A stretch of 64,000 nt of DNA from Filosporella fistucella (Eukaryota; Ascomycota; Leotiomycetes; Helotiales), in assembly GCA_030077755.1 (NCBI GenBank), contig JAQJZZ010000008.1, forward strand, positions 1,364,001-1,428,000, given 5' to 3'. Position 1 is the first letter of the stretch; each line of letters starts with the position of its first letter. A program made the translations under genes and the position numbers. Of the stretch, positions 1 to 64,000 are shown piece after piece. Below the pieces are notes generated by a model. That model searched no databases. It was not told the DNA's origin and saw only the letters and a list, made by a program, of their open reading frames with translations.

Positions 1-3000
1 CGGAGTCAGAAGAGCTGGATCTCGCCATAGCAGCGAAGTACAGGGACGGAAATTTGCACCCAGCCGCATCTTTGGCGTATTCGGATACTAAACTTGTGCA
101 ACAGGAGTATCTGCGGGCACTTACAAAAGGACTGCTACCACGATTGCTTCCAGAGCCCGTTCTGGCTAGTCGGGCTGTTGCGGTGTTGATTCAGGAATTG
201 GTCGCATGTGCTGTGCTTTCACCTGTGATGCAGATGTTGTCAGATCCAGATACCTGGAATCAAGTAATGGAGGCCTATGTGTGTCCACCAGTGTATTAAG
301 TCTATGTGAAAAGCTGACTATTTGAAGGGGCGGTCCATGCTACAAGACCGGTCAACAGTCAGGAAGCTTCGGGCTGCGCTTGATGAGCACGCATCTCCTG
401 CTCCCAGGTCGAAGCGTACAGCCTCTTTCCCACGATTATCACCTGGAGACCATGAGCGCAGATTTGAGAAATTCATACGTGCCATTCGTAAAGTGAACAA
501 CCTCTCGGATGCTCGCCGTTTTCGGAGTGAGGTCTCGAGCCAACTTAAGAAAGATGCTTTACGAGATGGTCAAGACCCTGTCTACCTCCGCCGACTTGAT
601 ATTGGAAAGAGGATATTGGACCAGAAAGTGAACCAGCTTGCTGCAGGAGGAGATCGACCACAAGCTATGCAGCGAAGTGCTACTCAAACCAATGGAACAC
701 ATGTGTCGAAATTGGAGACTGCGTCTCTCATCGACCTCCTACATGATCCTTCTGGGCTATCATATTTCATGGAATACATGGATAGACAGAAACTGATGCC
801 AATGGTGCAGTTTTGGATTGTTGTTGATGGCTTTCGAAATCCTCTGGAAGATGACTTTGCCGAAGACGATGAAATACCTACCACACTTGCACCTTGGACC
901 GATGCAGACCGCAATGACTTGGCACAGATTAATGAAGCCTATCTGTCTAAACCGGAGTTGAAAGTACCAGAGAGCTCAAGGCAACTCGTGAAAGACTTCC
1001 TCAATGCTGGACAAAACGCAACACCCCAGCAGTACTTTGTTGCTCGGAGAGCAATACTGACAGCTCAAACCTCGGCCTTAGAATTGATGCAGGAAAAGCA
1101 CCTTGCAAATTTCAGGAAGTCAGACCTTTTCTACAAATGTCTTACTTCACAGGAGGCAGCTAAAAGCATAGCTCCTCCAACATCTCCATTGGTTCCCTCC
1201 AGATTGGATGCAAGCCAGAAACCGGCCACACCCGTTCGGGCCTCCAGTGCTCAGGCCTTAAAACCTGCTCCTCTCTCAAGAGTCTCGGCCAAGCTAGTCC
1301 CACGACGAGGTGACCTTCGCCGTCAAGCTGCTTCGTCGGTTGATCTGGCGGCAGCAGGTAACGGGAATGGAAACATGGCGGGTGATCCAATGGTCTCCTC
1401 TCGGGGATCTCTAGATGAGAGTAACTCGCCCTTGTTTGACGATGAGGAGTTTGATAGTGAAGCAATGAACAATTCAGTACACAGTCTCGACCAGGAGCCA
1501 GAAAATCTTGTCCCAGACAAGAAAGTTGTCCAAGCTATGGAAGCCGCGTTGAACAACATCATGGAAGACAAGCCGGATGATGAGGATCTCCGAAAGTCTC
1601 TTTTTGGCGAAGAAGAGCCTCTGGATTCGCCCAATAGTCGCGTCTCGCGAGATAATCATTCAACACGAAGTTCTGTCGATCACAAGAGGGGCGACCTCTT
1701 TGGAGAGAAAACTGAAAGGGCAGAGAGGCCAAATCTAGCATCGTTGGGCCTCGTGAACACTTCTTCGCGAATCGGCGTATTCACTGATGACGACTTATTC
1801 CCTGATGAAGAGAAGTTTATTTCTGATGAGCATGATGATCCCGAAGAAGACAATAATAGAGAAGATGACGAGGTTCATGAAGCTGCCCCTGGAGACTTGG
1901 GTTTGGCGGAAGCTATTACTGCGCTTACTACCGATATAGACCGACTCGTGGCCCAAGATGCCGTCGTGGACTCGTTGACTCGGAAGGCGGAGCTCACAAA
2001 TAATAATGCTGAGCTCCGGATACTCAGGAAATCTAAAGCAAGTTTGCAACGGGAAATTCGAAGGAAGGAGCTTCAACGACAGCAATATGTGATACAAGAG
2101 AGTGATAACAGTCTTTACGGCCGGTCAACTATCAAAATCAAGTCAATCATGGTTGGGAAGGAAGATGATGGAAGAGAGTATGCGGTATATGTCGTTGAAG
2201 TGCAGCGCAAAGCAGGTGAACAAATGCCGGCTGCTACCTGGACCATCACTCGGCGCTACAGCGAATTCCATGAACTTCATCAGCGACTCAGGATGAAATA
2301 CCCCTCTGTTCGAAACTTAGACTTCCCTAGACGGAGGATGGTGATGAAACTCCAAAGTGACTTCCTTCACAAAAGACGACTAGCTCTCGAGAAGTACCTC
2401 AGAGAGATACTATTACTACCCGATGTATGTCGGAGTAGGGACCTCCGTGCCTTCCTGTCGCAAAGCGCAATTGCCCCCGGAGTCGAGGGGCCTTACGACA
2501 ATGAAGATAAGAAAGACATTATGACTCGCTTTTATAATTCAGTTACAGATGGCATGGAAGACATTCTGGGGAATATTCCGGTTCTCGACCAGCTCTCGGT
2601 CGCTGGGCAAAACCTTTTATCTGCTGCTACTAGTCAACTTATTACGATGCCACAAGCTATTAGCGAAGATCCCTTGACAGTCGCAGAAGCCGAAGCCGAA
2701 CTCAATGCATTCGAGGATCGCGAATTGGAACCATTTGTGAAACCAATATGTGATATCTTCCTTGAGGTATTCGAGTTGAATCGGGGTAACAACTGGCTTC
2801 GCGGACGCGCGGTGGTTGTGGTATTGCACCAGCTCCTTGGCGGAACTATCGAGCGTAAAGTTCGAGATAACGTGAAAGGCCTTGTTTCAGAAGAAGCTAT
2901 CATCAAGTATATCAGTCTACTTAGGGATTCAATGTGGCCTGATGGACAGCAGAAAAAGGATGGCAAGCCTCGGAGTCCAAATGAGAAGCTGAAGAGCCGA

Positions 3001-3234
3001 AAGGAGGCAAGCCTTATGCTCGCAACGCTTGTTCCGGATTTAGCCGCAAGCGTGGTAGGGAGAGTGAATGCTCAGGCTGCTAGTCGTAGGATATTTGCTA
3101 CCTTTAATAATCCACGATTGAAGTGAGTCAAATTTCTATGTGGATTGCTTGTTGCTAATACTTTTAGTGCACATCTCGCGTTCACATTGTTAGATGAGAT
3201 TATCGATGTATTATTTGGGGATCTCCGGACATAG
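1..3234 (+). CDS. MDM1: Mdm1/SNX13-type PXA-RGS-PX-nexin C protein (5' truncated)
   Basis: Family role: sorting-nexin-like tethers anchored in the ER that contact vacuole/endosome membranes through a PX domain. The frame is open from base 3, so the N-terminal membrane part lies off the left edge. Visible order: end of a PXA domain (to about 278), an RGS-like domain (about 715-1140), a long acidic low-complexity linker, a PX domain (about 2130-2460, with the RRYSEF phosphoinositide motif) and a C-terminal nexin domain (about 2700-3080). Introns are 279-327 and 3123-3167; splicing the second replaces an early stop and gives a C-terminus ending at 3234. 1046 codons including the stop are present. 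The domain order is diagnostic; the yeast name is by family. The next gene, VPS25, also serves the endosomal pathway, but this is probably coincidence. Confidence 0.9.
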
Positions 3235-3651
3235 AGCATTTGAGTTTAGCACGGCGTTTGGCATAAGCAAGAGCCTAATTGGCAAGCATTTGTGGGGTGT
3301 TAGGGTCGTTCGTGACAGTTGGGGATCACAATAATACATTATTTTCTAGAGCTATTGCACTTCGGTGGTGTTTCTCCAACAACGCATTTCAAATGACAAT
3401 TGAGGCGAGGATCGTCCTCAGATTTCGGTCTTTAGCCTCAGATTCAACGCCCGAAGGTCACCGACTCGCTCAAATACGCTTTCTATATCAGTTTCGTCCT
3501 GAAATCGTGACAGCGGCATGAACGGTCGAATGCCTAGCCACCTCAGCCTTTCGCCTCGCACAGACCATGCAAGGCTGAGGGTAAGGTACAGTGAACTCGA
3601 CCTCAAGCTTATCAACCCCTCCTCCCATCAACGCAAAATTAAAGCATCAAA
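3235..3651. other. Intergenic, MDM1-VPS25
   Basis: About 420 bases between two same-strand genes. It should hold the MDM1 3' UTR and the VPS25 promoter. No other structure seen. Confidence 0.5.
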
Positions 3652-4389
3652 ATGTCAACGAATTATCCGCCATCCATAACGCCATCGGGCACTACTCTCG
3701 TACCTTCAACAAGCCTAGTAACATCCACCCAGAGCGATCCCAAAGCATTCACATTTCCCCGTGAATACCATTTCCCACCCTTCTTCACCCGCCAGACAAA
3801 TCTGACCACTTACCACGCCCAACTCACAAAGTGGTCGTCCTTGATACTATCATATTGCCGGCATAGGAAAATATTCAAGGTTTCGCTCTCAGATGCGTTG
3901 GATGGAGAGTTGTTTTGGAATAGGAGGATTGGGAGGAGGTTGAGTAGAGAAGATGCCCGTGAGGTCGTGGAGTTCATGAGGAAGGAGGGGAGAGCAGAAT
4001 GGATAGGTGGTGGGAAAGGGATGGGGATGGAGGGAAATGTATTTTGGGTCTGGTGGAGAACTGTGGATGAGTGGGCTGGAAGGATAGCAGATTGGGTAAG
4101 CAGAGCCTTGATGTAATCGAGGAACTATTGGAAGCTAATAAATGTCCAACAGGTCGACGAGACGGCTCAGAAGAATACGGTGCTGACTTTGTATGAGTTG
4201 ACAGAAAGTGAGGCAACGTTGTCGCAGGGTAAGTTTTTAGTGAGCAAGAACTTGTGCCCAGCTGACCATAATATAGATTTCCATGGGATGGATCCGGAGG
4301 TATTACAGAAAGCTTTGGCGGTATTGGTAAAGAGGGGTAAGGCACAGGTGTTCGGACAGGAAGATCAACAGGGTGTCAAGTTCTTCTGA
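3652..4389 (+). CDS. VPS25: ESCRT-II subunit VPS25
   Basis: ESCRT-II subunit that recruits ESCRT-III (Vps20) during sorting of ubiquitinated cargo into multivesicular bodies. Three exons: 3652-4095, 4153-4228, 4277-4389, giving 210 aa. The body has the family landmarks: an N-terminal aromatic/proline patch (REYHFPPFFTRQ) that in other members contacts Vps22/Vps36, the motif LFWNRRIGRRL, then tandem winged helices, ending in a GVKFF-type C-terminus. The N-terminus carries about 30 extra Ser/Thr/Pro-rich residues. The first ATG of the open frame is used. The gene converges on the BRCT gene, with stops 190 bases apart. Confidence 0.95.
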
Positions 4390-4580
4390 CGCAGGTGGCA
4401 ACTGTTTTTTTTTGTACAGCTGCTTGCATTGGGATGGAGTTCAACCGAGGCATTTCTTATTTTCATTTCATTGAGTGTACATCTAACGCCATTTCTGATG
4501 ATGCTTCATGTCTGGTATCAATTCCCGACGAGCACCGCCCATTTCCGGAGCCCCAACCTAAATCAATAAAAGACACCCCA

Positions 4581-7261
4581 TTACTCGTTCTTATCGGCAA
4601 GATACCTGCGATTCCATTTGTTCTGTTGTGTCATCGCCACGTCCAGAATCCACTCTGTTTCCACGATCCTTGGGGCCATGTTTCCATCCTTAGCCATATC
4701 CGAAAACTTCTTCCAGAGCTCTCTCTCTGTATTCCGATGCCCGGTGATCAAGTAAACAGGTTCAGGTGGGCCATCGTCCTCCTCGGGGCTTGTCTTCTTG
4801 ATTACTGGACGGCCACGATAAACTGCACAGGTTCCTCCATTGGCTTCGATGATAGATTGATATGTTGCAGGACCGTTGGGCACATCGGGGGTGCAATAGA
4901 TGGGTACCCGTCTCAACAGACTTTTTTTGTTGTCTTTGGCCCGTCGAACAGCGTCTTTCAACTTCAAGCCGAACTTCTTTTCGTTTTCACTGTCTTGCAA
5001 GATGTAGTCTTTGAAGGACGGGGCGGTCTTCTTCTCGATGCAAGCCTCGATGAAATCGGTTGACAGAATAGTAGGACCACTAGCCAGAGCACAAAGGAAT
5101 TTCTGTGTTCTAACCATTGCAGGAGCAGCTAGGTGAGTACAGCTATGGGCGTCTGGGACAATCAAAATGCCCATTTCCCTCAGCTTTTTCTAATGTGCTA
5201 TCAGCGTGGAATTTTGGTATTCGTCATAATAAAGTTTCTTACCTTGTCTGCCTCTTCTTTCGCACCATTGTGTAGCCAACCTTTGTAACCTGTAATCAGA
5301 AGTCTCATTGTGACTGGGGGAAGTCCGCTCTTGTGCCTCTTCGGATTCGGTGTCTCTTCTTCCGAAAATTCTTCCTCTTCATTGTGTTTTGCAGGACTTG
5401 AGCTACGTTCCAAAGCTTTTTCGCGGTCAAGCTTGTTCGCAGCTCTTTCACCTCCCCAAACACTTCCCTTTCGCTTGCTCTCCTTCTGATAAAGTGCGAT
5501 GTCAGTCGCCATTCCATGGATCCTGTCGGCGGCTTTATCCTTCGCACTTCGACTGTTGGTAGATGAGGGCGTATCGTTTTCTTTTCCACCACTGATGCGT
5601 CGACTTACAGATGGAGTTGTGACTCTGCCAAGGGAAGCCCTCGATCTTGCTGGTTTGGGGGCTGGTGTCTTTGCGGGCTCAACATTGACCACATCATCTG
5701 TTCCACCCATCGTGGTGTCTTCTTTTCTAGAGCTTGATGTATTGCGATCCTTTTCACGCATAACTTTCCGTCTCAACGGCATGGGGTCATTGGGACTGGT
5801 TTCAGGATCTTCAGGGAAATATTTGTCCTCCAGAGTGTCCTGACTGAATTGGGTCTGGCCAATGATTTCACCAAGGTTCGTACGTGGTGGGAAGTGAGAG
5901 TAGCGCGGGTCGGTCAGTGGTTGTATTTCACATCGGGCATAGCTCTCCTCGATCCAAAGATGGTTGACCATTTCCACGTTCCAATCGCGAGCAGCGTCAC
6001 ATTTCTCACTAGAATTTCTAGCGGTGATTAAGTGAGTATTATCCTGCTTCATGCTTTTGGTAAACTCGGCTCCGGCAGCAACGACTAGGTTTTCAAGATA
6101 AGTACGCGCCTCTCCTCCATAATTAGATAGCGTTATTTTGAGGTCCTTGAAACCCTTAAGCGGTTCACGAGGGAGGGGATAATGAAGCAATCGTCGTAGG
6201 GGAGAAGTCCACCGGTCGTGGATCATCAGGTAGTAAAGCCAAGATAGGTTTCCCACATCTATGCCGGCACGAGAAGCGAGAATGTAATCTCTGCCCTCTC
6301 TCCAATGGCAAACATACATATCGGCTTTGTGGACTGAGTTCGTGATGTGGCCGCCGCCACGTTCAATGAGATCCTCAAAGCTCTTGCGTAAGCGCCCACT
6401 GATTCCAGTATCCTCGGAGATCATGACATGTTTGTTGTTGAACACTTGGAGTCGGCGTACGGGTAAATTTTTCGGATCTGAGAGCCGATCCGGAGTCGGG
6501 GTAGATGCCCCTTGGATAGTATCCAGGTTGGGAGGTGGAAGATCATCCTCTGGATTCTTTCGAAAAATCTCTGGATCGGGAAGCAGATATGGTCGTTCGT
6601 CGATGCGTTTCCCGAGCTTTAGGCAATCGTCGAACCTATTTAGATATCAGTAAAGTGGAGGTATGCTATACGTGGATCACATACCAGTGAGGAAGAACGA
6701 TTTTGCAATTAAGTTTCCTTCCCAAAGCTTGCTCACACTTGGGATGGCCAAGAGTCAACGCGCATATATGAGTTACCGCCTTGGTGAGTGGATTCGATTC
6801 CATACCACCCATGGCGAGTACAGCCCCAATAATCGCATCTTTGTCGCCTGGAGGAATATCTGCGCACGTAATAGTAACATCGGAGAAAATTAGATCTGGG
6901 TCTGGTGTATATGGGCGGAACGGTGCCTCTTTTCCCTTGAGTAACGAATGGTTTATCCAGGTCGGCGTAACCACTGGGATCATATGAAGTCGCGCGTCAG
7001 AATATTCAGGAAAGTCGCTCGTCGCAGAGATTATGTGTGTCACGATCTCAAGATCAATGGGCTCGCCGAATGTGACGACCTTGCCTTTGCGATCCTCCAA
7101 AGTCTGCTGCAGCTGTAGGACTCTGTCAGAATGTTCTGCAAGAAGACAAGTCCAGGCACCAGAATACTCACTTCAACGGCCAGCGACTCTGGTATCTCGC
7201 TATTGGGGACAATGGCAAAAACACAGTTTTCGAAAAGCGAGCTCGAATTTCCTGCAGCCAT
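4581..7261 (-). CDS. brc1: Multi-BRCT DNA-damage scaffold, Brc1/Rtt107 type
   Basis: Scaffold that binds gamma-H2A and replication-repair factors at stalled forks. Exons on the minus strand: 7261-7172, 7112-6685, 6635-5243, 5189-4581, giving 839 aa. N-terminal BRCT units occupy about the first 400 residues (tryptophans in THICALTLGHPKCE...PHW and in NVEMVNHLWIEESYA). A basic, Ser-rich disordered linker follows, then a C-terminal BRCT pair including the motif LLITGYKGW and ending near VETEWILDVAMTQ. The linker contains a KRHKSG-like basic cluster that could be a nuclear localisation signal. The introns are short and restore a single frame. It shares a divergent promoter with the hydrolase at 7955. 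Rtt107 versus Brc1 naming is by architecture only. Confidence 0.88.
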
Positions 7262-7954
7262 TGTGATAGACCTATGGGTGTATGTTCATGAGGAAGAAAT
7301 GTGCGAGGTGGGCTGTTGCATTCGCAAGCCGAAGTTAGGAAATTCGATATTTGTGATTGCCTCACAGCGCGGCAGCCACAGCAGCAGGGACGCGACAGAA
7401 ACACGCTAAGGAACTCCCACCAAAGACTTAAAGTGGCCGCGCAGGCACGTGATATAAACATCCTTCCGGACCTCCAGGACTCTCGTTGGTTCCGATTTGA
7501 GAGGAGTGATATCTCTGCATAATCGATACGTACCTAGGTAGTGAAAGCTAAGAGAGCTCGTCGATGCAAAGATGCTGGTCTGGCTATTTGATAATTACCT
7601 CTCACGAAGTGGCTATACATCCAGCGAAATCCATTGCCATCTCCATTGCACTGTACCCACTACACTGCTTGTCCCACATTCCCATTCCCCAAACATCCTC
7701 CCTGTCGACGGCTCGCTGCCTCGGCATCCTTTGAATAGCCGCGAAGCTTTATGGGTCACTTAATTCAATTGATATATATTGCCCAAAACCCAAATTCCTC
7801 TTCCTATTTGGAAATTGATAGATTTTACATTTCCAGACCAAGTTCTTTCTTTCACAACTTGTCGCTCAATCTTCTGGAGACAACATCTAGGCTCTTCCTC
7901 AAGCAGAACCACCAGCTTCTAGGTTCCCTGTCAGATACCATTTCCTATTCAGCA
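7262..7954. promoter_or_regulatory. Divergent promoter region, brc1/hydrolase
   Basis: About 690 bases between two divergently transcribed genes. The part just before 7955 is pyrimidine-rich (for example around 7800-7900), as is common upstream of fungal starts. No recognised binding site is claimed. Confidence 0.5.
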
Positions 7955-9304
7955 ATGTCGTCTCCTGTTTTTGAGATAAAGGAGCATGTCTTAGAGTGCC
8001 AGCACATTAGGGAGTATGCACGTGCAACTGCAAATTCCCAAGAGGAAGTCTTACATCTAGCCATCAAACAATATACACCATTAGACAATCTGAATCCACA
8101 AGAGGGTGATATTACCATTATCGGGGCTCATGCGAATGGCTTCCCAAAAGTCAGTCTATACGCGTTCAGTTGAACTAAGCTAATACTCGGTAGGAATTAT
8201 ATGAACCGCTATGGGAGGATTTACACGCAAGATCGAAAGCCAATGGTTTCAGAATTCGAGGTATATGGATTACTGATGTGGCAAATCAGGGAGCAAGTGG
8301 TGTGCTGAACGAGGGTCTGCTGGGAAACGACCGTATTTCCCCAAATCTTCTATCGAAGTGATACCTCTGATGCCAGTGCAGCTTCTTGGAGTGACTATCC
8401 TCGGGATCTCTTGCATATGATCAACCATTTCCGCTCTCAAATGCCAATGCCTTTGGTTGGAATTGGACACTCCTTTGGCGCCAATATATTGTGCAACCTC
8501 GCTCTAATTCATCCGCGACTTCTTTCCACTGTCGTGCTCCTAGATCCGGTCATTCAACAGCATGCGTCTGCACCTGTAGGACCAAGCCCCGCTCAAGCAT
8601 CAACATTTCGCCGAGATCTTTGGCCATCTCGCAAAGAAGCGGAAGCGGCATTCCGCAAGCAAAAGTTCTATCAATCTTGGGACCCCAGAGTTTTAGAGCT
8701 CTGGTGTAAGTACGGTGTGAGAGAAACCCCTACAGCATTGTATCCTGATGAAGAAGGGGCTGTAACATTAACGACGACGAAGCATCAGGAATGCTTCACT
8801 TTCTTAAGGCCAAGCTGGGAAGCAATGACTGAAGATGGTTCAACAGTTGTCCACCGGGAGCTTGTCCCTGACATGGCTCCAAACAGCTTAAATATGTTTC
8901 CGTTCTATCGATCAGAGCCACCAAACACCTTCGCGAGGCTTGCTGAGCTGAGACCTAGCGCATTTTATATTTTCGGAGGCGACAGCCCAATGTCTTCACC
9001 TGACGCGCGCCATGCCAAACTGGAGACTACAGGTGCGGGCCATGGAGGTAGTGGCGGTGCAAAGGAAGGGAGAGTCAAGAGCATCGTTCTTGATGGAACT
9101 GGTCATTTGGTGGCTATGGAGGAGAGTGAGAAGTGCGCTGACGCTGCTGCTGGTTGGTTAGGAGGGGAGGTAACGCGATTTGCGGCCGAAAGAAGGAAGT
9201 ATTTAGAATGGACAAAGAAGAGCCTCGCTGAGAAGACGACTTTGTCAGAGGAATGGCAAAAACGAATCGGAGGTCCATTGAAATCGCAGAAGAGCAAGAT
9301 ATAA
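7955..9304 (+). CDS. Alpha/beta hydrolase, Lpx1-like, possibly peroxisomal
   Basis: Predicted serine hydrolase of the family that includes peroxisomal lipase Lpx1 and fungal proteins often labelled 'toxin biosynthesis protein'. Exons 7955-8149, 8194-8332, 8382-9304; 418 aa. The nucleophile elbow is GHSFGAN (G-x-S-x-G), and the acid/His region is near VLDGTGHLVAMEE, with His in GTGHLV as the likely catalytic base. Splicing the intron at 8333-8381 creates the family motif GNDPSW; without it the frame breaks, which supports the model. The last three residues are SKI, a non-canonical PTS1-like tail. The start was chosen at the first Met of the conserved part; the open frame runs further upstream. 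The substrate is unknown. Confidence 0.85.
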
Positions 9305-9410
9305 AATAGTTGCCTCGCTGGCATAAAGTGCTATCAAGAAGATTCTATTGAGATGTATCTGTACATATCGTACTGTTACAGCTTTTCGTGGTCTCATATT
9401 CTCTAAATGC

Positions 9411-12400
9411 TCAAATATCGTCCTCTGGTGGAACCCAAACCAGTATTCCCTCCTTCTCAACCTTCATCCCTTCAGTTGGAGAGATTTTCAACACTTTCTG
9501 AAAATACCTGTCCCGGATCACACAATGAATAGGTCCTATCCAGTCACCCTTCAAACTTGGCAAGAGGCGAAACTTAACCGTCCTTCGCGAGAGAGGAACG
9601 AGTTGCAAAGTCGACTGTTTCGTCCCGGAAAATGCAAACTTCTCACTTGGCTCCATGGTCAGACCGAAAGTCAGAAAATGATTTGAGGGATTCTCAATCG
9701 TAACATCGAAATGAATCATCGAAGAAATCTTTGAGGAGTATGATACGGCGGCCAGAACGCGAGGCTCGCTGCTAGAGATGAGCAACCGTGGAACCGCAAG
9801 AACAGTAGTGTTAAGAGGGGCGTCTGCTCCGAGGGCTCTATCACGTCGCCACTTTATTGCAAGAGCCACATCAAGAGTCGCTGTGCCGCGGTCATCAAGA
9901 GATAGCTTCTGAGTGAATGTGTCGAATAATGCTTCTTCGATACTGTTTGGGACAACTCGAAACCCCTCTGGGATAGGAGTCAACTTTTTGGTATAGCATT
10001 GGATGCCACCGTTCATTGCCAGCAGATTAACGTCCACGTCTTCAACAATCAAGTCATCTGTCGCGAAGGAGGCAAAACGTGCAGTCAAGCACCATTTTTG
10101 AGACAGACCCCGAGCTTGAATTTGACCTGATTCTACATTCTCGTCCCCTTCGTCGTGATTGAAGAGGCTTGGCCATGAGTCATGATGTATTCGGGGAGAA
10201 AAGTCATAATTCGCTTCGAACGGATTTATCACTTCCAGCTGCATGGATAAAGAACGATACACGGCTGTTTCCATATCAGATACCAAATGGTAAGCCGCTT
10301 TGATGGAGAGGCCATAGATTGCTGGAGAATCAAGTGGAGGGATGAGTATCTCAACGACACTCAGTGCAGCACTCGGTATTCTGCCGATGGGAAGACCAGC
10401 AAGCTCCGAATTCTCATTACGTTGGCTGATGCTCTTAGATTCAGCGCCGTCAATTTGCATGGTTATAGCAGGTGCGTTTTCGCCCAAGAGTTCCGAATCG
10501 AGATTTACAATGGAATCAACGTCTTCCCCGTTGAGAACCTCGAGTCGCAGAGTTATCTGCTCGTTGGTATAATATTGTTGATGAGGATCGACTATCCGCA
10601 GCTCTATTTTGGGCGGCTTGGGCAGGACCGTGATTTCAAAGGCACTCTCCCGTACAAGTCGTTTTTTAACATATCCGTCGCCCCACCAGATGTCAGGAAC
10701 GACTGTTTGACCAAAAGTGTGAACGTACTCCAGGTCGAAAGACCTCGTGGCCATGCTGAATGTGGCAGAGGTAGCTTTTGCGTCGCCAGCCTCTCTGAAA
10801 ATGCTGCTGAACTCAAAAACTCTCACTTGGCCAGGTCTGAATGTCAAATCGGCTTCACCAGACAATATTGGCTGGTCGTCTTGAATGGTCTCGGTCAGGA
10901 CAATCGTACTGAAAGATATGGCTGCAGAATTGCCAAGACGGGCATCCGTGTTTGCAAGATGCTTGATCTGTATCGGCTTCAAGCTCCCAACGGAGCTCAC
11001 TCTCACATCAGTCATGGTGATGGGTACTGCAGAAGCAATCGCACTTGATGTGATCGTTAGCTGTGATAAACATGGCTCTCCAACTTTGGTTTCTGGATAC
11101 TCGAAAGCGTAGGTCGCCGAAAGGAACGAATGGATATCTTTTTCATGCAGTACCACAGCAGGTTTGATGCCACTAGGCTCTAACCCTTGCAAAGATTTTG
11201 AGAGATCATAGTGCCAATTGGGGTGATGCATAAAGTCTTTTGCCATTAGCGTCAGTAGTAAGTTGGTTTTTCAAAAGTTGGAACATACCTTTATGCATCA
11301 ACTCCCAATCGACGGCCATGATAGCCCCTCCATCCCCGGATTGCACAGCAGCTTTGCGCAACGCCCATCCAACCTCTTCAACTGCATCCCACCAGCCCTC
11401 TTTTCTATAAGACATCTTCTGCCACAGAATTCGAAGAACCTTGATTGCGAATTCAAAGTTTCCTGTTTTAAGAAGTTCATTTCCCAACTGCAACTGGAGT
11501 TCTTGCACCAATCGAAGCTGCCTCCTGTTTTCAAATTCAGATATCGTCTTCGCTAACATCTCAGTAATCAGAGCGGAGTGATCCACGCCTCGGTGACCCG
11601 GAAGTGGGTATTCTTCATGTGGTTCCGGGCATAAATACGTATCGTATGTATAGGCTTTACTTGCAATCTGCGATGCGGGTGAAGATCCGGGAGGCGACCT
11701 GTCCTCTTCTGGAATGGAAAACGCAAGGGTGCGACGTGCTGTGATATGCTTCAGAGCAGAGCGAAACCAGTACCCTGGATGGTGGAGATACTCCCATGGT
11801 TGTATTCTCTCGCCAAGTGTAATGGTCTTTTCAACGGGTAAGAAGGTGGTAGGACCACCGCTTATGAAATCTGGTATTGAGACTTTCTGGATCATATCTG
11901 CCATCACTGTGGCCCATCTGGCTATGAGGAATATCAGAACATGTGTGTCTTACGTCGGCATCTACAGATCAAAGAGAGCGGGAATGGCAGGACATTCAGG
12001 GTCCCCCAGCTCTCACTATATAAAGAAAATCGATAGGAGGGTTAAACATACCTTCCCAAGCTGACCAGCCGTACGTTGCCGACCCTTTTCCTCGCCGGTC
12101 AACAAAATCGCGTATTCTGTCTCTGTGTAATTGCCAGCGACGGACGGCTGCAGTTCCATTTCCATTCCAGATGAGGCAGCGTAAAATTCGAATCGCAAAA
12201 ACATCAGCAAGAAGTCGTGCTTCGTTCCATCTTGGACTCCAGCTGGCAATAGCTTCCAGCACATCCGGGCCAAGGAGACCTTCGTATCCACTTTCGAAGG
12301 ATCGAATGGCAGCATCCATTTCTTGCCTAAATTCGGCGAACACTCCCAACTTGAAGTCATATCGAACATTCCAACCTTGGCTTGATAACGTTTGAGAAGT

Positions 12401-13284
12401 ACCTGAAGTTGGTGGTGCTGTGGGTGGAGGAATAACACCTCTGTTCCGTTTCCTTCGCGAATGCTTGCTTAAATCTCGATAGTATTCGATGCAAACAGGG
12501 TATATTGTTGTGAGTATGGTTTCGACAAAGGCCTGAAGCTCTACAGGTGAGCTTTGCGGGGGGAGAAAAAATAGAGATGTCTTAGAATCAAGGCCTGTAG
12601 CTTTACGGATATTCGCGAGACGCTCTTCAACATCTGGGGACTGCACGATCGACTTCTCGCTCAGCAGCGCAACAACATGACGCGTCTTATAACCAGATTG
12701 GTTCAGTGTATTCTTAGTACTGTTGATATCTGACTTTAATTGGTTGTCCTCTTTCGTTGATATTGTTGGATCAGATGTGAATGTGTAGAACGAAATGAAG
12801 GCGCATGGCACAAGATCTTGGTGTTTCTCAATCCACTCTGAGCAAAGTAAACCGTCTGGATAGAGTTTAGAGCCAGGGCTTAAGGGAGAGAGTGCTGAAT
12901 GTATGACAGGCTTTGTAGTCGGGCTTGTTGGCTGAATAGAGGGGGGAAGCTGAGCGTCGCGAGCTGGCAAAGTGTACTCCTATCGAGGTTCAGTAACTAA
13001 CCCTCAATTGCGTAGATTTGCTATACTCTTGCCACTGGCTTTACTCTGAACTTGTTCCGCCCACTGTATTCCCGAGAATTCCAGGCCAGATTGGAGCCAT
13101 CGCTATCCTTGAAGTGTCGTAGCAAAGTTGCGGCATCTTCAGACTCAACTGGACGGATCTCCGAAGCTATCTGAAGACCACCCGCACTTTCCAGCTTTGC
13201 ATTATTTTGGGTCGAAGTATCGAGACCTGAGACAATGAGAAGAGGTATATTATGAGCCACATAGGCAGCCGCATACCCATCCAT
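9411..13284 (-). CDS. TRAPPC11: TRAPP subunit TRAPPC11 (foie gras / gryzun)
   Basis: Large subunit of the TRAPP tethering complex in ER-Golgi/Golgi traffic. Exons on the minus strand: 13284-13027, 12979-12052, 11921-11289, 11236-9411, giving 1214 aa. The N-terminal third carries the foie-gras landmarks (SEWIEKHQDLVPCAFISFYT, RHVVALLSE, YYRDLSKHSRRKRNR) followed by helical repeats (WWDAVEEVGWALRK). The C-terminal half is beta-rich, with repeated Ig/ASPM-like strands and the gryzun-type ending (CVIRDRYFQKVLKISP...ILVWVPPEDD). The introns are 48, 130 and 52 nt and each restores the conserved frame. The gene converges with the hydrolase (106 bases between stops) and diverges from RXT2. Confidence 0.92.
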
Positions 13285-13904
13285 GGCGGCTTGATTCTAT
13301 GTACTCCATAAGCAGGCCTGAAGCATCAACTGTACGTCCAGTTTGTAGGTGAGCACTTGTGGTTCGAAGCACGGAGGTAGTAATAGAATAGAATTCGGAG
13401 ATCATACACTGCACCACAACAACAATTCTTCTAAATATTGCAGTGGTCAAGTTGCACACGACTTGACAGCGAGGAACATTTGTCGGTTGCTCTTTCGTGC
13501 ACTGTATCGTACCTAGATATAATTTGTAGGTCAGTGTTTTGCGTTACAGGACTGTAGGTACAGTACAATCTCCACCTCGGCGGATGTTTAAATTCCAGCC
13601 ACCCTTTCGCCTATCACTCAGCCTTGTCCATCGTCCTTCAAATTCACTACAATACCATAAACTTAGTCCCATATGACCTTCAGCACTCAGACAACATCAT
13701 AAGAACGACCCGGATAGAGCAGGACCAACATTACATTGCAAGGTCATAGATTGTCGCAGATCAGTGCGGCAGTCGCACAGGACCAGTTCAACGCCCCTGT
13801 CACCCAGACGCCTTTGCATTCCGCCGGGCGCAACAGCTATCACGGTTTGCATAGTCCCTTGTGTTGGATACTTGAGAAAGTACCGTCGATACTGAAGTTA
13901 CGCC
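13285..13904. promoter_or_regulatory. Divergent promoter region, TRAPPC11/RXT2
   Basis: About 620 bases between divergent starts, AT-rich with pyrimidine tracts. No defined operator recognised. Confidence 0.45.
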
Positions 13905-15557
13905 ATGGCTTCGCAGGCAGCAATCGTCGCAGAGACGATCGCTGGTATGAAGAGGGCTTTGAAAAGGAAAGCTTATGGTACAATCTGCTGCTACCCGATT
14001 TATACGACCCTGCTAAATCAACTTCCCTCGCAGATTCCGATTCTGATAATGAGATTGAGCATCTCACCAACCGAGGGAATAAACTGAAAAAGAAAGCAAG
14101 ATATGTTCATCGAGGTCAATTGGCACCACCTACAGGTCCTGTTGTCTACAAACGAGTGAGTGTCGAGGCAGAGATCATTGCTAGATAAATTTTGATCTTT
14201 GAAATTAGCAAATCGAGCACGCGGGCTATCAGCGAGACATTATCAGTCGAAATCCTCCTCTTATTGATGAAGACGGTTATGAAGTTGACAGTGATGACGA
14301 CGATGAAAGAGCCCAAGCTGTAATTGCCGCCGCGGCAGAGCTTGACCCATACTCGGGCGTCAAGATTGAGCGTAAGGGATGAATTTACCAGAGTTTCATT
14401 CTTGAGCTAAAACTGTTGTAGATCTACTCGCTCCATTGACTGCGGCGTCTGAGTTGCCAGACCACCCCACATTATCGAAACCATTCCTTTCCAAGAACTT
14501 GACAGAGCTCACTCGAGATGCGGGCGAGATGGTTCAGAAAGAGAAGGCGTCTCTGTGGCGTATAAAACATCTACTCACGAGACTTTGCGGGGATAATACC
14601 TGGATACCTTGCGAAAGTGTCGAGACTGATAATGATTTCGCCCTGTTCTTCGACGAGCGAGATCGATCTAGGGAACATTTGGGGAAAGCAGTTTCAAGGG
14701 TAGAAGGCGACCAAGCCTCAACAGGAACTTTAACATCAGAAGAGGTAGACCCGCCTACTGCCATACTAGCTCCAGAAGCGCCTTCTGCTGAGGCTGCCCT
14801 CGCAGCAGCAAAGCAGACCATCGAAACTTCCATAACTAATTCTGATCCAACGCCGAAGACAGGTCTGGGTATCGATGCCGGGGGACTCAATGCCACAGGA
14901 AATGATACAGATGCCCAGCCTTCTGGCAGCGTCATGGGCTTGCCTGCAAATCAGCTGGTAGGCCCCGGGCAGAATACCACGGCGCCATCTAGCACAGAGA
15001 TGGAATTAGATGCCGTTGCAAAACCTCCAACTCCACCGGAAGAAGGCGGTGGAGAGACTGTCGAGACTCCAACGGAGAGTATCGGAGAGATTGCAGCTCC
15101 TCGACGTATGCGAACTAGAGCTCAAGCAGCTGCGTCAGATAATTCTGCTCCGAGCAGGACACGGTCCATAAGTCCAGAATCGGGCCACGAGTTCTTTGTC
15201 CATCCATACTTTCTAGCACCACAATCGTCTTTACCGGACCGTAATTTAGGTCTGCCTCAGAATGAGGCAGACGAAATAAGGAGACTTCTCCAGCTATACA
15301 TACAGAAGCAGGAGGAAATCTGCCGAGGTTCTCAAAAGGTTTATGATGGTCTCCTGAAAGCCGACAGGCTTCGCAAAACAGTCATGAAGTGGGCAAAGGC
15401 AGAAGCTCACGTCGGAGTGAATAGAGATATGTCAGATGGAGAGGATTGGTATGATAAGGAAGAATGGGGCTTGGATGAAGACCTCAAGAAAGGACAAGAC
15501 GAAGAAGAAGAGGACGCGGCGACAACAGCCAAAAAGACAAGAACTCGGCGGCAGTAG
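13905..15557 (+). CDS. RXT2: Rxt2-like subunit of the Rpd3L histone deacetylase complex
   Basis: Nuclear co-repressor subunit. Exons 13905-13977, 14034-14155, 14209-14371, 14422-15557; 497 aa. The conserved RXT2 N-terminal domain reads through three exon joints: KRKAYDSDSDNEIEHL, then KARYVHRGQLAPPTGPVVYKR joined to QIEHAGYQRDI, then GVKIEHLLAPL. It ends in the LWRIKHLLTRLCGDNTW block. The rest is a Pro/Thr/Ser-rich disordered region, a helical segment (DEIRRLLQLYIQKQEEICRG) and a very acidic-then-basic tail. The ATG at 13905 was chosen because its short first exon joins in phase to the conserved domain; a longer uninterrupted frame from 13736 lacks that N-terminus. Confidence 0.9.
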
Positions 15558-15953
15558 CTTGAGCTTCCGGTTATTTTGACATGAATTTGGCGTAGGTAGG
15601 GGTTTTTCTTATGGGCGCTGGAGCGGCTTCCAGGAAAGACTGCGGGTTATGATCGACGATGAGTTTTATTTGCCTGAAATTATTTTCTCTTGATAAGAAA
15701 GCACGATGTGTATCCAGCGTTCGATACTCTCTAAATGCCACACCTTTCTGACTATGAGGACCCCGGTCTCCGAACTCGCTTCGACGTCATTAAATTTGCT
15801 CGTGATCGTTTATTTGCTTGCAACAGCTCGTTGTCCCAAATCTTCCCCACCACAACCACAAATCGCCCCAAGGTGTCAGCTTCACTCGTACTCTCTACAG
15901 ACATAGCTATCAGTCTAACTTCTTCGCATCAGGGAGTATCGAAATTGACGACC
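15558..15953. other. Intergenic, RXT2-OPI3
   Basis: About 400 bases. The OPI3 frame stays open upstream to an ATG at 15735, so a 73-residue N-terminal extension is formally possible. Nothing else seen. Confidence 0.4.
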
Positions 15954-16739
15954 ATGACCAGCTTTCTGGGTGCCAATAAGGGTCTGATTGACTTTGATCA
16001 GAAGAGCTTGGCCAGTAAGCTAAATTTCTCAGGTTACAGTATGAAGTACAATGCTGATGTTGAGGATTAGTTGCGGCAGCCTCCATTGCCTTCAATCCTA
16101 TTTTCTGGAAGTGAGTCTCCGGCCCAAAGCTTTGTCCTTGATAGCACATGTTAACTATTTGACAGCACTGTGGCTCGTCAAGGTAATGCTTCCTTTCACA
16201 CACCCGTTCAAGCCTGACAGAGCGAAACAGAATACCACAACAAGATCCTGACGAAACTTGCTGGAGGAAATTCTCGTTATGCTTGCTACGGCCTCGCAGT
16301 GACCATCTTCTCTCTGGGAATCTTTCGTGACCTTCTCTACGAACTTGCACTTCGCGATCAGCCAGCACATCCTCTCCTCGAGACAGTACTTTCGAAATTC
16401 CTAGCATATGGATTGATTGCCGCTGGAAACGTTCTTGTGCTTTCTTCCATGTGGGCACTCGGTGTGACAGGTACTTATCTTGGCGACTATTTCGGTATCT
16501 TGATGGATAGCATCGTGACCGGATTCCCTTTCAATATCACTGCATCCCCTATGTACTATGGATCCACGATGAGCTTTTTGGGCACTGCCATTCTATTTGG
16601 CAAGCCTGCAGGGATTCTGTTGACTTTAGAAGTCCTGATAGTATACTTAATCGCACTCCGATTCGAGGATCCATTCACCGCAGAAATCTATGCCAAAAGG
16701 GAGCGGGCTCAAAACAAGAGTGGAAAGAAGGGATTGTGA
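15954..16739 (+). CDS. OPI3: Phosphatidyl-N-methylethanolamine N-methyltransferase (Opi3/PEM2)
   Basis: ER membrane methyltransferase carrying out the last methylation steps from PE to phosphatidylcholine with S-adenosylmethionine. Exons 15954-16014, 16071-16110, 16166-16182 and 16231-16739; the third exon is only 17 nt. 208 aa. Hydrophobic helices cover IAAASIAFNPIFWN, GLAVTIFSLGIFRDLLYE and FLAYGLIAAGNVLVLSSMWA. The family signatures are GTYLGDYFGILMD, SPMYYGSTMSFLGTA followed by FGKPAG (AdoMet contact region), and the C-terminal RFEDPFTAEIYAKRE with the conserved acidic pair. The start at 15954 matches usual family length; an in-frame upstream ATG exists at 15735. The gene converges with the nitrilase-family gene. 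Confidence 0.93.
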
Positions 16740-17296
16740 GATTGAGACGATGATGCATATTTTAGAGGATGGATTATGCTGGGGTTAGAGCGGGAAAGCA
16801 TTCTTGGAGCTGTGATGATGTTGGGTGAGTAGGAAATATTTCCGTCTATCGCATGCATTGGCACTGGGCAGTAAAAGGGATTCAACAGTACAGGTGAAGG
16901 GCGTTGCTCGATTATCAACTACTAGCATCGCGGGCGTTAAGGAGGAAAAGTCGTGTAGCATTGTCTGGCAGAAGCCCGTACTTTAAATTCTGCGGAGCAA
17001 ATAAATATGTCCCATAAGCACCACAATCTCCCATAGCGACTAAATCGACAACAACGACGGCTTGATACCAACAGGACGAGTGCTTCTTGCTTTCGAACGC
17101 AGAATATTAGTTTGAGGAATGCAGGTATTGAACAGGGCATTTGGTGGTCCGATGTCCACCTCGTTGGCTAAACACCGCGTTGTATGAATTGACCAAGATT
17201 ATGGATCAAAGTAACGAAGAAGTGAGCAACATCAATCAAAGAACTATTCTGTTTCGTCAAACACCTGGTCAGTGCAAGCTCTGGATTCGATTATCC
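16740..17296. other. Intergenic between convergent genes
   Basis: About 560 bases between two 3' ends. Only short ORFs; no repeat or RNA gene recognised. Confidence 0.4.
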
Positions 17297-18480
17297 TCAG
17301 ATTTCAGGGTAAACGTCACTACATTGCGATCATTAGTGAAGACTCCTTCAAAGCGGCGAGCAAAGTACTTACGTTCTCCTCAGTAATGGCATAGATGCCT
17401 TTATCTTTTCTCTATAGTCCAAGTCAATATCTACAACCCCGATTTCCGGTCCATTCGACTCTCCTGGTAGGTCCAACAACACTTTGCCCCATGGATCAAC
17501 CACCATCGAGTGCCCGTAACTTGTCCGCCTGTCATTATGTGCACCAACTTGAGCTGCTGCAATGATGTATGCTTGTGTCTCGATTGCACGAGCTTTTAAA
17601 AGTACTTCCCACTTCCACGAGTTAGTATCGTATTTGGAAGTACCGCCCAAAACAAACATAGGGACGAGAAAACAGGTCAAATACATGTGCTTTGCCAGTT
17701 GGTACTGTGAATGCTGAAGGATACGTGATAATCTGGGCGTTTTGTCGCTTTAGAGCTAGGCTAATTTCAGGGAACCGCAGCTTCATTAATGTTAGCATCT
17801 TTCTGGGCCACAAGAGAATATCATTACATCAAAGCAGATGGCCAGTCCAACTCGGCCAATGTTCGTATCAACTGGTGGAACAATCTTCTCGCCGCCCTCC
17901 ACGCTGTTACTCTCCTTCAACGCTCCATAATCAAACAGGTGAAGCTTATCATAGTATGCTTCGATATCCCCTTTCTCGTTGATCCAGCAACTTCTGTTCG
18001 TCATCTTGCCACTGCTCATAGGGACGTGAACTCCTACATTTATAGCCAACGACGATTCTTTGGCAGCTTTCCTGATTCCGAGAAGAAATAGACTTGACTC
18101 CATGGGACAAGCAAGCAATATCGACTCTTGAGGACTAGATGCTATATAGTCCTAGTGACAATCATCAGGTTATGTGTCACACAATATGCAAGCCAGGGAC
18201 GAATCTTCATGGCGATAAGTTGCAAAGATTAGCTTACAGTCGCTTCGGGCAGGAATAGCGCCTACAGTCTATGAGTATACACATTACAGTACGGAAGTAA
18301 ATCGACCCATACCTTGGCTCCAAGATCTACCGCTTTTCTGACGAGTACTTGACAGAGAGCTAAGTTATGGCCCATAGATGCAGTAGAACATAATTGTCCT
18401 ATCGCCTGGCATTGTTAGTCCAAAAGGCTCCAAATCTTATGGATATCGTATGACTTACAATTCTTGACATCGTTACAGAT
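17297..18480 (-). CDS. Nitrilase-superfamily amidase (NIT1/NIT2 type)
   Basis: Carbon-nitrogen hydrolase, probably of the deaminated-glutathione amidase branch. Seven exons on the minus strand: 18480-18469 (12 nt), 18405-18313, 18261-18238 (24 nt), 18151-17828, 17780-17685, 17611-17373, 17318-17297 (22 nt), giving 269 aa. The catalytic triad is visible: Glu in ALFLPEATDY, Lys in AYYDKLHLFD and Cys in GLAICFDLRFPE. The last motif exists only after removing the 47-nt intron, whose branch site is TGCTAAC. HWEVLLKARAIETQ likewise spans a joint. The final exon encodes the family-like ending DVYPEI. Local open frames alone would give three fragments. Confidence 0.9.
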
Positions 18481-18931
18481 AATACGGAGCAATTGGCTTT
18501 CAAGTATGTGGCAGAAGTAAACAAATTTGAGGGCGTTGGAAATTGGAATATATGCTATAGCTTACACAAAACCACCATTGAAAGTGTCTTGGTAAACGGC
18601 GTTGATCTCGAAATCTAGGAAGCCTGAAGTGAAGAGGAAGGTTTTACAACTTCAAGTAATCGCTCATCTTTAGATATCATTCAAAAATGAAACACTCAAT
18701 CATTAAATTTGTCTAGAGCAAAAGTGGATGTCGTTCACGTGCAGCTTTGACCTGGCGGGTGATGCAGGAAGAAGCGGGTTGGTGACGTTTGGATTTTGAG
18801 CACGGAGGGACGGTCTTTGTAATTTTAAGCTCTCGTTGAGCAACAATAACAATCAACAACATGGGCTTTAGATAGACCAGGAGGCTCCCCGCGCATCCAG
18901 CACACACAATGCTCTGTTAATAGAAGACGAA
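18481..18931. promoter_or_regulatory. Divergent promoter region, amidase/HEM25
   Basis: About 450 bases between divergent starts. No defined regulatory site recognised. Confidence 0.4.
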
Positions 18932-19959
18932 ATGTCAAATGGCAGCCATGCTGGGAAATCGTCAACTTGCAAGTTTCCCTCAAACTCAAAGTGAACAAAA
19001 GCTTACCCAGTACAGCATTCCACTTTGCAGCTGGTTTGGGGTCTGGCATCCTCTCTGCCGTTCTCTTACAACCTGCCGACCTTTTAAAAACTCGGGTACA
19101 ACAATCCGGTCATAGTTCTCTACTTGTCACAATTCGTGAAATCTCGAAATCACCCAATTCGATTCGCTCTTTCTGGAGAGGGACGCTACCTTCAGCTCTG
19201 CGAACAGGATTCGGATCAGCGATATATTTCACCACTCTGAATTCTCTACGTCGAAAAGTTGCACACTCGAATCTTCTCAAATCAATCGGGGCTATAGATA
19301 GGAATGCACTACAGAGTCACTCCTCCTCCCTCCCGAAGCTGTCAAATCTTGCAAATCTCACAACGGGAGCTATAGCTAGGACGGGAGCGGGCTTCATACT
19401 GATGCCGATGACTGTGATCAAGGTTCGATATGAATCCAATCTCTACGCCTACAAATCGATCGTGGGTGCTGGGAAGGACATTCTCCGAACCGAGGGTGTA
19501 AAGGGATTCTTCTCTGGATTTGGCGCGACTGCTGTTAGAGATGCACCTTATGCAGGGTTATATGTCTTGTTTTATGAACAGCTCAAAAAAAGACTCAGTC
19601 TGCTGTCCCAAAAAGTTCCCATAGCAGGAGAAATAGCCTCCGGCATGTCCGGGTCAACCTCTGCGTCGATCAATTTTGGATCCGGTATACTCGCTGCAGG
19701 TTTTGCTACGGCGTTCACGAATCCCTTCGATGCGATTAAGACCAGAATTCAATTGCAGCCAAACAAATATCATAATATGCTGCATGCTGGGAAGAAAATG
19801 ATACGTGAAGATGGGTTCAAATCTCTCTTTGACGGATTAGGATTGAGGATGGGACGCAAGGCTATCAGCTCGGCTTTGGCGTGGACATTGTATGAAGAGC
19901 TTATTAGAAGGGCAGAGCATGCCTTCGCACATACACATGTGGAGGAGAAGGCAATGTAG
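18932..19959 (+). CDS. HEM25: Mitochondrial glycine carrier Hem25 (SLC25A38 family)
   Basis: Inner-membrane carrier supplying glycine for heme synthesis. Exons 18932-18968 and 19016-19959; 326 aa. Three carrier repeats show the P-x-x-x-x-K-x-R signatures: [23 protein letters not shown] (the degenerate second one typical of this subfamily) and [31 protein letters not shown] is also characteristic. The downstream frame lacks an ATG. The start [12 protein letters not shown] joins to [11 protein letters not shown] if a 47-nt GC-AG intron (donor GCAAGT, acceptor TACAG) is removed; the alternative GT donor (GTTTCC) would give only a 38-nt intron. I favour the GC-AG model. Confidence 0.9.
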
Positions 19960-20269
19960 TATCACCACTTTGTATCAATTAGTAATCAAGGACACCACTC
20001 AATGGTTGGCTCCCGAGAATCTTCAAGTGACAAGAAATAGGGATGAATGAAATTGTTTGAATATTCTCCTAGTATCTAGCATGAACGTATCTTCGATTCC
20101 AGGTCATATTTATTGAGTGGGTATACCAAGTCATCAGGACATAAACAAGACCTGTAAAGGTCTCCAAAGCGCAGAACGAAACTCCAAATTCAAAAACACC
20201 CTACTCCTTCAATGCCAGCAGACCTCAAATTTTCTATTCACTCGGCATTTCCCTCCTTATGATCTTTGC
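19960..20269. other. Intergenic between convergent genes
   Basis: About 310 bases; presumably 3' UTRs of both neighbours. Nothing recognised. Confidence 0.4.
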
Positions 20270-21577
20270 TTAACGCTTTCCTCCGGCCAGGAAGGTCAAC
20301 AATGGAGAAGGAGATGGCTTTCTCTCGTGCTTCTTCTTGCGGACCAACTCGAATTCTGTCTCGTGATGGTGTTTTTTCTTGCTCCCCTCAATCGCAAACA
20401 TGACTGGCTCCACACGTCTACGTTCACGGATCTCTCTGGTATGCGACCACAAGAAGTCTTGCTCGTATTCGGGAACCCAACGTTTAATGAGGATGAAGTC
20501 AGGGTCCTGGGATCGGATGTTAGTTCGCCCTCAAGAACGTAGTGGGATTCTTCTTACCTGATCAAACTCGTAGTCAATTCTGTACTTGTTCAAGGTTTCG
20601 ATCGAGAGATGACGGCGTGACATTCTAGTATAGGTTGGGCGGTTTGGGTCGATAGGCTTTTCTTTCTTCAGAACGACCGAAATTTGCCTTTCGTCCATGC
20701 CCGACTTGCGAAGATCCTCCTCAAGTCGCGCCTGATACTCCTTTTCTCTCTCTTCCTTTTCTTTCTTGGCCTTTGCTGCTTTCTCGGCTTGCTCGAGCTT
20801 GTACTTCTCAATCGCCTTGTCAGCCTCCTTCTTGAGACGTGCCTTCTCTTCATCAGCCTTCTTCTCCGCTTGCAATCTAGCGAACTCCATCTCCTTCTTT
20901 ATTCGCGCCTCTTCGGCAGCTCGTTCCTTTTCGGCCTTGTATGCCTGAAGTTCTTTCCTGGTTTTCTCTAACTCAATGTCTTCTTTCGTCTGAGAAATCT
21001 GTTTCTTGATGCGACTTTCCTCCTTCGCCTTTTCCTTTTCAAGTCGGTATAATTCCAGCTCTCGCTTTGTCTTCTCGACTTCGTATTCATCTCGAGTATG
21101 AGCCATTCTATAAGCCTCTAAATCTCGACGAGTCTTCTCGATTTCATACTCATCCCGGCTGTGAGCAGCTCTGTATTGCTCAAGCTCTCGTCGAGCTTTT
21201 TCCAGTTCGTATTCATCGCGAGGGTCTCTTGCCGCAACGAATGAACTTGGTCGTGATCGAGAGCGGGAACGAGCACGTGGCGGAGATGCCACAGCCAGGT
21301 AATCGTCGTCGTCATAGTAATTGTTGTTGATAATCTGAACGGGAGGAGCTGGAGCAGCTAGCGGAGGACTTGGTCGTCTGTGACTCTGGTGGCCTGTAGA
21401 CCGAGAACGGTAAAGACTGGTGCTGACCGCTGGAACGAGATAACTGCTCTCATGCCCATAGTACGGGCGAGGGGCTGGACGATATCGGGTTTCAGGATAG
21501 ATTGCTGGCTTTGGAGAAATGCGGCCACGTCGCACACGGATATCAAGCTCATCCTCATCATCGTAGTAGGAACTCAT
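20270..21577 (-). CDS. Coiled-coil protein with 21-residue DEYE repeats, function unknown
   Basis: Two exons on the minus strand: 21577-20558 and 20506-20270, giving 418 aa. Not assigned to a named family. The N-terminus is acidic then Arg/Pro/Tyr-rich with an RS-like patch (RARSRSRSRP). Next come three consecutive 21-residue units starting DEYE-[LIV]-EK, then a long charged helix rich in Lys, Glu and Ala, predicted to be coiled coil. The C-terminal 80 residues look globular and conserved: RRHLSIETLNKYRIDYEFDQ joins across the intron to DPDFILIKRWVPEYEQDFLW, then a basic tail. The start was chosen at MSSYYDDEDE. The intron removes an in-frame stop and carries a normal GTAAGA donor. Confidence 0.8.
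21029..21217 (-). repeat. Tandem 63-nt coding repeat, 3 units
   Basis: Units begin at 21217, 21154 and 21091 (minus strand), exactly 63 nt apart, each encoding DEYE-x-EK-x-[RK]-R-x-LE-x-YR and so on. The third unit diverges after YR. A weaker fourth copy (DIELEKTRKELQAYK) follows after an insertion. Confidence 0.85.
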
Positions 21578-23766
21578 TTTGGCAAGGCTTTGGGATTCAA
21601 ACGTTTTTGGCAGTAAAGTTTTGCGCAAGGCGACCAATAAACCGATATTGGCTGCACAGGTGGTCAAGGCTGTTAAATACCCCGCTTCGTCGCAAGGACC
21701 GAACTGGGTGTTGATCTCGATAGGCGATAAGGAACTGTTGAACTTTCTTTTGATGCAAAATGCGATCAATATGGTGTCGGAATGTGCAACAGGCTGTTCA
21801 TCAAAGGTTGAGAGATGTCTCGAACATGTATACAGTATACCTCGTGTTGGTCGACTTTATGAATGAAAAGAAGGGTGGGAGAAAAAGAAAGAAAGTCTGG
21901 TGTCAGCAGGAGTGGGCATGGGCTGATTTAAGGTGAGACTCCTTGGAGGGGTTCCTAGACATTGCGACAAGAGACACTCCGACATCCAGCTGCATGGGAT
22001 GGGGATGGATGGATGGGTGCATTATTGTCCATCCGCCTTCCTGGCGGTGGGTGAGCACTTGACCAGCCACCACTGCATCAGAAGCTAAGCTGGTGTAGGT
22101 AAGAATTGCTGCAATTATTACAGGTATCTGTTTCTATTCTACGAGTATTCAGGGTTCTGTGTGGATGGCGGGTGGGAAGGTTGGTACAGTAAGGTAGGTA
22201 CTATGGTAGGAGGGGACGAAGTAGATAGGCTTGCAGGTAGGTAAGGAAAGTAAGGAAACCCGTCTGTGTCTCCTCGCGTATGGACTCTTTCGAGCCAGCC
22301 CTAGGAGCTGCATTTCTGTAAGTTTGATGGCCTGCATCGGTGGACCCGCAGAGAAATCCAGCCTCTCAACTTGGCGTAGAGGGGACTGGGGACACGCTCA
22401 GAGCTGGCACTACGGCATTGTGGCAGCGAGTGATGGCCATGCTCTAATATGCTAATTTGTTGGTTCATTACTTGGTGCAAGCAGGTTGTCGGTGATAAGT
22501 TGCTTGATGTTGATTGCTGTCTATACCTACTGTACTTTACCTCCGTAAAACGTATGTATGGGCTGCTGTGTCCATATCCAAGGAGGGAAAAGGTACTGTA
22601 CGTACTCCATACCAAGGCAGCTTGTCCGTAAGAACAATTGCATCTTCTGTACTGTGCCGTCGGAGACAGATAGTTCGACACTACGGCAGGCCGGCATGCA
22701 CTGCACTCATTTGGATTCTCGTAACTCGAACCTCTCAAACCCTTTCTTCCCATCGACAACGCACGAGGTAACCTTATGGGGTTGTACGATTTCGGGATTA
22801 GAACAACGGGGTTCATTTGTTTCTGCAGTCTAGAAATATTTAGACTGGGTCGCAATGCTCTTAGCCTTTCATCTTTCATTTCAGATGTAAGCGACCTTGG
22901 AGCAGATCGACAATGAGAGAGAATCCAGTCTCTCCTTTCTCCTTGCCCTAGAACACCCTGGTGATTTCAAGTTTGCCTTTTCTGGTCATCCACACTCTGA
23001 AAGTGATATCCCACTTTGGAGCGGCGAGACGCTTCAAGGAGCGGGCCGCAGATGATATTACATCTCACTGCTTCACATTGCCTCCTGGGAGTATCTGGAC
23101 CACTTGGAGCATCATTATTAGATCTAAATTGGCCACCTTCACCGTGGCCTCCCAATATTGAATTACCAACATGTCTCAAAAGCGGGCTTGTCGCCATTTG
23201 GGCAGCGGTCTTGAGGGCCCAAGGCAAATGAAAGCCAAATCCTGGTCAATAAAAGCGGCTTCCATGCCCGAAGTGGCGCTGGGGTTCTCATTTCTCTCCA
23301 ACAAACGACAAACGCGCGCCTACGCCCTTCGATTCGGGAAAACATGGTTTCAAATGATATATGGCAATGAAACCAACTGATTTCAATGTAAATGGGAGCA
23401 CATCTGCAGCAGTCTTGCCACTCTCGGTGAGAGTGTTGTAGTTCTCTTGAATCTTGATATTGCCTGTAATGGTGCTGATTATCGTCAACGAGCTGACTCC
23501 ACCCCTGCTAATACACTTCAGCCCCCAACTTTAAGAAGGAGGTGAATGGCGGATGACCATTTGGCAAATGCTCCCACACCAGGGATGAATCAGCATGAAA
23601 CACCTGGAATGTGTCTAATTTTGGCTCTCGATCCTCCCGCAGCTTTCAAGAAATTTCTTGAAGAATAAAAAGTGAAATGGCGTCTTAATCCTCCCTCGAC
23701 AGCCACTATGATGCTTCCCCAACCTTTGCTGTGCAATTAATCCTCGTCCTGCCGAACCACTCAAAC
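21578..23766. other. Long gene-poor interval with simple-sequence patches and weak coding candidates
   Basis: About 2.2 kb. It holds a GGAT-repeat patch (21996-22018), a purine-rich stretch with many TAGG/GTAGG copies (about 22160-22260), a 192-codon orphan ORF (22301-22879, minus) and a possible spliced gene (22967-23504, minus). None of the coding signals is recognised. Confidence 0.45.
22967..23504 (-). CDS. Possible spliced small gene, unrecognised
   Basis: Two stretches have protein-like composition. Upstream (about 23504-23380) reads GGVSSLTIISTITGNIKIQ and continues to ADVLPFTLKS after a TAGCAG acceptor. Downstream, 23241-23069 follows a TTGACCAG acceptor and reads GFHLPWALKTAAQMATSPLL... 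to RRQCEA; its GTGAGA donor and TTTCAG acceptor join in phase to a last exon 22996-22967 (SVDDQKRQT, stop). I could not settle the joint between the two halves or find the 5' exon, so this may be a gene, a decayed gene or chance. Confidence 0.25.
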
Positions 23767-24351
23767 TCATGCACGCCCACCACTTTTGAAGATCTGGTCG
23801 ATATGTTCCCGACTGTTCTTGTGGGTAGTCTCCAAATACTGGAGCTTTTTTCCCAGATTCTCGATGTCCGACTTGAGGTCCGAAGTCTCAGCGGTCAACC
23901 TCTTATCAACTTCAGCTGTAGGGCTGAACACAAACCTACCAATGGTGCGTTAATGAACTGGTCTCGTGACCGTACTGTTTGACACTGGGTACAGATGATG
24001 ATACCTAATGACTCGGAAAAAACTTGGAATGGAGGCTTACATTTTACCCACCCCTTCGTAGACGTTTGTCCCGGACGGCAAATCCGAAACCTCTTTAGAG
24101 GTGAGCTCCAACATGCGGATTTCACGTTGCTTGACTGCCATCTGAGATCTGACGATGCTGATCTGTTGTTGAGACTGGATTGCCTGACTCTCGATCTCTT
24201 GTACGAGCTGAAAGAGGAACTGGCGTCAGCCATAATGGTCCGTTGATGGCAAAATTTGAAATGCAGACCAGAGAACCCCTAGATGGATATGGATATGCCA
24301 GGAGATTTTCGTCCTACTCACCTTTTGCAAAGCCTCGTTTGAGATAGACAT
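23767..24351 (-). CDS. PFD1: Prefoldin subunit 1
   Basis: Beta-type subunit of the hexameric prefoldin co-chaperone that hands nascent actin and tubulin to CCT. Exons on the minus strand: 24351-24322, 24207-24041, 23935-23767, giving 121 aa, usual for the family. Two helices forming the coiled coil are evident (VQEIESQAIQSQQQISIVRS and RLTAETSDLKSDIENLGKKL) around a central beta hairpin (REIRMLELTSKEV...GTNVYEGVGKMFVFSP). All three exon joints fall in phase; the second intron divides the KMFVFSP strand. The start is the only ATG, giving MSISNEALQK. Confidence 0.92.
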
Positions 24352-25470
24352 TTTTCTGGAAGATGATGCTTTCAAGCAAGCCGGCGTATGATTACAGTAG
24401 CAAGCAAAGGGGACAGGTGTGAATGCTGGGATAGTGGGTGCTTCCGAGATGTACCGTGACCGCGATCGTGTTCGTGATCGATATCAACGCTTGGCCGAGG
24501 GTCAGCTCTGGGACCTTGAGAATTCCACAACTTCCATTGCCCTGCAGGTGGACCCAGCAAGATCACGTGAATTGACCTTGGCAGATCAGACACAGCCAAA
24601 CGAGATCATCACGCCGGCTCACAGTCGCCGAGCGACTTAAGGGTTTCTTTCTTCTATTCAAGTAAGGAAAATGTTGACGTCAGTCCTCGCAAAGTCACGT
24701 TCGTTTTTGGGTGAGCAGCTTTACCTTAGGTTCCTGCCTACCTACCCACCTCAGACTCCCGCGTCACTGTCAGGTCATTCGAGGACGTTATCTCCCTGCA
24801 ACTTCTAGGCCGAGACAGGCAACATCATGCGGTTTGTTGATTGCTTATTGGTAATTGGACTGGTTATCTGCTCCGGACGAAACTCCGAGTGCCATGCAGG
24901 GAGGAGGGCGTTGTCAATATTCAGGAACAACTCAAATATTCGTCCCGGAACGTAGAGTAAAGGTATTTAAAACACGCCAAGATGACAGTATTCAGTCTAT
25001 GTCAGCCGTCACACACCGGCTCTCAAGTCTTTGGACTTTAAAGCTCTATCAAGCAGCTTGTAGACCAGTTTTTAAACTATCCTTGCGGCTCCGGCATTTC
25101 CTTTCCTTCTGCTCTCTAGCCATCCGACGAAGCCGATTTCTGCATGACGTTGCATCCAGCAGCTCGAAAGGCAGGGATGGTCGCACCTTTCCAGACCCAT
25201 CTGCATTCTTTGAGATACTTTAATAGGAATTGCCAGCAGCTACTTCTCTTCTTTTCAAAATTATGTGCCTTTACTACCTCTCACATCGCGTCCAAATCCC
25301 ACCTAGGCCACAGCTATCACATCGGCGATTAAAGCGCTAGCACAATCGAATCGCTTTGTTTTGATAGCCAGTGTCCCAACGAAGGCCTTAGAATTTCTGG
25401 AAAAGGCACTCACCTACTTGCGAGTCATAAATTCCCACTCAAAGCATCTATCTTGGCAGCACCACCAACC
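24352..25470. promoter_or_regulatory. Divergent region, PFD1/ceramidase
   Basis: About 1.1 kb between divergent starts. It contains one perfect CRE palindrome (listed separately). Open frames here (for example 24419-24640 and 24855-25223) show no recognisable protein features. Confidence 0.45.
24675..24682. promoter_or_regulatory. CRE-type palindrome TGACGTCA
   Basis: Perfect 8-bp ATF/CREB-type site, 324 bases upstream of the PFD1 start and about 790 upstream of the ceramidase start. In fungi, bZIP factors of the Atf1 type bind such sites; occupancy here is inference. Confidence 0.4.
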
Positions 25471-26762
25471 ATGGAATTCGGGCTTCCCTCAATCAAATAC
25501 CCCTCAGCGCGGCCTCATGAGGGTTATTGGGCTCCAGTCACTTCGACAATTAACTGGTGTGAAGGTCCACAGCCTGATCCTTTCTGCATAACATCTGATC
25601 CTGACTTGATACTCTAGAGGACTACTACGCCACGATATATTCCGCAGAAATTGTGAATACGCTCACAAATCTCTTGTTCATTGCTCTTGGTATCAAAGGC
25701 ATTCGTAACTGTCTGAAGTATGAACATGATAGTGTCTTCACTGTGGCGTTCATTGGGTGTAAGACTCCCTGATGCCAATATTGAACATTTGAGGCACTAA
25801 TAGTTCCACAGATTTACTTGTTGGTAGCGGAAGTTTTGCTTTCCATAGCACACTAAAGTGTATGTCTATCCATTTGCCCAAACAATCAATTTGGCTCGTT
25901 GTTGACCAATCTATTCAGATCCAATGCAACTTGTGGATGAACTATCAATGATATATACCGTCTGTCTTATGTGCTATGCCACATTCTCGTTCTCTCAATC
26001 TAGGATGATTCGGAGACTGCTGGCAGCGGGCCTACTATCTTTGGCGGTTTTCATCACGGTTTGTCTGCATATTTTTTTCTGAATCGTCCAGCACGCAGAG
26101 AAACTGACTTTGAGACCTAGCTGTATTATCACTACCTTCAAGATCCTGTGTTTCATCAAAATGCCTTCGCCATCATCACTGCTGTCGTCCTTTTTCGGTC
26201 GATGTATGTCATGGAAGTCAACATCAGGCCGTCTCTGAAAGTAAAGTATGGCACCACATCCAAGAAAGCCAATGAATCTGAGACGCTATCAAAAACGGAA
26301 CGCCTTGCAAATGCACATCGCGATCGTGCCATACTCAAAGATATGTGGCTGATGGTCGGAATGGGATTGTCAATTTTCCTTGGTGGATTTGGGATTTGGG
26401 CTTTGGACAACAAATACTGCCCCACCATACGCAGCTGGAGGCATAGAATAGGTTTACCGTGGGGAATCCTTTTAGAAGGGCATGGCTGGTGGTAAGTGGA
26501 GCCCTCTTCCTAGGCTCCTGTACTAAGACTTCGCAGGCACTTAATGACAGGAATTGGATCATACTTCTATATCGTATGGGCCGTTTGGCTGAGGCACTGT
26601 CTGAACGAGCGCCAGGATGAATATGTGCTCAATTGGCCTAGCATATTCACTCTTCCGGAAGTCGTCCCAATCACAGTGGTTGAAAGCGCAAGAGGCTATG
26701 CCAAACCAGCAAATGGCCACACAAACGGGCACGCGAACAGAGAAGATAGAAAGTCTGTATGA
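25471..26762 (+). CDS. YPC1: Alkaline ceramidase (Ypc1/Ydc1, ACER family)
   Basis: Integral ER/Golgi-membrane hydrolase cleaving (phyto/dihydro)ceramide to sphingoid base and fatty acid. Six exons: 25471-25564, 25618-25758, 25812-25859, 25919-26058, 26121-26491, 26537-26762; 339 aa. The N-terminal metal-site loop NWCEEDYY and the following AEIVNTLTN helix match the family (W-x-E and the later Glu). The zinc histidines are in FHSTL and in EGHGWWH (two His four apart). Six or seven hydrophobic segments alternate through the chain. The first intron has a weak GTCCAC donor but restores CEED. The C-terminal tail is Asn/Gly/His-rich. Confidence 0.92.
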
Positions 26763-27384
26763 GCTTCGGATTCGTCGTGGGTAATTAGACTGTATCATTG
26801 GAATTGCGCGAATGGCGGATATACCCCTTGCTCGTTGATACTCCTGAATAAGAAATATGTATCTTCCTCACATCAATGACAGTGGAAGAGACATTAGACC
26901 AAACGTTGTTCCAAACCCCGTGCTAGAAATACCCAGCACTACACAGGTTGCCACGCTTCAAGATTTGATCTAGATCTTGTGGTTATTCGAAGGGCTCGAT
27001 CAATTTTCAGGGGACATTACTGTAGACTTATGCTCCATTTGCAGCCTTGCGCAGCCTCGCAAGCCTCAGTGGGGGCAGGATGGTAGGCAGGCACAGGGTT
27101 GGCCCTAGCGTATCCGTGGCATCTCCAAAAATGTGGTCTTAGACACGCAATGCAACTTCGTATTCACAACCATTTTGCTGTGCCGCACTATTGAGAGCTT
27201 TCAGTCATTCCTATGTGCAATAGCACTTCCGAATCTAAAGTTCATGAATGAATTTCGTCTTACAGCTTCAACAGGCGAGCCCGCAACACCTTATGACTTT
27301 GCGATAACCTGTGATGTGTAACCAACAACGACAGCTATTCACGCGACAAACGCCCTCGAGAGAATCGATTTGGAGCTTTGAGAG
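26763..27384. other. Intergenic, ceramidase-TMF1
   Basis: About 620 bases between same-strand genes; only short ORFs. No repeat or RNA gene recognised. Confidence 0.4.
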
Positions 27385-30115
27385 ATGGCGGCCTCATCTA
27401 AGCAAACATCGAGATGGGGGTCGTTTCTTCAGCAGGCCGTGGCAGGAGTAGAATCGAGGCTCGATACCATACTTGCTGAAGGGGACGAGGCTGTTGCCGC
27501 GCCAAAGAAGCCAACTACTCCAACCCCCGCTACATCTGCAACAAAATCTGAAGGTGAGCAGGTAATTTCAGGAGATATTCTTCATCTGGCTAACAATATG
27601 GCGAATAGGTGTTTCTCGGACGGCGTCTACCTCAAATAAGCCAAACGATCGTTTGCAGGAACGTCTTGCCCGGGCTATTGCTGCTAAGAACAATGCACAA
27701 AGGTCAGACAGTCGGCCGGACTCCCTAGCACTTTCTTCGGGGGTACCATCGCGGACAGGCAGCCCTGTTACTGTCAATGAGAGTCCAAGGCAGAGCATAG
27801 AGGTGTCGATATCTGGGACAGATGGGAAGGATAATAGAGACAAGTCTCTGGCTCCCAACGATATCACCTTTCAACAAGAAAGCACAGAGGGCGATGTTCC
27901 AAGACAACAGGATATAGCAGACACTCAATCTCGTCCAGAAAGCAGGCAGAATGCTCATGGCCTCAGCTCCAAGGAACTTGAATCTCTCCCACGGCTTTCT
28001 GTAGAGTCGGCAAGATCAAGCGTACCTAGGGATTCCATCGACCTAATTAGGCACGAACTCCCACGCTCTTCAACAGAAATCGTCTCGAATGAGCAACCCG
28101 GCAATGGCTCAACTGTGCTCAGAGCTTCTACAGAATATGATAGCCGATTGAAACAGCTCCAGGCAGACTTTGAGACTTCAGAAATACAGCGCCAAGAAGA
28201 AATCCATGGCTATATCGAACGAATCGACGCACTGCAGTCCAAACTTCAGTACCTTGCCAAGGAGAGTGCAGAGGCGGCTCGAAAAGCCAGTGGATCAGCG
28301 CCAAGTGGGAGTCTGGACAAAAAGCTGGCGGAGAAGGAGGAGCAGGTAGCTCTCCTAATGGCCGAGGGACAAAGTCTCTCCAAGAAGGAACTCAATCACC
28401 TCACAACAATCAAGAAGTTACGGGTCAAGATCCAAGAAGACAGTAAAGAAGTCACCGAGGCCAAGAATAAGCAAGAGAAGGCTGAAAGAGATGTGACTAT
28501 CATGCTGGAGCGATTGAGGAGAGCAGAGGCATCGGAAAAGCGATTGGCGGAGAGCCAGAAGCTCATCACACAACTCCAAAAAGATATCGACAGCTTAAAG
28601 TCGGAGAAGGATATCAAAGATGCCACTATATCCAACTTGAAAAATGATCTGGAGGAAGCAATATCTGAGGGAAAGGAGGCTGAGGCCAAAATTGCAAATG
28701 AAGCGTTAGAACTTGAGAAGCAACGAGTCAAAGATCTTGAAGAGGAGCTTTCAAATATGAAAATCGAGAAGAGCCTGGTAGCGGATCGAGCGCAAGCGCA
28801 AGTCAAAGAACTCAAGGAGAAGATGGACAAAGAGGCAGAGCGCGTTAGGATTATGGAATTAGAAATGAAGAATGAGCAGCAAATGTTAGAAAGCAAGCTG
28901 GAGGTTATGAGAGCTCGGGCAGAAGAGGTTTCCTCGGGAGCCACTGGGGATGCTCAAGCGAAACTGCTTCGACAAATCGAAACCCTTCAGACGCAATACG
29001 CTGTAGCGAGTGAAAATTGGCAAGGCATTGAAGCCTCTCTCATTGCACGAGCGACGAGTCTTGAAAAAGAGCGTGATGAGGCTGCAAAGAGAGAGGCTGA
29101 TGTCCGGAAGAAGGCCAGAGAGATCGTAAGTTGAGCCTCTTACGGAATTCCCTTAAATTATGCTAATCCGAGGCAGACTATGAAAGCCAAGCGGAATGAG
29201 GATGAACTAGAGGAGACGAGATCCAAGTTGCCAACTATACAGCAAGAGCTCAATGAACAAAAGGCAAAGCTTGACAGTTTGCAAAAGAGAGCGGACGCTG
29301 CAGAAGCTGCTTTGATCGAAGCGAAAGCTTCGTTTGAACAGGAGAAACAAGCTTGGAAATCAGAAACGCAAAACCGCATTGACGAAGAGAGACAGAAATG
29401 GCATGAAGATATGACCGGGCCAGGTTCGATTGGATACAATAGAGCGGACTCGCCTGTAGCGTCCACTAGACGTGGCTTGACTACTGAATTCCTTGGACTT
29501 CAAAACCTGCAAATCCGACGAGCATCAGCTCGCTCTGTAAACAACGACGCACCGTCGTCTGCAGGGTTCTTAGCTCGTCGTCCTTCAGCCCAGCCTCTCC
29601 GAAACTCGTCAGGAAACGGGACACCGACAAGACAAGATTCTATCCAGTCACTGAAGGTCAATGGCGAGGTGGACGCAACGTCTATACACACGGATCATGA
29701 TGACTTCTTCGAGAATAACGCCTCTCCCTCATCACCACATCAGACTATCAATGATATGGTATCAGTCTCCACCGCAGGAGCCGGCCCATCTGTTCAACTG
29801 GTAGAAAGAATGAGCTCTGCTGTTCGACGTCTGGAGACGGAGAAGGTTGCTACGAAAGAGGATCTTTCAAGACTTGCTGCTCAACGTGATGAAGCTAGAG
29901 CCGAGATTGTGTCTCTCATGCGTGAAGTCGAAGCAAAAAGGGCGGCAGACGCAAGAGTAACACAGCTTGAGGCAGAAATTGCGGATATCAACTCTAGATA
30001 TGAGACAACACTAGAGATGTTGGGAGAGAAGAGCGAGATGGTGGATGAGCTAAAGAGTGATATTGACGATATCAAGGCTATGTATCGGGAGCTGGTCGAG
30101 AGGACAGTCAAATAA
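27385..30115 (+). CDS. SGM1: TMF1/Sgm1-type golgin
   Basis: Long coiled-coil Golgi tether of the TMF family, which captures vesicles and binds Rab6/Ypt6. Exons 27385-27553, 27609-29125, 29177-30115; 874 aa. The N-terminus has the conserved motif RWGSFLQQAVAGVESRLDTIL, typical of golgins of this type. A Ser-rich disordered region (about 60-230) follows, then roughly 400 residues of near-continuous heptads (LEKQRVKDLEEELSNMKIEK and similar). A second disordered segment precedes the C-terminal TMF 'TATA-binding' coiled coil ending DIDDIKAMYRELVERTVK, the end conserved across fungal homologues. Splicing the first intron joins SEG to VSRTAS in phase. Confidence 0.9.
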
Positions 30116-30560
30116 ATGGCTGCGGTGCGAAGCTCTTCGAGACTCGGATACTGTTCTGAGGCAATCCTCGTGAGATGGGTGTACAGCCGAGTTAATCTTG
30201 GCATAGAAATGGATGATGAGGATATATGACGGTCGGTTGGCAGGGCGTTATTAGAGGAGCATTCTAGGCGCTTTGCGTCGCTTGCAAGTACTTGTATTGT
30301 AAGATTAGGGCATAAGACTTTGTGGCAAAATTGATCATATTGCGACAGACTTCTTGTTTCTACCGGTGATGGACATTGACACCTTCAGAAGGTTTATGAG
30401 ACCAAAGCTTGAAACATACTACATGATGTTCTGTTATTCTAATTACAGTTTAGAGGTCTAGAAGGACAACAATTACCAACCCTAACCCAGTCTGAAAGCA
30501 CCATCGCTAATATGCGAAGAAATCTATCATCCAATCTATTTAAGGCATTTGGTTCATATA
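30116..30560. other. Intergenic between convergent genes
   Basis: About 445 bases, AT-rich, presumably 3' UTRs. Nothing recognised. Confidence 0.4.
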
Positions 30561-33500
30561 TCATGTACTCCTCTTCTCTTCTTTCTTTCCTTTGAACGGC
30601 TTCTTGACAGCGTCCACCAACTTGCCCCCAAGGGAGAAAATGTAGCCAAAGCCAAACGACCATCCTCTGATTCTCACTGTATAGATGAAGAAATATACAA
30701 GTGCCCAGTTGGAGATACAGAACGCGAGGAAAATACCAAAGTATCTCCACTTGTCTTTAGGCTCAATATTCAAGGTAGCCATATAGTCCACTCCAGAGCT
30801 ATATGGACAATAGCCACAGTTTGTGGTAGCATCCTCGTTTGTCAGATATCCTGGGGAACTCAAGTTGAAGGCTCCGGCGTATTGACCACAGGTCTGACCG
30901 GGAGGGGGGTTAAAATAAGCTGCTTCTTGAGGGGCACATTGGATGGGCGTATTGTTCAATGTAGCTGCAAGGACGCCACCAATCCAATATGTACTTGGGT
31001 TGACATAGTACATCCAATAGCGCCAGAATGCGGAGAGCTGGGCATAGGGCCGGACGACTCCGTTGAAGAGCGAGAACATAACGAAGAAGAATGGCAAGAC
31101 ATTTGCGATGACCGTGAACGAGGGAGCGAATGCACAAATCCATTGTCCCCAAGAAGCTTGGAACAGGAACTAAAATTATCAGTACAAGTCTGGAACAAAA
31201 GGATTTGGGATAACTTACGAACAGCACTGTCATCAAGTAGACATAGCCAGATGTCGACGAGTCAGTTGGAAGGCCTGTTGGCCAGTACCACAATGCCCAA
31301 TAAATTGTCGCCCCAATGATCGCAATGGGGATTTCCGTAACAACACTAGCTGTACAGAACGCTACCCAGCCGTAAATTTTTGAGGGGTTCTCTCTTGCCT
31401 CCCATAGAGCGCGGTTCTGGTAGAACATGGGAACGACGGCGTTGACGATGGTAGGCTATGTCGAATTAGTGCTAATACTATGCATGAGGGCGTGAACAAT
31501 CCATTCGTCCATAGATTAATGCGAACGATATTGCAAGGGACTCGTAGAAAAGGTACATACTGGTATCAACAAAATCAAGAACGATGTGAACATTCTGTTT
31601 TGCATATCTGCAATAGTATTCTGAAGCTGCCAGTATGAAAAACCATTAAAAACACCGACAATTACTGAGGTAAAGAGCTTCCCATAAAGGTAGGATGGAT
31701 CTCTCCAGTGTTGCTGGAACATTCGCATAGTTAACTCTTTTGTCTGCAATGCCACTGGTGATGCAAATTCATGCAGCTCGGTGAATACACGAGGCTCAAT
31801 CTTGCCTCTCTCGTCAATGAGGCGCTTGATTTCTTGTATCAGCTCCTTATTCTGCTCGGAATTGAGCCACTCTTCGTTCCAGTTGAGTTTCTTGCCATCA
31901 CGCTTAGTGCTCTTTGCTGCCGTTTCAAGAATAAATTCAGCCTGTACATAAGTTAGCCGGGCTAGACTATAGTCATAGCAAGCCAACATTATATGACGGG
32001 TCTTCTGCATCTGGGAAACGCTGTGAATACTACATACCACATTCTTGTTTGGTGGACATTGTACCCCTCGCTTTGCAAAATACTTAATAACGTCTTTCCC
32101 ATTATCTCCAACTGGTCCAAAATAGAAGGTGTTTCCACCAGGATTCAAGGCAAGTATCATGTCGAATTCTTGTATGAGAACAGACGATGGCTGATGGATC
32201 GTGCAAATGATTGCCTGACCAGAGTGTGCCAGTTTTCGCAGAAATCTGACGATGCTGTACGCCGATTGAGAATCAAGGCCGGAGGTTGGTTCGTCCAAGA
32301 AAAGAAGAAGGTTTGGCTTTGCAGCAAGTTCCACCCCTATCGTAACACGTTTTCGCTGCTCCACTCCCAGGCATCGGATCAAAGCATCCTGCATATCCCC
32401 AAGTTCAAGAAGGTCGATGATCTTGTCAACATATGCAATTTTTTCTTCCCTCGACACCGATCGGTCTTGGCGAAGGATAGCAGAGAATTCAAAAGCTTCT
32501 CTAATGGTAGCGGTCTGGCAATGTAGATCCATCTGCTCGACATAACCGGTGCCTCGTTGAAATTCTGTACCAAGTGGTCGACCATCAACAAGCATATCGC
32601 CGGAAACAACTCCCATTTTTTGACGCTGAGCCAGAGTGTTTAAAAGAGTTGTCTTTCCAGCTCCAGATGCGCCCATTAAAGCCACCACTAGCCATCCCAG
32701 TCAGCTTCAATTCATTATAAATTTTGCACTCATATAAACTTACTAACACCAGGCTTTGCGTAGCCGTTGACCTTGCTCAAAAGCCTACGTTCTCCGCCTA
32801 GGTATGGGACCGAGTATTCAATGTCCTGAAAAGTGAAAACACCATCAGAACCAGAGATTTTCTGCAGAGCCTCATCTTCTCCCGCACCACCGAGTGTCTG
32901 ACTAGTCTCGGAGGATCCTCCGCTGGTGGGGTGTTTTTGAGTTCCTTTCTCAATATCCGAAGGTGCAGTTGCAGCCTTCACTTTCTGCTTGGACGCCTTG
33001 GATTTTTTAAACTCAAGAACTCCACCAGAACTCGAAGTGAAGTCAAAAAGTTCTGTAGCAATAATCGTTATGACAATATAAAGAACGGTGAACGCAATTA
33101 CTATGAAATTGTCAATTTCAGTCACCAGTTATGGGAAATTATTGCACGTACCAACACCAAAATTTCTCCATAAATTGCTTCGGGAGTAGTTAAACGAAAC
33201 ATCAAGGTATCTAGCTCCTGGAACGTCGAGCGACCCCACCTCAGCACCCGTAAACGCACAGCCTTGGTATGCCGGATTATCGTACCCAGGGCCGTTGGGA
33301 ACAACTTCTGAAGGCGCACAAGCCAAAGACCTGTCATAAAACTCGTCTGTAACAACACTCTCAAAGCTGTAAGCTATCGGATTGACCCAGTACAGCCAAC
33401 CGAACCAAATGTACCGCCCCAAAAGTTGTGGTCGAGGTATAACGTATCCAGTGTAGATACTTTGTGTGTGGTCAGTAGAAATACTTTAATTCGAACAGGC

Positions 33501-35852
33501 AACTTACATGAGGAGGTTCAGGGCGATACCAGAGAAACGAACAGCGTCATCAATTGCTGGCGAAAGTGCCGCGAACATGCGATACAATGCTGTGATGCAT
33601 ATCGTAGTGATATAGACGAAAAGCAGATATATCCAGAATTTGCTGACGTTAACATCGAGCTCTGTCAGGAAATACATGATAATTGTGAATGGAATGACTT
33701 GAATCAGTAGCATCGGGAGATCTTGTAACACTCTAGCGATGGCAACGGCTGAAGGTCGATAGAAGGCGTAGTCGTTGTGGCGGGCAATTATAGCCCTCCC
33801 AGAGACAGCTTTCATCAACTCAGATAATTGAAGCCAGCCTAGAAATAGGATAGAGAAGAATAGTGAGCCACCTCTTGAGAAAGCGCCATGCGTATTCTTC
33901 GACTGCCCGTAAAAGAGTGAACCAACAATTAGAGCATTGGAAATAATAACTGGAAATGAATCAGCGTTTGATAATACAGCAACTTCAATAGACTATTATC
34001 TCATTGTGAAACCTACTGAAAAACTTTGTATACAGTGTAGTTTTGTCGCCTAAGGTGAGGAGGAACTCTCGCTTGGTGCAGGCAAGCACTTGACGAATGA
34101 AAGAAACGGTATACGGTGATCTTTTCGAAACAGTTTTCGACTTAGTCTCTCGGACAGATTGCTTAAATTCTCTTGCATCAGCATGGCCAGTCTCGTGCAG
34201 CATCTTCTCGTAGCCTTCAACATCCTTGAGGACATCCTGATATGCTTGACTTTCTCTGAATGCCTTTTCAAGCTCGATAGGCCCCTTAGGAATTAGTCCG
34301 TCAAAGTCGTCCCTAAATCTTCGCTCTGTCGGATCCGTACAGGCTGTGAGGAAATCTGCTGTTGTCTGTCGATCCAGACACCGGTAGCCCAAATCTTTGA
34401 AGTACTGCTTCGCTCTGTTTGCAGGGCCCTGGTATATCATCCGACCCGCGTCAATGACCAAAACTTTGTCCATCAACTCATAAATTCCTTCGCCCGCTTG
34501 ATATAAAGTAACAAGAGTCGTTCGATTACTAATGTCGGTCATTACTCGTAAAGAGTTGGCATAGTCGAGAGCGGTCGACGCGTCTAATCCTCGAGTGCTA
34601 TTGTCCCAAGCCACCACGGTTGACTTAGTTGCGAGAGTTTCCGCAATGGACACTCGTTTTCTTTCGCCTCCAGATATACCTCGTACAAATGCCTAAACTC
34701 AGCTCGTTAGTCTATAATCCGAAAATGAGGTTTCAACGAGATCAGCGCTTACATCACCAACCAAGGTATGTCTAGTATGCGAAATCCCAAACATTTTAAG
34801 TAGTGCGCTGATGATGACTGGGATATCTCCCTTCTCATGTTTTTTGGTCTTGTTGAGCAGTGAAAAATCCAGTGTCTGCTCCACTGTAAGACTTGGAAAG
34901 TGCTGGTCATCTTCTTCGTTGTAATTAACTTCTCCTCTGTAATGTTTCGATAGTTCGGCAGCCAGTATTCCGCCGTAAGAGACATCGCCCTTGACTCCAG
35001 CAAAGCCGGCTCTCTTGTTCGAAACCGCCTTGAGGAAAGTGCTACAGCCACTCCCCGGACGTCCGAGAACTAAAAGCATCTCACCATCCCGCACTACTCC
35101 AGTGAAATTGTGAATTAAACTTCGTTTCTCGGAAGCAGCTCCTGGCTGTGGGAGGATAGATATGAATCTCGCAAGCAGTTTGTATAGATCAGGACCAAAT
35201 GTCTAGTCCAAGTCAGTTATGTTCTGATGCTGAATTGCACTTCACGCTGAGGGCCTTGCTTCAATGTCCTAAGAACACTTACGCCAATTATAGCAGATGG
35301 CAATGTTTTGACAAAGGTAGTCGTCGCACCAACACCTTCAACTGTGAGGTTGCGGTAGACCAGCCCGACCTTCTTAGCTGACCTTCCTTCCTCTCGTTTT
35401 TCGAAATGCCCATCTTTGAGAAAATCTCCCAGTTTAAAGTCTTCTTCCTCCTCCTCACCCTCAGGTTTCTGCTCGCCCCGAGATTCTAGGTCTGCCTCCG
35501 GCCGATGAGACGCAGTGGTTGTGCTTTTCCGTACGCCAACGCCGGAGGTTCTCGTACTTTTGTGACTTTTATGACTTTTCTCCGTCTTCGAAGTCCGAGT
35601 TCTCGAAAGATTGGTGAGTTCCCTCCGCATATCCTCATATTCAAGCATTGCATTTCGAAAATTGACCGGTCCACCGACGTCACGCTCACCCCAAGTCCCT
35701 TGAGTCAGATCCACTCCGGAAGCAGAGGCGGAGGACTCTTCGGTATCTGGGGTATAGTCGATGGTGTTTTCAGCATTGTGCAGAGGAATAGCAGTGCCCT
35801 CCCGGACGTTTGCGTTCACTGTGAACATGCGATCCGACTTGGAAATAAACAT
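30561..35852 (-). CDS. PDR-type full-length ABC transporter (ABC-G)
   Basis: Plasma-membrane drug/lipid efflux pump with (NBD-TMD)x2 order. Ten exons on the minus strand: 35852-35283, 35202-34753, 34692-34017, 33949-33508, 33459-33152, 33100-32744, 32687-32038, 31941-31561, 31455-31219, 31169-30561; 1559 aa. NBD1 has the degenerate PDR Walker A GRPGSGCST (Cys for Lys), the signature ISGGERKRVSIAE and degenerate Walker B VVAWDNSTRGLD. NBD2 has canonical Walker A GASGAGKTT, signature LGVEQRKRVTIGVEL and Walker B LLFLDEPTSGLD. Together they keep one competent ATP site, as usual for PDR pumps. About 190 N-terminal residues are disordered and Lys/Ser/His-rich. The ATG at 35852 is the first in frame; 35828 is an alternative. 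The substrate is not predictable. Confidence 0.93.
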
Positions 35853-36806
35853 GCTGAAAGCGGTCCTCTGCAACTCTTGAGATGGTCGAAGAAGGGTAGA
35901 AAAAAGACGAGAGAGAGATACGTCAACATATACTACGGCAATGAAAACATACGCAATGATAGCTTGTCCCTAGCGCAGACCAAATAAGGGTAACGGCAGT
36001 GGAGTACTTTTGAGCTGGTCGCTCACTCTGTATCTTAACCCCATGCTCATAAGTACTCATTAGAAATCAACTTAAAAAAGCCCTCACCGCTTCCGTGGGC
36101 ATAGAAGAAACGGCCTTTAACGGCGGTCAGATTCGAGTGGGTAGGGACTGTACCGTAGCTCAACTCGAGAAAATTTGGGGAAATATTTCCCATGGCCAAT
36201 GGACGAAATCCCAACAATCGGATTTAAGCACAGGCACGCAAGCAGCTTGCAGCAGGCCCATTTTTCGATATGACGGCATGTAGAAATTGTAATGTTAGCG
36301 TGTGCAGTGGGTGGTGGAGGAAGACGCAGTATTTGACTCGTCGATGTTTCTTTTAGCTGTTTCTGCACTGTCGATCAACACCTCGCCTATGCTACCTTAC
36401 CCAGTCTCAATCTCAGGGGCCGTGCTACTCGACCATCGTCCGCGGCGATAACAAGCATTTTCGGACTTAATGTACAGAAAAAAACAATCACGCTTGGTTC
36501 TGATGTTGGATGTTTTCAATTTCTCTGCCATGTTCGGCCTAGTCGTATCATCACTCAAGTTCAACGTATATGAATCAAGTCTCGTAAGACTCCAAGACGC
36601 CCACGAATTCTTTCGGGTCGACGACACTGATTATGTTGTATTCTTAGCCACCATCTCTTAGATTTATAAGCTCTATCAACCTTTCGATATCACTTTCCGA
36701 TTAACCGTATAAACACGAGGAATCATCGGCTTTAAGCTGTTTCGGCCGAAACTCACATGAAGGCAGCCCTTGGAGAGATCATTTGCTTTGATTTGGAACT
36801 TTACAA
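35853..36806. promoter_or_regulatory. Upstream region of the ABC transporter
   Basis: About 950 bases. Contains two near-matches to the fungal pleiotropic drug response element (TCCGYGGA): TCCGTGGG at 36092-36099 and TCCGCGGC at 36439-36446. Neither is perfect. No gene recognised. Confidence 0.3.
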
Positions 36807-37245
36807 TCATTTCTGTGCCTGACGAGACCAGTTAGTGGGAGTTCTAAGCTGCGTGACTGCTTACATAGCATGACTCAAGTGAGTCGCCTGAAGTTCTTCC
36901 ATCTGATGTTTCCGTTCCGCCAAGTGCGAAATGTGGCAGTTCAATGCCCATCAACTTTGTAGACTCAAAGAATGTCTTCAAACCAATACCCCGACCTTTT
37001 GGGGATTTGATATTATACTGCCGCTTCTGGCTTGTGTCGAATTTCAGGCGCCGGAATATGAATGAAGAAAGGTTTTCTCCCTACAGAGGATCGCAATGCG
37101 GAATCGGATAGCATGATATACATGAATCGAAAATAACTCGCTGTCTCGAGCGTATAATCGAGACGTTTCGCAACGCTCTCAGACCATGTGCATCTACAGG
37201 TTGCAATCGTTCAACCTTTGTATGAAGTTTCAGTTTGACTTCCAT
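36807..37245 (-). CDS. Possible three-exon small protein, unrecognised
   Basis: Exons on the minus strand: 37245-37138, 37080-36865, 36812-36807, giving 109 aa. The middle exon is an uninterrupted 72 codons (GENLSSFIFRRLKFDTSQKR ... GIELPHFALGG ... GDSLESCY). It is flanked by a TGTAG acceptor and a GTAAGC donor; the following 52-nt intron has a perfect CACTAAC branch site and a GGCACAG acceptor, after which the frame ends K-stop. The first exon (MEVKLKLHTKVERLQ...) joins in the same frame if a 57-nt intron with a weak GTTATT donor is removed. The splice signals are the evidence; I recognise no domain. A nonsense-mutated relic is the alternative. Confidence 0.35.
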
Positions 37246-37606
37246 CCGCTGCGAAGTACAGTATATTCTACCACATCCTCAAATTGCTAGATGGGGAGGG
37301 ATCGGTAGTAGGTAGGTAACTGGTATAGGTTACTCTCCGGAATTATGAATTTCCCTAATAGTCTATAGAGAGCTAGGAAATTGCTCATTTTCATAAAATA
37401 ATTCCATTTACAATATTGGTTTCGTTCTAACGCCTTGTAAATGCTGATCTCAATGAGAGTACTACGTTCATTGCCAGAGACCTGCTCCACATGGCAGGAA
37501 TAATCTCATTTTTGTCCTTTTCCCATTCCCAAATTCTATACATTGACCCACAGCGCCCCCACTTGTTACCCATATTCCAGTCCGTACCTCTTCCCACCAT
37601 CATGAT
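37246..37606. other. Intergenic
   Basis: About 360 AT-rich bases. A 67-codon minus-strand ORF (37287-37490) lacks recognisable features. Confidence 0.4.
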
Positions 37607-37982
37607 TTACATGAAGACAGCGAAAACGACTCCCAAACCAGCGACGGTTACGAACCCTCCACTTTGCGCGAGAAGAGATGGTGCCCCATTTGTCGTCGCT
37701 CTGAGGGGTGCTCCAGAAGATGTGCTCGAGGCGTTTCCTCTTGATGTGGCTGACGCTCCAGCACCTCCAGTTGCAGAAGCCTTTCCTGATGCTGTTGAGT
37801 TCCCACCAGTGTTGCCAGTTGCTGTTGCTTTTGCTGAAGTTGCGCTTGTCTTTGCCGAAGTAGATCTTGTAGACTACATATGTTAGTGTGAGGTCTTATT
37901 GGAATAGGACAATCAAGCTCACGTTCTGAGCAGAGACAACACAGGCTGCGAGAGCAACGAGGAGGACGTTTGAGAATTGCAT
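37607..37982 (-). CDS. Small Ser/Thr/Ala-rich GPI-anchored cell-surface protein
   Basis: Two exons on the minus strand: 37982-37923 (20 codons) and 37873-37607, giving 108 aa. The intron (37874-37922) has a GTGAGC donor and a TGTAG acceptor. The chain has the three parts of a GPI-anchored wall protein: a signal peptide with a hydrophobic core (MQFSNVLLVALAACVVSAQN, cleavage likely after VSA), a low-complexity Ser/Thr/Ala/Gly mid-region likely to be O-glycosylated, and a hydrophobic C-terminus (FVTVAGLGVVFAVFM) preceded by small residues (AQSGG) that fit an omega site. No Cys-rich or enzymatic domain is present. The opposite-strand ORF at 37491-37886 is its shadow. Function beyond cell-surface location is unknown. 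Confidence 0.8.
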
Positions 37983-39235
37983 GGTGACTTGGTGTATAAG
38001 GTATTGAGAGATAAAGGGTTCAGATTTGTTTGAAGAAGTATTGCGATGGGAAGTACTGAGATGATATTATGAATATTTTGATGCTTGGGACGTTGTTCAA
38101 GGCCGAGTCTTCGAGCAATTACTTATATCTTATTGTAACTTACTTGACAGACCTTTGGTGCCCACAAAACTTACTTTCGAAGCCTCGGCCAGGCAAGATT
38201 TGTCGAACGACAGAGAGACGGATCCACAAGTCGAAAACCCTAGTGACATCTCAAACCAAAATCCTGTCCTCCTTCCCAATGATCTCTGACCGACGATGGT
38301 AGCAGTAGAGCTATTCCGGGCGACCACGTAACTGATCTGCCGCAAAAATCGCGAGAAACTAGCATCTTCAGAAGGCAAATTATGCCATAAACAGCGTCCA
38401 ACCTTGTCCGTTAGTAGAGACGACAAGATCGGCACTTGTGGTACAAAACAAGGCTATTGACCACCGACCTCGCGATGCCATACGGAAAATATCTGACTGG
38501 TTGAAACAGTGACATGACGCACAGAGGTTCGGGCCTTTTCTATCGATTTGGATGTCTCCGATTTCATGAGGACATTCATCGTATGGGATTGACGTAACTT
38601 GATGTGGACGGCTGCAGCTGCAACAGGGCTGTTGCACTTTGGAACAACCTTAAACTGCCGTTGCAGTTACACCCGTGAATGGTACGTAGCCGTTAGGCAG
38701 GTACTAAAGTGAAGACTGTAAAAGCAAAAGCTGGAGAAATACTGTACAGAGCCCGGTGGAAATGTGGAGGTTTCCCGCCTCGCTTCGGACCCCTGGCCTT
38801 TCTCATTCCAAAACGTCCGCCCAGTATCATCGATGGACACCTTCGAAACTTGCAAAGTATCAGTGCACGCGATTGGGGCGTCTACGACTATTTCCTGTGT
38901 TGTTCGCTGGGAAGATCGCCACGTTGAAAGCACGGGTTGTTTAGCTTGGCAACTCAAATATTGTCGACAATTTTTGCCAAAGTGCACGATATAATTGACT
39001 TGGACACTGATTATTTCACATCATCATTGATCATCCGTCCACGACAAGTACATTGCTCAGGTAGAGAAAAACACTAGAAGCGAGCAGCTCAGTAATGGTT
39101 GCAGCCATTGAAGCAAGTAAAGCTCTTACTGTAAAGCAATCTATATATGGCATCGGCTGGCTACATCAGAACTGTGTATGATGTCGAAGTCGTAGCAACT
39201 ATGAAACTTAGTTTCAGCGCAAACGCAGATTCCCT
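37983..39235. other. Long interval without a convincing gene
   Basis: About 1.25 kb. It should contain the GPI-protein promoter and the MSH5 3' UTR. One Cys-rich minus-strand ORF (38380-38637) is noted as a finding; the rest are short random-looking frames. Confidence 0.4.
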
Positions 39236-42200
39236 TCAACCCGAGGCCACACTAAGCGTGTTTTGTAGAACTCGTCTGATGTCGATCTGATGCTTGTCCT
39301 CTTGGCGGGGAAGATCGAGCTCCAAAAATTGTCTTCCAATTTGTTCTGCATCTTCTAGTTCTTGAGCCTCATCTGGGGACACCTTGGCACACGCAGCAAT
39401 CAAATCCTCACCACGAGCTGCCAAGAGTATAAGTTCGTCAGCCCTTTCCACGATGCGTGGATCTATTCCATTCATTGCCGCGCAACATGTACCAAAGCTG
39501 GACATGCTTCGGCCAGGCATAAAGTTGTAGAGGTACGTGATCTGATCTTCGATAGCGTCTGCTTGCATATCCACACGGACCTCCATATGCCCAAATGATG
39601 ACTCTGGCCTTGCAGGAAAGAATCCACCTTCAAAAATTTCATGGAAATGAGTCGTTGCAATAACTTTGGGACGATGTGCACCCATATTAAGTAAATATTC
39701 AAACACTCCACAGCAAAGACCAGCACCATCAGAATGATTTGTTCCCTTCCCAAATTCATCAATAACAATCAAACTTCGATTTGTGGCTAGAGCCAAGGTC
39801 AAAGAGATCTGCTGCAAGTCGATCATGAATGCACTCTGGCTCCGCGAGACACTTTCCCTTGTTGCAATTCTCGTCAATATCTTATCCGTGATTCCGATTG
39901 TACAGCGTTCCGCCGGTACATAACTTCCAATATGAGCCATGTAAACAATCAAGGCGTTTTGCTTCAAGTATATGCTCTTGCCTGAATAGTTAGGGCCGGT
40001 CATCAGCAGCATGCTGGGGCCTTCAATGCTTTCCTGAACCGAATCGAAATCAAACTGACGAGCTAGATCCTCGACTTCTTCATCTCCATTGCCACCTACG
40101 ATCAAACAGTCATTCGGAATGTATGCAGGAACGGTGCACTCTTGCAGTGGATGTCGACCACCTGTGATTTGGATCACGTTGTCCCTCGTCATTTCTGGAC
40201 GGTTGTAACCATATTTCTGAGCGCCCTGCGCCAGAGCTACGATACTATCGAGTTCGCCACAAAGATTTGAGGCACGTATGAGAAGCTTCTCGTGCTCCAG
40301 AACATCGACAACCAGTTTATGGATAATTTCAATCTCTCTGTCTAGCCACCAATTAGTCTTTCAGAATTATTGTCCTTGCATGTACCTCACCACAGATAGT
40401 TCCGTATATATCCCCGAAATGTTTGTCCATTTCTCGCATGCGAATGTTCTTGTAGTACCCCATATCGTTACTGGTAAACATTTTCTCCCAAGTGTCGTTG
40501 TCAAGACATTCGCCCTCGTACTTCCCCTTGCCGGTATCAGGATCAAGAGGGACAACGGTAAGAAATCCAAGCTGTGGGAAGAAGATACAGTTTTCCACGT
40601 ACTGTGAAGCCCATTCAGGGACCTCAGCAGAGATAGTGTTTGCCACCTGAGTGAGGAGGCTGCCTAGACCATCATATGTTCTTTTGATGCTATCTAATTC
40701 GGCGTCTATACCCTGTAAGACAACTGTTCGATGTTGTTCCGTCGACATATGGAAGTCAATCGTATCAGTGATTCTCTGACCTATCCTTGTGAGTAGGGCA
40801 CCTGGCACCTCGGAAATTATCCTGCTCCCTATAGGCAGAATGTGGCCAACTGAAAGTTCCTGGAGAGCTTCCATAACTTTCAGCATGTGGAATATAAAGT
40901 TCTGGATCGTAGCCCAGACCCCCGTTCCAATATTCTTTCCAATACCAGGACTATCTCCTAGACCTTTCTGTAGGCGAATCATGACTGTTCTCATGTCTTT
41001 GATCTTGGTAAGATTTCGAGTGAGCTTTTCTAAACATGACGAGTGTTCGGGCCTCAATAAAGTGGTGATGGCATTTAGTCTCTGCTCTATGACTTCTACA
41101 TTCGTGCTTGGTCTCAAAAATATACGCCTGAGCTGCTGTCGCCCTTGTGGGGTATGTGCCAGGTGGAAAAAGAGCCCGAAGACCGACAGGCTTTCTTTTG
41201 CTCCTGAGGTGGACTTGTTTGGGCCTTGCATATGGGAATTTGGATGATTCTCGGATTGAATTATCTGAAGGGATGTCAAGGTGTCAGTGTTAACGAACAT
41301 CAGATCTGAGAGTGTGAATAGCTCGATGGCACGGATCTGGAATGCGACTAATGCAGCTGAATCATTTGGTAGATACTCGATGTTCTTCCGTCGTCCAATG
41401 TATTGTAAGATAGCCCCCGCACAGCCAACCTTATCCTCTGTCAGTGACTACAAGAATGGTGTTTGGGAGCCGAGCCATACCGTGAGCTTGCTCTGTATCT
41501 CTATATAACTGGCGAGTCTTATAGTTTTCCCTTGTACACCCATACGGCCAACTTGACCTGCCATCACGTCTGCTGGTGTTGTAAAAGCCATACCGTCTTC
41601 GGAATTGAGATCCAGTCCAACAAGCTTGGATCTAGCTGTCTCGGGATTGAACTCGTTTGCCGGACGAGATAAGAGAATGTAAGATCCAAACACATCATCT
41701 GTTTTCTTATGTCAGTTGCGATACCTTTGAACGAAGCTTACTCACTTGCTTCATCTCCCCGATCTATCCCGCGTGCATCATTTCTCAGCTGCCCCTCAAG
41801 TGCATCGTCTGACCTGTTGCTGATGAGAATGACGGTAGGCTGAGCATGGACCTTCAAGGTTTCAATGATATCAAGACCTGCCATCTTGATATCTTCCATT
41901 AAATATAGAGTTTGTTCTCTTGCTACATAATAAGCACATCCAACTGTTCCATGTTCTCTGAGATCAACGGCCATAATCGTTTCATTCACGGCGTCGGATT
42001 CCTCTTGGGTGATAACATCGGTGTCGGTTTCGAAGGCAGCGGCTCGCACGATGTTTCCATCGTTGTGTGACAAGGATGGTCTAGATATCTGCGAGACCGA
42101 AGCTTTCAGAGATAAGCGCCTGGATGGTAGGTGTGGTGGGAGAACCGGAGACGAAGCTGTTATACTTTGGGTACTCGATCGTGAAGACGCCTGTGGGCGA

Positions 42201-42259
42201 GATGATGGAGCTCGGCGAGATACGCCTCCTTGATTTGAATTACGCCGTTTGTAGGGCAT
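39236..42259 (-). CDS. MSH5: Meiotic MutS homologue MSH5
   Basis: Partner of MSH4 in the MutS-gamma clamp that stabilises crossover intermediates in meiosis; not a mismatch-repair enzyme. Exons on the minus strand: 42259-41756, 41698-41480, 41429-40391, 40341-39236; 955 aa. The N-terminal block [20 protein letters not shown] and the connector QPTVILISN are MSH5-like. The clamp/lever region follows ([20 protein letters not shown]). The C-terminal ATPase has [16 protein letters not shown], Walker A GPNYSGKS, the MSH dimer motif [17 protein letters not shown], Walker [13 protein letters not shown] and the signal histidine ATTHFHE. All motifs are intact, suggesting the organism retains meiosis. 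The N-terminal 60 residues are Ser/Arg-rich and disordered. Confidence 0.93.
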
Positions 42260-42759
42260 TGTGAACCACTTGGTAGTTGATTTGATGCTGGGAATAATTG
42301 AGAGTAAGAGTTGAAGCGAGGAATGTTAATAGTGCCGAAGAAAGAGAACCCAATTGGGCAACAGCCAGCGTCAAGAAAAGAAAAAAACAGCAGCAATAAT
42401 CTGCCAGATCGTGACTACCTCATGTGCGCGACTTCAATCTTTTGTGACTTTGGGGAAACACATCACAGGTTGTAAAATTTGCTTGCTTCCTGTTACCTAG
42501 ATACATTGGGCATGCTGAGACTTCTCCATTATCCCCATGGTTTTATGTCGACCATGCCTAGGTACATCACCGCTGTTCGAAGTAGCTGGATGCAATATTA
42601 AGATATATTGACGTCCGCGACCTAGCAGCCCTCGTCATTGACGGAGGCAATTGTGCGCAGGCTAACCGACTGCCTGCAACGCCTTGAGCATGGATACCTC
42701 GATGTACACCCTACGCAGGTATCGTTTGCAGCTGAGCCCAATTGAGATGACCTCCAGGT
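42260..42759. promoter_or_regulatory. Upstream region of MSH5
   Basis: About 500 bases between the MSH5 start and the 3' end of EMC5 on the same strand. No defined element recognised. Confidence 0.4.
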
Positions 42760-43261
42760 CTAACTCTTTTGTTCAGAGCTGCCTCCACCTGCGCGAACCC
42801 ATTCCGCAAACTCCTTCCGTTGCTTTCGAATGTCTATGAAGCCCTGCCGACTCTCCAATGCCCTGAATGGATTTCCAACATAATCTTTATCAACCTCCCC
42901 ATCATTAACCATGAAGCCCTTTTCGCCTTCCCGCTCTATTTTCCCTGCCCAGACGCGCCATTGTATGGGTCGTAATTCAGGAGTGCCCAAGACAAGTCCC
43001 AAGCATACTGTTAAAACAGCTACCAGCGTTTCGATAGATATATCAATTGGTAAAGAGGCGGCAGTAGATGTAGATGCACTGTGACCTGCGATGGACGATG
43101 TCGATGCTGTGCTGACAGAATGTAGTGCAGAGTGCTCGCTCGCGGAATAACAGCTACAATAAATTAGCTTTATATCTTGACACGGCTGTCGTACTCAAGA
43201 CATACGCATGCGCTAGAAAGAGCAATCCTATTCCAGTGATAGCTTTCGATAGCCAAGCCAT
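42760..43261 (-). CDS. EMC5: ER membrane complex subunit 5 (EMC5/MMGT)
   Basis: Small subunit of the ER membrane complex that inserts tail-anchored and multipass proteins; the family is also labelled 'membrane magnesium transporter'. Two exons on the minus strand: 43261-43206 and 43153-42760, 149 aa. Exon 1 encodes the first transmembrane segment (MAWLSKAITGIGLLFLAHA) and joins in phase to CYSASEHSALH. The second membrane segment (ISIETLVAVLTVCLGLVLGT) is followed by the conserved cytosolic motif LRPIQWRVWAGKIEREG and the NPFRALESRQGFIDIR block. The N-terminal half is missed if only exon 2 is read. The insertion between the helices is Ser/Thr-rich. Confidence 0.9.
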
Positions 43262-43609
43262 TTTGATTGTGTGAACGTATGTCGTGGTTACGGGTGAAGC
43301 TTAGAGGTTGTTGACGAATCCAGCCTTTCCGAGCCGCAAATTAAGCGCAGAAGCTCCAGTCACAATTTCCAAAGGTGGTCACGACAAAATATAACTAATG
43401 ACAAAACAAGAAAAGTCCGTAGAACTTTAGACATTTCATTTCTCTATTGATTGCGTAACGAATCGTTATGTCATTCATTACTTCGAGTTATCATCACTCC
43501 ATCAAGCAGAGGGCTTGAACAGCCAGCAGAAAAGCGTGATGTCAGTATAATCAGGCCAACAATGCGGCTGTAAATGCTTCAAAAGACTATCTATGAACCA
43601 GAGAACGGT
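43262..43609. other. Intergenic, eEF1B-EMC5
   Basis: About 350 bases; EMC5 promoter plus the eEF1B 3' UTR. Nothing else recognised. Confidence 0.4.
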
Positions 43610-44737
43610 CTACAGTTTCTGCATGGCAGCCTAAAGCGGTGTCAGTTATTGATTAGGTACAGTGTGGGATAAAGCTTACGATATCTGTTGACTGAACGAA
43701 CTCCTCGAACTCAGCAATTTCCTCTTCCAAGTCACCAAGACCAACTTTGTCATCCTCGATGACCAGGGTGATTTGAAGTTTTTTGATACCGAAACCAACT
43801 GGCACAAGTGTGGAGGCACCCCAGACAAGACCGTCCTTCTCGATCGAACGAACGGCTGCCTCGAGGGCTTTCATATCGGTCTCATCATCTAATACCGATT
43901 AGCAGGTATGATGAGTGTACAACTGAAATTAACGTACCCCAAGGCTTGACATCCATTGTGACAACGGACTTGGCAGCGGGCTTGACCTTTCCTTCCTTCT
44001 TCTTCTTGTACTCGGCCAAACGCTCATTTCTCAACTTCTCAGCCTCGAGATCCTCCTCCTCGTCATCACTGCCGAACAAGTCGACATCATCATCATCCTC
44101 AGCAGCAGCTGGTGCTTTTGATGGGTTCAGAGTGACCTCTGAAACATCGGGGCCGTAGGTAGTGTATTCCTTAGACGCATCACCTGGGAGAGTGGCAAAA
44201 TCGTCGGCATAAGAGGAAATGTGCTTGTACCATCTTGCTGCGTGTGGGTACTTGGCGGAATCTGGTGCTGACTTGAGAGCCTTGTATGATACAACATCGG
44301 CTTGGGATGGAGAGTATCTATAAGGCCAGTCAGCCGTGAAAAGGACATAAACTCGACAAGACTTGAAAAATCATTATGAAATCAGAGTTGCACTTGAATG
44401 CTTTGGCAGTCGTCGTTTGAAGGGTCTTAAGCTTCTCCGAAACACGGACCAATATTTCTCATCATGTTATTGCTTGTTGTGAAGGGGGATCTGGAAATTG
44501 TGACTAGGCAGAAGATTGCGCTTTTGTATACTGCCTCAACAGAAATGGATAAATGCTGAAAAAAATATGAACACATACCCAACGATGTATGATCGAGTAG
44601 TCAACCAGCTGTTGAGCACTGAGTCACGTCAATTTCGGCGCCTCAAAATGCGATCGAGGGATCTTTCACACGATCTCGACCCAGAGGGCAAACTTACTGG
44701 TGATACCAGCATCGGTAACGAAGTCTGCGAAACCCAT
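43610..44737 (-). CDS. EFB1: Translation elongation factor 1-beta (eEF1B alpha, GDP/GTP exchange subunit)
   Basis: Nucleotide exchange factor that recharges eEF1A. Five exons on the minus strand: 44737-44698, 44618-44579, 44317-43938, 43888-43680, 43630-43610, giving 229 aa. The N-terminal GST-like helix set is split over two 40-nt exons ([13 protein letters not shown] and [14 protein letters not shown]) before [14 protein letters not shown] and RWYKHISSY. The acidic linker ([17 protein letters not shown]) and Lys-rich segment lead to the C-terminal exchange domain: [37 protein letters not shown] and STDIAAMQKL. The last seven codons (including stop) are a separate 21-nt exon. Shares a divergent promoter with HSP78. 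Confidence 0.95.
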
Positions 44738-45124
44738 TGTGACTGCTTCTCGGTATTTGGGTATTTAAAAAGGAGAGTTTGTTTGTTGTGATTGAGGAGT
44801 GATGGTGCGGGCGGTAGATGGAGGGGCTGTCAATAGATTTTTTGCGAGCGAGATGTGTGGCATTAGTCAAATTGATCCGCCACTCTGAGCTTGCTGGCTA
44901 GCCCAAAGAAGCCTAGCCCGCGCCCCACAAGCGGCTGTTGATGGCGAGTTTGCGGATTGGAACCTAGAAATTTCTCGTTCTTACATGGTCATTCGACGTG
45001 CAGGCCATCAGACCACAGGTACGCAGGTAGGCCCAACTTTCCTCTGAAATACCGAGACATGCCTCTTGGTGTCTATTGTACTGCCTTTAAACACACTCGT
45101 TGATTTCATACCAAATTTCTCAAA
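44738..45124. promoter_or_regulatory. Divergent promoter, EFB1/HSP78
   Basis: 387 bases driving a translation factor on one side and a mitochondrial heat-shock protein on the other. Contains the HSE-like cluster listed separately and a pyrimidine-rich stretch just before 45125. Confidence 0.6.
44959..44982 (+). promoter_or_regulatory. Heat-shock-element-like cluster
   Basis: A perfect inverted pair GAA-nn-TTC (AGAAATTTCT) is flanked by another GAA seven bases before and another TTC six bases after, i.e. four HSF units with slightly irregular spacing. It sits about 145 bases upstream of the HSP78 start, a usual distance. HSF binding is inferred. Confidence 0.55.
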
Positions 45125-48100
45125 ATGCTGCCTATAAGACTTCCTGCTCGCCGCATGGCTGGAGCTGCCAAAAGAGCTCACCAAGTCAACAACTCTACTC
45201 TCGCTGCGAGAACCTTACGAGCAACATCACGTTTCCCCCCTGCAGCACTTGTTCCATTGACTGCATTTCGTGCTTATGCCAATGGACGTCCACACCCTCC
45301 AGGCGGAACACATAGAATGGATATGGGAGGTGGGGAGGAGAAGTCGGCCTTAGAACAATATGGGGTTGACTTGACGGAACGCGCAAGAGCAGGAAAACTG
45401 GATCCAGTCATTGGTAGAGATGCTGAAATACATCGCACAATACAAGTTTTATCACGTCGAACAAAGAACAATCCTGTCTTAATAGGGAGTGCAGGAACTG
45501 GAAAGACGGCAATTCTCGAAGGACTCGCTCAGCGCATAATTCGAGGCGATGTCCCAGAAAGTATAAAAGACAAGAAAGTGATATCACTCGACCTGGGACA
45601 ATTAATTGCGGGGGCAAAATTCCGCGGTGACTTCGAGGAACGGCTGAAAGCGGTCCTGAAGGAGGTACAAGAAGCTCATGGTGGTGTCATATTATTCGTA
45701 GACGAGCTTCACACTTTGCTCGGTCTGGGGAAAGCCGAAGGCAGTATTGATGCCAGCAATCTTCTAAAGCCAGCACTGTCTCGAGGAGAGCTTCAATGCT
45801 GTGGTGCAACCACTTTAAATGAATACCGTGCCATAGAAAAAGACGTCGCATTAGCAAGAAGATTTCAGCCGATTCAGGTCAACGAGCCCACTATTCAAGA
45901 TACCATTAGCATCCTCAGAGGCATTAAGGAAAAGTATGAAGTGCACCAGTAAGTCAATTTTTTTCTCTCTACCTTCATAGCCCAGGCATTCCAGAACATG
46001 GCCGACCCTGAAGGATTGAACTGGCGACCTCGGTCAAAGTTGGGCTTTTGGGGTTGTGATCGCTGGCGCCATTTTTCAAAACCTCCGCAGACGGGTCTTT
46101 ACGCTTTGCTCAGATATGTATGTGAACATATCGGAGAACCATCATAGTTCTATTGTCCCTTGGTCAAATCATATAGAGCTAACCTGACTCGCCTAAAGTG
46201 GTGTTCGTATTACAGATGGAGCTCTAGTAGCTGCTGCAACTTATTCCAATCGATACATCACCGACAGATTTCTACCAGATAAAGCAAGTAAGTAAACACA
46301 CGATCATATACATTACATCCAAGCCACGTTGTAGATTGCTGGTTTGCTAATGTTTGAAGTTGACTTGATGGACGAAGCGGCTTCTGGCTTACGTTTACAA
46401 CAAGAGTCCAAGCCAGAAGACATTATGCGACTTGATCAGAGGATCATGACACTGCAGATTGAGGTATGTCGAATTGTACCCTGCATTTGTCTCAAATAAT
46501 AACAAAGGCCCCACCTGGAACCCCCTTTTTCAACCACAATACTAACTCGTTTACAGCTTGAGAGTTTGAGAAAAGAAACCGATGTTGCAAGCCGAGAGAG
46601 GAGAGAGAAACTCGAGTCTAATCTTAAAGAATGTCAGGCAGAGGCTGCTACACTCACAGAAAGATGGGAGAAGGAGAGATCGGAAATTGAGGCTATCAAG
46701 AAGACTAAAGAAGACTTAGAGAAGGCTCGGGTAGAGCTTGATCAAGCACAGGTAAGCAACACATATCGCTCTATTAGGATTCTTTTTTATTCCTAAAGGG
46801 GGACTGAAAACCAATGAGATCATCGTCAAAAAAATTCTTGGCAGAAGCTAACATGAAGAAGCGTGAAAATAATTTTGCTCGAGCTGGGGAGCTTCGCTAT
46901 GCAGTTATTCCCAATCTTGAAGCCAAATTACCGAAAGACGGGGACTCTGGAACCGAAACCGCTGTCGATGGCACTCTCATTCATGACGCGGTCACAGCAG
47001 ACGATATTGCAGCGGTTGTGTCCAGAGTCACTGGTATTCCAGTGACAAAATTGACATCGGGGCATGCAGAGAAGCTCATACACATGGAAGACACTCTTCG
47101 TCAATCAGTAAGAGGCCAGGACGAAGCGCTGGTGGCTGTTTCAAACGCTGTCCGAATGCAACGTGCCGGCTTAAATGGAGAGAACCGACCTTTAGCATCG
47201 TTCTTTTTCTTGGGCCCGACAGGTGTTGGTGAGGCATTTTAGTTACTATCTTTAGCACACGAACTAACTCGTGGTTCTAGGTAAGACAGAGCTATGCAAG
47301 CAAATTGCAGCATTCTTGTTCTCGACCGAATCTGCAGTCGTGAGATTCGACATGAGCGAGTTTCAGGAAAAGCACACCATTTCAAGATTGATCGGAAGGT
47401 AGGATAACCCCCCTCCCCCGGCCCCCCATAAATGGCTTTTGTACCCGTACTGACAATCATCATTAGCCCCGCAGGCTATGTTGGATATGATGATGCCGGG
47501 CAATTGACCGAAGCAGTCCGGCGCAAGCCATACGCTGTTCTCCTCTTTGACGAGTTTGAGAAGGCACATCGTGATATATCAGCACTTCTACTTCAGGTGC
47601 TGGATGAGGGATTTTTGACCGACAGCCAAGGACACAAGATTGATTTCCGCAACACTCTTATTGTTTTCCCCTCAAATCTTGGCGCCGACATCCTTGTTGG
47701 CAATGACCCTATGCATCCTTATCACGAGGAATCGAACGGGGATATTGCTCCCAAGATCAAAAATGCGGTGATGGATGTTGTACAGATGAATTGTAAGTTG
47801 CGATAATCTCTTGTTGTTGAATAAGCTGACATATTTCAAAGACGCCCCAGAATTCTTGAACAGAATCGACGAGTTCATCATTTTCAAGCGTCTTTCTACT
47901 AAGGCTTTGCGGGACATAGTTGACATTCGTCTCAAGGAGCTGCAGGTGCGACTTGATGAGCGTCGTATTACTCTAGTTGTAGAAAACACTGTAAGTATCC
48001 TGTTTTCTCACAAAACCTATCACACCATATTCTTTTTGTGGACAAAATTTTTCATCACTGAAGGCATAATGCTAAACTCTTATAGGTACGCGAGTGGCTT

Positions 48101-48295
48101 GCAGAACGAGGATACGATCCAAAATTTGGAGCTCGGCCATTAAACAGACTGATTTCAAAGCAAATCGGTAACGGCTTAGCAGATAAAATTATCAGAGGCG
48201 AGCTGAAGATGGGCGAGCAAGCAGTTGTAACCATCAATGAGAAGGGAGATGGCTTGGTCATAAATACCCCCTCAACCCCGGTACCTGCCACTTGA
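45125..48295 (+). CDS. HSP78: Mitochondrial ClpB-type disaggregase Hsp78
   Basis: Matrix AAA+ disaggregase working with mtHsp70. Nine exons: 45125-45948, 46199-46287, 46360-46463, 46557-46751, 46859-47228, 47281-47398, 47467-47792, 47842-47990, 48086-48295; 794 aa. An Arg-rich presequence ([18 protein letters not shown]) is followed directly by NBD1 without the ClpB N-domain, as in Hsp78. NBD1: Walker A GSAGTGKT, Walker [13 protein letters not shown], arginine-finger region. The middle domain is coiled coil (about residues 340-450). NBD2: Walker A GPTGVGKT, Walker [12 protein letters not shown], sensor-2 region [10 protein letters not shown]. The first intron is 250 nt, far above the local norm. 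Confidence 0.95.
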
Positions 48296-49126
48296 GCTGG
48301 GGAATTATTTTGAAAAATGTAAAAGTATTGTACCATTTCTGATTGATGTAGCGGCATTGGGCGGCGAATCTCTACTCTGAGCAAGGTGTATTGCGGTAGT
48401 GGCGTTTGTCTCCTCTTTTTGATCATATTTTGTATTAGGAGATGAGAAACATTACTATTAATCCAACTATATATATGAAGACTCGGATTATCTCATAAAT
48501 TCTCCCATGGCAGTGGTTATTGATGAAGCACAGGCCCCAAGGAGCTACATATAATCAAAATAAGTCCTCCTACCTCAAGTTGTTCACGTAATGAAAATAA
48601 ATTAATCTGCAGTTACTCGCACACAGACTGAAGCCATCACACTTTCGTCGAAGCCCACCATACCCCTGTTGCGACATGTGAGCCGGTGGACGCGAAACGC
48701 ATATTGCCCTAAAGCTTTCGGCGATAATCTCTTGTGTAATTTTCGGACGACGAGGTTGTAGGAAGGGCGCTGAACAAATGTTACTTGCATGAATGAATGG
48801 GTTGAGGCAGATTTATTCAAAATTACGAGGATTATGAATTCAAAGTAGGTGGGGAGGAAATATCATGATTTCAAAACATGATATATTGAGGTACAAAATC
48901 TTACACCTTGTACTTTCACGTGGAAAATTCAAACAAAAAGTCCCAAAGCCAAAGTCCCCAAAAGAGAAAACAAAGAATCCCAGTACTCGCTAGTAAAAAG
49001 TCCCGTAAAAAGCCTCCAGCGCCAGCAATATCCCTCACGGTTTCGTACAACAAGGAAATTCATCAAAAGGGTATCATACACACTCTCAGGTTCCTCTTCT
49101 CTTACAAGTCATGCAGACCACCACGC
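48296..49126. other. Intergenic between convergent genes
   Basis: About 830 AT-rich bases with only short ORFs (for example 48602-48820, minus). Nothing recognised. Confidence 0.4.
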
Positions 49127-49861
49127 TCAATTCTCTCCTTCACCCAAACGTCTCTCACTAACACCACTCATGTACATTGGATACCGAAAGCCATCACTGG
49201 TGTTGGCGTATCCCATTTCATCAGCCCAAGCTCCTGCCTCGGTGACAGGATCAACACCCCAACTATGAAAGCTTGCTTCACCATTTCCAGAGCTGGAGCT
49301 CATGTGACTAAGCTTGCTTCCCTTCTGCACTCTCTTAGAAGTAGGAGACGAGATATGGATATCTTGCGGGAGGAAGTGGCCCCCAGATGAAGAATGTTCA
49401 GTAGCGTAGACTGACTGAGGATAGCCTTCTTCAACCAAGAATCGTCGCATCGGGAGGCTCATATCGGATCTAAAAGAAGAGGATCGACGGTGCTCTATTT
49501 CGTTCAGGCCAGGCCCGGGACAAAGTGGAAGATATCCATGCGTAAGTTGGATTTTGGGCTCCTCTCGCTCTGGCCCCTCAGGGAAAGTTGCAGACTGGGA
49601 CGAGGACGCGTAGGATACCGGAGCATTTTGATAAATCTGAGTTCCAATTTCGTAGTCGTAGAGTACTTGTTCATGGCTTGTCTGTAGGGCTTGGTCATCA
49701 CCACTATTCGTGTAGCCGACTTCGCTACAGCTGCAATTGTCGGCGTTGAAGATAGGTGGCCGGGAGGACGATATGTTTTTGAAGCAGCGAAGGCAAGTCC
49801 ATTGATCAATAGGCTCGTAATGGTGAACGTCCTCAATCTCATTGTAGTTGGGGACGGCCAT
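49127..49861 (-). CDS. Uncharacterised protein with a possible Cys knuckle
   Basis: Single open frame of 244 aa from the ATG at 49861 (MAVPNYNEIED); the frame extends five codons upstream without another ATG. Not recognised. Near the N-terminus WTCLRCFKNI...NADNCSC gives a C-x2-C plus C-x-C arrangement that could bind zinc or hold disulfides. The rest is Ser/Gly/Pro-rich and probably disordered, with a short conserved-looking helix (MRRFLVEEGYP) and an aromatic acidic C-terminal part (ADEMGYANTSDGFRYPMYMS). No signal peptide or membrane segment. Composition and length argue for a real gene; a missing upstream exon is possible. Confidence 0.6.
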   Translation of the reverse strand: MAVPNYNEIEDVHHYEPIDQWTCLRCFKNISSSRPPIFNADNCSCSEVGYTNSGDDQALQTSHEQVLYDYEIGTQIYQNAPVSYASSSQSATFPEGPEREEPKIQLTHGYLPLCPGPGLNEIEHRRSSSFRSDMSLPMRRFLVEEGYPQSVYATEHSSSGGHFLPQDIHISSPTSKRVQKGSKLSHMSSSSGNGEASFHSWGVDPVTEAGAWADEMGYANTSDGFRYPMYMSGVSERRLGEGEN

Positions 49862-51721
49862 ATTGGGCGGTGCCAAACGAGAATGCCAAGAGTTGCTATA
49901 TAAAATAAGTATTTACGAATGATTTTGCTGCAAAATTGACTAACAAGTTTTGAATATGGGGAAGAACGACTAAAGTCAATAATAACGACGACAGATTGGC
50001 GGTTGAAGTGTTTGGAGAGGGAAAGGTACAAAATGACCGAGGCTGGAGATGGTAGCCAATGGCTCCAAGAGAACATATAGATAGCTATGAAATGTAGTAA
50101 TACACTGTGCGCAGTTGAAAACAATGTGCAAGAATTTGAGTGTCAATCAAAGGATGGTTGACTTTGGCCAGCAAAGGGGACAGTTCAGTCTTATATACTC
50201 GAACATTATCTCCATCCCTCCTTGCTTGCCAAATTGCTGTTGTAATATCTAAGCCGAACGTTAAACTTGTCTGTGTGACAGGAAGCTTGATCAGCTGGCA
50301 TCGAAGGAAGCCCGGCATCGGATCTCAAACTGATCAATGGGAATGTTCAATCTGCCTGCCTTTGGAGGCAAATAGCATCCTACCAGCATTTCATGATGCA
50401 ATCGGGCGGCGCCCAGGTTCGCAGCATGCACATGCAAACAGCTCCGTATATAGTGCAAAGCAGATCCAAAGCGGGGTCCAAAGAGATGTATGGCATGTCC
50501 TGATATTTGGCAAATCGGAATCCAGCCTCGACTTCTCCTAGGCATTGCTAGACATTCGGAAATGCATTCTCAAATCATGGTAAGGCAACCATCTAGAGGT
50601 GCAGCCTCACTTTCTGTCGACCGCACGAACGGCTTGTTTCGTGATAGAGGAATGACTAGTTATCTTGGCCAGGAGAGCTCGTGGGTTCTGTTTCATTGGC
50701 CAATCCAGAAAGTGCTCCAAGAGGCTGCACTACTTTGATGGACTTAAATTCGATTATTGGAGTTGTTCCATTGTTCAGGGACCCTCGGCTGCTGCATGAA
50801 GGCAGGCAGTACAGTATGTGTTGTGTGCTGGAGGTGCAGGACATTAGCAACGGTGCGACGTGATCAGTCGATTTTGGAATTCAGGGGAATAATCGTGCAT
50901 CCAAATCACTACACAGACAATCATCAACAACATGGGGCTTGTTTTGTAAGCAACATTGACTTTTCTAGATGATCATGCCTCTCAATTGAGTTGGAGACCG
51001 AGTAGGGCTCCTTCATCCCGTATAGGCGGCTAGATGCGGCAAGTCTGAACCGCGGTAGGAATCCGAACGAGGCCGGAATTATATCCTACGTTGAAAAGGA
51101 AGTTTAATTCAGGAGCTGCCACACTACACTGACGGCTTTTCTAAAACAAAGTCGGGGAATCCTTCACAAGGTGGATCGCAGACTTGATAAGAGTCATATT
51201 GTCGCATTAAAGTCCCTCATTGAGTGGAAGGTTGCGGTAGACGCCGATAACCGTCCCCATCTTTACATGTATTGCAATGTCGAAAGAAGGCTGAGTTTAC
51301 ATGCCGTCAATCCGGTCTCGCAGCAAGCACCCCGCAATTGAGCCTCTGCGATCCTTCCAAGTGGAGTCTGCATATCTACCTCCGTAAGGATTGAGTCTGC
51401 CTCATGCCAAGCTCTTCTTGTGTGGACGCGACAGCTTCTAGTTTCCTTCCATGCTTGCAAACGAACGAATGGCGGGTATATTGCAACCATCTCCTCAGCC
51501 CTGTCGTATAGGTATGATTGATTCCCGACCAGCAACGACTCGCTTGCTCGTGATCTGGTGGATGTCTACCTCCGTATCTTCAGGTATATGCCGATGCAAG
51601 AATGCACTGGTTGATCCAGGCTACTTGACAGACATACTTTCTTGGTATGTACCCCACAAATGTGCCACGCATTTGGTACGCCCAGGTCGATACATGATCT
51701 CCCCATCAGTCAGATGCTAGA
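49862..51721. other. Long interval without a convincing gene
   Basis: About 1.86 kb. The largest frames (50140-50541 plus; 50291-50545 and 51263-51535 minus) show no domain or splice support. An 11-mer CTACCTCCGTA occurs twice about 190 bases apart (near 51376 and 51567). Confidence 0.4.
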
Positions 51722-53677
51722 TCACCATTTAGCACCTGCGCTGTTCGCACGTTCTCGCTCTCTTGCTCGCTCCTTTTCATTGGCATTGTCAACTGCGCTC
51801 CCTCTTCTCCGTAGACCGCTTGCCTTCCTTCTTCGCACGACTTGATATCCCCGGTCGAGCTCTGTTTCTATTGCACACCTGACCCTTAATGCACCGACGG
51901 CAGGCCATACACTCCTCTCACCTCGGAGTATCCAATAATCAAGACTAGATTGAGTTGGTGTCTCGAGCAAACGTATGAAGTCTGTTGCAGATAGCTCAGG
52001 AACCAGAGTCACAGAGGCTGCAGGGATATGTTCATCAACCAAGAAGCGTCGAATGGAGAGCGGCAGTAATCCCAAGCTATCGAGCTGCTGTAAACGATGA
52101 TGTATTTCGAGCGTCATGAGTCGGAGAAGACCACCAGTCCAGGACGTTCGTCCACCACGTGTGTACAACGGCGAAGGCCCGTGCATATCACTCTGGAGGA
52201 ACGGAACTAGGTATGGGCGAGCTTGACTGACGATGAAATGATTGACGTTAAAAAGTTCTGCAATTCTAGACAGTGGTGAATCTCTATCTGAATAAGATGC
52301 GTGGGTCCATGGCCGGAACGTGGTTTCCGAGGCTGCAGACCAAGGGATGATTGCTCCAGAAGCATCTTTGCATTTCAACGTCAACGAACGCCCGTACAAT
52401 GATGGAGACGAGGCATTAGACGCGACGGCAGCAGACCATATCAACTAGGAAAGCCATTAGAGATTCGTTTTCGACCATGGCTAATAGAAGACTTACGACG
52501 TTCGGGGCTGTCAAATAGTTAAGGAGATTAGGTACGCCGCCCCTGCCAGTCGTAGAAACCGTAATATTGAGTACACGTTTCGTTCTGCTATAAGCTTCCT
52601 CGAAAGTAAGATCCCCAACATTTGCTCGTACGCACTCCTCTAGAACCGTTACATCCAAGAAATAACCCTCTCGCAGAAACCTACGCATCCTCCTCATTAA
52701 TGTATCCCGCCAGCCATCTAAAGAACCAAGTTCTTCCGATTTGCTGTTTTGAGAGGTAGTTTTCCCAGCAAACGCAGAGAGATCAATACTGTCTCCGCTC
52801 AGAAACTGGGGCAACTCATCTTCTGTGTGTATACCGACCAAGGCAGCTATGAGCGCACCTGTAGCTGTTCCGGTTATTATCCTTGGGAGCAAACCTCTGG
52901 AGAAAAGAGCTTTCACGACACCGAGGTGACACAACCCAAATATAGCTCCACCTTGGAGGACTAACGTGCTTCTTCCAAAAGCTTGCCTTGTATCATGCAA
53001 CAGATCCAACTTGGCTTGACTGCTAAAACCCGGTATGACAGTCCCGTCAGCTCCCGGAGAGGTAGGTAATTTGGTCACATCCGCAATGGCCTGCGCGACC
53101 TGAGTTATGTAATCCTCGATCAACAATTTCGTGCCAGCGAAAGCTCTATTGAAAAGACGGGGTGTTGAGATATTACCTAGATTCCGAACCAGGCCTGATC
53201 GTAGAAGGTTGACGAGTTGAAGAATGTCACCCTCTTCACGCGCAACGATTATTGACTGTAGCCTTTCGTGAATGAGGCGATAATCGTAATATTTCGAGGT
53301 GGGATTCTGACGCCTGCATTGATCCATCAGCACTTTCAGGAATTGTGTGGTTACCAAAGAGGCGATCTTACCATAAGTCGTTACCCAGAAGAACATCGAG
53401 CTGGAAAGCTGCTTCTTCCCATTCTTCGTAAGACTTTGCATCGCGAAGAATTCCAAACCATACTTCCGCGGGCTTCTTTTTTGTAAGCCATTTAAAAAAT
53501 CTCTACGCTATTGAGTGAGTTTCCGTCTTGGAAAGTGCGCCGTGTAACAATGGCACGTACGATTTGCCAGAACAGCAGGACGTCAACTATCACCTTCCAA
53601 ACAGCTCCTAGCACACCAACCATTTTGAGGATAAAAGACTTGATGAGGGCAAACAAAGTTGGAAGATCAAGAATCAT
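51722..53677 (-). CDS. Patatin-fold protein of the Tgl3/4/5 family lacking the Ser-Asp dyad
   Basis: Homologue of lipid-droplet triacylglycerol lipases/lysophospholipid acyltransferases. Exons on the minus strand: 53677-53561, 53502-53372, 53313-52497, 52444-51722; 595 aa. An N-terminal hydrophobic stretch (LIKSFILKMVGVLGAVWKVI) is followed by the family segment RDAKSYEEWEEAAFQLD joined to RQNPTSKYYDYRLI. The patatin core starts with VLQGGAIFGLCHLGVVKAL (oxyanion loop). The nucleophile elbow, normally G-x-S-x-G, reads GTATG, placing Ala (residue 233) at the Ser position. The later Asp-Gly motif before LFNVNHFIVSQ is also absent (THASYSDRDSPLSRIAE). The C-terminus is Arg/Glu-rich. Probably a pseudoenzyme or a divergent subfamily. 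Confidence 0.88.
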
Positions 53678-54110
53678 AATCTTTCGTTTCCGACAGCATA
53701 TTTGATCTTTGCATGCCGTGTTTTGCTACGATGAGCGGCAGGAAAGGAACAAGAAATGTTGGGTAATGCTGGATAGGTAAGTTCACGGCTTGTGACAGGC
53801 AAGGGTGTGACCCCGGCCCCGGACTTTTAGACCTGCATGGGTTTTTAAAGTGCATCTACCCATGCAATCGAAGCTCAATCCGGAACATCTTGTACTCTAA
53901 GGCCATAAAGACATTTCATACTGATATTTGACGATATCACAAGTGGTAGAGCTCATTTCAATCATATTTCGGTTTCTCGAATTTTGAGTCCCCACGGAAA
54001 TTGTGCTCCTATCTTATACTACGGTAACTGTAAGGGCAAGATTGTTCTCAGAAAGAGACAAGATCGCCGCTCTAAATTCCTCCCTTCTTCGCCCATCGGC
54101 TTAATCAGCT
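53678..54110. other. Intergenic, LEO1-patatin
   Basis: About 430 bases; patatin promoter plus the LEO1 3' UTR. Nothing else recognised. Confidence 0.4.
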
Positions 54111-55457
54111 TTACTCGTCTTCATCATCCGAATCAATGATGTTGCGCTTCCTGCCTCTACCAGTTGGTTCAGCGGCTTGCTGTCTAGCTGGAGCTTGATC
54201 GTCGCTCAAGTCTGCAGGCGCATCTGCATCACTACCCACCTCTGGTTCCGAAATCTTCTGTTTCTTCGCCTTGGGCTGTTCTCTATCACTCTCTTCGTCT
54301 AATAATTCCTCTTCGTCGTCATCATCAGCTACTTCCTCCAACTCTTCGTCACTGGAAGCCAAGAAGTCGTCATTCTTGTCATACTCATCCTCCCTATTCC
54401 TCCCTCCTCTCGGCAAATCATCATCGGAATCGTAATCTGCTCTTCGGTTGCGTGGTCGTGGTACTTTGCGACCAGGCGCTCTCCGTCGCCCCTCCAAATC
54501 ATCAACGTTCAAGCCACCACGGGAGCCCCCAGAAGGCTTGTGGCTGCTTGCCTTTTCGGCAGCTGCTTCACGCCTGCGCTGAGCCCGCATCCGCTCTTTC
54601 TCAGCGATTTCGGCCCTCTTCTTTTGCAACTCTGGATCCTGAGTGTTCACAATAATCTCTGGGCCAACTTTGTCATCTTGATTCCCACGTCGAGTGGCAG
54701 CAAGTAAGCTCTTCTGTAATCTCTCCAAAGCGTCATCCTGAATATCCTTATTTGGTCGAACAGTATATTGGTTTGTCATATGGCCGACCATAACAAGGAT
54801 TTGGGAAGCAATCGATGGCGAGGCAAGGTAAGAATGTGAATCTTGAACTTCTTGATATGGCTTGGAATCTTTAGGCGGGGCAAGTGGCTTGCTTTGTAGT
54901 TCGTAGTGTTGGTCTCCTATGGAGATGGTGGTACTTCCGTCGCTCCATCTGTACACAACAGTATTGCTTTCCAATTTTCCAGATGCATCTTCTCGGTACC
55001 GCATGGTTGAAGCCGCGACAGCACTGGCAGAAAAGTTTGCAGATTTGGTTTCCGTGTGGTGATCGAACTCGGGTGGTCTGAATGTCGCAGGTTCATAAGG
55101 AAGAGGGTCAATCCCCAAGAACTTTGGTAATCGGAATGAATTGAACTAGAAACAGTAAACAAATGTGCGCAAGTTTCGAGATTAAAAGCTGACCTGGCCA
55201 TCCAAAGGCTTTGGAACAGGATGCCTCCAGACTGAAGTTTCCATGATTCGAGCATCGCGTCCAGATTCATAATCGATCTCTTCAGCATCTGCACCTGGCA
55301 CCCTATCATTCCTCCCTTCGTCATCCCCTGAGTCAAGCTCTCTGTCGCTCAATTCTCTGACATTTTCTGCCTGCGCATCGTCCTCGTCTCCGCCAAACAA
55401 ATCATCGTCGCCATCTGCTACCGTATCCATAACCTCGTCTTCTGATGAGGATGCCAT
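54111..55457 (-). CDS. LEO1: Paf1 complex subunit Leo1
   Basis: RNA polymerase II-associated elongation/chromatin factor. Exons on the minus strand: 55457-55194 and 55145-54111; 432 aa. The N-terminal 60 residues are strongly acidic. The Leo1 core begins VPKPLDGQ joined to FNSFRLPKFLGIDPLPYEP and continues through ESNTVVYRWSDGSTTISIGD and SHSYLASPSIASQILVMVGH to YTVRPNKDIQDDALERLQKS. The C-terminus is basic then acidic (KKRAEIAEKERMRAQRRR; many DSDDE runs), the usual Leo1 tail. Splicing removes a 48-nt intron with a GTCAGC donor. Confidence 0.94.
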
Positions 55458-55866
55458 CCTTCCTATGGAGGTGATGGTTTCTGAATGTTGTTAACGTTGA
55501 GTGTAGAGACACAGGTACTAGTGGTAGCAGTAGTCTTCGAGAAACGGTTGAAAGCGACACAGGATCGGATTAAGATCCACCTTGCACTTCGGCAGACTCA
55601 CTGTGGCAGAGAGACAGTCTCCAGACGCGTGGAGAAATCTGGGTAGAGATTCGGAAATGCCGGAATTCTACCGATAGCCGAGATGCGGCTCAACACCAGA
55701 CCGCCTAGTCCAACTTTGGATAGATTTCTCCTATTCCACCGACCTCATCACCCCTCGATATCTCGACGAGTTTGATATCTAACCCCCGTCAACTCAGTAC
55801 ACCTTCGAAGTCGCTATCAAGATCTGCTCTGAACTCGATCAGACAGTAGAAGCCAGGCTCCCCAAC
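55458..55866. promoter_or_regulatory. Divergent promoter region, LEO1/MOB2
   Basis: About 410 bases between divergent starts. No defined site recognised. Confidence 0.4.
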
Positions 55867-57630
55867 ATGTCGAATCTGTTTTCTGGAATGTGGGTACTTT
55901 TCGTCCTTCAAGTAACGTGCTCTTCAGTTTTGTTTTGAGATCAGTAGCCAGTGCTTTGGAAGATAAAGATGAATTCAGAGTAGGAGGGGTGAATGAAATA
56001 GCTAAGGCTGTCGTGCGGCTTGGCTTAGTGGCTCGGCGACGACACCATTGTCGATTTTGTTACTTTAATTGCTACTTCATTTCTGTTCTTCTCCACTTGA
56101 AATTCAAGATAAGATCGAGAAGACATCTAGCTTTTTGTGAAAACTCAATTGGCTTTCGTTCTGTCCAGCGTGTCATCATTGCAAGCAGTTGTTAGCTCCT
56201 AGCATACAACTTCTGCAAGTTCCATCATGGATCGACGCGCTCGGTACTTGAGACAGAACGAGATTACCCCTTTGTATTTCTCCCTTCGCCAGCCTTCATC
56301 TTTCGTTTCAAGTCACGTCAGGGATATTTTTGGCTAACTTTCTATGTAGTAGCGGGCGTTTCCGAGGAGGTGGAAAGAATGGGGGCACGAAGAGTCCTGG
56401 ACCACCTAATGGTGGGCAACCAACGTCACCAACAGGCAGCTCGCAAGGGAATCAGTCTTCGACAAGCTTGGCCCCACGAATTTCCCCACTACCCAACTCT
56501 CCGTCACTTTCACAAACCTTGTCAATGAACGAATCGACCGGCAGCCTTCCAGGTAGCGACATTCTTTCAATGTACAACTTACCTCGTCCCAAGCCACTTT
56601 GGTTGAACGATGCCTACTCTAAGCATATCGTCAAAGGAAACTTTATGACCTTGTCAGCTAGACCAAAGACAGTTGAACCAGGCGAGTGGATTGCACACCA
56701 AGGTAAGCCCCTCAAATCTAATTAGAGGCACATCTCACAAGGCAATAGTCGTTGAGCATTATCGGATCTTGTGGAACTTTGTTCGTGTTATCCATGATAA
56801 AGATGAAGATGGAACCTCAATCTGCAATGCTCATACCTGTCCCCGTATGTCAGCTGGCGCGTAAGTTTATCCTCAAATCCTAATTTACACACAACTGAGA
56901 GATTTCAGAAACCACTCATTCACCTGGTTGAACTCGAAGAAAGAGCCAGTTGAAGTCCCAGCAAACGAGTATATCTCTCTGATGCAACGATGGATCTCGG
57001 GCAAGATCGACAACACTAACATCTTCCCTACTGACCCTGCTGGTGTATCATATGCACACAACACTGGAAATCCAGAGATCGCTAGCGCAACCTACGCATC
57101 TGGTGGCCTGAACACTCCTGGCTCCAACACTCCTATCCCTGTCGGTCCAACAAGCCTGAACACATCTCTCTCTCAGCTTGCAGGCCCCGGCGACTGGATT
57201 GGCAAGAGTAGTGGCTTCCCAGTTGAGTTTGTTGATGTCAGTCAAACAATCTTCCGCCAAATGTTTCGAGTTTACTCTCATCTCTACTGGGCTCATTTCA
57301 TCGAACCATTCTATCACCTCAATTTGGAGAAGCCATTGAACAGCTGCTTCAGTCATTTTCTGCTTACTGCAACTGAGATTGACATGCTGAAGCCGCACGA
57401 GCTTGAGCCCATGCAACCTTTGATTGATGTAAGTCTTAAGTCCACCCCATAGCAGTTATACTGCGGTTGATACGATCATCCCCTCAAGAATTATCACAAT
57501 ACATGATTTATACTGATTTCGGCAACAGCTATGGGCTGCTAATGGCACGTTCCCAAAGGAATCAAAAGCTTACGGTTGCGCCAACCTCAAAGCTGGTGAA
57601 CGCCTTCTTTCGCTTGCTGGTGTCAATTGA
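55867..57630 (+). CDS. MOB2: Mob2-like NDR-kinase activator
   Basis: Mob-family coactivator, probably partner of the Cbk1/COT1 NDR kinase in polarity and morphogenesis. Exons 55867-55889, 56350-56702, 56749-56860, 56909-57428, 57529-57630; 369 aa. The first exon (23 nt, MSNLFSGI) is separated from the rest by a 460-nt intron. After a disordered Gly/Ser/Pro N-terminus, the Mob fold begins at PLWLNDAYSKHIVKG. Zinc ligands are visible as Cys in CNAHTC and His in SHLYWAH. The Mob2-like block WLNSKKEPVEVPANEYISLMQ supports Mob2 over Mob1/phocein. A roughly 55-residue Gly/Ser/Thr-rich insertion interrupts the fold after the NIFPTDP segment. Confidence 0.88.
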
Positions 57631-58335
57631 CCCAATACCAACAATTGGAGATTTGGTCTGGCAATGAAGCGAAGTTTGGTATATTTATACCAAAGTGGAA
57701 CAGGAATTCCAGTTGATTACTGGTTTTATGGATTTCACAAATTTCTGAGATGCATTCAGGGTGCGGGCATAATTCAGCGAGGGTTCACCATGGCGTTACA
57801 CGATTATGAATTTGCGGATACGAATGATGCTTCACTGTAGATGTAGACAAGTCGCAAAGGTTCATAGTTAAGACACAAGCATATGCATGTCGGGGGTTTC
57901 TTATCTATATGATTTTAGTGCATGCCTTTTCAACGCAATAACTTTATTCGCGACCACCTAAGTCTTGTGTATCTCCTTTTGGACAGCTCATTTACCAGTT
58001 GAAAGCCATTACACATAAGCGCGACCCAATCAAATAATAAAGATGACATGATGTAGCTGCTTGGTTAGATGAGGTGGACGACAGGCGCCACAACATATTT
58101 TCATTTTAAACTCCATAAGCTAGTTCCTATGGCTTAGCTCAATATCTTTCCTATTCGGGGACGGAAGATGCTTTGCAGTTACACTTTCTAGTTTTCCATC
58201 TTGGCACTTAGAACAAACGAAGTTCGCGTAGCTGAACTGACATCAATGAGCTCACATGTGTGTTGTTTTCAAATACTTTTGCATTATTTGATAATCTAAC
58301 ATCCACAACGCCAGTGCTATGAGCAACATTTGATA
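57631..58335. other. Intergenic between convergent genes
   Basis: About 700 bases, AT-rich. Only short ORFs; nothing recognised. Confidence 0.4.
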
Positions 58336-60719
58336 TCACATCCATAAACGACAAGTACCATCTGCGCCAGCACTTACACACCACGGCTCTCTTGGATGCC
58401 AATCAATATCCATGACACCTAATGCACTTTTTACTTTATGTCCTTTAAGGACCTTGACTGGTACGATTGTAGCATTCTCCATCATGTCACTCACAACCTT
58501 GCCATGGAAAATTTGAAGACTTCCATCGTCACTTGCATCTGCAAAGAGTGGGAAGCCTCCTTTATGATACTTGACTGCTCGGATAGCTTTGGAGTGAAAT
58601 CTCATGGTCTTGTAGGGGCGCGTAGAAAGGTCAAGATCGTGCCATAAGAGGCGTCTATCGTAGGATCCAACGATCAAATTATCGCCTCCGGGGTGGATGT
58701 CAAAAGAGGATATCCATCGCGCACCAGGTTGAATGATTTTGACTAATTCTTGCTTTTGGAGATCATAGCTTCGAATTGTACGTTGGGTTGCAACGAAGAA
58801 CAGAGGTCGTGAAGGATGGAATTGTACAGTTTGTGGTATCCCGGGAAGACGGCGGAAGGGTATCTGAGTAAGATGTTTAGATAAAGTGTGAATCGCCACA
58901 GCACTTCTTTGGGCTGTTGGTGAGACAGTCGAGAAAAAATCGCCTCTTCTGTGCCAGCTAATGACTTTGACTGTTGTGCGAACAGTGATTTTGATCAGAA
59001 CACCTTCATCTTCAAGGCGAGATCCAGGACGAGTCCACTTCGCAACGGGCTCTTTTCTTGCGCCGTTGGCAGTAAGAGTTTGAGTGGCATTCGTAGCATA
59101 GCCAAATCCTGCATCGAGCAATTCACGACTCGCAGCATCGGTTTCTGGGTCCACAACCGGAGGAACGAGAAGGTACACATCTTCACCAGCAGCAGCCGAA
59201 AGAATAGTTGCATCTCTACCTGGCCGCCATCTCACGGTGTTGACTGCCTCTTCATCGCCAATCTTAGCGCTCCAAAGCTGCCTGCCGGTCAAGAGTTCCC
59301 AGACACGAACTGTCCCATCATCGCCACCACTGGCAAGCCAAACACCAGAGGGGTCAATTGCTAGACTTCGCACGCGTCCTTCATGCCCTCGATACAGGGT
59401 GGAGCAGACGGTCGGGAATGGTTTAAGCTCTTCTGGCCTAGGAAGTTTTGGCAACAGAGAAGCTGGATCAATATTGAGCCTATTTTTACGCACTCGAGGG
59501 GCAAGGTAGAGATCTAAGGATCTCTCAAATCTCTCCTTAATGAATTTTTCATATCCGGGAACTTTCCTAAGGGAATCGTATCCAGTGGGCAGATACTCTT
59601 TCTCTCGTTCCTCTGGGTCTGTGGATTCCCAGGCCTGCTTCTCAGCCTTTGATGGGAGGTACTCGGCGGGTGGATTGTAACTCAGATCATAGCCTGGCGG
59701 AGGTGCTTTAGGTGCTGGAATATTCATGACATGGTCGGGGCGAGGTTGCTCATCCTGCCAGATATCATAATGTATCCCCTCGTCCTCTTCCTCACGCTCT
59801 TCTGGGGGCCGATATGGCAAGATTCTTCCTTCACGTATCGCACGAACAATTTTCATGATCCGTTTGGCTTCGTGCTTTGAAGGTAAGAAACGTCTTTTGG
59901 GCTCAGGAGCAGAGCTCAGAGGCATCTTCTCCTCAATCCCTGTGAAGTATTCGACAGTAGCCTACCCAGATTAGAAACTTGGCCATTCTCTAGCACAAGG
60001 ATACTTACAGGATATGGGTCGTAGCCTTCTTCTGGCATTTCGTTCGTCTGGAGCCTTCTAAGGATCTCCAACTCATCTTGGCTAAGATTAAGTGGTTTAC
60101 CAGTCGATGGATCTGTCAAGCCGGTCCATCCTTTCGGAACTTCTATACTCTCTAAAAGAGCATCCAGAGCCTCCCCCTTAGCGGGTCTCATAATTCGTTT
60201 TCCATTGATATCATATCCAATATGTGGATATGAATCATAAAATGACAGTGGGATATTTCCAATAGTGTTTGTAGTAATTGGCGCATCGGAATCATCCGAG
60301 TCATACACAGGATTTATTTCCTCATATACGTAGCGTTCTCCCCCATTCGCATCAGTGGTGACTGTATAATTCGGTTCGTCGTCGTCTTCTTCGAACGCTG
60401 AAGCATTAACCGCTGGGTCTTCGAAAGTGGTATTTGTGCCATTGCTTTTCGCAATGATTCCAACCAAATCCTGCTCGCCATTCTCGCCATCCTCAGGTGG
60501 TATCTCGTCGCTGTCGAGAGCTTCAAGTTCGGCCTCATCAATATCTTCCTCATCCTCACTCCCTTCGTTTTCTTCACTGTCTCCGTCCGAATCCTCGCTT
60601 TGCGATAAAATCCCTTCCAATAGTCCATCTCCAAACTCGGCATCCGACTCCTCATCAGAGTATTCTGGGACATCGCGAGTGACGGCCTTGCGCTTCCTGT
60701 CAGTCGTTGGGGGCGCCAT
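58336..60719 (-). CDS. ERB1: Ribosome biogenesis protein ERB1
   Basis: WD-repeat subunit of the nucleolar PeBoW (Nop7-Erb1-Ytm1) complex needed for 27S pre-rRNA processing and 60S assembly. Exons on the minus strand: 60719-60009 and 59961-58336; 778 aa. The N-terminus is acidic ([18 protein letters not shown]). The BOP1 N-terminal domain spans the exon joint ([20 protein letters not shown] ... EEGYDPYP joined to [10 protein letters not shown]), through [20 protein letters not shown] and [20 protein letters not shown]. The C-terminal beta-propeller starts [20 protein letters not shown] and ends [15 protein letters not shown] at the stop, as in the family. Confidence 0.95.
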
Positions 60720-61212
60720 GTTGTGATGCTGCAGCTGTGCTCACAACCTCGATATTTTCTCAGCGAAGTAAAATAATTTTGTCTGGGCTCTGTTATCGGG
60801 CTTATCGGCTAGCGTGGGACTGACTTTCGCGGGGCTAGTAGGGCGGCAATTGCATGATTGAGACAAAGAGCTACAATTTCCATCTAAGCAAAAGGCATTT
60901 ATATCCATAGAGTGAGCAGTCGATAATGAAGTTTGCAGATTTCTCCTCTAGGTCACACAAGTGGAAAGCTGTATCATGATCAACCTACACAGTTCTCGGA
61001 TATCTGCATTCTGGTCGCAGTGGGTACAAAATTTGTTGATGCCGCTTTACCACTCAGTATAAGTCTTGGTAGGTGCCTTGCGGCGTAAACAGCACATGAG
61101 ATTATTGTGGCTTCCTCGCCCCTCATTCTCAATTATCAGATAGATGTCTGTGTTCAACAACTTTCTGACCTCCTTAAAACTTGATCCTGTGGCTTGCGGA
61201 TCTACTGTGACC
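60720..61212. promoter_or_regulatory. Divergent promoter region, ERB1/Zn2Cys6 gene
   Basis: About 490 bases between divergent starts. No defined site recognised. Confidence 0.4.
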
Positions 61213-62553
61213 ATGGCACCAACGGCAGCGGATTCGAGTGTTAAGCATAGAGCGTGCGATGAGTGTAGTCAGTGCGAACCCAATGGTGCATGGCGGCGAA
61301 TTACTGATCAGACTTTATAGGAACACGTAAACTCGCCTGCTCGAAAGATCCTGATGGATGTGTTCGCTGCAAACGGGAGAATATCGTCTGCCACTATTCC
61401 GAGCAGAAGCAGATGGGACGACCCAGGAAGCGTCAATTTATCGAGACAACAAATGAGCCACCCGTTACGACTCAAGGTCAGCCCAATGAAAGCCTCTCAG
61501 CACCCTTGAATGAAAATCTGGATATTTACAGTGATGGGCCAGCCGAGCCTTACTTTACAAACGGTCTACCTACTTGGGGACTTCCATCAGAGATTATCAG
61601 ACCAGTCCCAATAACGGGGACGGCAGCAGAAGGCGTGACCAAATGGCACTTTGGAGACAAAGACGTGATAGGAGGGCCAAACATCAACTACGGACATATT
61701 GACTTTGGTCCTTCGGATGCTGCCAATTCTTCCCTCGACATCACTCCCCAGCTTTCGGCAGCTTCAAATTCATCCGTGACCGACAGCGAGAACTCTACCC
61801 ATCCAACTCCTCCAGCCGCTGTCGGCCCTTGCAGCTGTCTCGCATCTATGTATTTGAGTCTAGCATCCCTCCAAACTATGCCAGTTGATATTGTTGCGGC
61901 CCTGAGAACCGTCCGAAGTGCGGCTTCATGCGCTGCGCAGAGTATATGGTGTCCACAATGTGGATCTGTAGTACTGGACAATCCCAATCCGCCTATCGAA
62001 TCGTTTCAAAACACCATGTTACTCGGGACTATTCTCCCAATCATCGCTAATGGCTACCAACGACTTCTCAAAATGGTAGATGATGAGACTGATGCAGCCA
62101 CTGCAGCGGGTCGAACGATAACTTTCAGATTCCATGATTATGGGGGCATGTGCGGAAAACAAGAAACGGTAGTGGAAAGCATGGTGTGTCTCGAGAAAGA
62201 AATGTTCTTCAATGCAGTGGAAATGCCACCAATACAGTGGAGAACAACTGTGAGAGCACTTCTTCGTGTTGATGTCTATGGCCATGAGCAACTTGGCTTT
62301 AAGCATAAAGGTCTTAAGGATTTAGTCGCTGAAATGGAGCAGCGCCAGAGAGGTCGCCAGTATGTTCAAAATTCCTTGGTATCCGTTTTATATTAATTTC
62401 GTGTGTAGCGAATTAATCGATGCCCATGTGGCGGCTGGGACAATGGAACACGGGGTATTTGGCCAAAGACTCTGCCTTGGAGAGCAAACCCACGGCTGCC
62501 TTCAAATCTTAAAGATGGCGAAACACGCAATTGACAGTCTAGTCATTGCCTAG
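61213..62553 (+). CDS. Zn2Cys6 transcription factor, AflR-like
   Basis: Fungal-type regulator. Exons 61213-61267, 61321-62359, 62409-62553; 412 aa. The binuclear zinc cluster is split by the first intron: ACDEC joins to RTRKLACSKDPDGCVRCKRE..IVC, giving C-x2-C-x6-C-x6-C-x2-C-x6-C. A basic AT-hook-like GRPRKRQ follows. The C-terminal half has the layout of the AflR/aflatoxin-regulatory family (Cys-containing SMYLSLASL, TMPVDIVAALRTVRSAA...IWCPQCGSVV, later HVAAGTMEHGVFG). The local genes are housekeeping, so a biosynthetic cluster is not evident in the window. The second intron restores the ELIDAHV segment. Targets unknown. Confidence 0.87.
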
Positions 62554-62650
62554 CTCCCCTTGTTGACGGTCATCAATCGGTGAATTGGCAGGCGTATCAG
62601 TGCCGCGTTTTCAGAATTAACAATGTTATTGATATCTGGAGCTAACTATG

Positions 62651-64000
62651 TTATACCCGCAGGCTTTCTAAGCTGCTTACTACATATTCCATGAGCTGGA
62701 AAGCTTCTTTACCGCTCAAGTCGTCTTTGGCAAAAATGCAACGTACGACGACATCTCTATACAATCGTCCTGTCTTGCTGCTCAAGTTTGGAATCAAATT
62801 CTGTACAATCACCTTATCCCTGAATCTTTCGGCTGAGTAATGGGGCCTATGGAAAGCCTGGAGTCCTTTCCAAAGCCCGATCTCCAACAATATGAGTCCC
62901 AGACTATATATATCAAAGCTTTTACAATATGGCTGCTTTGACATTCCGTCCAGAGACTTTGGATGTCTGTGCAAATCAGTCACAGCTGTATTCTTCGAGG
63001 CTACAGACATTTCCCCGACACCGTCTGGTCGGGATACATCAAAACCTAAAAGAAATGGTGATGAGATATCTGGTATACTGGCAGATATTGCTGTGGCCCG
63101 AGTCGCCGAGGCCGAAAAGGCGGACGGAAAGAATAGCACATTCGCACTACAAAGAGACTTGTGCAACCAGTCAAGTGAGTGCAAGGACCAAAGGGCTATG
63201 GCTAAAGTATGTGCCAATTTAAAGCGATCACCAAGGTCTGGTGTGCGAAGATCATTGCTGACAATGAGAGTATTGAGATTTGACGAGGATGCCCTGGGAC
63301 TCTTGTATATCAAGCCATACCGGCTTGTTATACTATCATCAGTATACCCAAGACAATCTAGGGTATGAAGGTCCGGGTGTCTATTTGAGGCACTATGAAT
63401 CATCCTCGCGAGGTCATCAATTCGTCGGATATGGTTTAATCGGCCATCCAGATCTTCTTTATCGTATTCTATCCACTCAATAACGATGTCCTCAGGATTG
63501 GAGGTTGATGGGTTCAAAAATGCTCCATGGCTCCGTTTTGGATCTGTATCTGACAGAGAAAGTTGTGTCCGTTGAACTTTCAGGGCAAAAGTTGGTCGGA
63601 ATTTTGATGTCGGGTTGGCGTCCAAGTTTATTCGTAGTTGCTTTAGGCTGGCAGAAGCATTTAATTGACGATATACGCCTTCCGATGCCGTTTCAAGCAG
63701 GCTCAATTTCCCTAAATCTCTCTGTGCATTTTGCAATAACTCGTTTGTCCACGCTCTGTTAATGGTAGCCAGCCGTGACGGTGGAAACAATTGCTCGAGG
63801 CCATCATTGTAATCCTTTAAATCTTTCAATAAGACTGTGAACTTCTCTTTGTCGGCAATCACCCACTTCGCCCTTAGCTGTAATTCGGACCTCAATCTCC
63901 CAGCCACACTTGGACTTCGTGACCTCTTCTGAAAACTCCCCTTTTCATGCACGGGACTTATAGGCTCCTCTCTGAGCCCGTATTTGTCTTGTAACTTATT
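62651..64000 (-). CDS. HeLo-like helical bundle plus kinase-like pseudokinase domain (5' end off window)
   Basis: Reads from the right edge to a stop at 62651; about 449 codons are present. The N-terminal visible part (KLQDKYGLREEP, VADKEKF-like helices, FTVLLKDLKDYNDGLEQLFPP) resembles the end of a fungal HeLo/prion-inhibition domain. Then comes a kinase-like fold with a hinge (GLIYKSP), a helix and catalytic-loop analogue LDWLHKSLCSANVLFF, and a C-lobe with YCKSFDIYSLGLILLEIGLW. Catalytic residues are missing: HRD reads HKS, the loop Lys is Cys, DFG reads GFD, and no clear VAIK lysine is seen. Fungal proteins of this layout are linked to incompatibility and regulated cell death; the role here is inferred. 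Confidence 0.8.
   Translation of the reverse strand, partial: NKLQDKYGLREEPISPVHEKGSFQKRSRSPSVAGRLRSELQLRAKWVIADKEKFTVLLKDLKDYNDGLEQLFPPSRLATINRAWTNELLQNAQRDLGKLSLLETASEGVYRQLNASASLKQLRINLDANPTSKFRPTFALKVQRTQLSLSDTDPKRSHGAFLNPSTSNPEDIVIEWIEYDKEDLDGRLNHIRRIDDLARMIHSASNRHPDLHTLDCLGYTDDSITSRYGLIYKSPRASSSNLNTLIVSNDLRTPDLGDRFKLAHTLAIALWSLHSLDWLHKSLCSANVLFFPSAFSASATRATAISASIPDISSPFLLGFDVSRPDGVGEMSVASKNTAVTDLHRHPKSLDGMSKQPYCKSFDIYSLGLILLEIGLWKGLQAFHRPHYSAERFRDKVIVQNLIPNLSSKTGRLYRDVVVRCIFAKDDLSGKEAFQLMEYVVSSLESLRV

What the first reader, a model, noticed from the sequence alone, without database searches (positions are those of the whole stretch)
62651..64000. HeLo-type bundle fused to a pseudokinase: MLKL-like architecture
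The N-terminal helices match the style of the HeLo membrane-permeabilising domain and the C-terminal domain is a kinase fold with every catalytic signature broken (HKS for HRD, GFD for DFG, no VAIK Lys). This is the arrangement of the animal necroptosis executor MLKL (four-helix bundle plus pseudokinase). Related fungal proteins exist, so the class may not be new, but ligand, trigger and function are largely undescribed.
Basis: partly seen in the sequence, partly recalled or inferred. Interest (0 to 1): 0.75.

Follow-up and report, generated by a model that had tools for sequence, protein, structure and literature searches.

The report
Fungal MLKL-like HeLo pseudokinase gene
A filamentous fungus carries a conserved protein that joins a cell-killing type of helical domain to a dead kinase, as in the animal necroptosis protein MLKL, and sister genes in the same genome sit beside apparently active kinases, hinting at a kinase-switched cell-death pathway.

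Summary

The class is not new: a 2025 review gives it one sentence (PMC12881547). My searches found no account of the genomic wiring. Of nine unfused pseudokinase genes of this type here, window gene included, six lie within 5 kb of a kinase match (binomial 1.1e-7); five of those neighbours are kinase-ankyrin loci with intact motifs. The four best non-self relatives of one such kinase are the other four. Equal contig lengths suggest that one pair, seen through its partner's ankyrin part, recurs on three metagenomic contigs. The window gene's nearest kinase match is 138 kb away. I read it as a latent membrane executor released by a kinase in trans; killing and phosphorylation are inferred.

The parts
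62651..64000 (-). Single-ORF gene for a 552-residue HeLo-pseudokinase protein; the 5' end (residues 1-103, ATG at 64309) lies beyond the window
   Evidence: homologue P0003 has the same length, 552 aa
63695..64000 (-). In-window part of the HeLo domain (whole domain is residues 12-205, i.e. 64276..63695)
   Evidence: PF14479 E 4.8e-45; HET-s 2wvo E 3.6e-7 and 4.9e-11 by profile
62654..63592 (-). Pseudokinase domain, residues 240-552 (Pfam DUF7580 match at residues 285-532)
63473..63478 (-). Glu278-Trp279 in strand beta3, about where the VAIK lysine would be (position placed by eye)
   Evidence: E 67 of 67, W 67 of 67 rows of A1
63155..63163 (-). His-Lys-Ser (383-385) in place of HRD
   Evidence: H and K 67 of 67; third position S 57, N 9, T 1, never D
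63038..63046 (-). Gly-Phe-Asp (422-424) in place of DFG
   Evidence: G and F 67 of 67, D 66 of 67
62957..63037 (-). Activation-segment region, residues 425-451, with conserved Ser426 and Ser435 (candidate phosphosites, inferred)
   Evidence: Ser426 67 of 67; position 435 Ser 66 and Thr 1 of 67

Best explanation
The gene encodes a latent membrane-targeting cell-death executor built like MLKL: a HeLo bundle held in check by a catalytically dead kinase domain. An active kinase, encoded elsewhere for this copy but next door for most sister copies, would phosphorylate or bind the pseudokinase, free the HeLo bundle, and let its hydrophobic first helix enter the plasma membrane. Shown here: the domain architecture, the kinase fold, conserved loss of catalytic residues, broad conservation, and adjacency of sister genes to active-looking kinases. 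Inferred: membrane insertion, killing, inhibition by the pseudokinase, and phosphorylation as the switch.
For: HeLo homology to HET-s. Kinase fold. Catalytic Lys and both Asp missing in 67 of 67 aligned sequences. Invariant or near-invariant serines in the activation segment. Hydrophobic N-terminal stretch, best 19-residue Kyte-Doolittle mean 1.99, against 2.05 for a HeLo-only gene of the same genome and 1.43 and 1.34 for two paired copies. Six of nine pseudokinase genes of this type within 5 kb of a kinase match, expectation 3.4% each, against 0 of 7 control loci with HeLo alone or DUF7580 alone (nearest 56 kb). Five partner kinases keep HxD, Lys, Asn, DFG and APE (A3). Reciprocal association: the four best non-self matches to one partner kinase are the other four kinase-ankyrin partners. 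Kinase-DUF7580 fusion in this genome (DUF7580 26.3 bits, just under the cut-off 27) and in three protein clusters elsewhere (P0140, P0142, P0145). Equal contig lengths and similar identities suggest that the pair is kept on three metagenomic contigs.
Against: The window gene itself has no kinase neighbour (nearest Pkinase match 138 kb), so its control by a kinase rests on its relatives. No toxicity, membrane or phosphorylation data exist for it here. Its broad, strong conservation is unlike fast-evolving allorecognition genes (recalled) and could mean a non-lethal role. The first 14 residues of the model are below pLDDT 50. In the contig comparison the query was the ankyrin part of the partner; no kinase domain was seen on those contigs, and 8 of 11 close hits matched no contig length.
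Confidence: 0.6

Rival explanations
1. A conserved housekeeping membrane or stress-signalling scaffold that kept the HeLo-pseudokinase layout but no longer kills; only the fast-changing, kinase-paired copies are executors.
For: The window gene has 465 homologues at E <= 0.001, the listed ones at 53-80% identity, whereas the paired C6 copy has 25 (14 at 44-65%, the rest 38% or less); both searches scored only about 8000 candidates. The window gene is unpaired.
Against: The HeLo N-terminal stretch remains hydrophobic, and the HeLo match is stronger than in the paired copies (155.4 bits, against 100.4 or less for the four copies that one search found of the five kinase-ankyrin pairs; only a HeLo-only gene scores higher, at 177.4).
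Confidence: 0.25
2. A pseudokinase decoy: the domain is bait for foreign or pathogen effectors that modify kinases, and HeLo reports the modification, as plant ZAR1 does with pseudokinases (recalled).
For: Conserved, non-catalytic kinase fold joined to an execution domain.
Against: High conservation rather than diversification; adjacency of sisters to kinases suits a kinase substrate better.
Confidence: 0.08
3. Chance resemblance: helices and a diverged domain misread as HeLo and kinase.
For: Pkinase itself is below its Pfam cut-off.
Confidence: 0.01

Closest known systems
Animal MLKL (necroptosis executor)
   Same: N-terminal helical domain plus C-terminal pseudokinase; full-length MLKL 4btf is Foldseek rank 2 for the first, weaker model, and MLKL pseudokinase 6vc0 matches by profile E 3.7e-3. 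Kinship of HeLo with the MLKL 4HB is taken from PMC12881547 (section 18).
   Different: The bundle is HeLo proper and matches HET-s by sequence; no match to the MLKL bundle was listed; no kinase is adjacent; killing and phosphorylation untested.
HET-S/HET-s of Podospora anserina
   Same: HeLo domain, PDB 2wvo matched over residues 11-221.
   Different: HET-S carries a C-terminal amyloid region and is activated by amyloid templating from NWD2 (PMC10197012 passages); this protein ends in a pseudokinase and no such region was listed by Pfam.
Fungal HELL/HeLo proteins with kinase or pseudokinase domains
   Different: That text names HELL, not HeLo proper, and in the passages seen gives no partner kinases, no sequence features and no experiment on this class.
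Plant MLKL proteins (e.g. Pm13 of Aegilops longissima)
   Different: Plant lineage; not compared by sequence here.

Membership tests
HeLo domain (PF14479) | Match above the curated cut-off over the domain | tested here: met
   154.3 bits against 23.2, positions 4-205 of 205
DUF7580 (PF24476) | Match above the curated cut-off | tested here: met
   39.4 bits against 27
Protein kinase fold | Two-lobed kinase fold | tested here: met
Pseudokinase | Loss of VAIK Lys, HRD Asp and DFG Asp | tested here: met
   Absent in 67 of 67 rows of A1; the Lys position was placed by eye; ATP binding not tested
MLKL | N-terminal 4HB bundle | tested here: inconclusive
   HeLo is homologous to HET-s; relation of HeLo to 4HB is taken from PMC12881547. 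VIA rows tested only residues 237-552
MLKL | C-terminal pseudokinase related to the MLKL pseudokinase | tested here: inconclusive
   6vc0 E 3.7e-3 by profile, Foldseek rank 15 for rat MLKL, but IRE1 and LIMK1 score better by profile and MER, RAF and JAK1 lead by fold
MLKL | Phosphorylation by an upstream RIPK3-type kinase | not testable with these tools
   Only candidate serines and kinase neighbours of sister genes
MLKL | Membrane permeabilisation and cell death | not testable with these tools
   Needs expression
HET-S | C-terminal amyloid prion-forming region | tested here: not met
   The C-terminus is a kinase fold; Pfam listed no such region at E <= 1
NLR-controlled HeLo effector pair | Adjacent NLR gene | tested here: not met
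   Upstream neighbour is SURF4; the downstream ORF 61308..62396 has no Pfam match at E <= 0.01, then BOP1. The rest of the window was not scanned for NLRs

The most novel reading that the evidence does not exclude
Fungi hold a phosphorylation-switched necroptosis wiring independent of NLRs and amyloids: a two-gene cassette of an active kinase with ankyrin repeats as sensor and a HeLo-pseudokinase as executor, a RIPK3-MLKL logic in a second kingdom. The window gene is a widely conserved stand-alone executor of that system.
Probability: 0.4. Interest if true: 0.85.

Novelty: new variant of a known kind. Interest (0 to 1): 0.6.

Why it matters
The HeLo effector best described in the papers seen, HET-S, is switched by amyloid templating from an NLR (PMC10197012 passages; PMC5485727 passages), and PMC12881547 (section 18) asks for work on how far necroptosis is shared with fungi. 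A widely conserved HeLo-pseudokinase, with sister genes paired with active-looking kinases, makes one answer testable: does a fungal kinase release a pseudokinase-held HeLo bundle as RIPK3 releases MLKL?

Tried and rejected
PUK1 (PMC4817773, passages): a Fusarium pseudokinase gene brought up by word search. 'HeLo' does not occur in its main text and no link was shown, so it was dropped.

PADLOC matches of two partner kinases are to defence-system models such as mad6 and PD-T4-6 and, I judge, say only that they are kinases; P0001 had none.

Amyloid motif: none listed by Pfam. No amyloid-specific predictor was run.

First structure model (pLDDT 67.5) was superseded by the second, from a larger alignment (pLDDT 82.3). 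HET-s does not appear in the 50 rows shown of any of the four fold searches, where kinases fill the lists; the HeLo call rests on sequence.

Tree of pseudokinase domains: paired and solo copies are not resolved (6 of 10 inner branches open, long branches), so whether solo is ancestral is unknown. The C6:1.82 Mb copy was not in it.

Literature: eight searches of the open-licence PMC library; passages of ten papers were seen (PMC12881547, PMC10197012, PMC4817773, PMC9815663, PMC12258605, PMC4835503, PMC5148876, PMC5485727, PMC5870968, PMC12025182), plus one whole section of PMC12881547. None of what I saw describes HeLo-pseudokinase/kinase gene pairs. 'DUF7580' is in no held paper. Daskalov et al. 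2016 (PMC4790977) is not held and may show the architecture. Subscription papers and preprints were not searched.

Full report
What is there. The window is part of a 45.8 Mb genome of unnamed origin in 19 contigs, at C7:1364001-1428000. The closest named homologue is of Stipitochalara longipes, 79%. The minus-strand frame of the finding runs off the window and was completed from the contig: ATG at window position 64309, stop at 62651, 552 residues in one ORF. The upstream neighbour is a SURF4 gene. Downstream lies an ORF with a Zn2Cys6-like cysteine pattern (my reading; Pfam gave nothing), then a BOP1 gene.

N-terminus. Pfam HeLo matches residues 12-205 at E 4.8e-45. A single-sequence search of the PDB finds HET-s 2wvo, 2wvn and 2wvq at 3.6e-7, 8.1e-5 and 0.001; the profile of 67 aligned sequences finds 2wvo at 4.9e-11. 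The first helix region is hydrophobic, but the model is not confident for residues 1-14.

Catalysis. Alignment A1 has 67 rows: 66 of the 120 listed homologues plus the window ORF. Beta3 reads Glu-Trp in 67 of 67 (the column of the lost Lys was placed by eye). HRD is His-Lys-(Ser 57, Asn 9, Thr 1). DFG is Gly-Phe in 67 of 67, followed by Asp in 66. Asp466, Tyr468, Ser469 and Ser426 are 67 of 67; the Asn after the HRD region is 66 of 67; position 435 is Ser in 66 and Thr in 1. The degenerate motifs are thus largely conserved in their own right, as expected of a domain kept for binding or switching rather than for catalysis (inference).

Distribution. The homologue search returned 465 proteins at E <= 0.001 among the 7996 candidates scored; the best 120 are listed, at 53-80% identity. 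The named ones are Leotiomycetes and Sordariomycetes by my reading of the genus names. The kinase-paired C6 copy gave 25 among 7997. The window gene looks like the widely conserved member and the C6 copy a patchy one.

Sister genes. Searching the genome with HeLo (11 matches), DUF7580 (11 matches) and the protein itself (13 matches) gave ten clear loci with a pseudokinase of this type, the window gene included; one further very short match (C4, 42 residues) was not pursued. Reading ORFs around them and scanning them with Pfam showed five HeLo-pseudokinase loci directly beside kinase-ankyrin loci: C3, C14, C16 and C1 divergent, C6 convergent. HeLo and pseudokinase share one ORF at C16 and C6; at C3, C14 and C1 they lie in consecutive ORFs (at C3 split by one in-frame stop), which I take for introns without proof. 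The partner kinase and ankyrin domains also lie in consecutive ORFs. A sixth locus (C6:1.82 Mb; N-terminus helical by eye, no Pfam HeLo or DUF7580 match) lies beside another type of kinase. A seventh (C12) is itself a kinase-DUF7580 fusion without recognised HeLo, beside ORFs with a kinase domain and TPRs; that neighbour kinase reads HGDLN and DFE by eye, so it may be impaired, while the fused kinase reads HYDLK and DFG. The C16 and C6:1.82 Mb pseudokinases have no Pfam DUF7580 match and were assigned by alignment or by match to P0001; the C6:528 kb and C10 copies and the C12 fusion score just under the curated cut-off (25.3, 25.9 and 26.3 against 27).

Is the adjacency chance? Using the 135 Pkinase matches and leaving out the fusion, 6 of 9 loci have a kinase match within 5 kb; the window gene, C10 and C13 are 138, 61 and 70 kb from the nearest. 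Random placement on the 13 contigs whose length I had gives 3.4%, binomial P 1.1e-7. The nine loci are related, so they are not independent draws, and the kinase list is a lower bound (it missed the C12 neighbour), so 'solo' is provisional. Controls by the same list: four HeLo loci without the pseudokinase (C2, C19, C15, C6:1.70 Mb) and three DUF7580 matches without a HeLo match (C16:19 kb, C12:1.65 Mb, C9) are 56 to 391 kb from the nearest Pkinase match, 0 of 7 within 5 kb. The association goes with the HeLo-pseudokinase combination.

Reverse test. The C3 partner kinase, searched against the genome, hits besides itself, in this order, C16, C6, C14 and C1 (the other four kinase-ankyrin partners), then the C12 neighbour, and only then two others at C9 and C2 (7 non-self matches at E <= 1e-5). 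The C6 partner finds C3 and C16 only. The five partners keep HxD, the Lys and Asn after it, DFG and APE, and a VAIK-type Lys is visible by eye in each translation. Pseudokinase and partner profiles are related at hhalign probability 96.3, which any two kinase domains may show.

Other species. No fungal contig collection was open to search, so I compared the 'longest contig' lengths in two homologue searches: the C6 HeLo-pseudokinase and the 850-aa ankyrin ORF of its partner. Of 11 close ankyrin-part homologues (P0147-P0157, 40-60% identity) three share an exact contig length with a HeLo-pseudokinase homologue (of 14, P0122-P0135): 49163, 4959 and 34650 bases, with matching identities (59/61, 53/55, 42/45%). 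On 4959 bases the two must lie side by side, if the equal length means the same contig. No kinase domain is listed for these hits, so the kinase itself was not seen there. The other eight show no match; the table gives one contig per cluster, so that is neither counter-evidence nor support. Three clusters elsewhere are kinase-DUF7580 fusions (P0140, P0142, P0145).

Mechanism. The best reading is a latent HeLo executor held by a pseudokinase and released by a kinase. For the window gene the kinase would act in trans. Rivals are a non-lethal conserved scaffold and a decoy. The literature seen places HET-S under amyloid and NLR control, notes two- and three-gene clusters for fungal death pathways, and gives the kinase-linked class one sentence.

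Verdict. The finding is real and correctly interpreted as architecture. As a protein it is a new member of a noted class; the kinase-linked family setting makes it a new variant worth testing.

Noticed in passing
L026 3724-9569; L027 1661-7541; L028 440-6982; L029 2762-8767; L039 4216-10000: Five HeLo-pseudokinase loci directly beside kinase-ankyrin loci with intact catalytic motifs, at C3, C14, C16, C6 and C1 of the same genome.
   Followed up: yes
L030 3495-5813 (-) and L042 1175-2458 (+): A kinase and a DUF7580 pseudokinase fused in one ORF, beside ORFs with a kinase domain (HGDLN, DFE by eye) and TPRs; similar fusions occur in P0140, P0142 and P0145.
   Followed up: partly
L041 1503-3134 (-) and 3773-4938 (+): A further pseudokinase gene with a helical N-terminus (by eye) that Pfam does not recognise, divergent from a kinase of another type.
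   Followed up: partly
L026 4726-4728: In-frame stop between the HeLo and pseudokinase parts of the C3 copy; intron or lesion, unresolved.
   Followed up: no
L034 4793-8549: HeLo ORF followed by an ORF with NTPase-like and ankyrin-like sequence, by eye a NACHT-ankyrin receptor; not scanned with Pfam.
   Followed up: no
L040 3443-7234: HeLo-DUF7580 ORF (C13) followed on the same strand by a 639-aa ORF without Pfam match.
   Followed up: no
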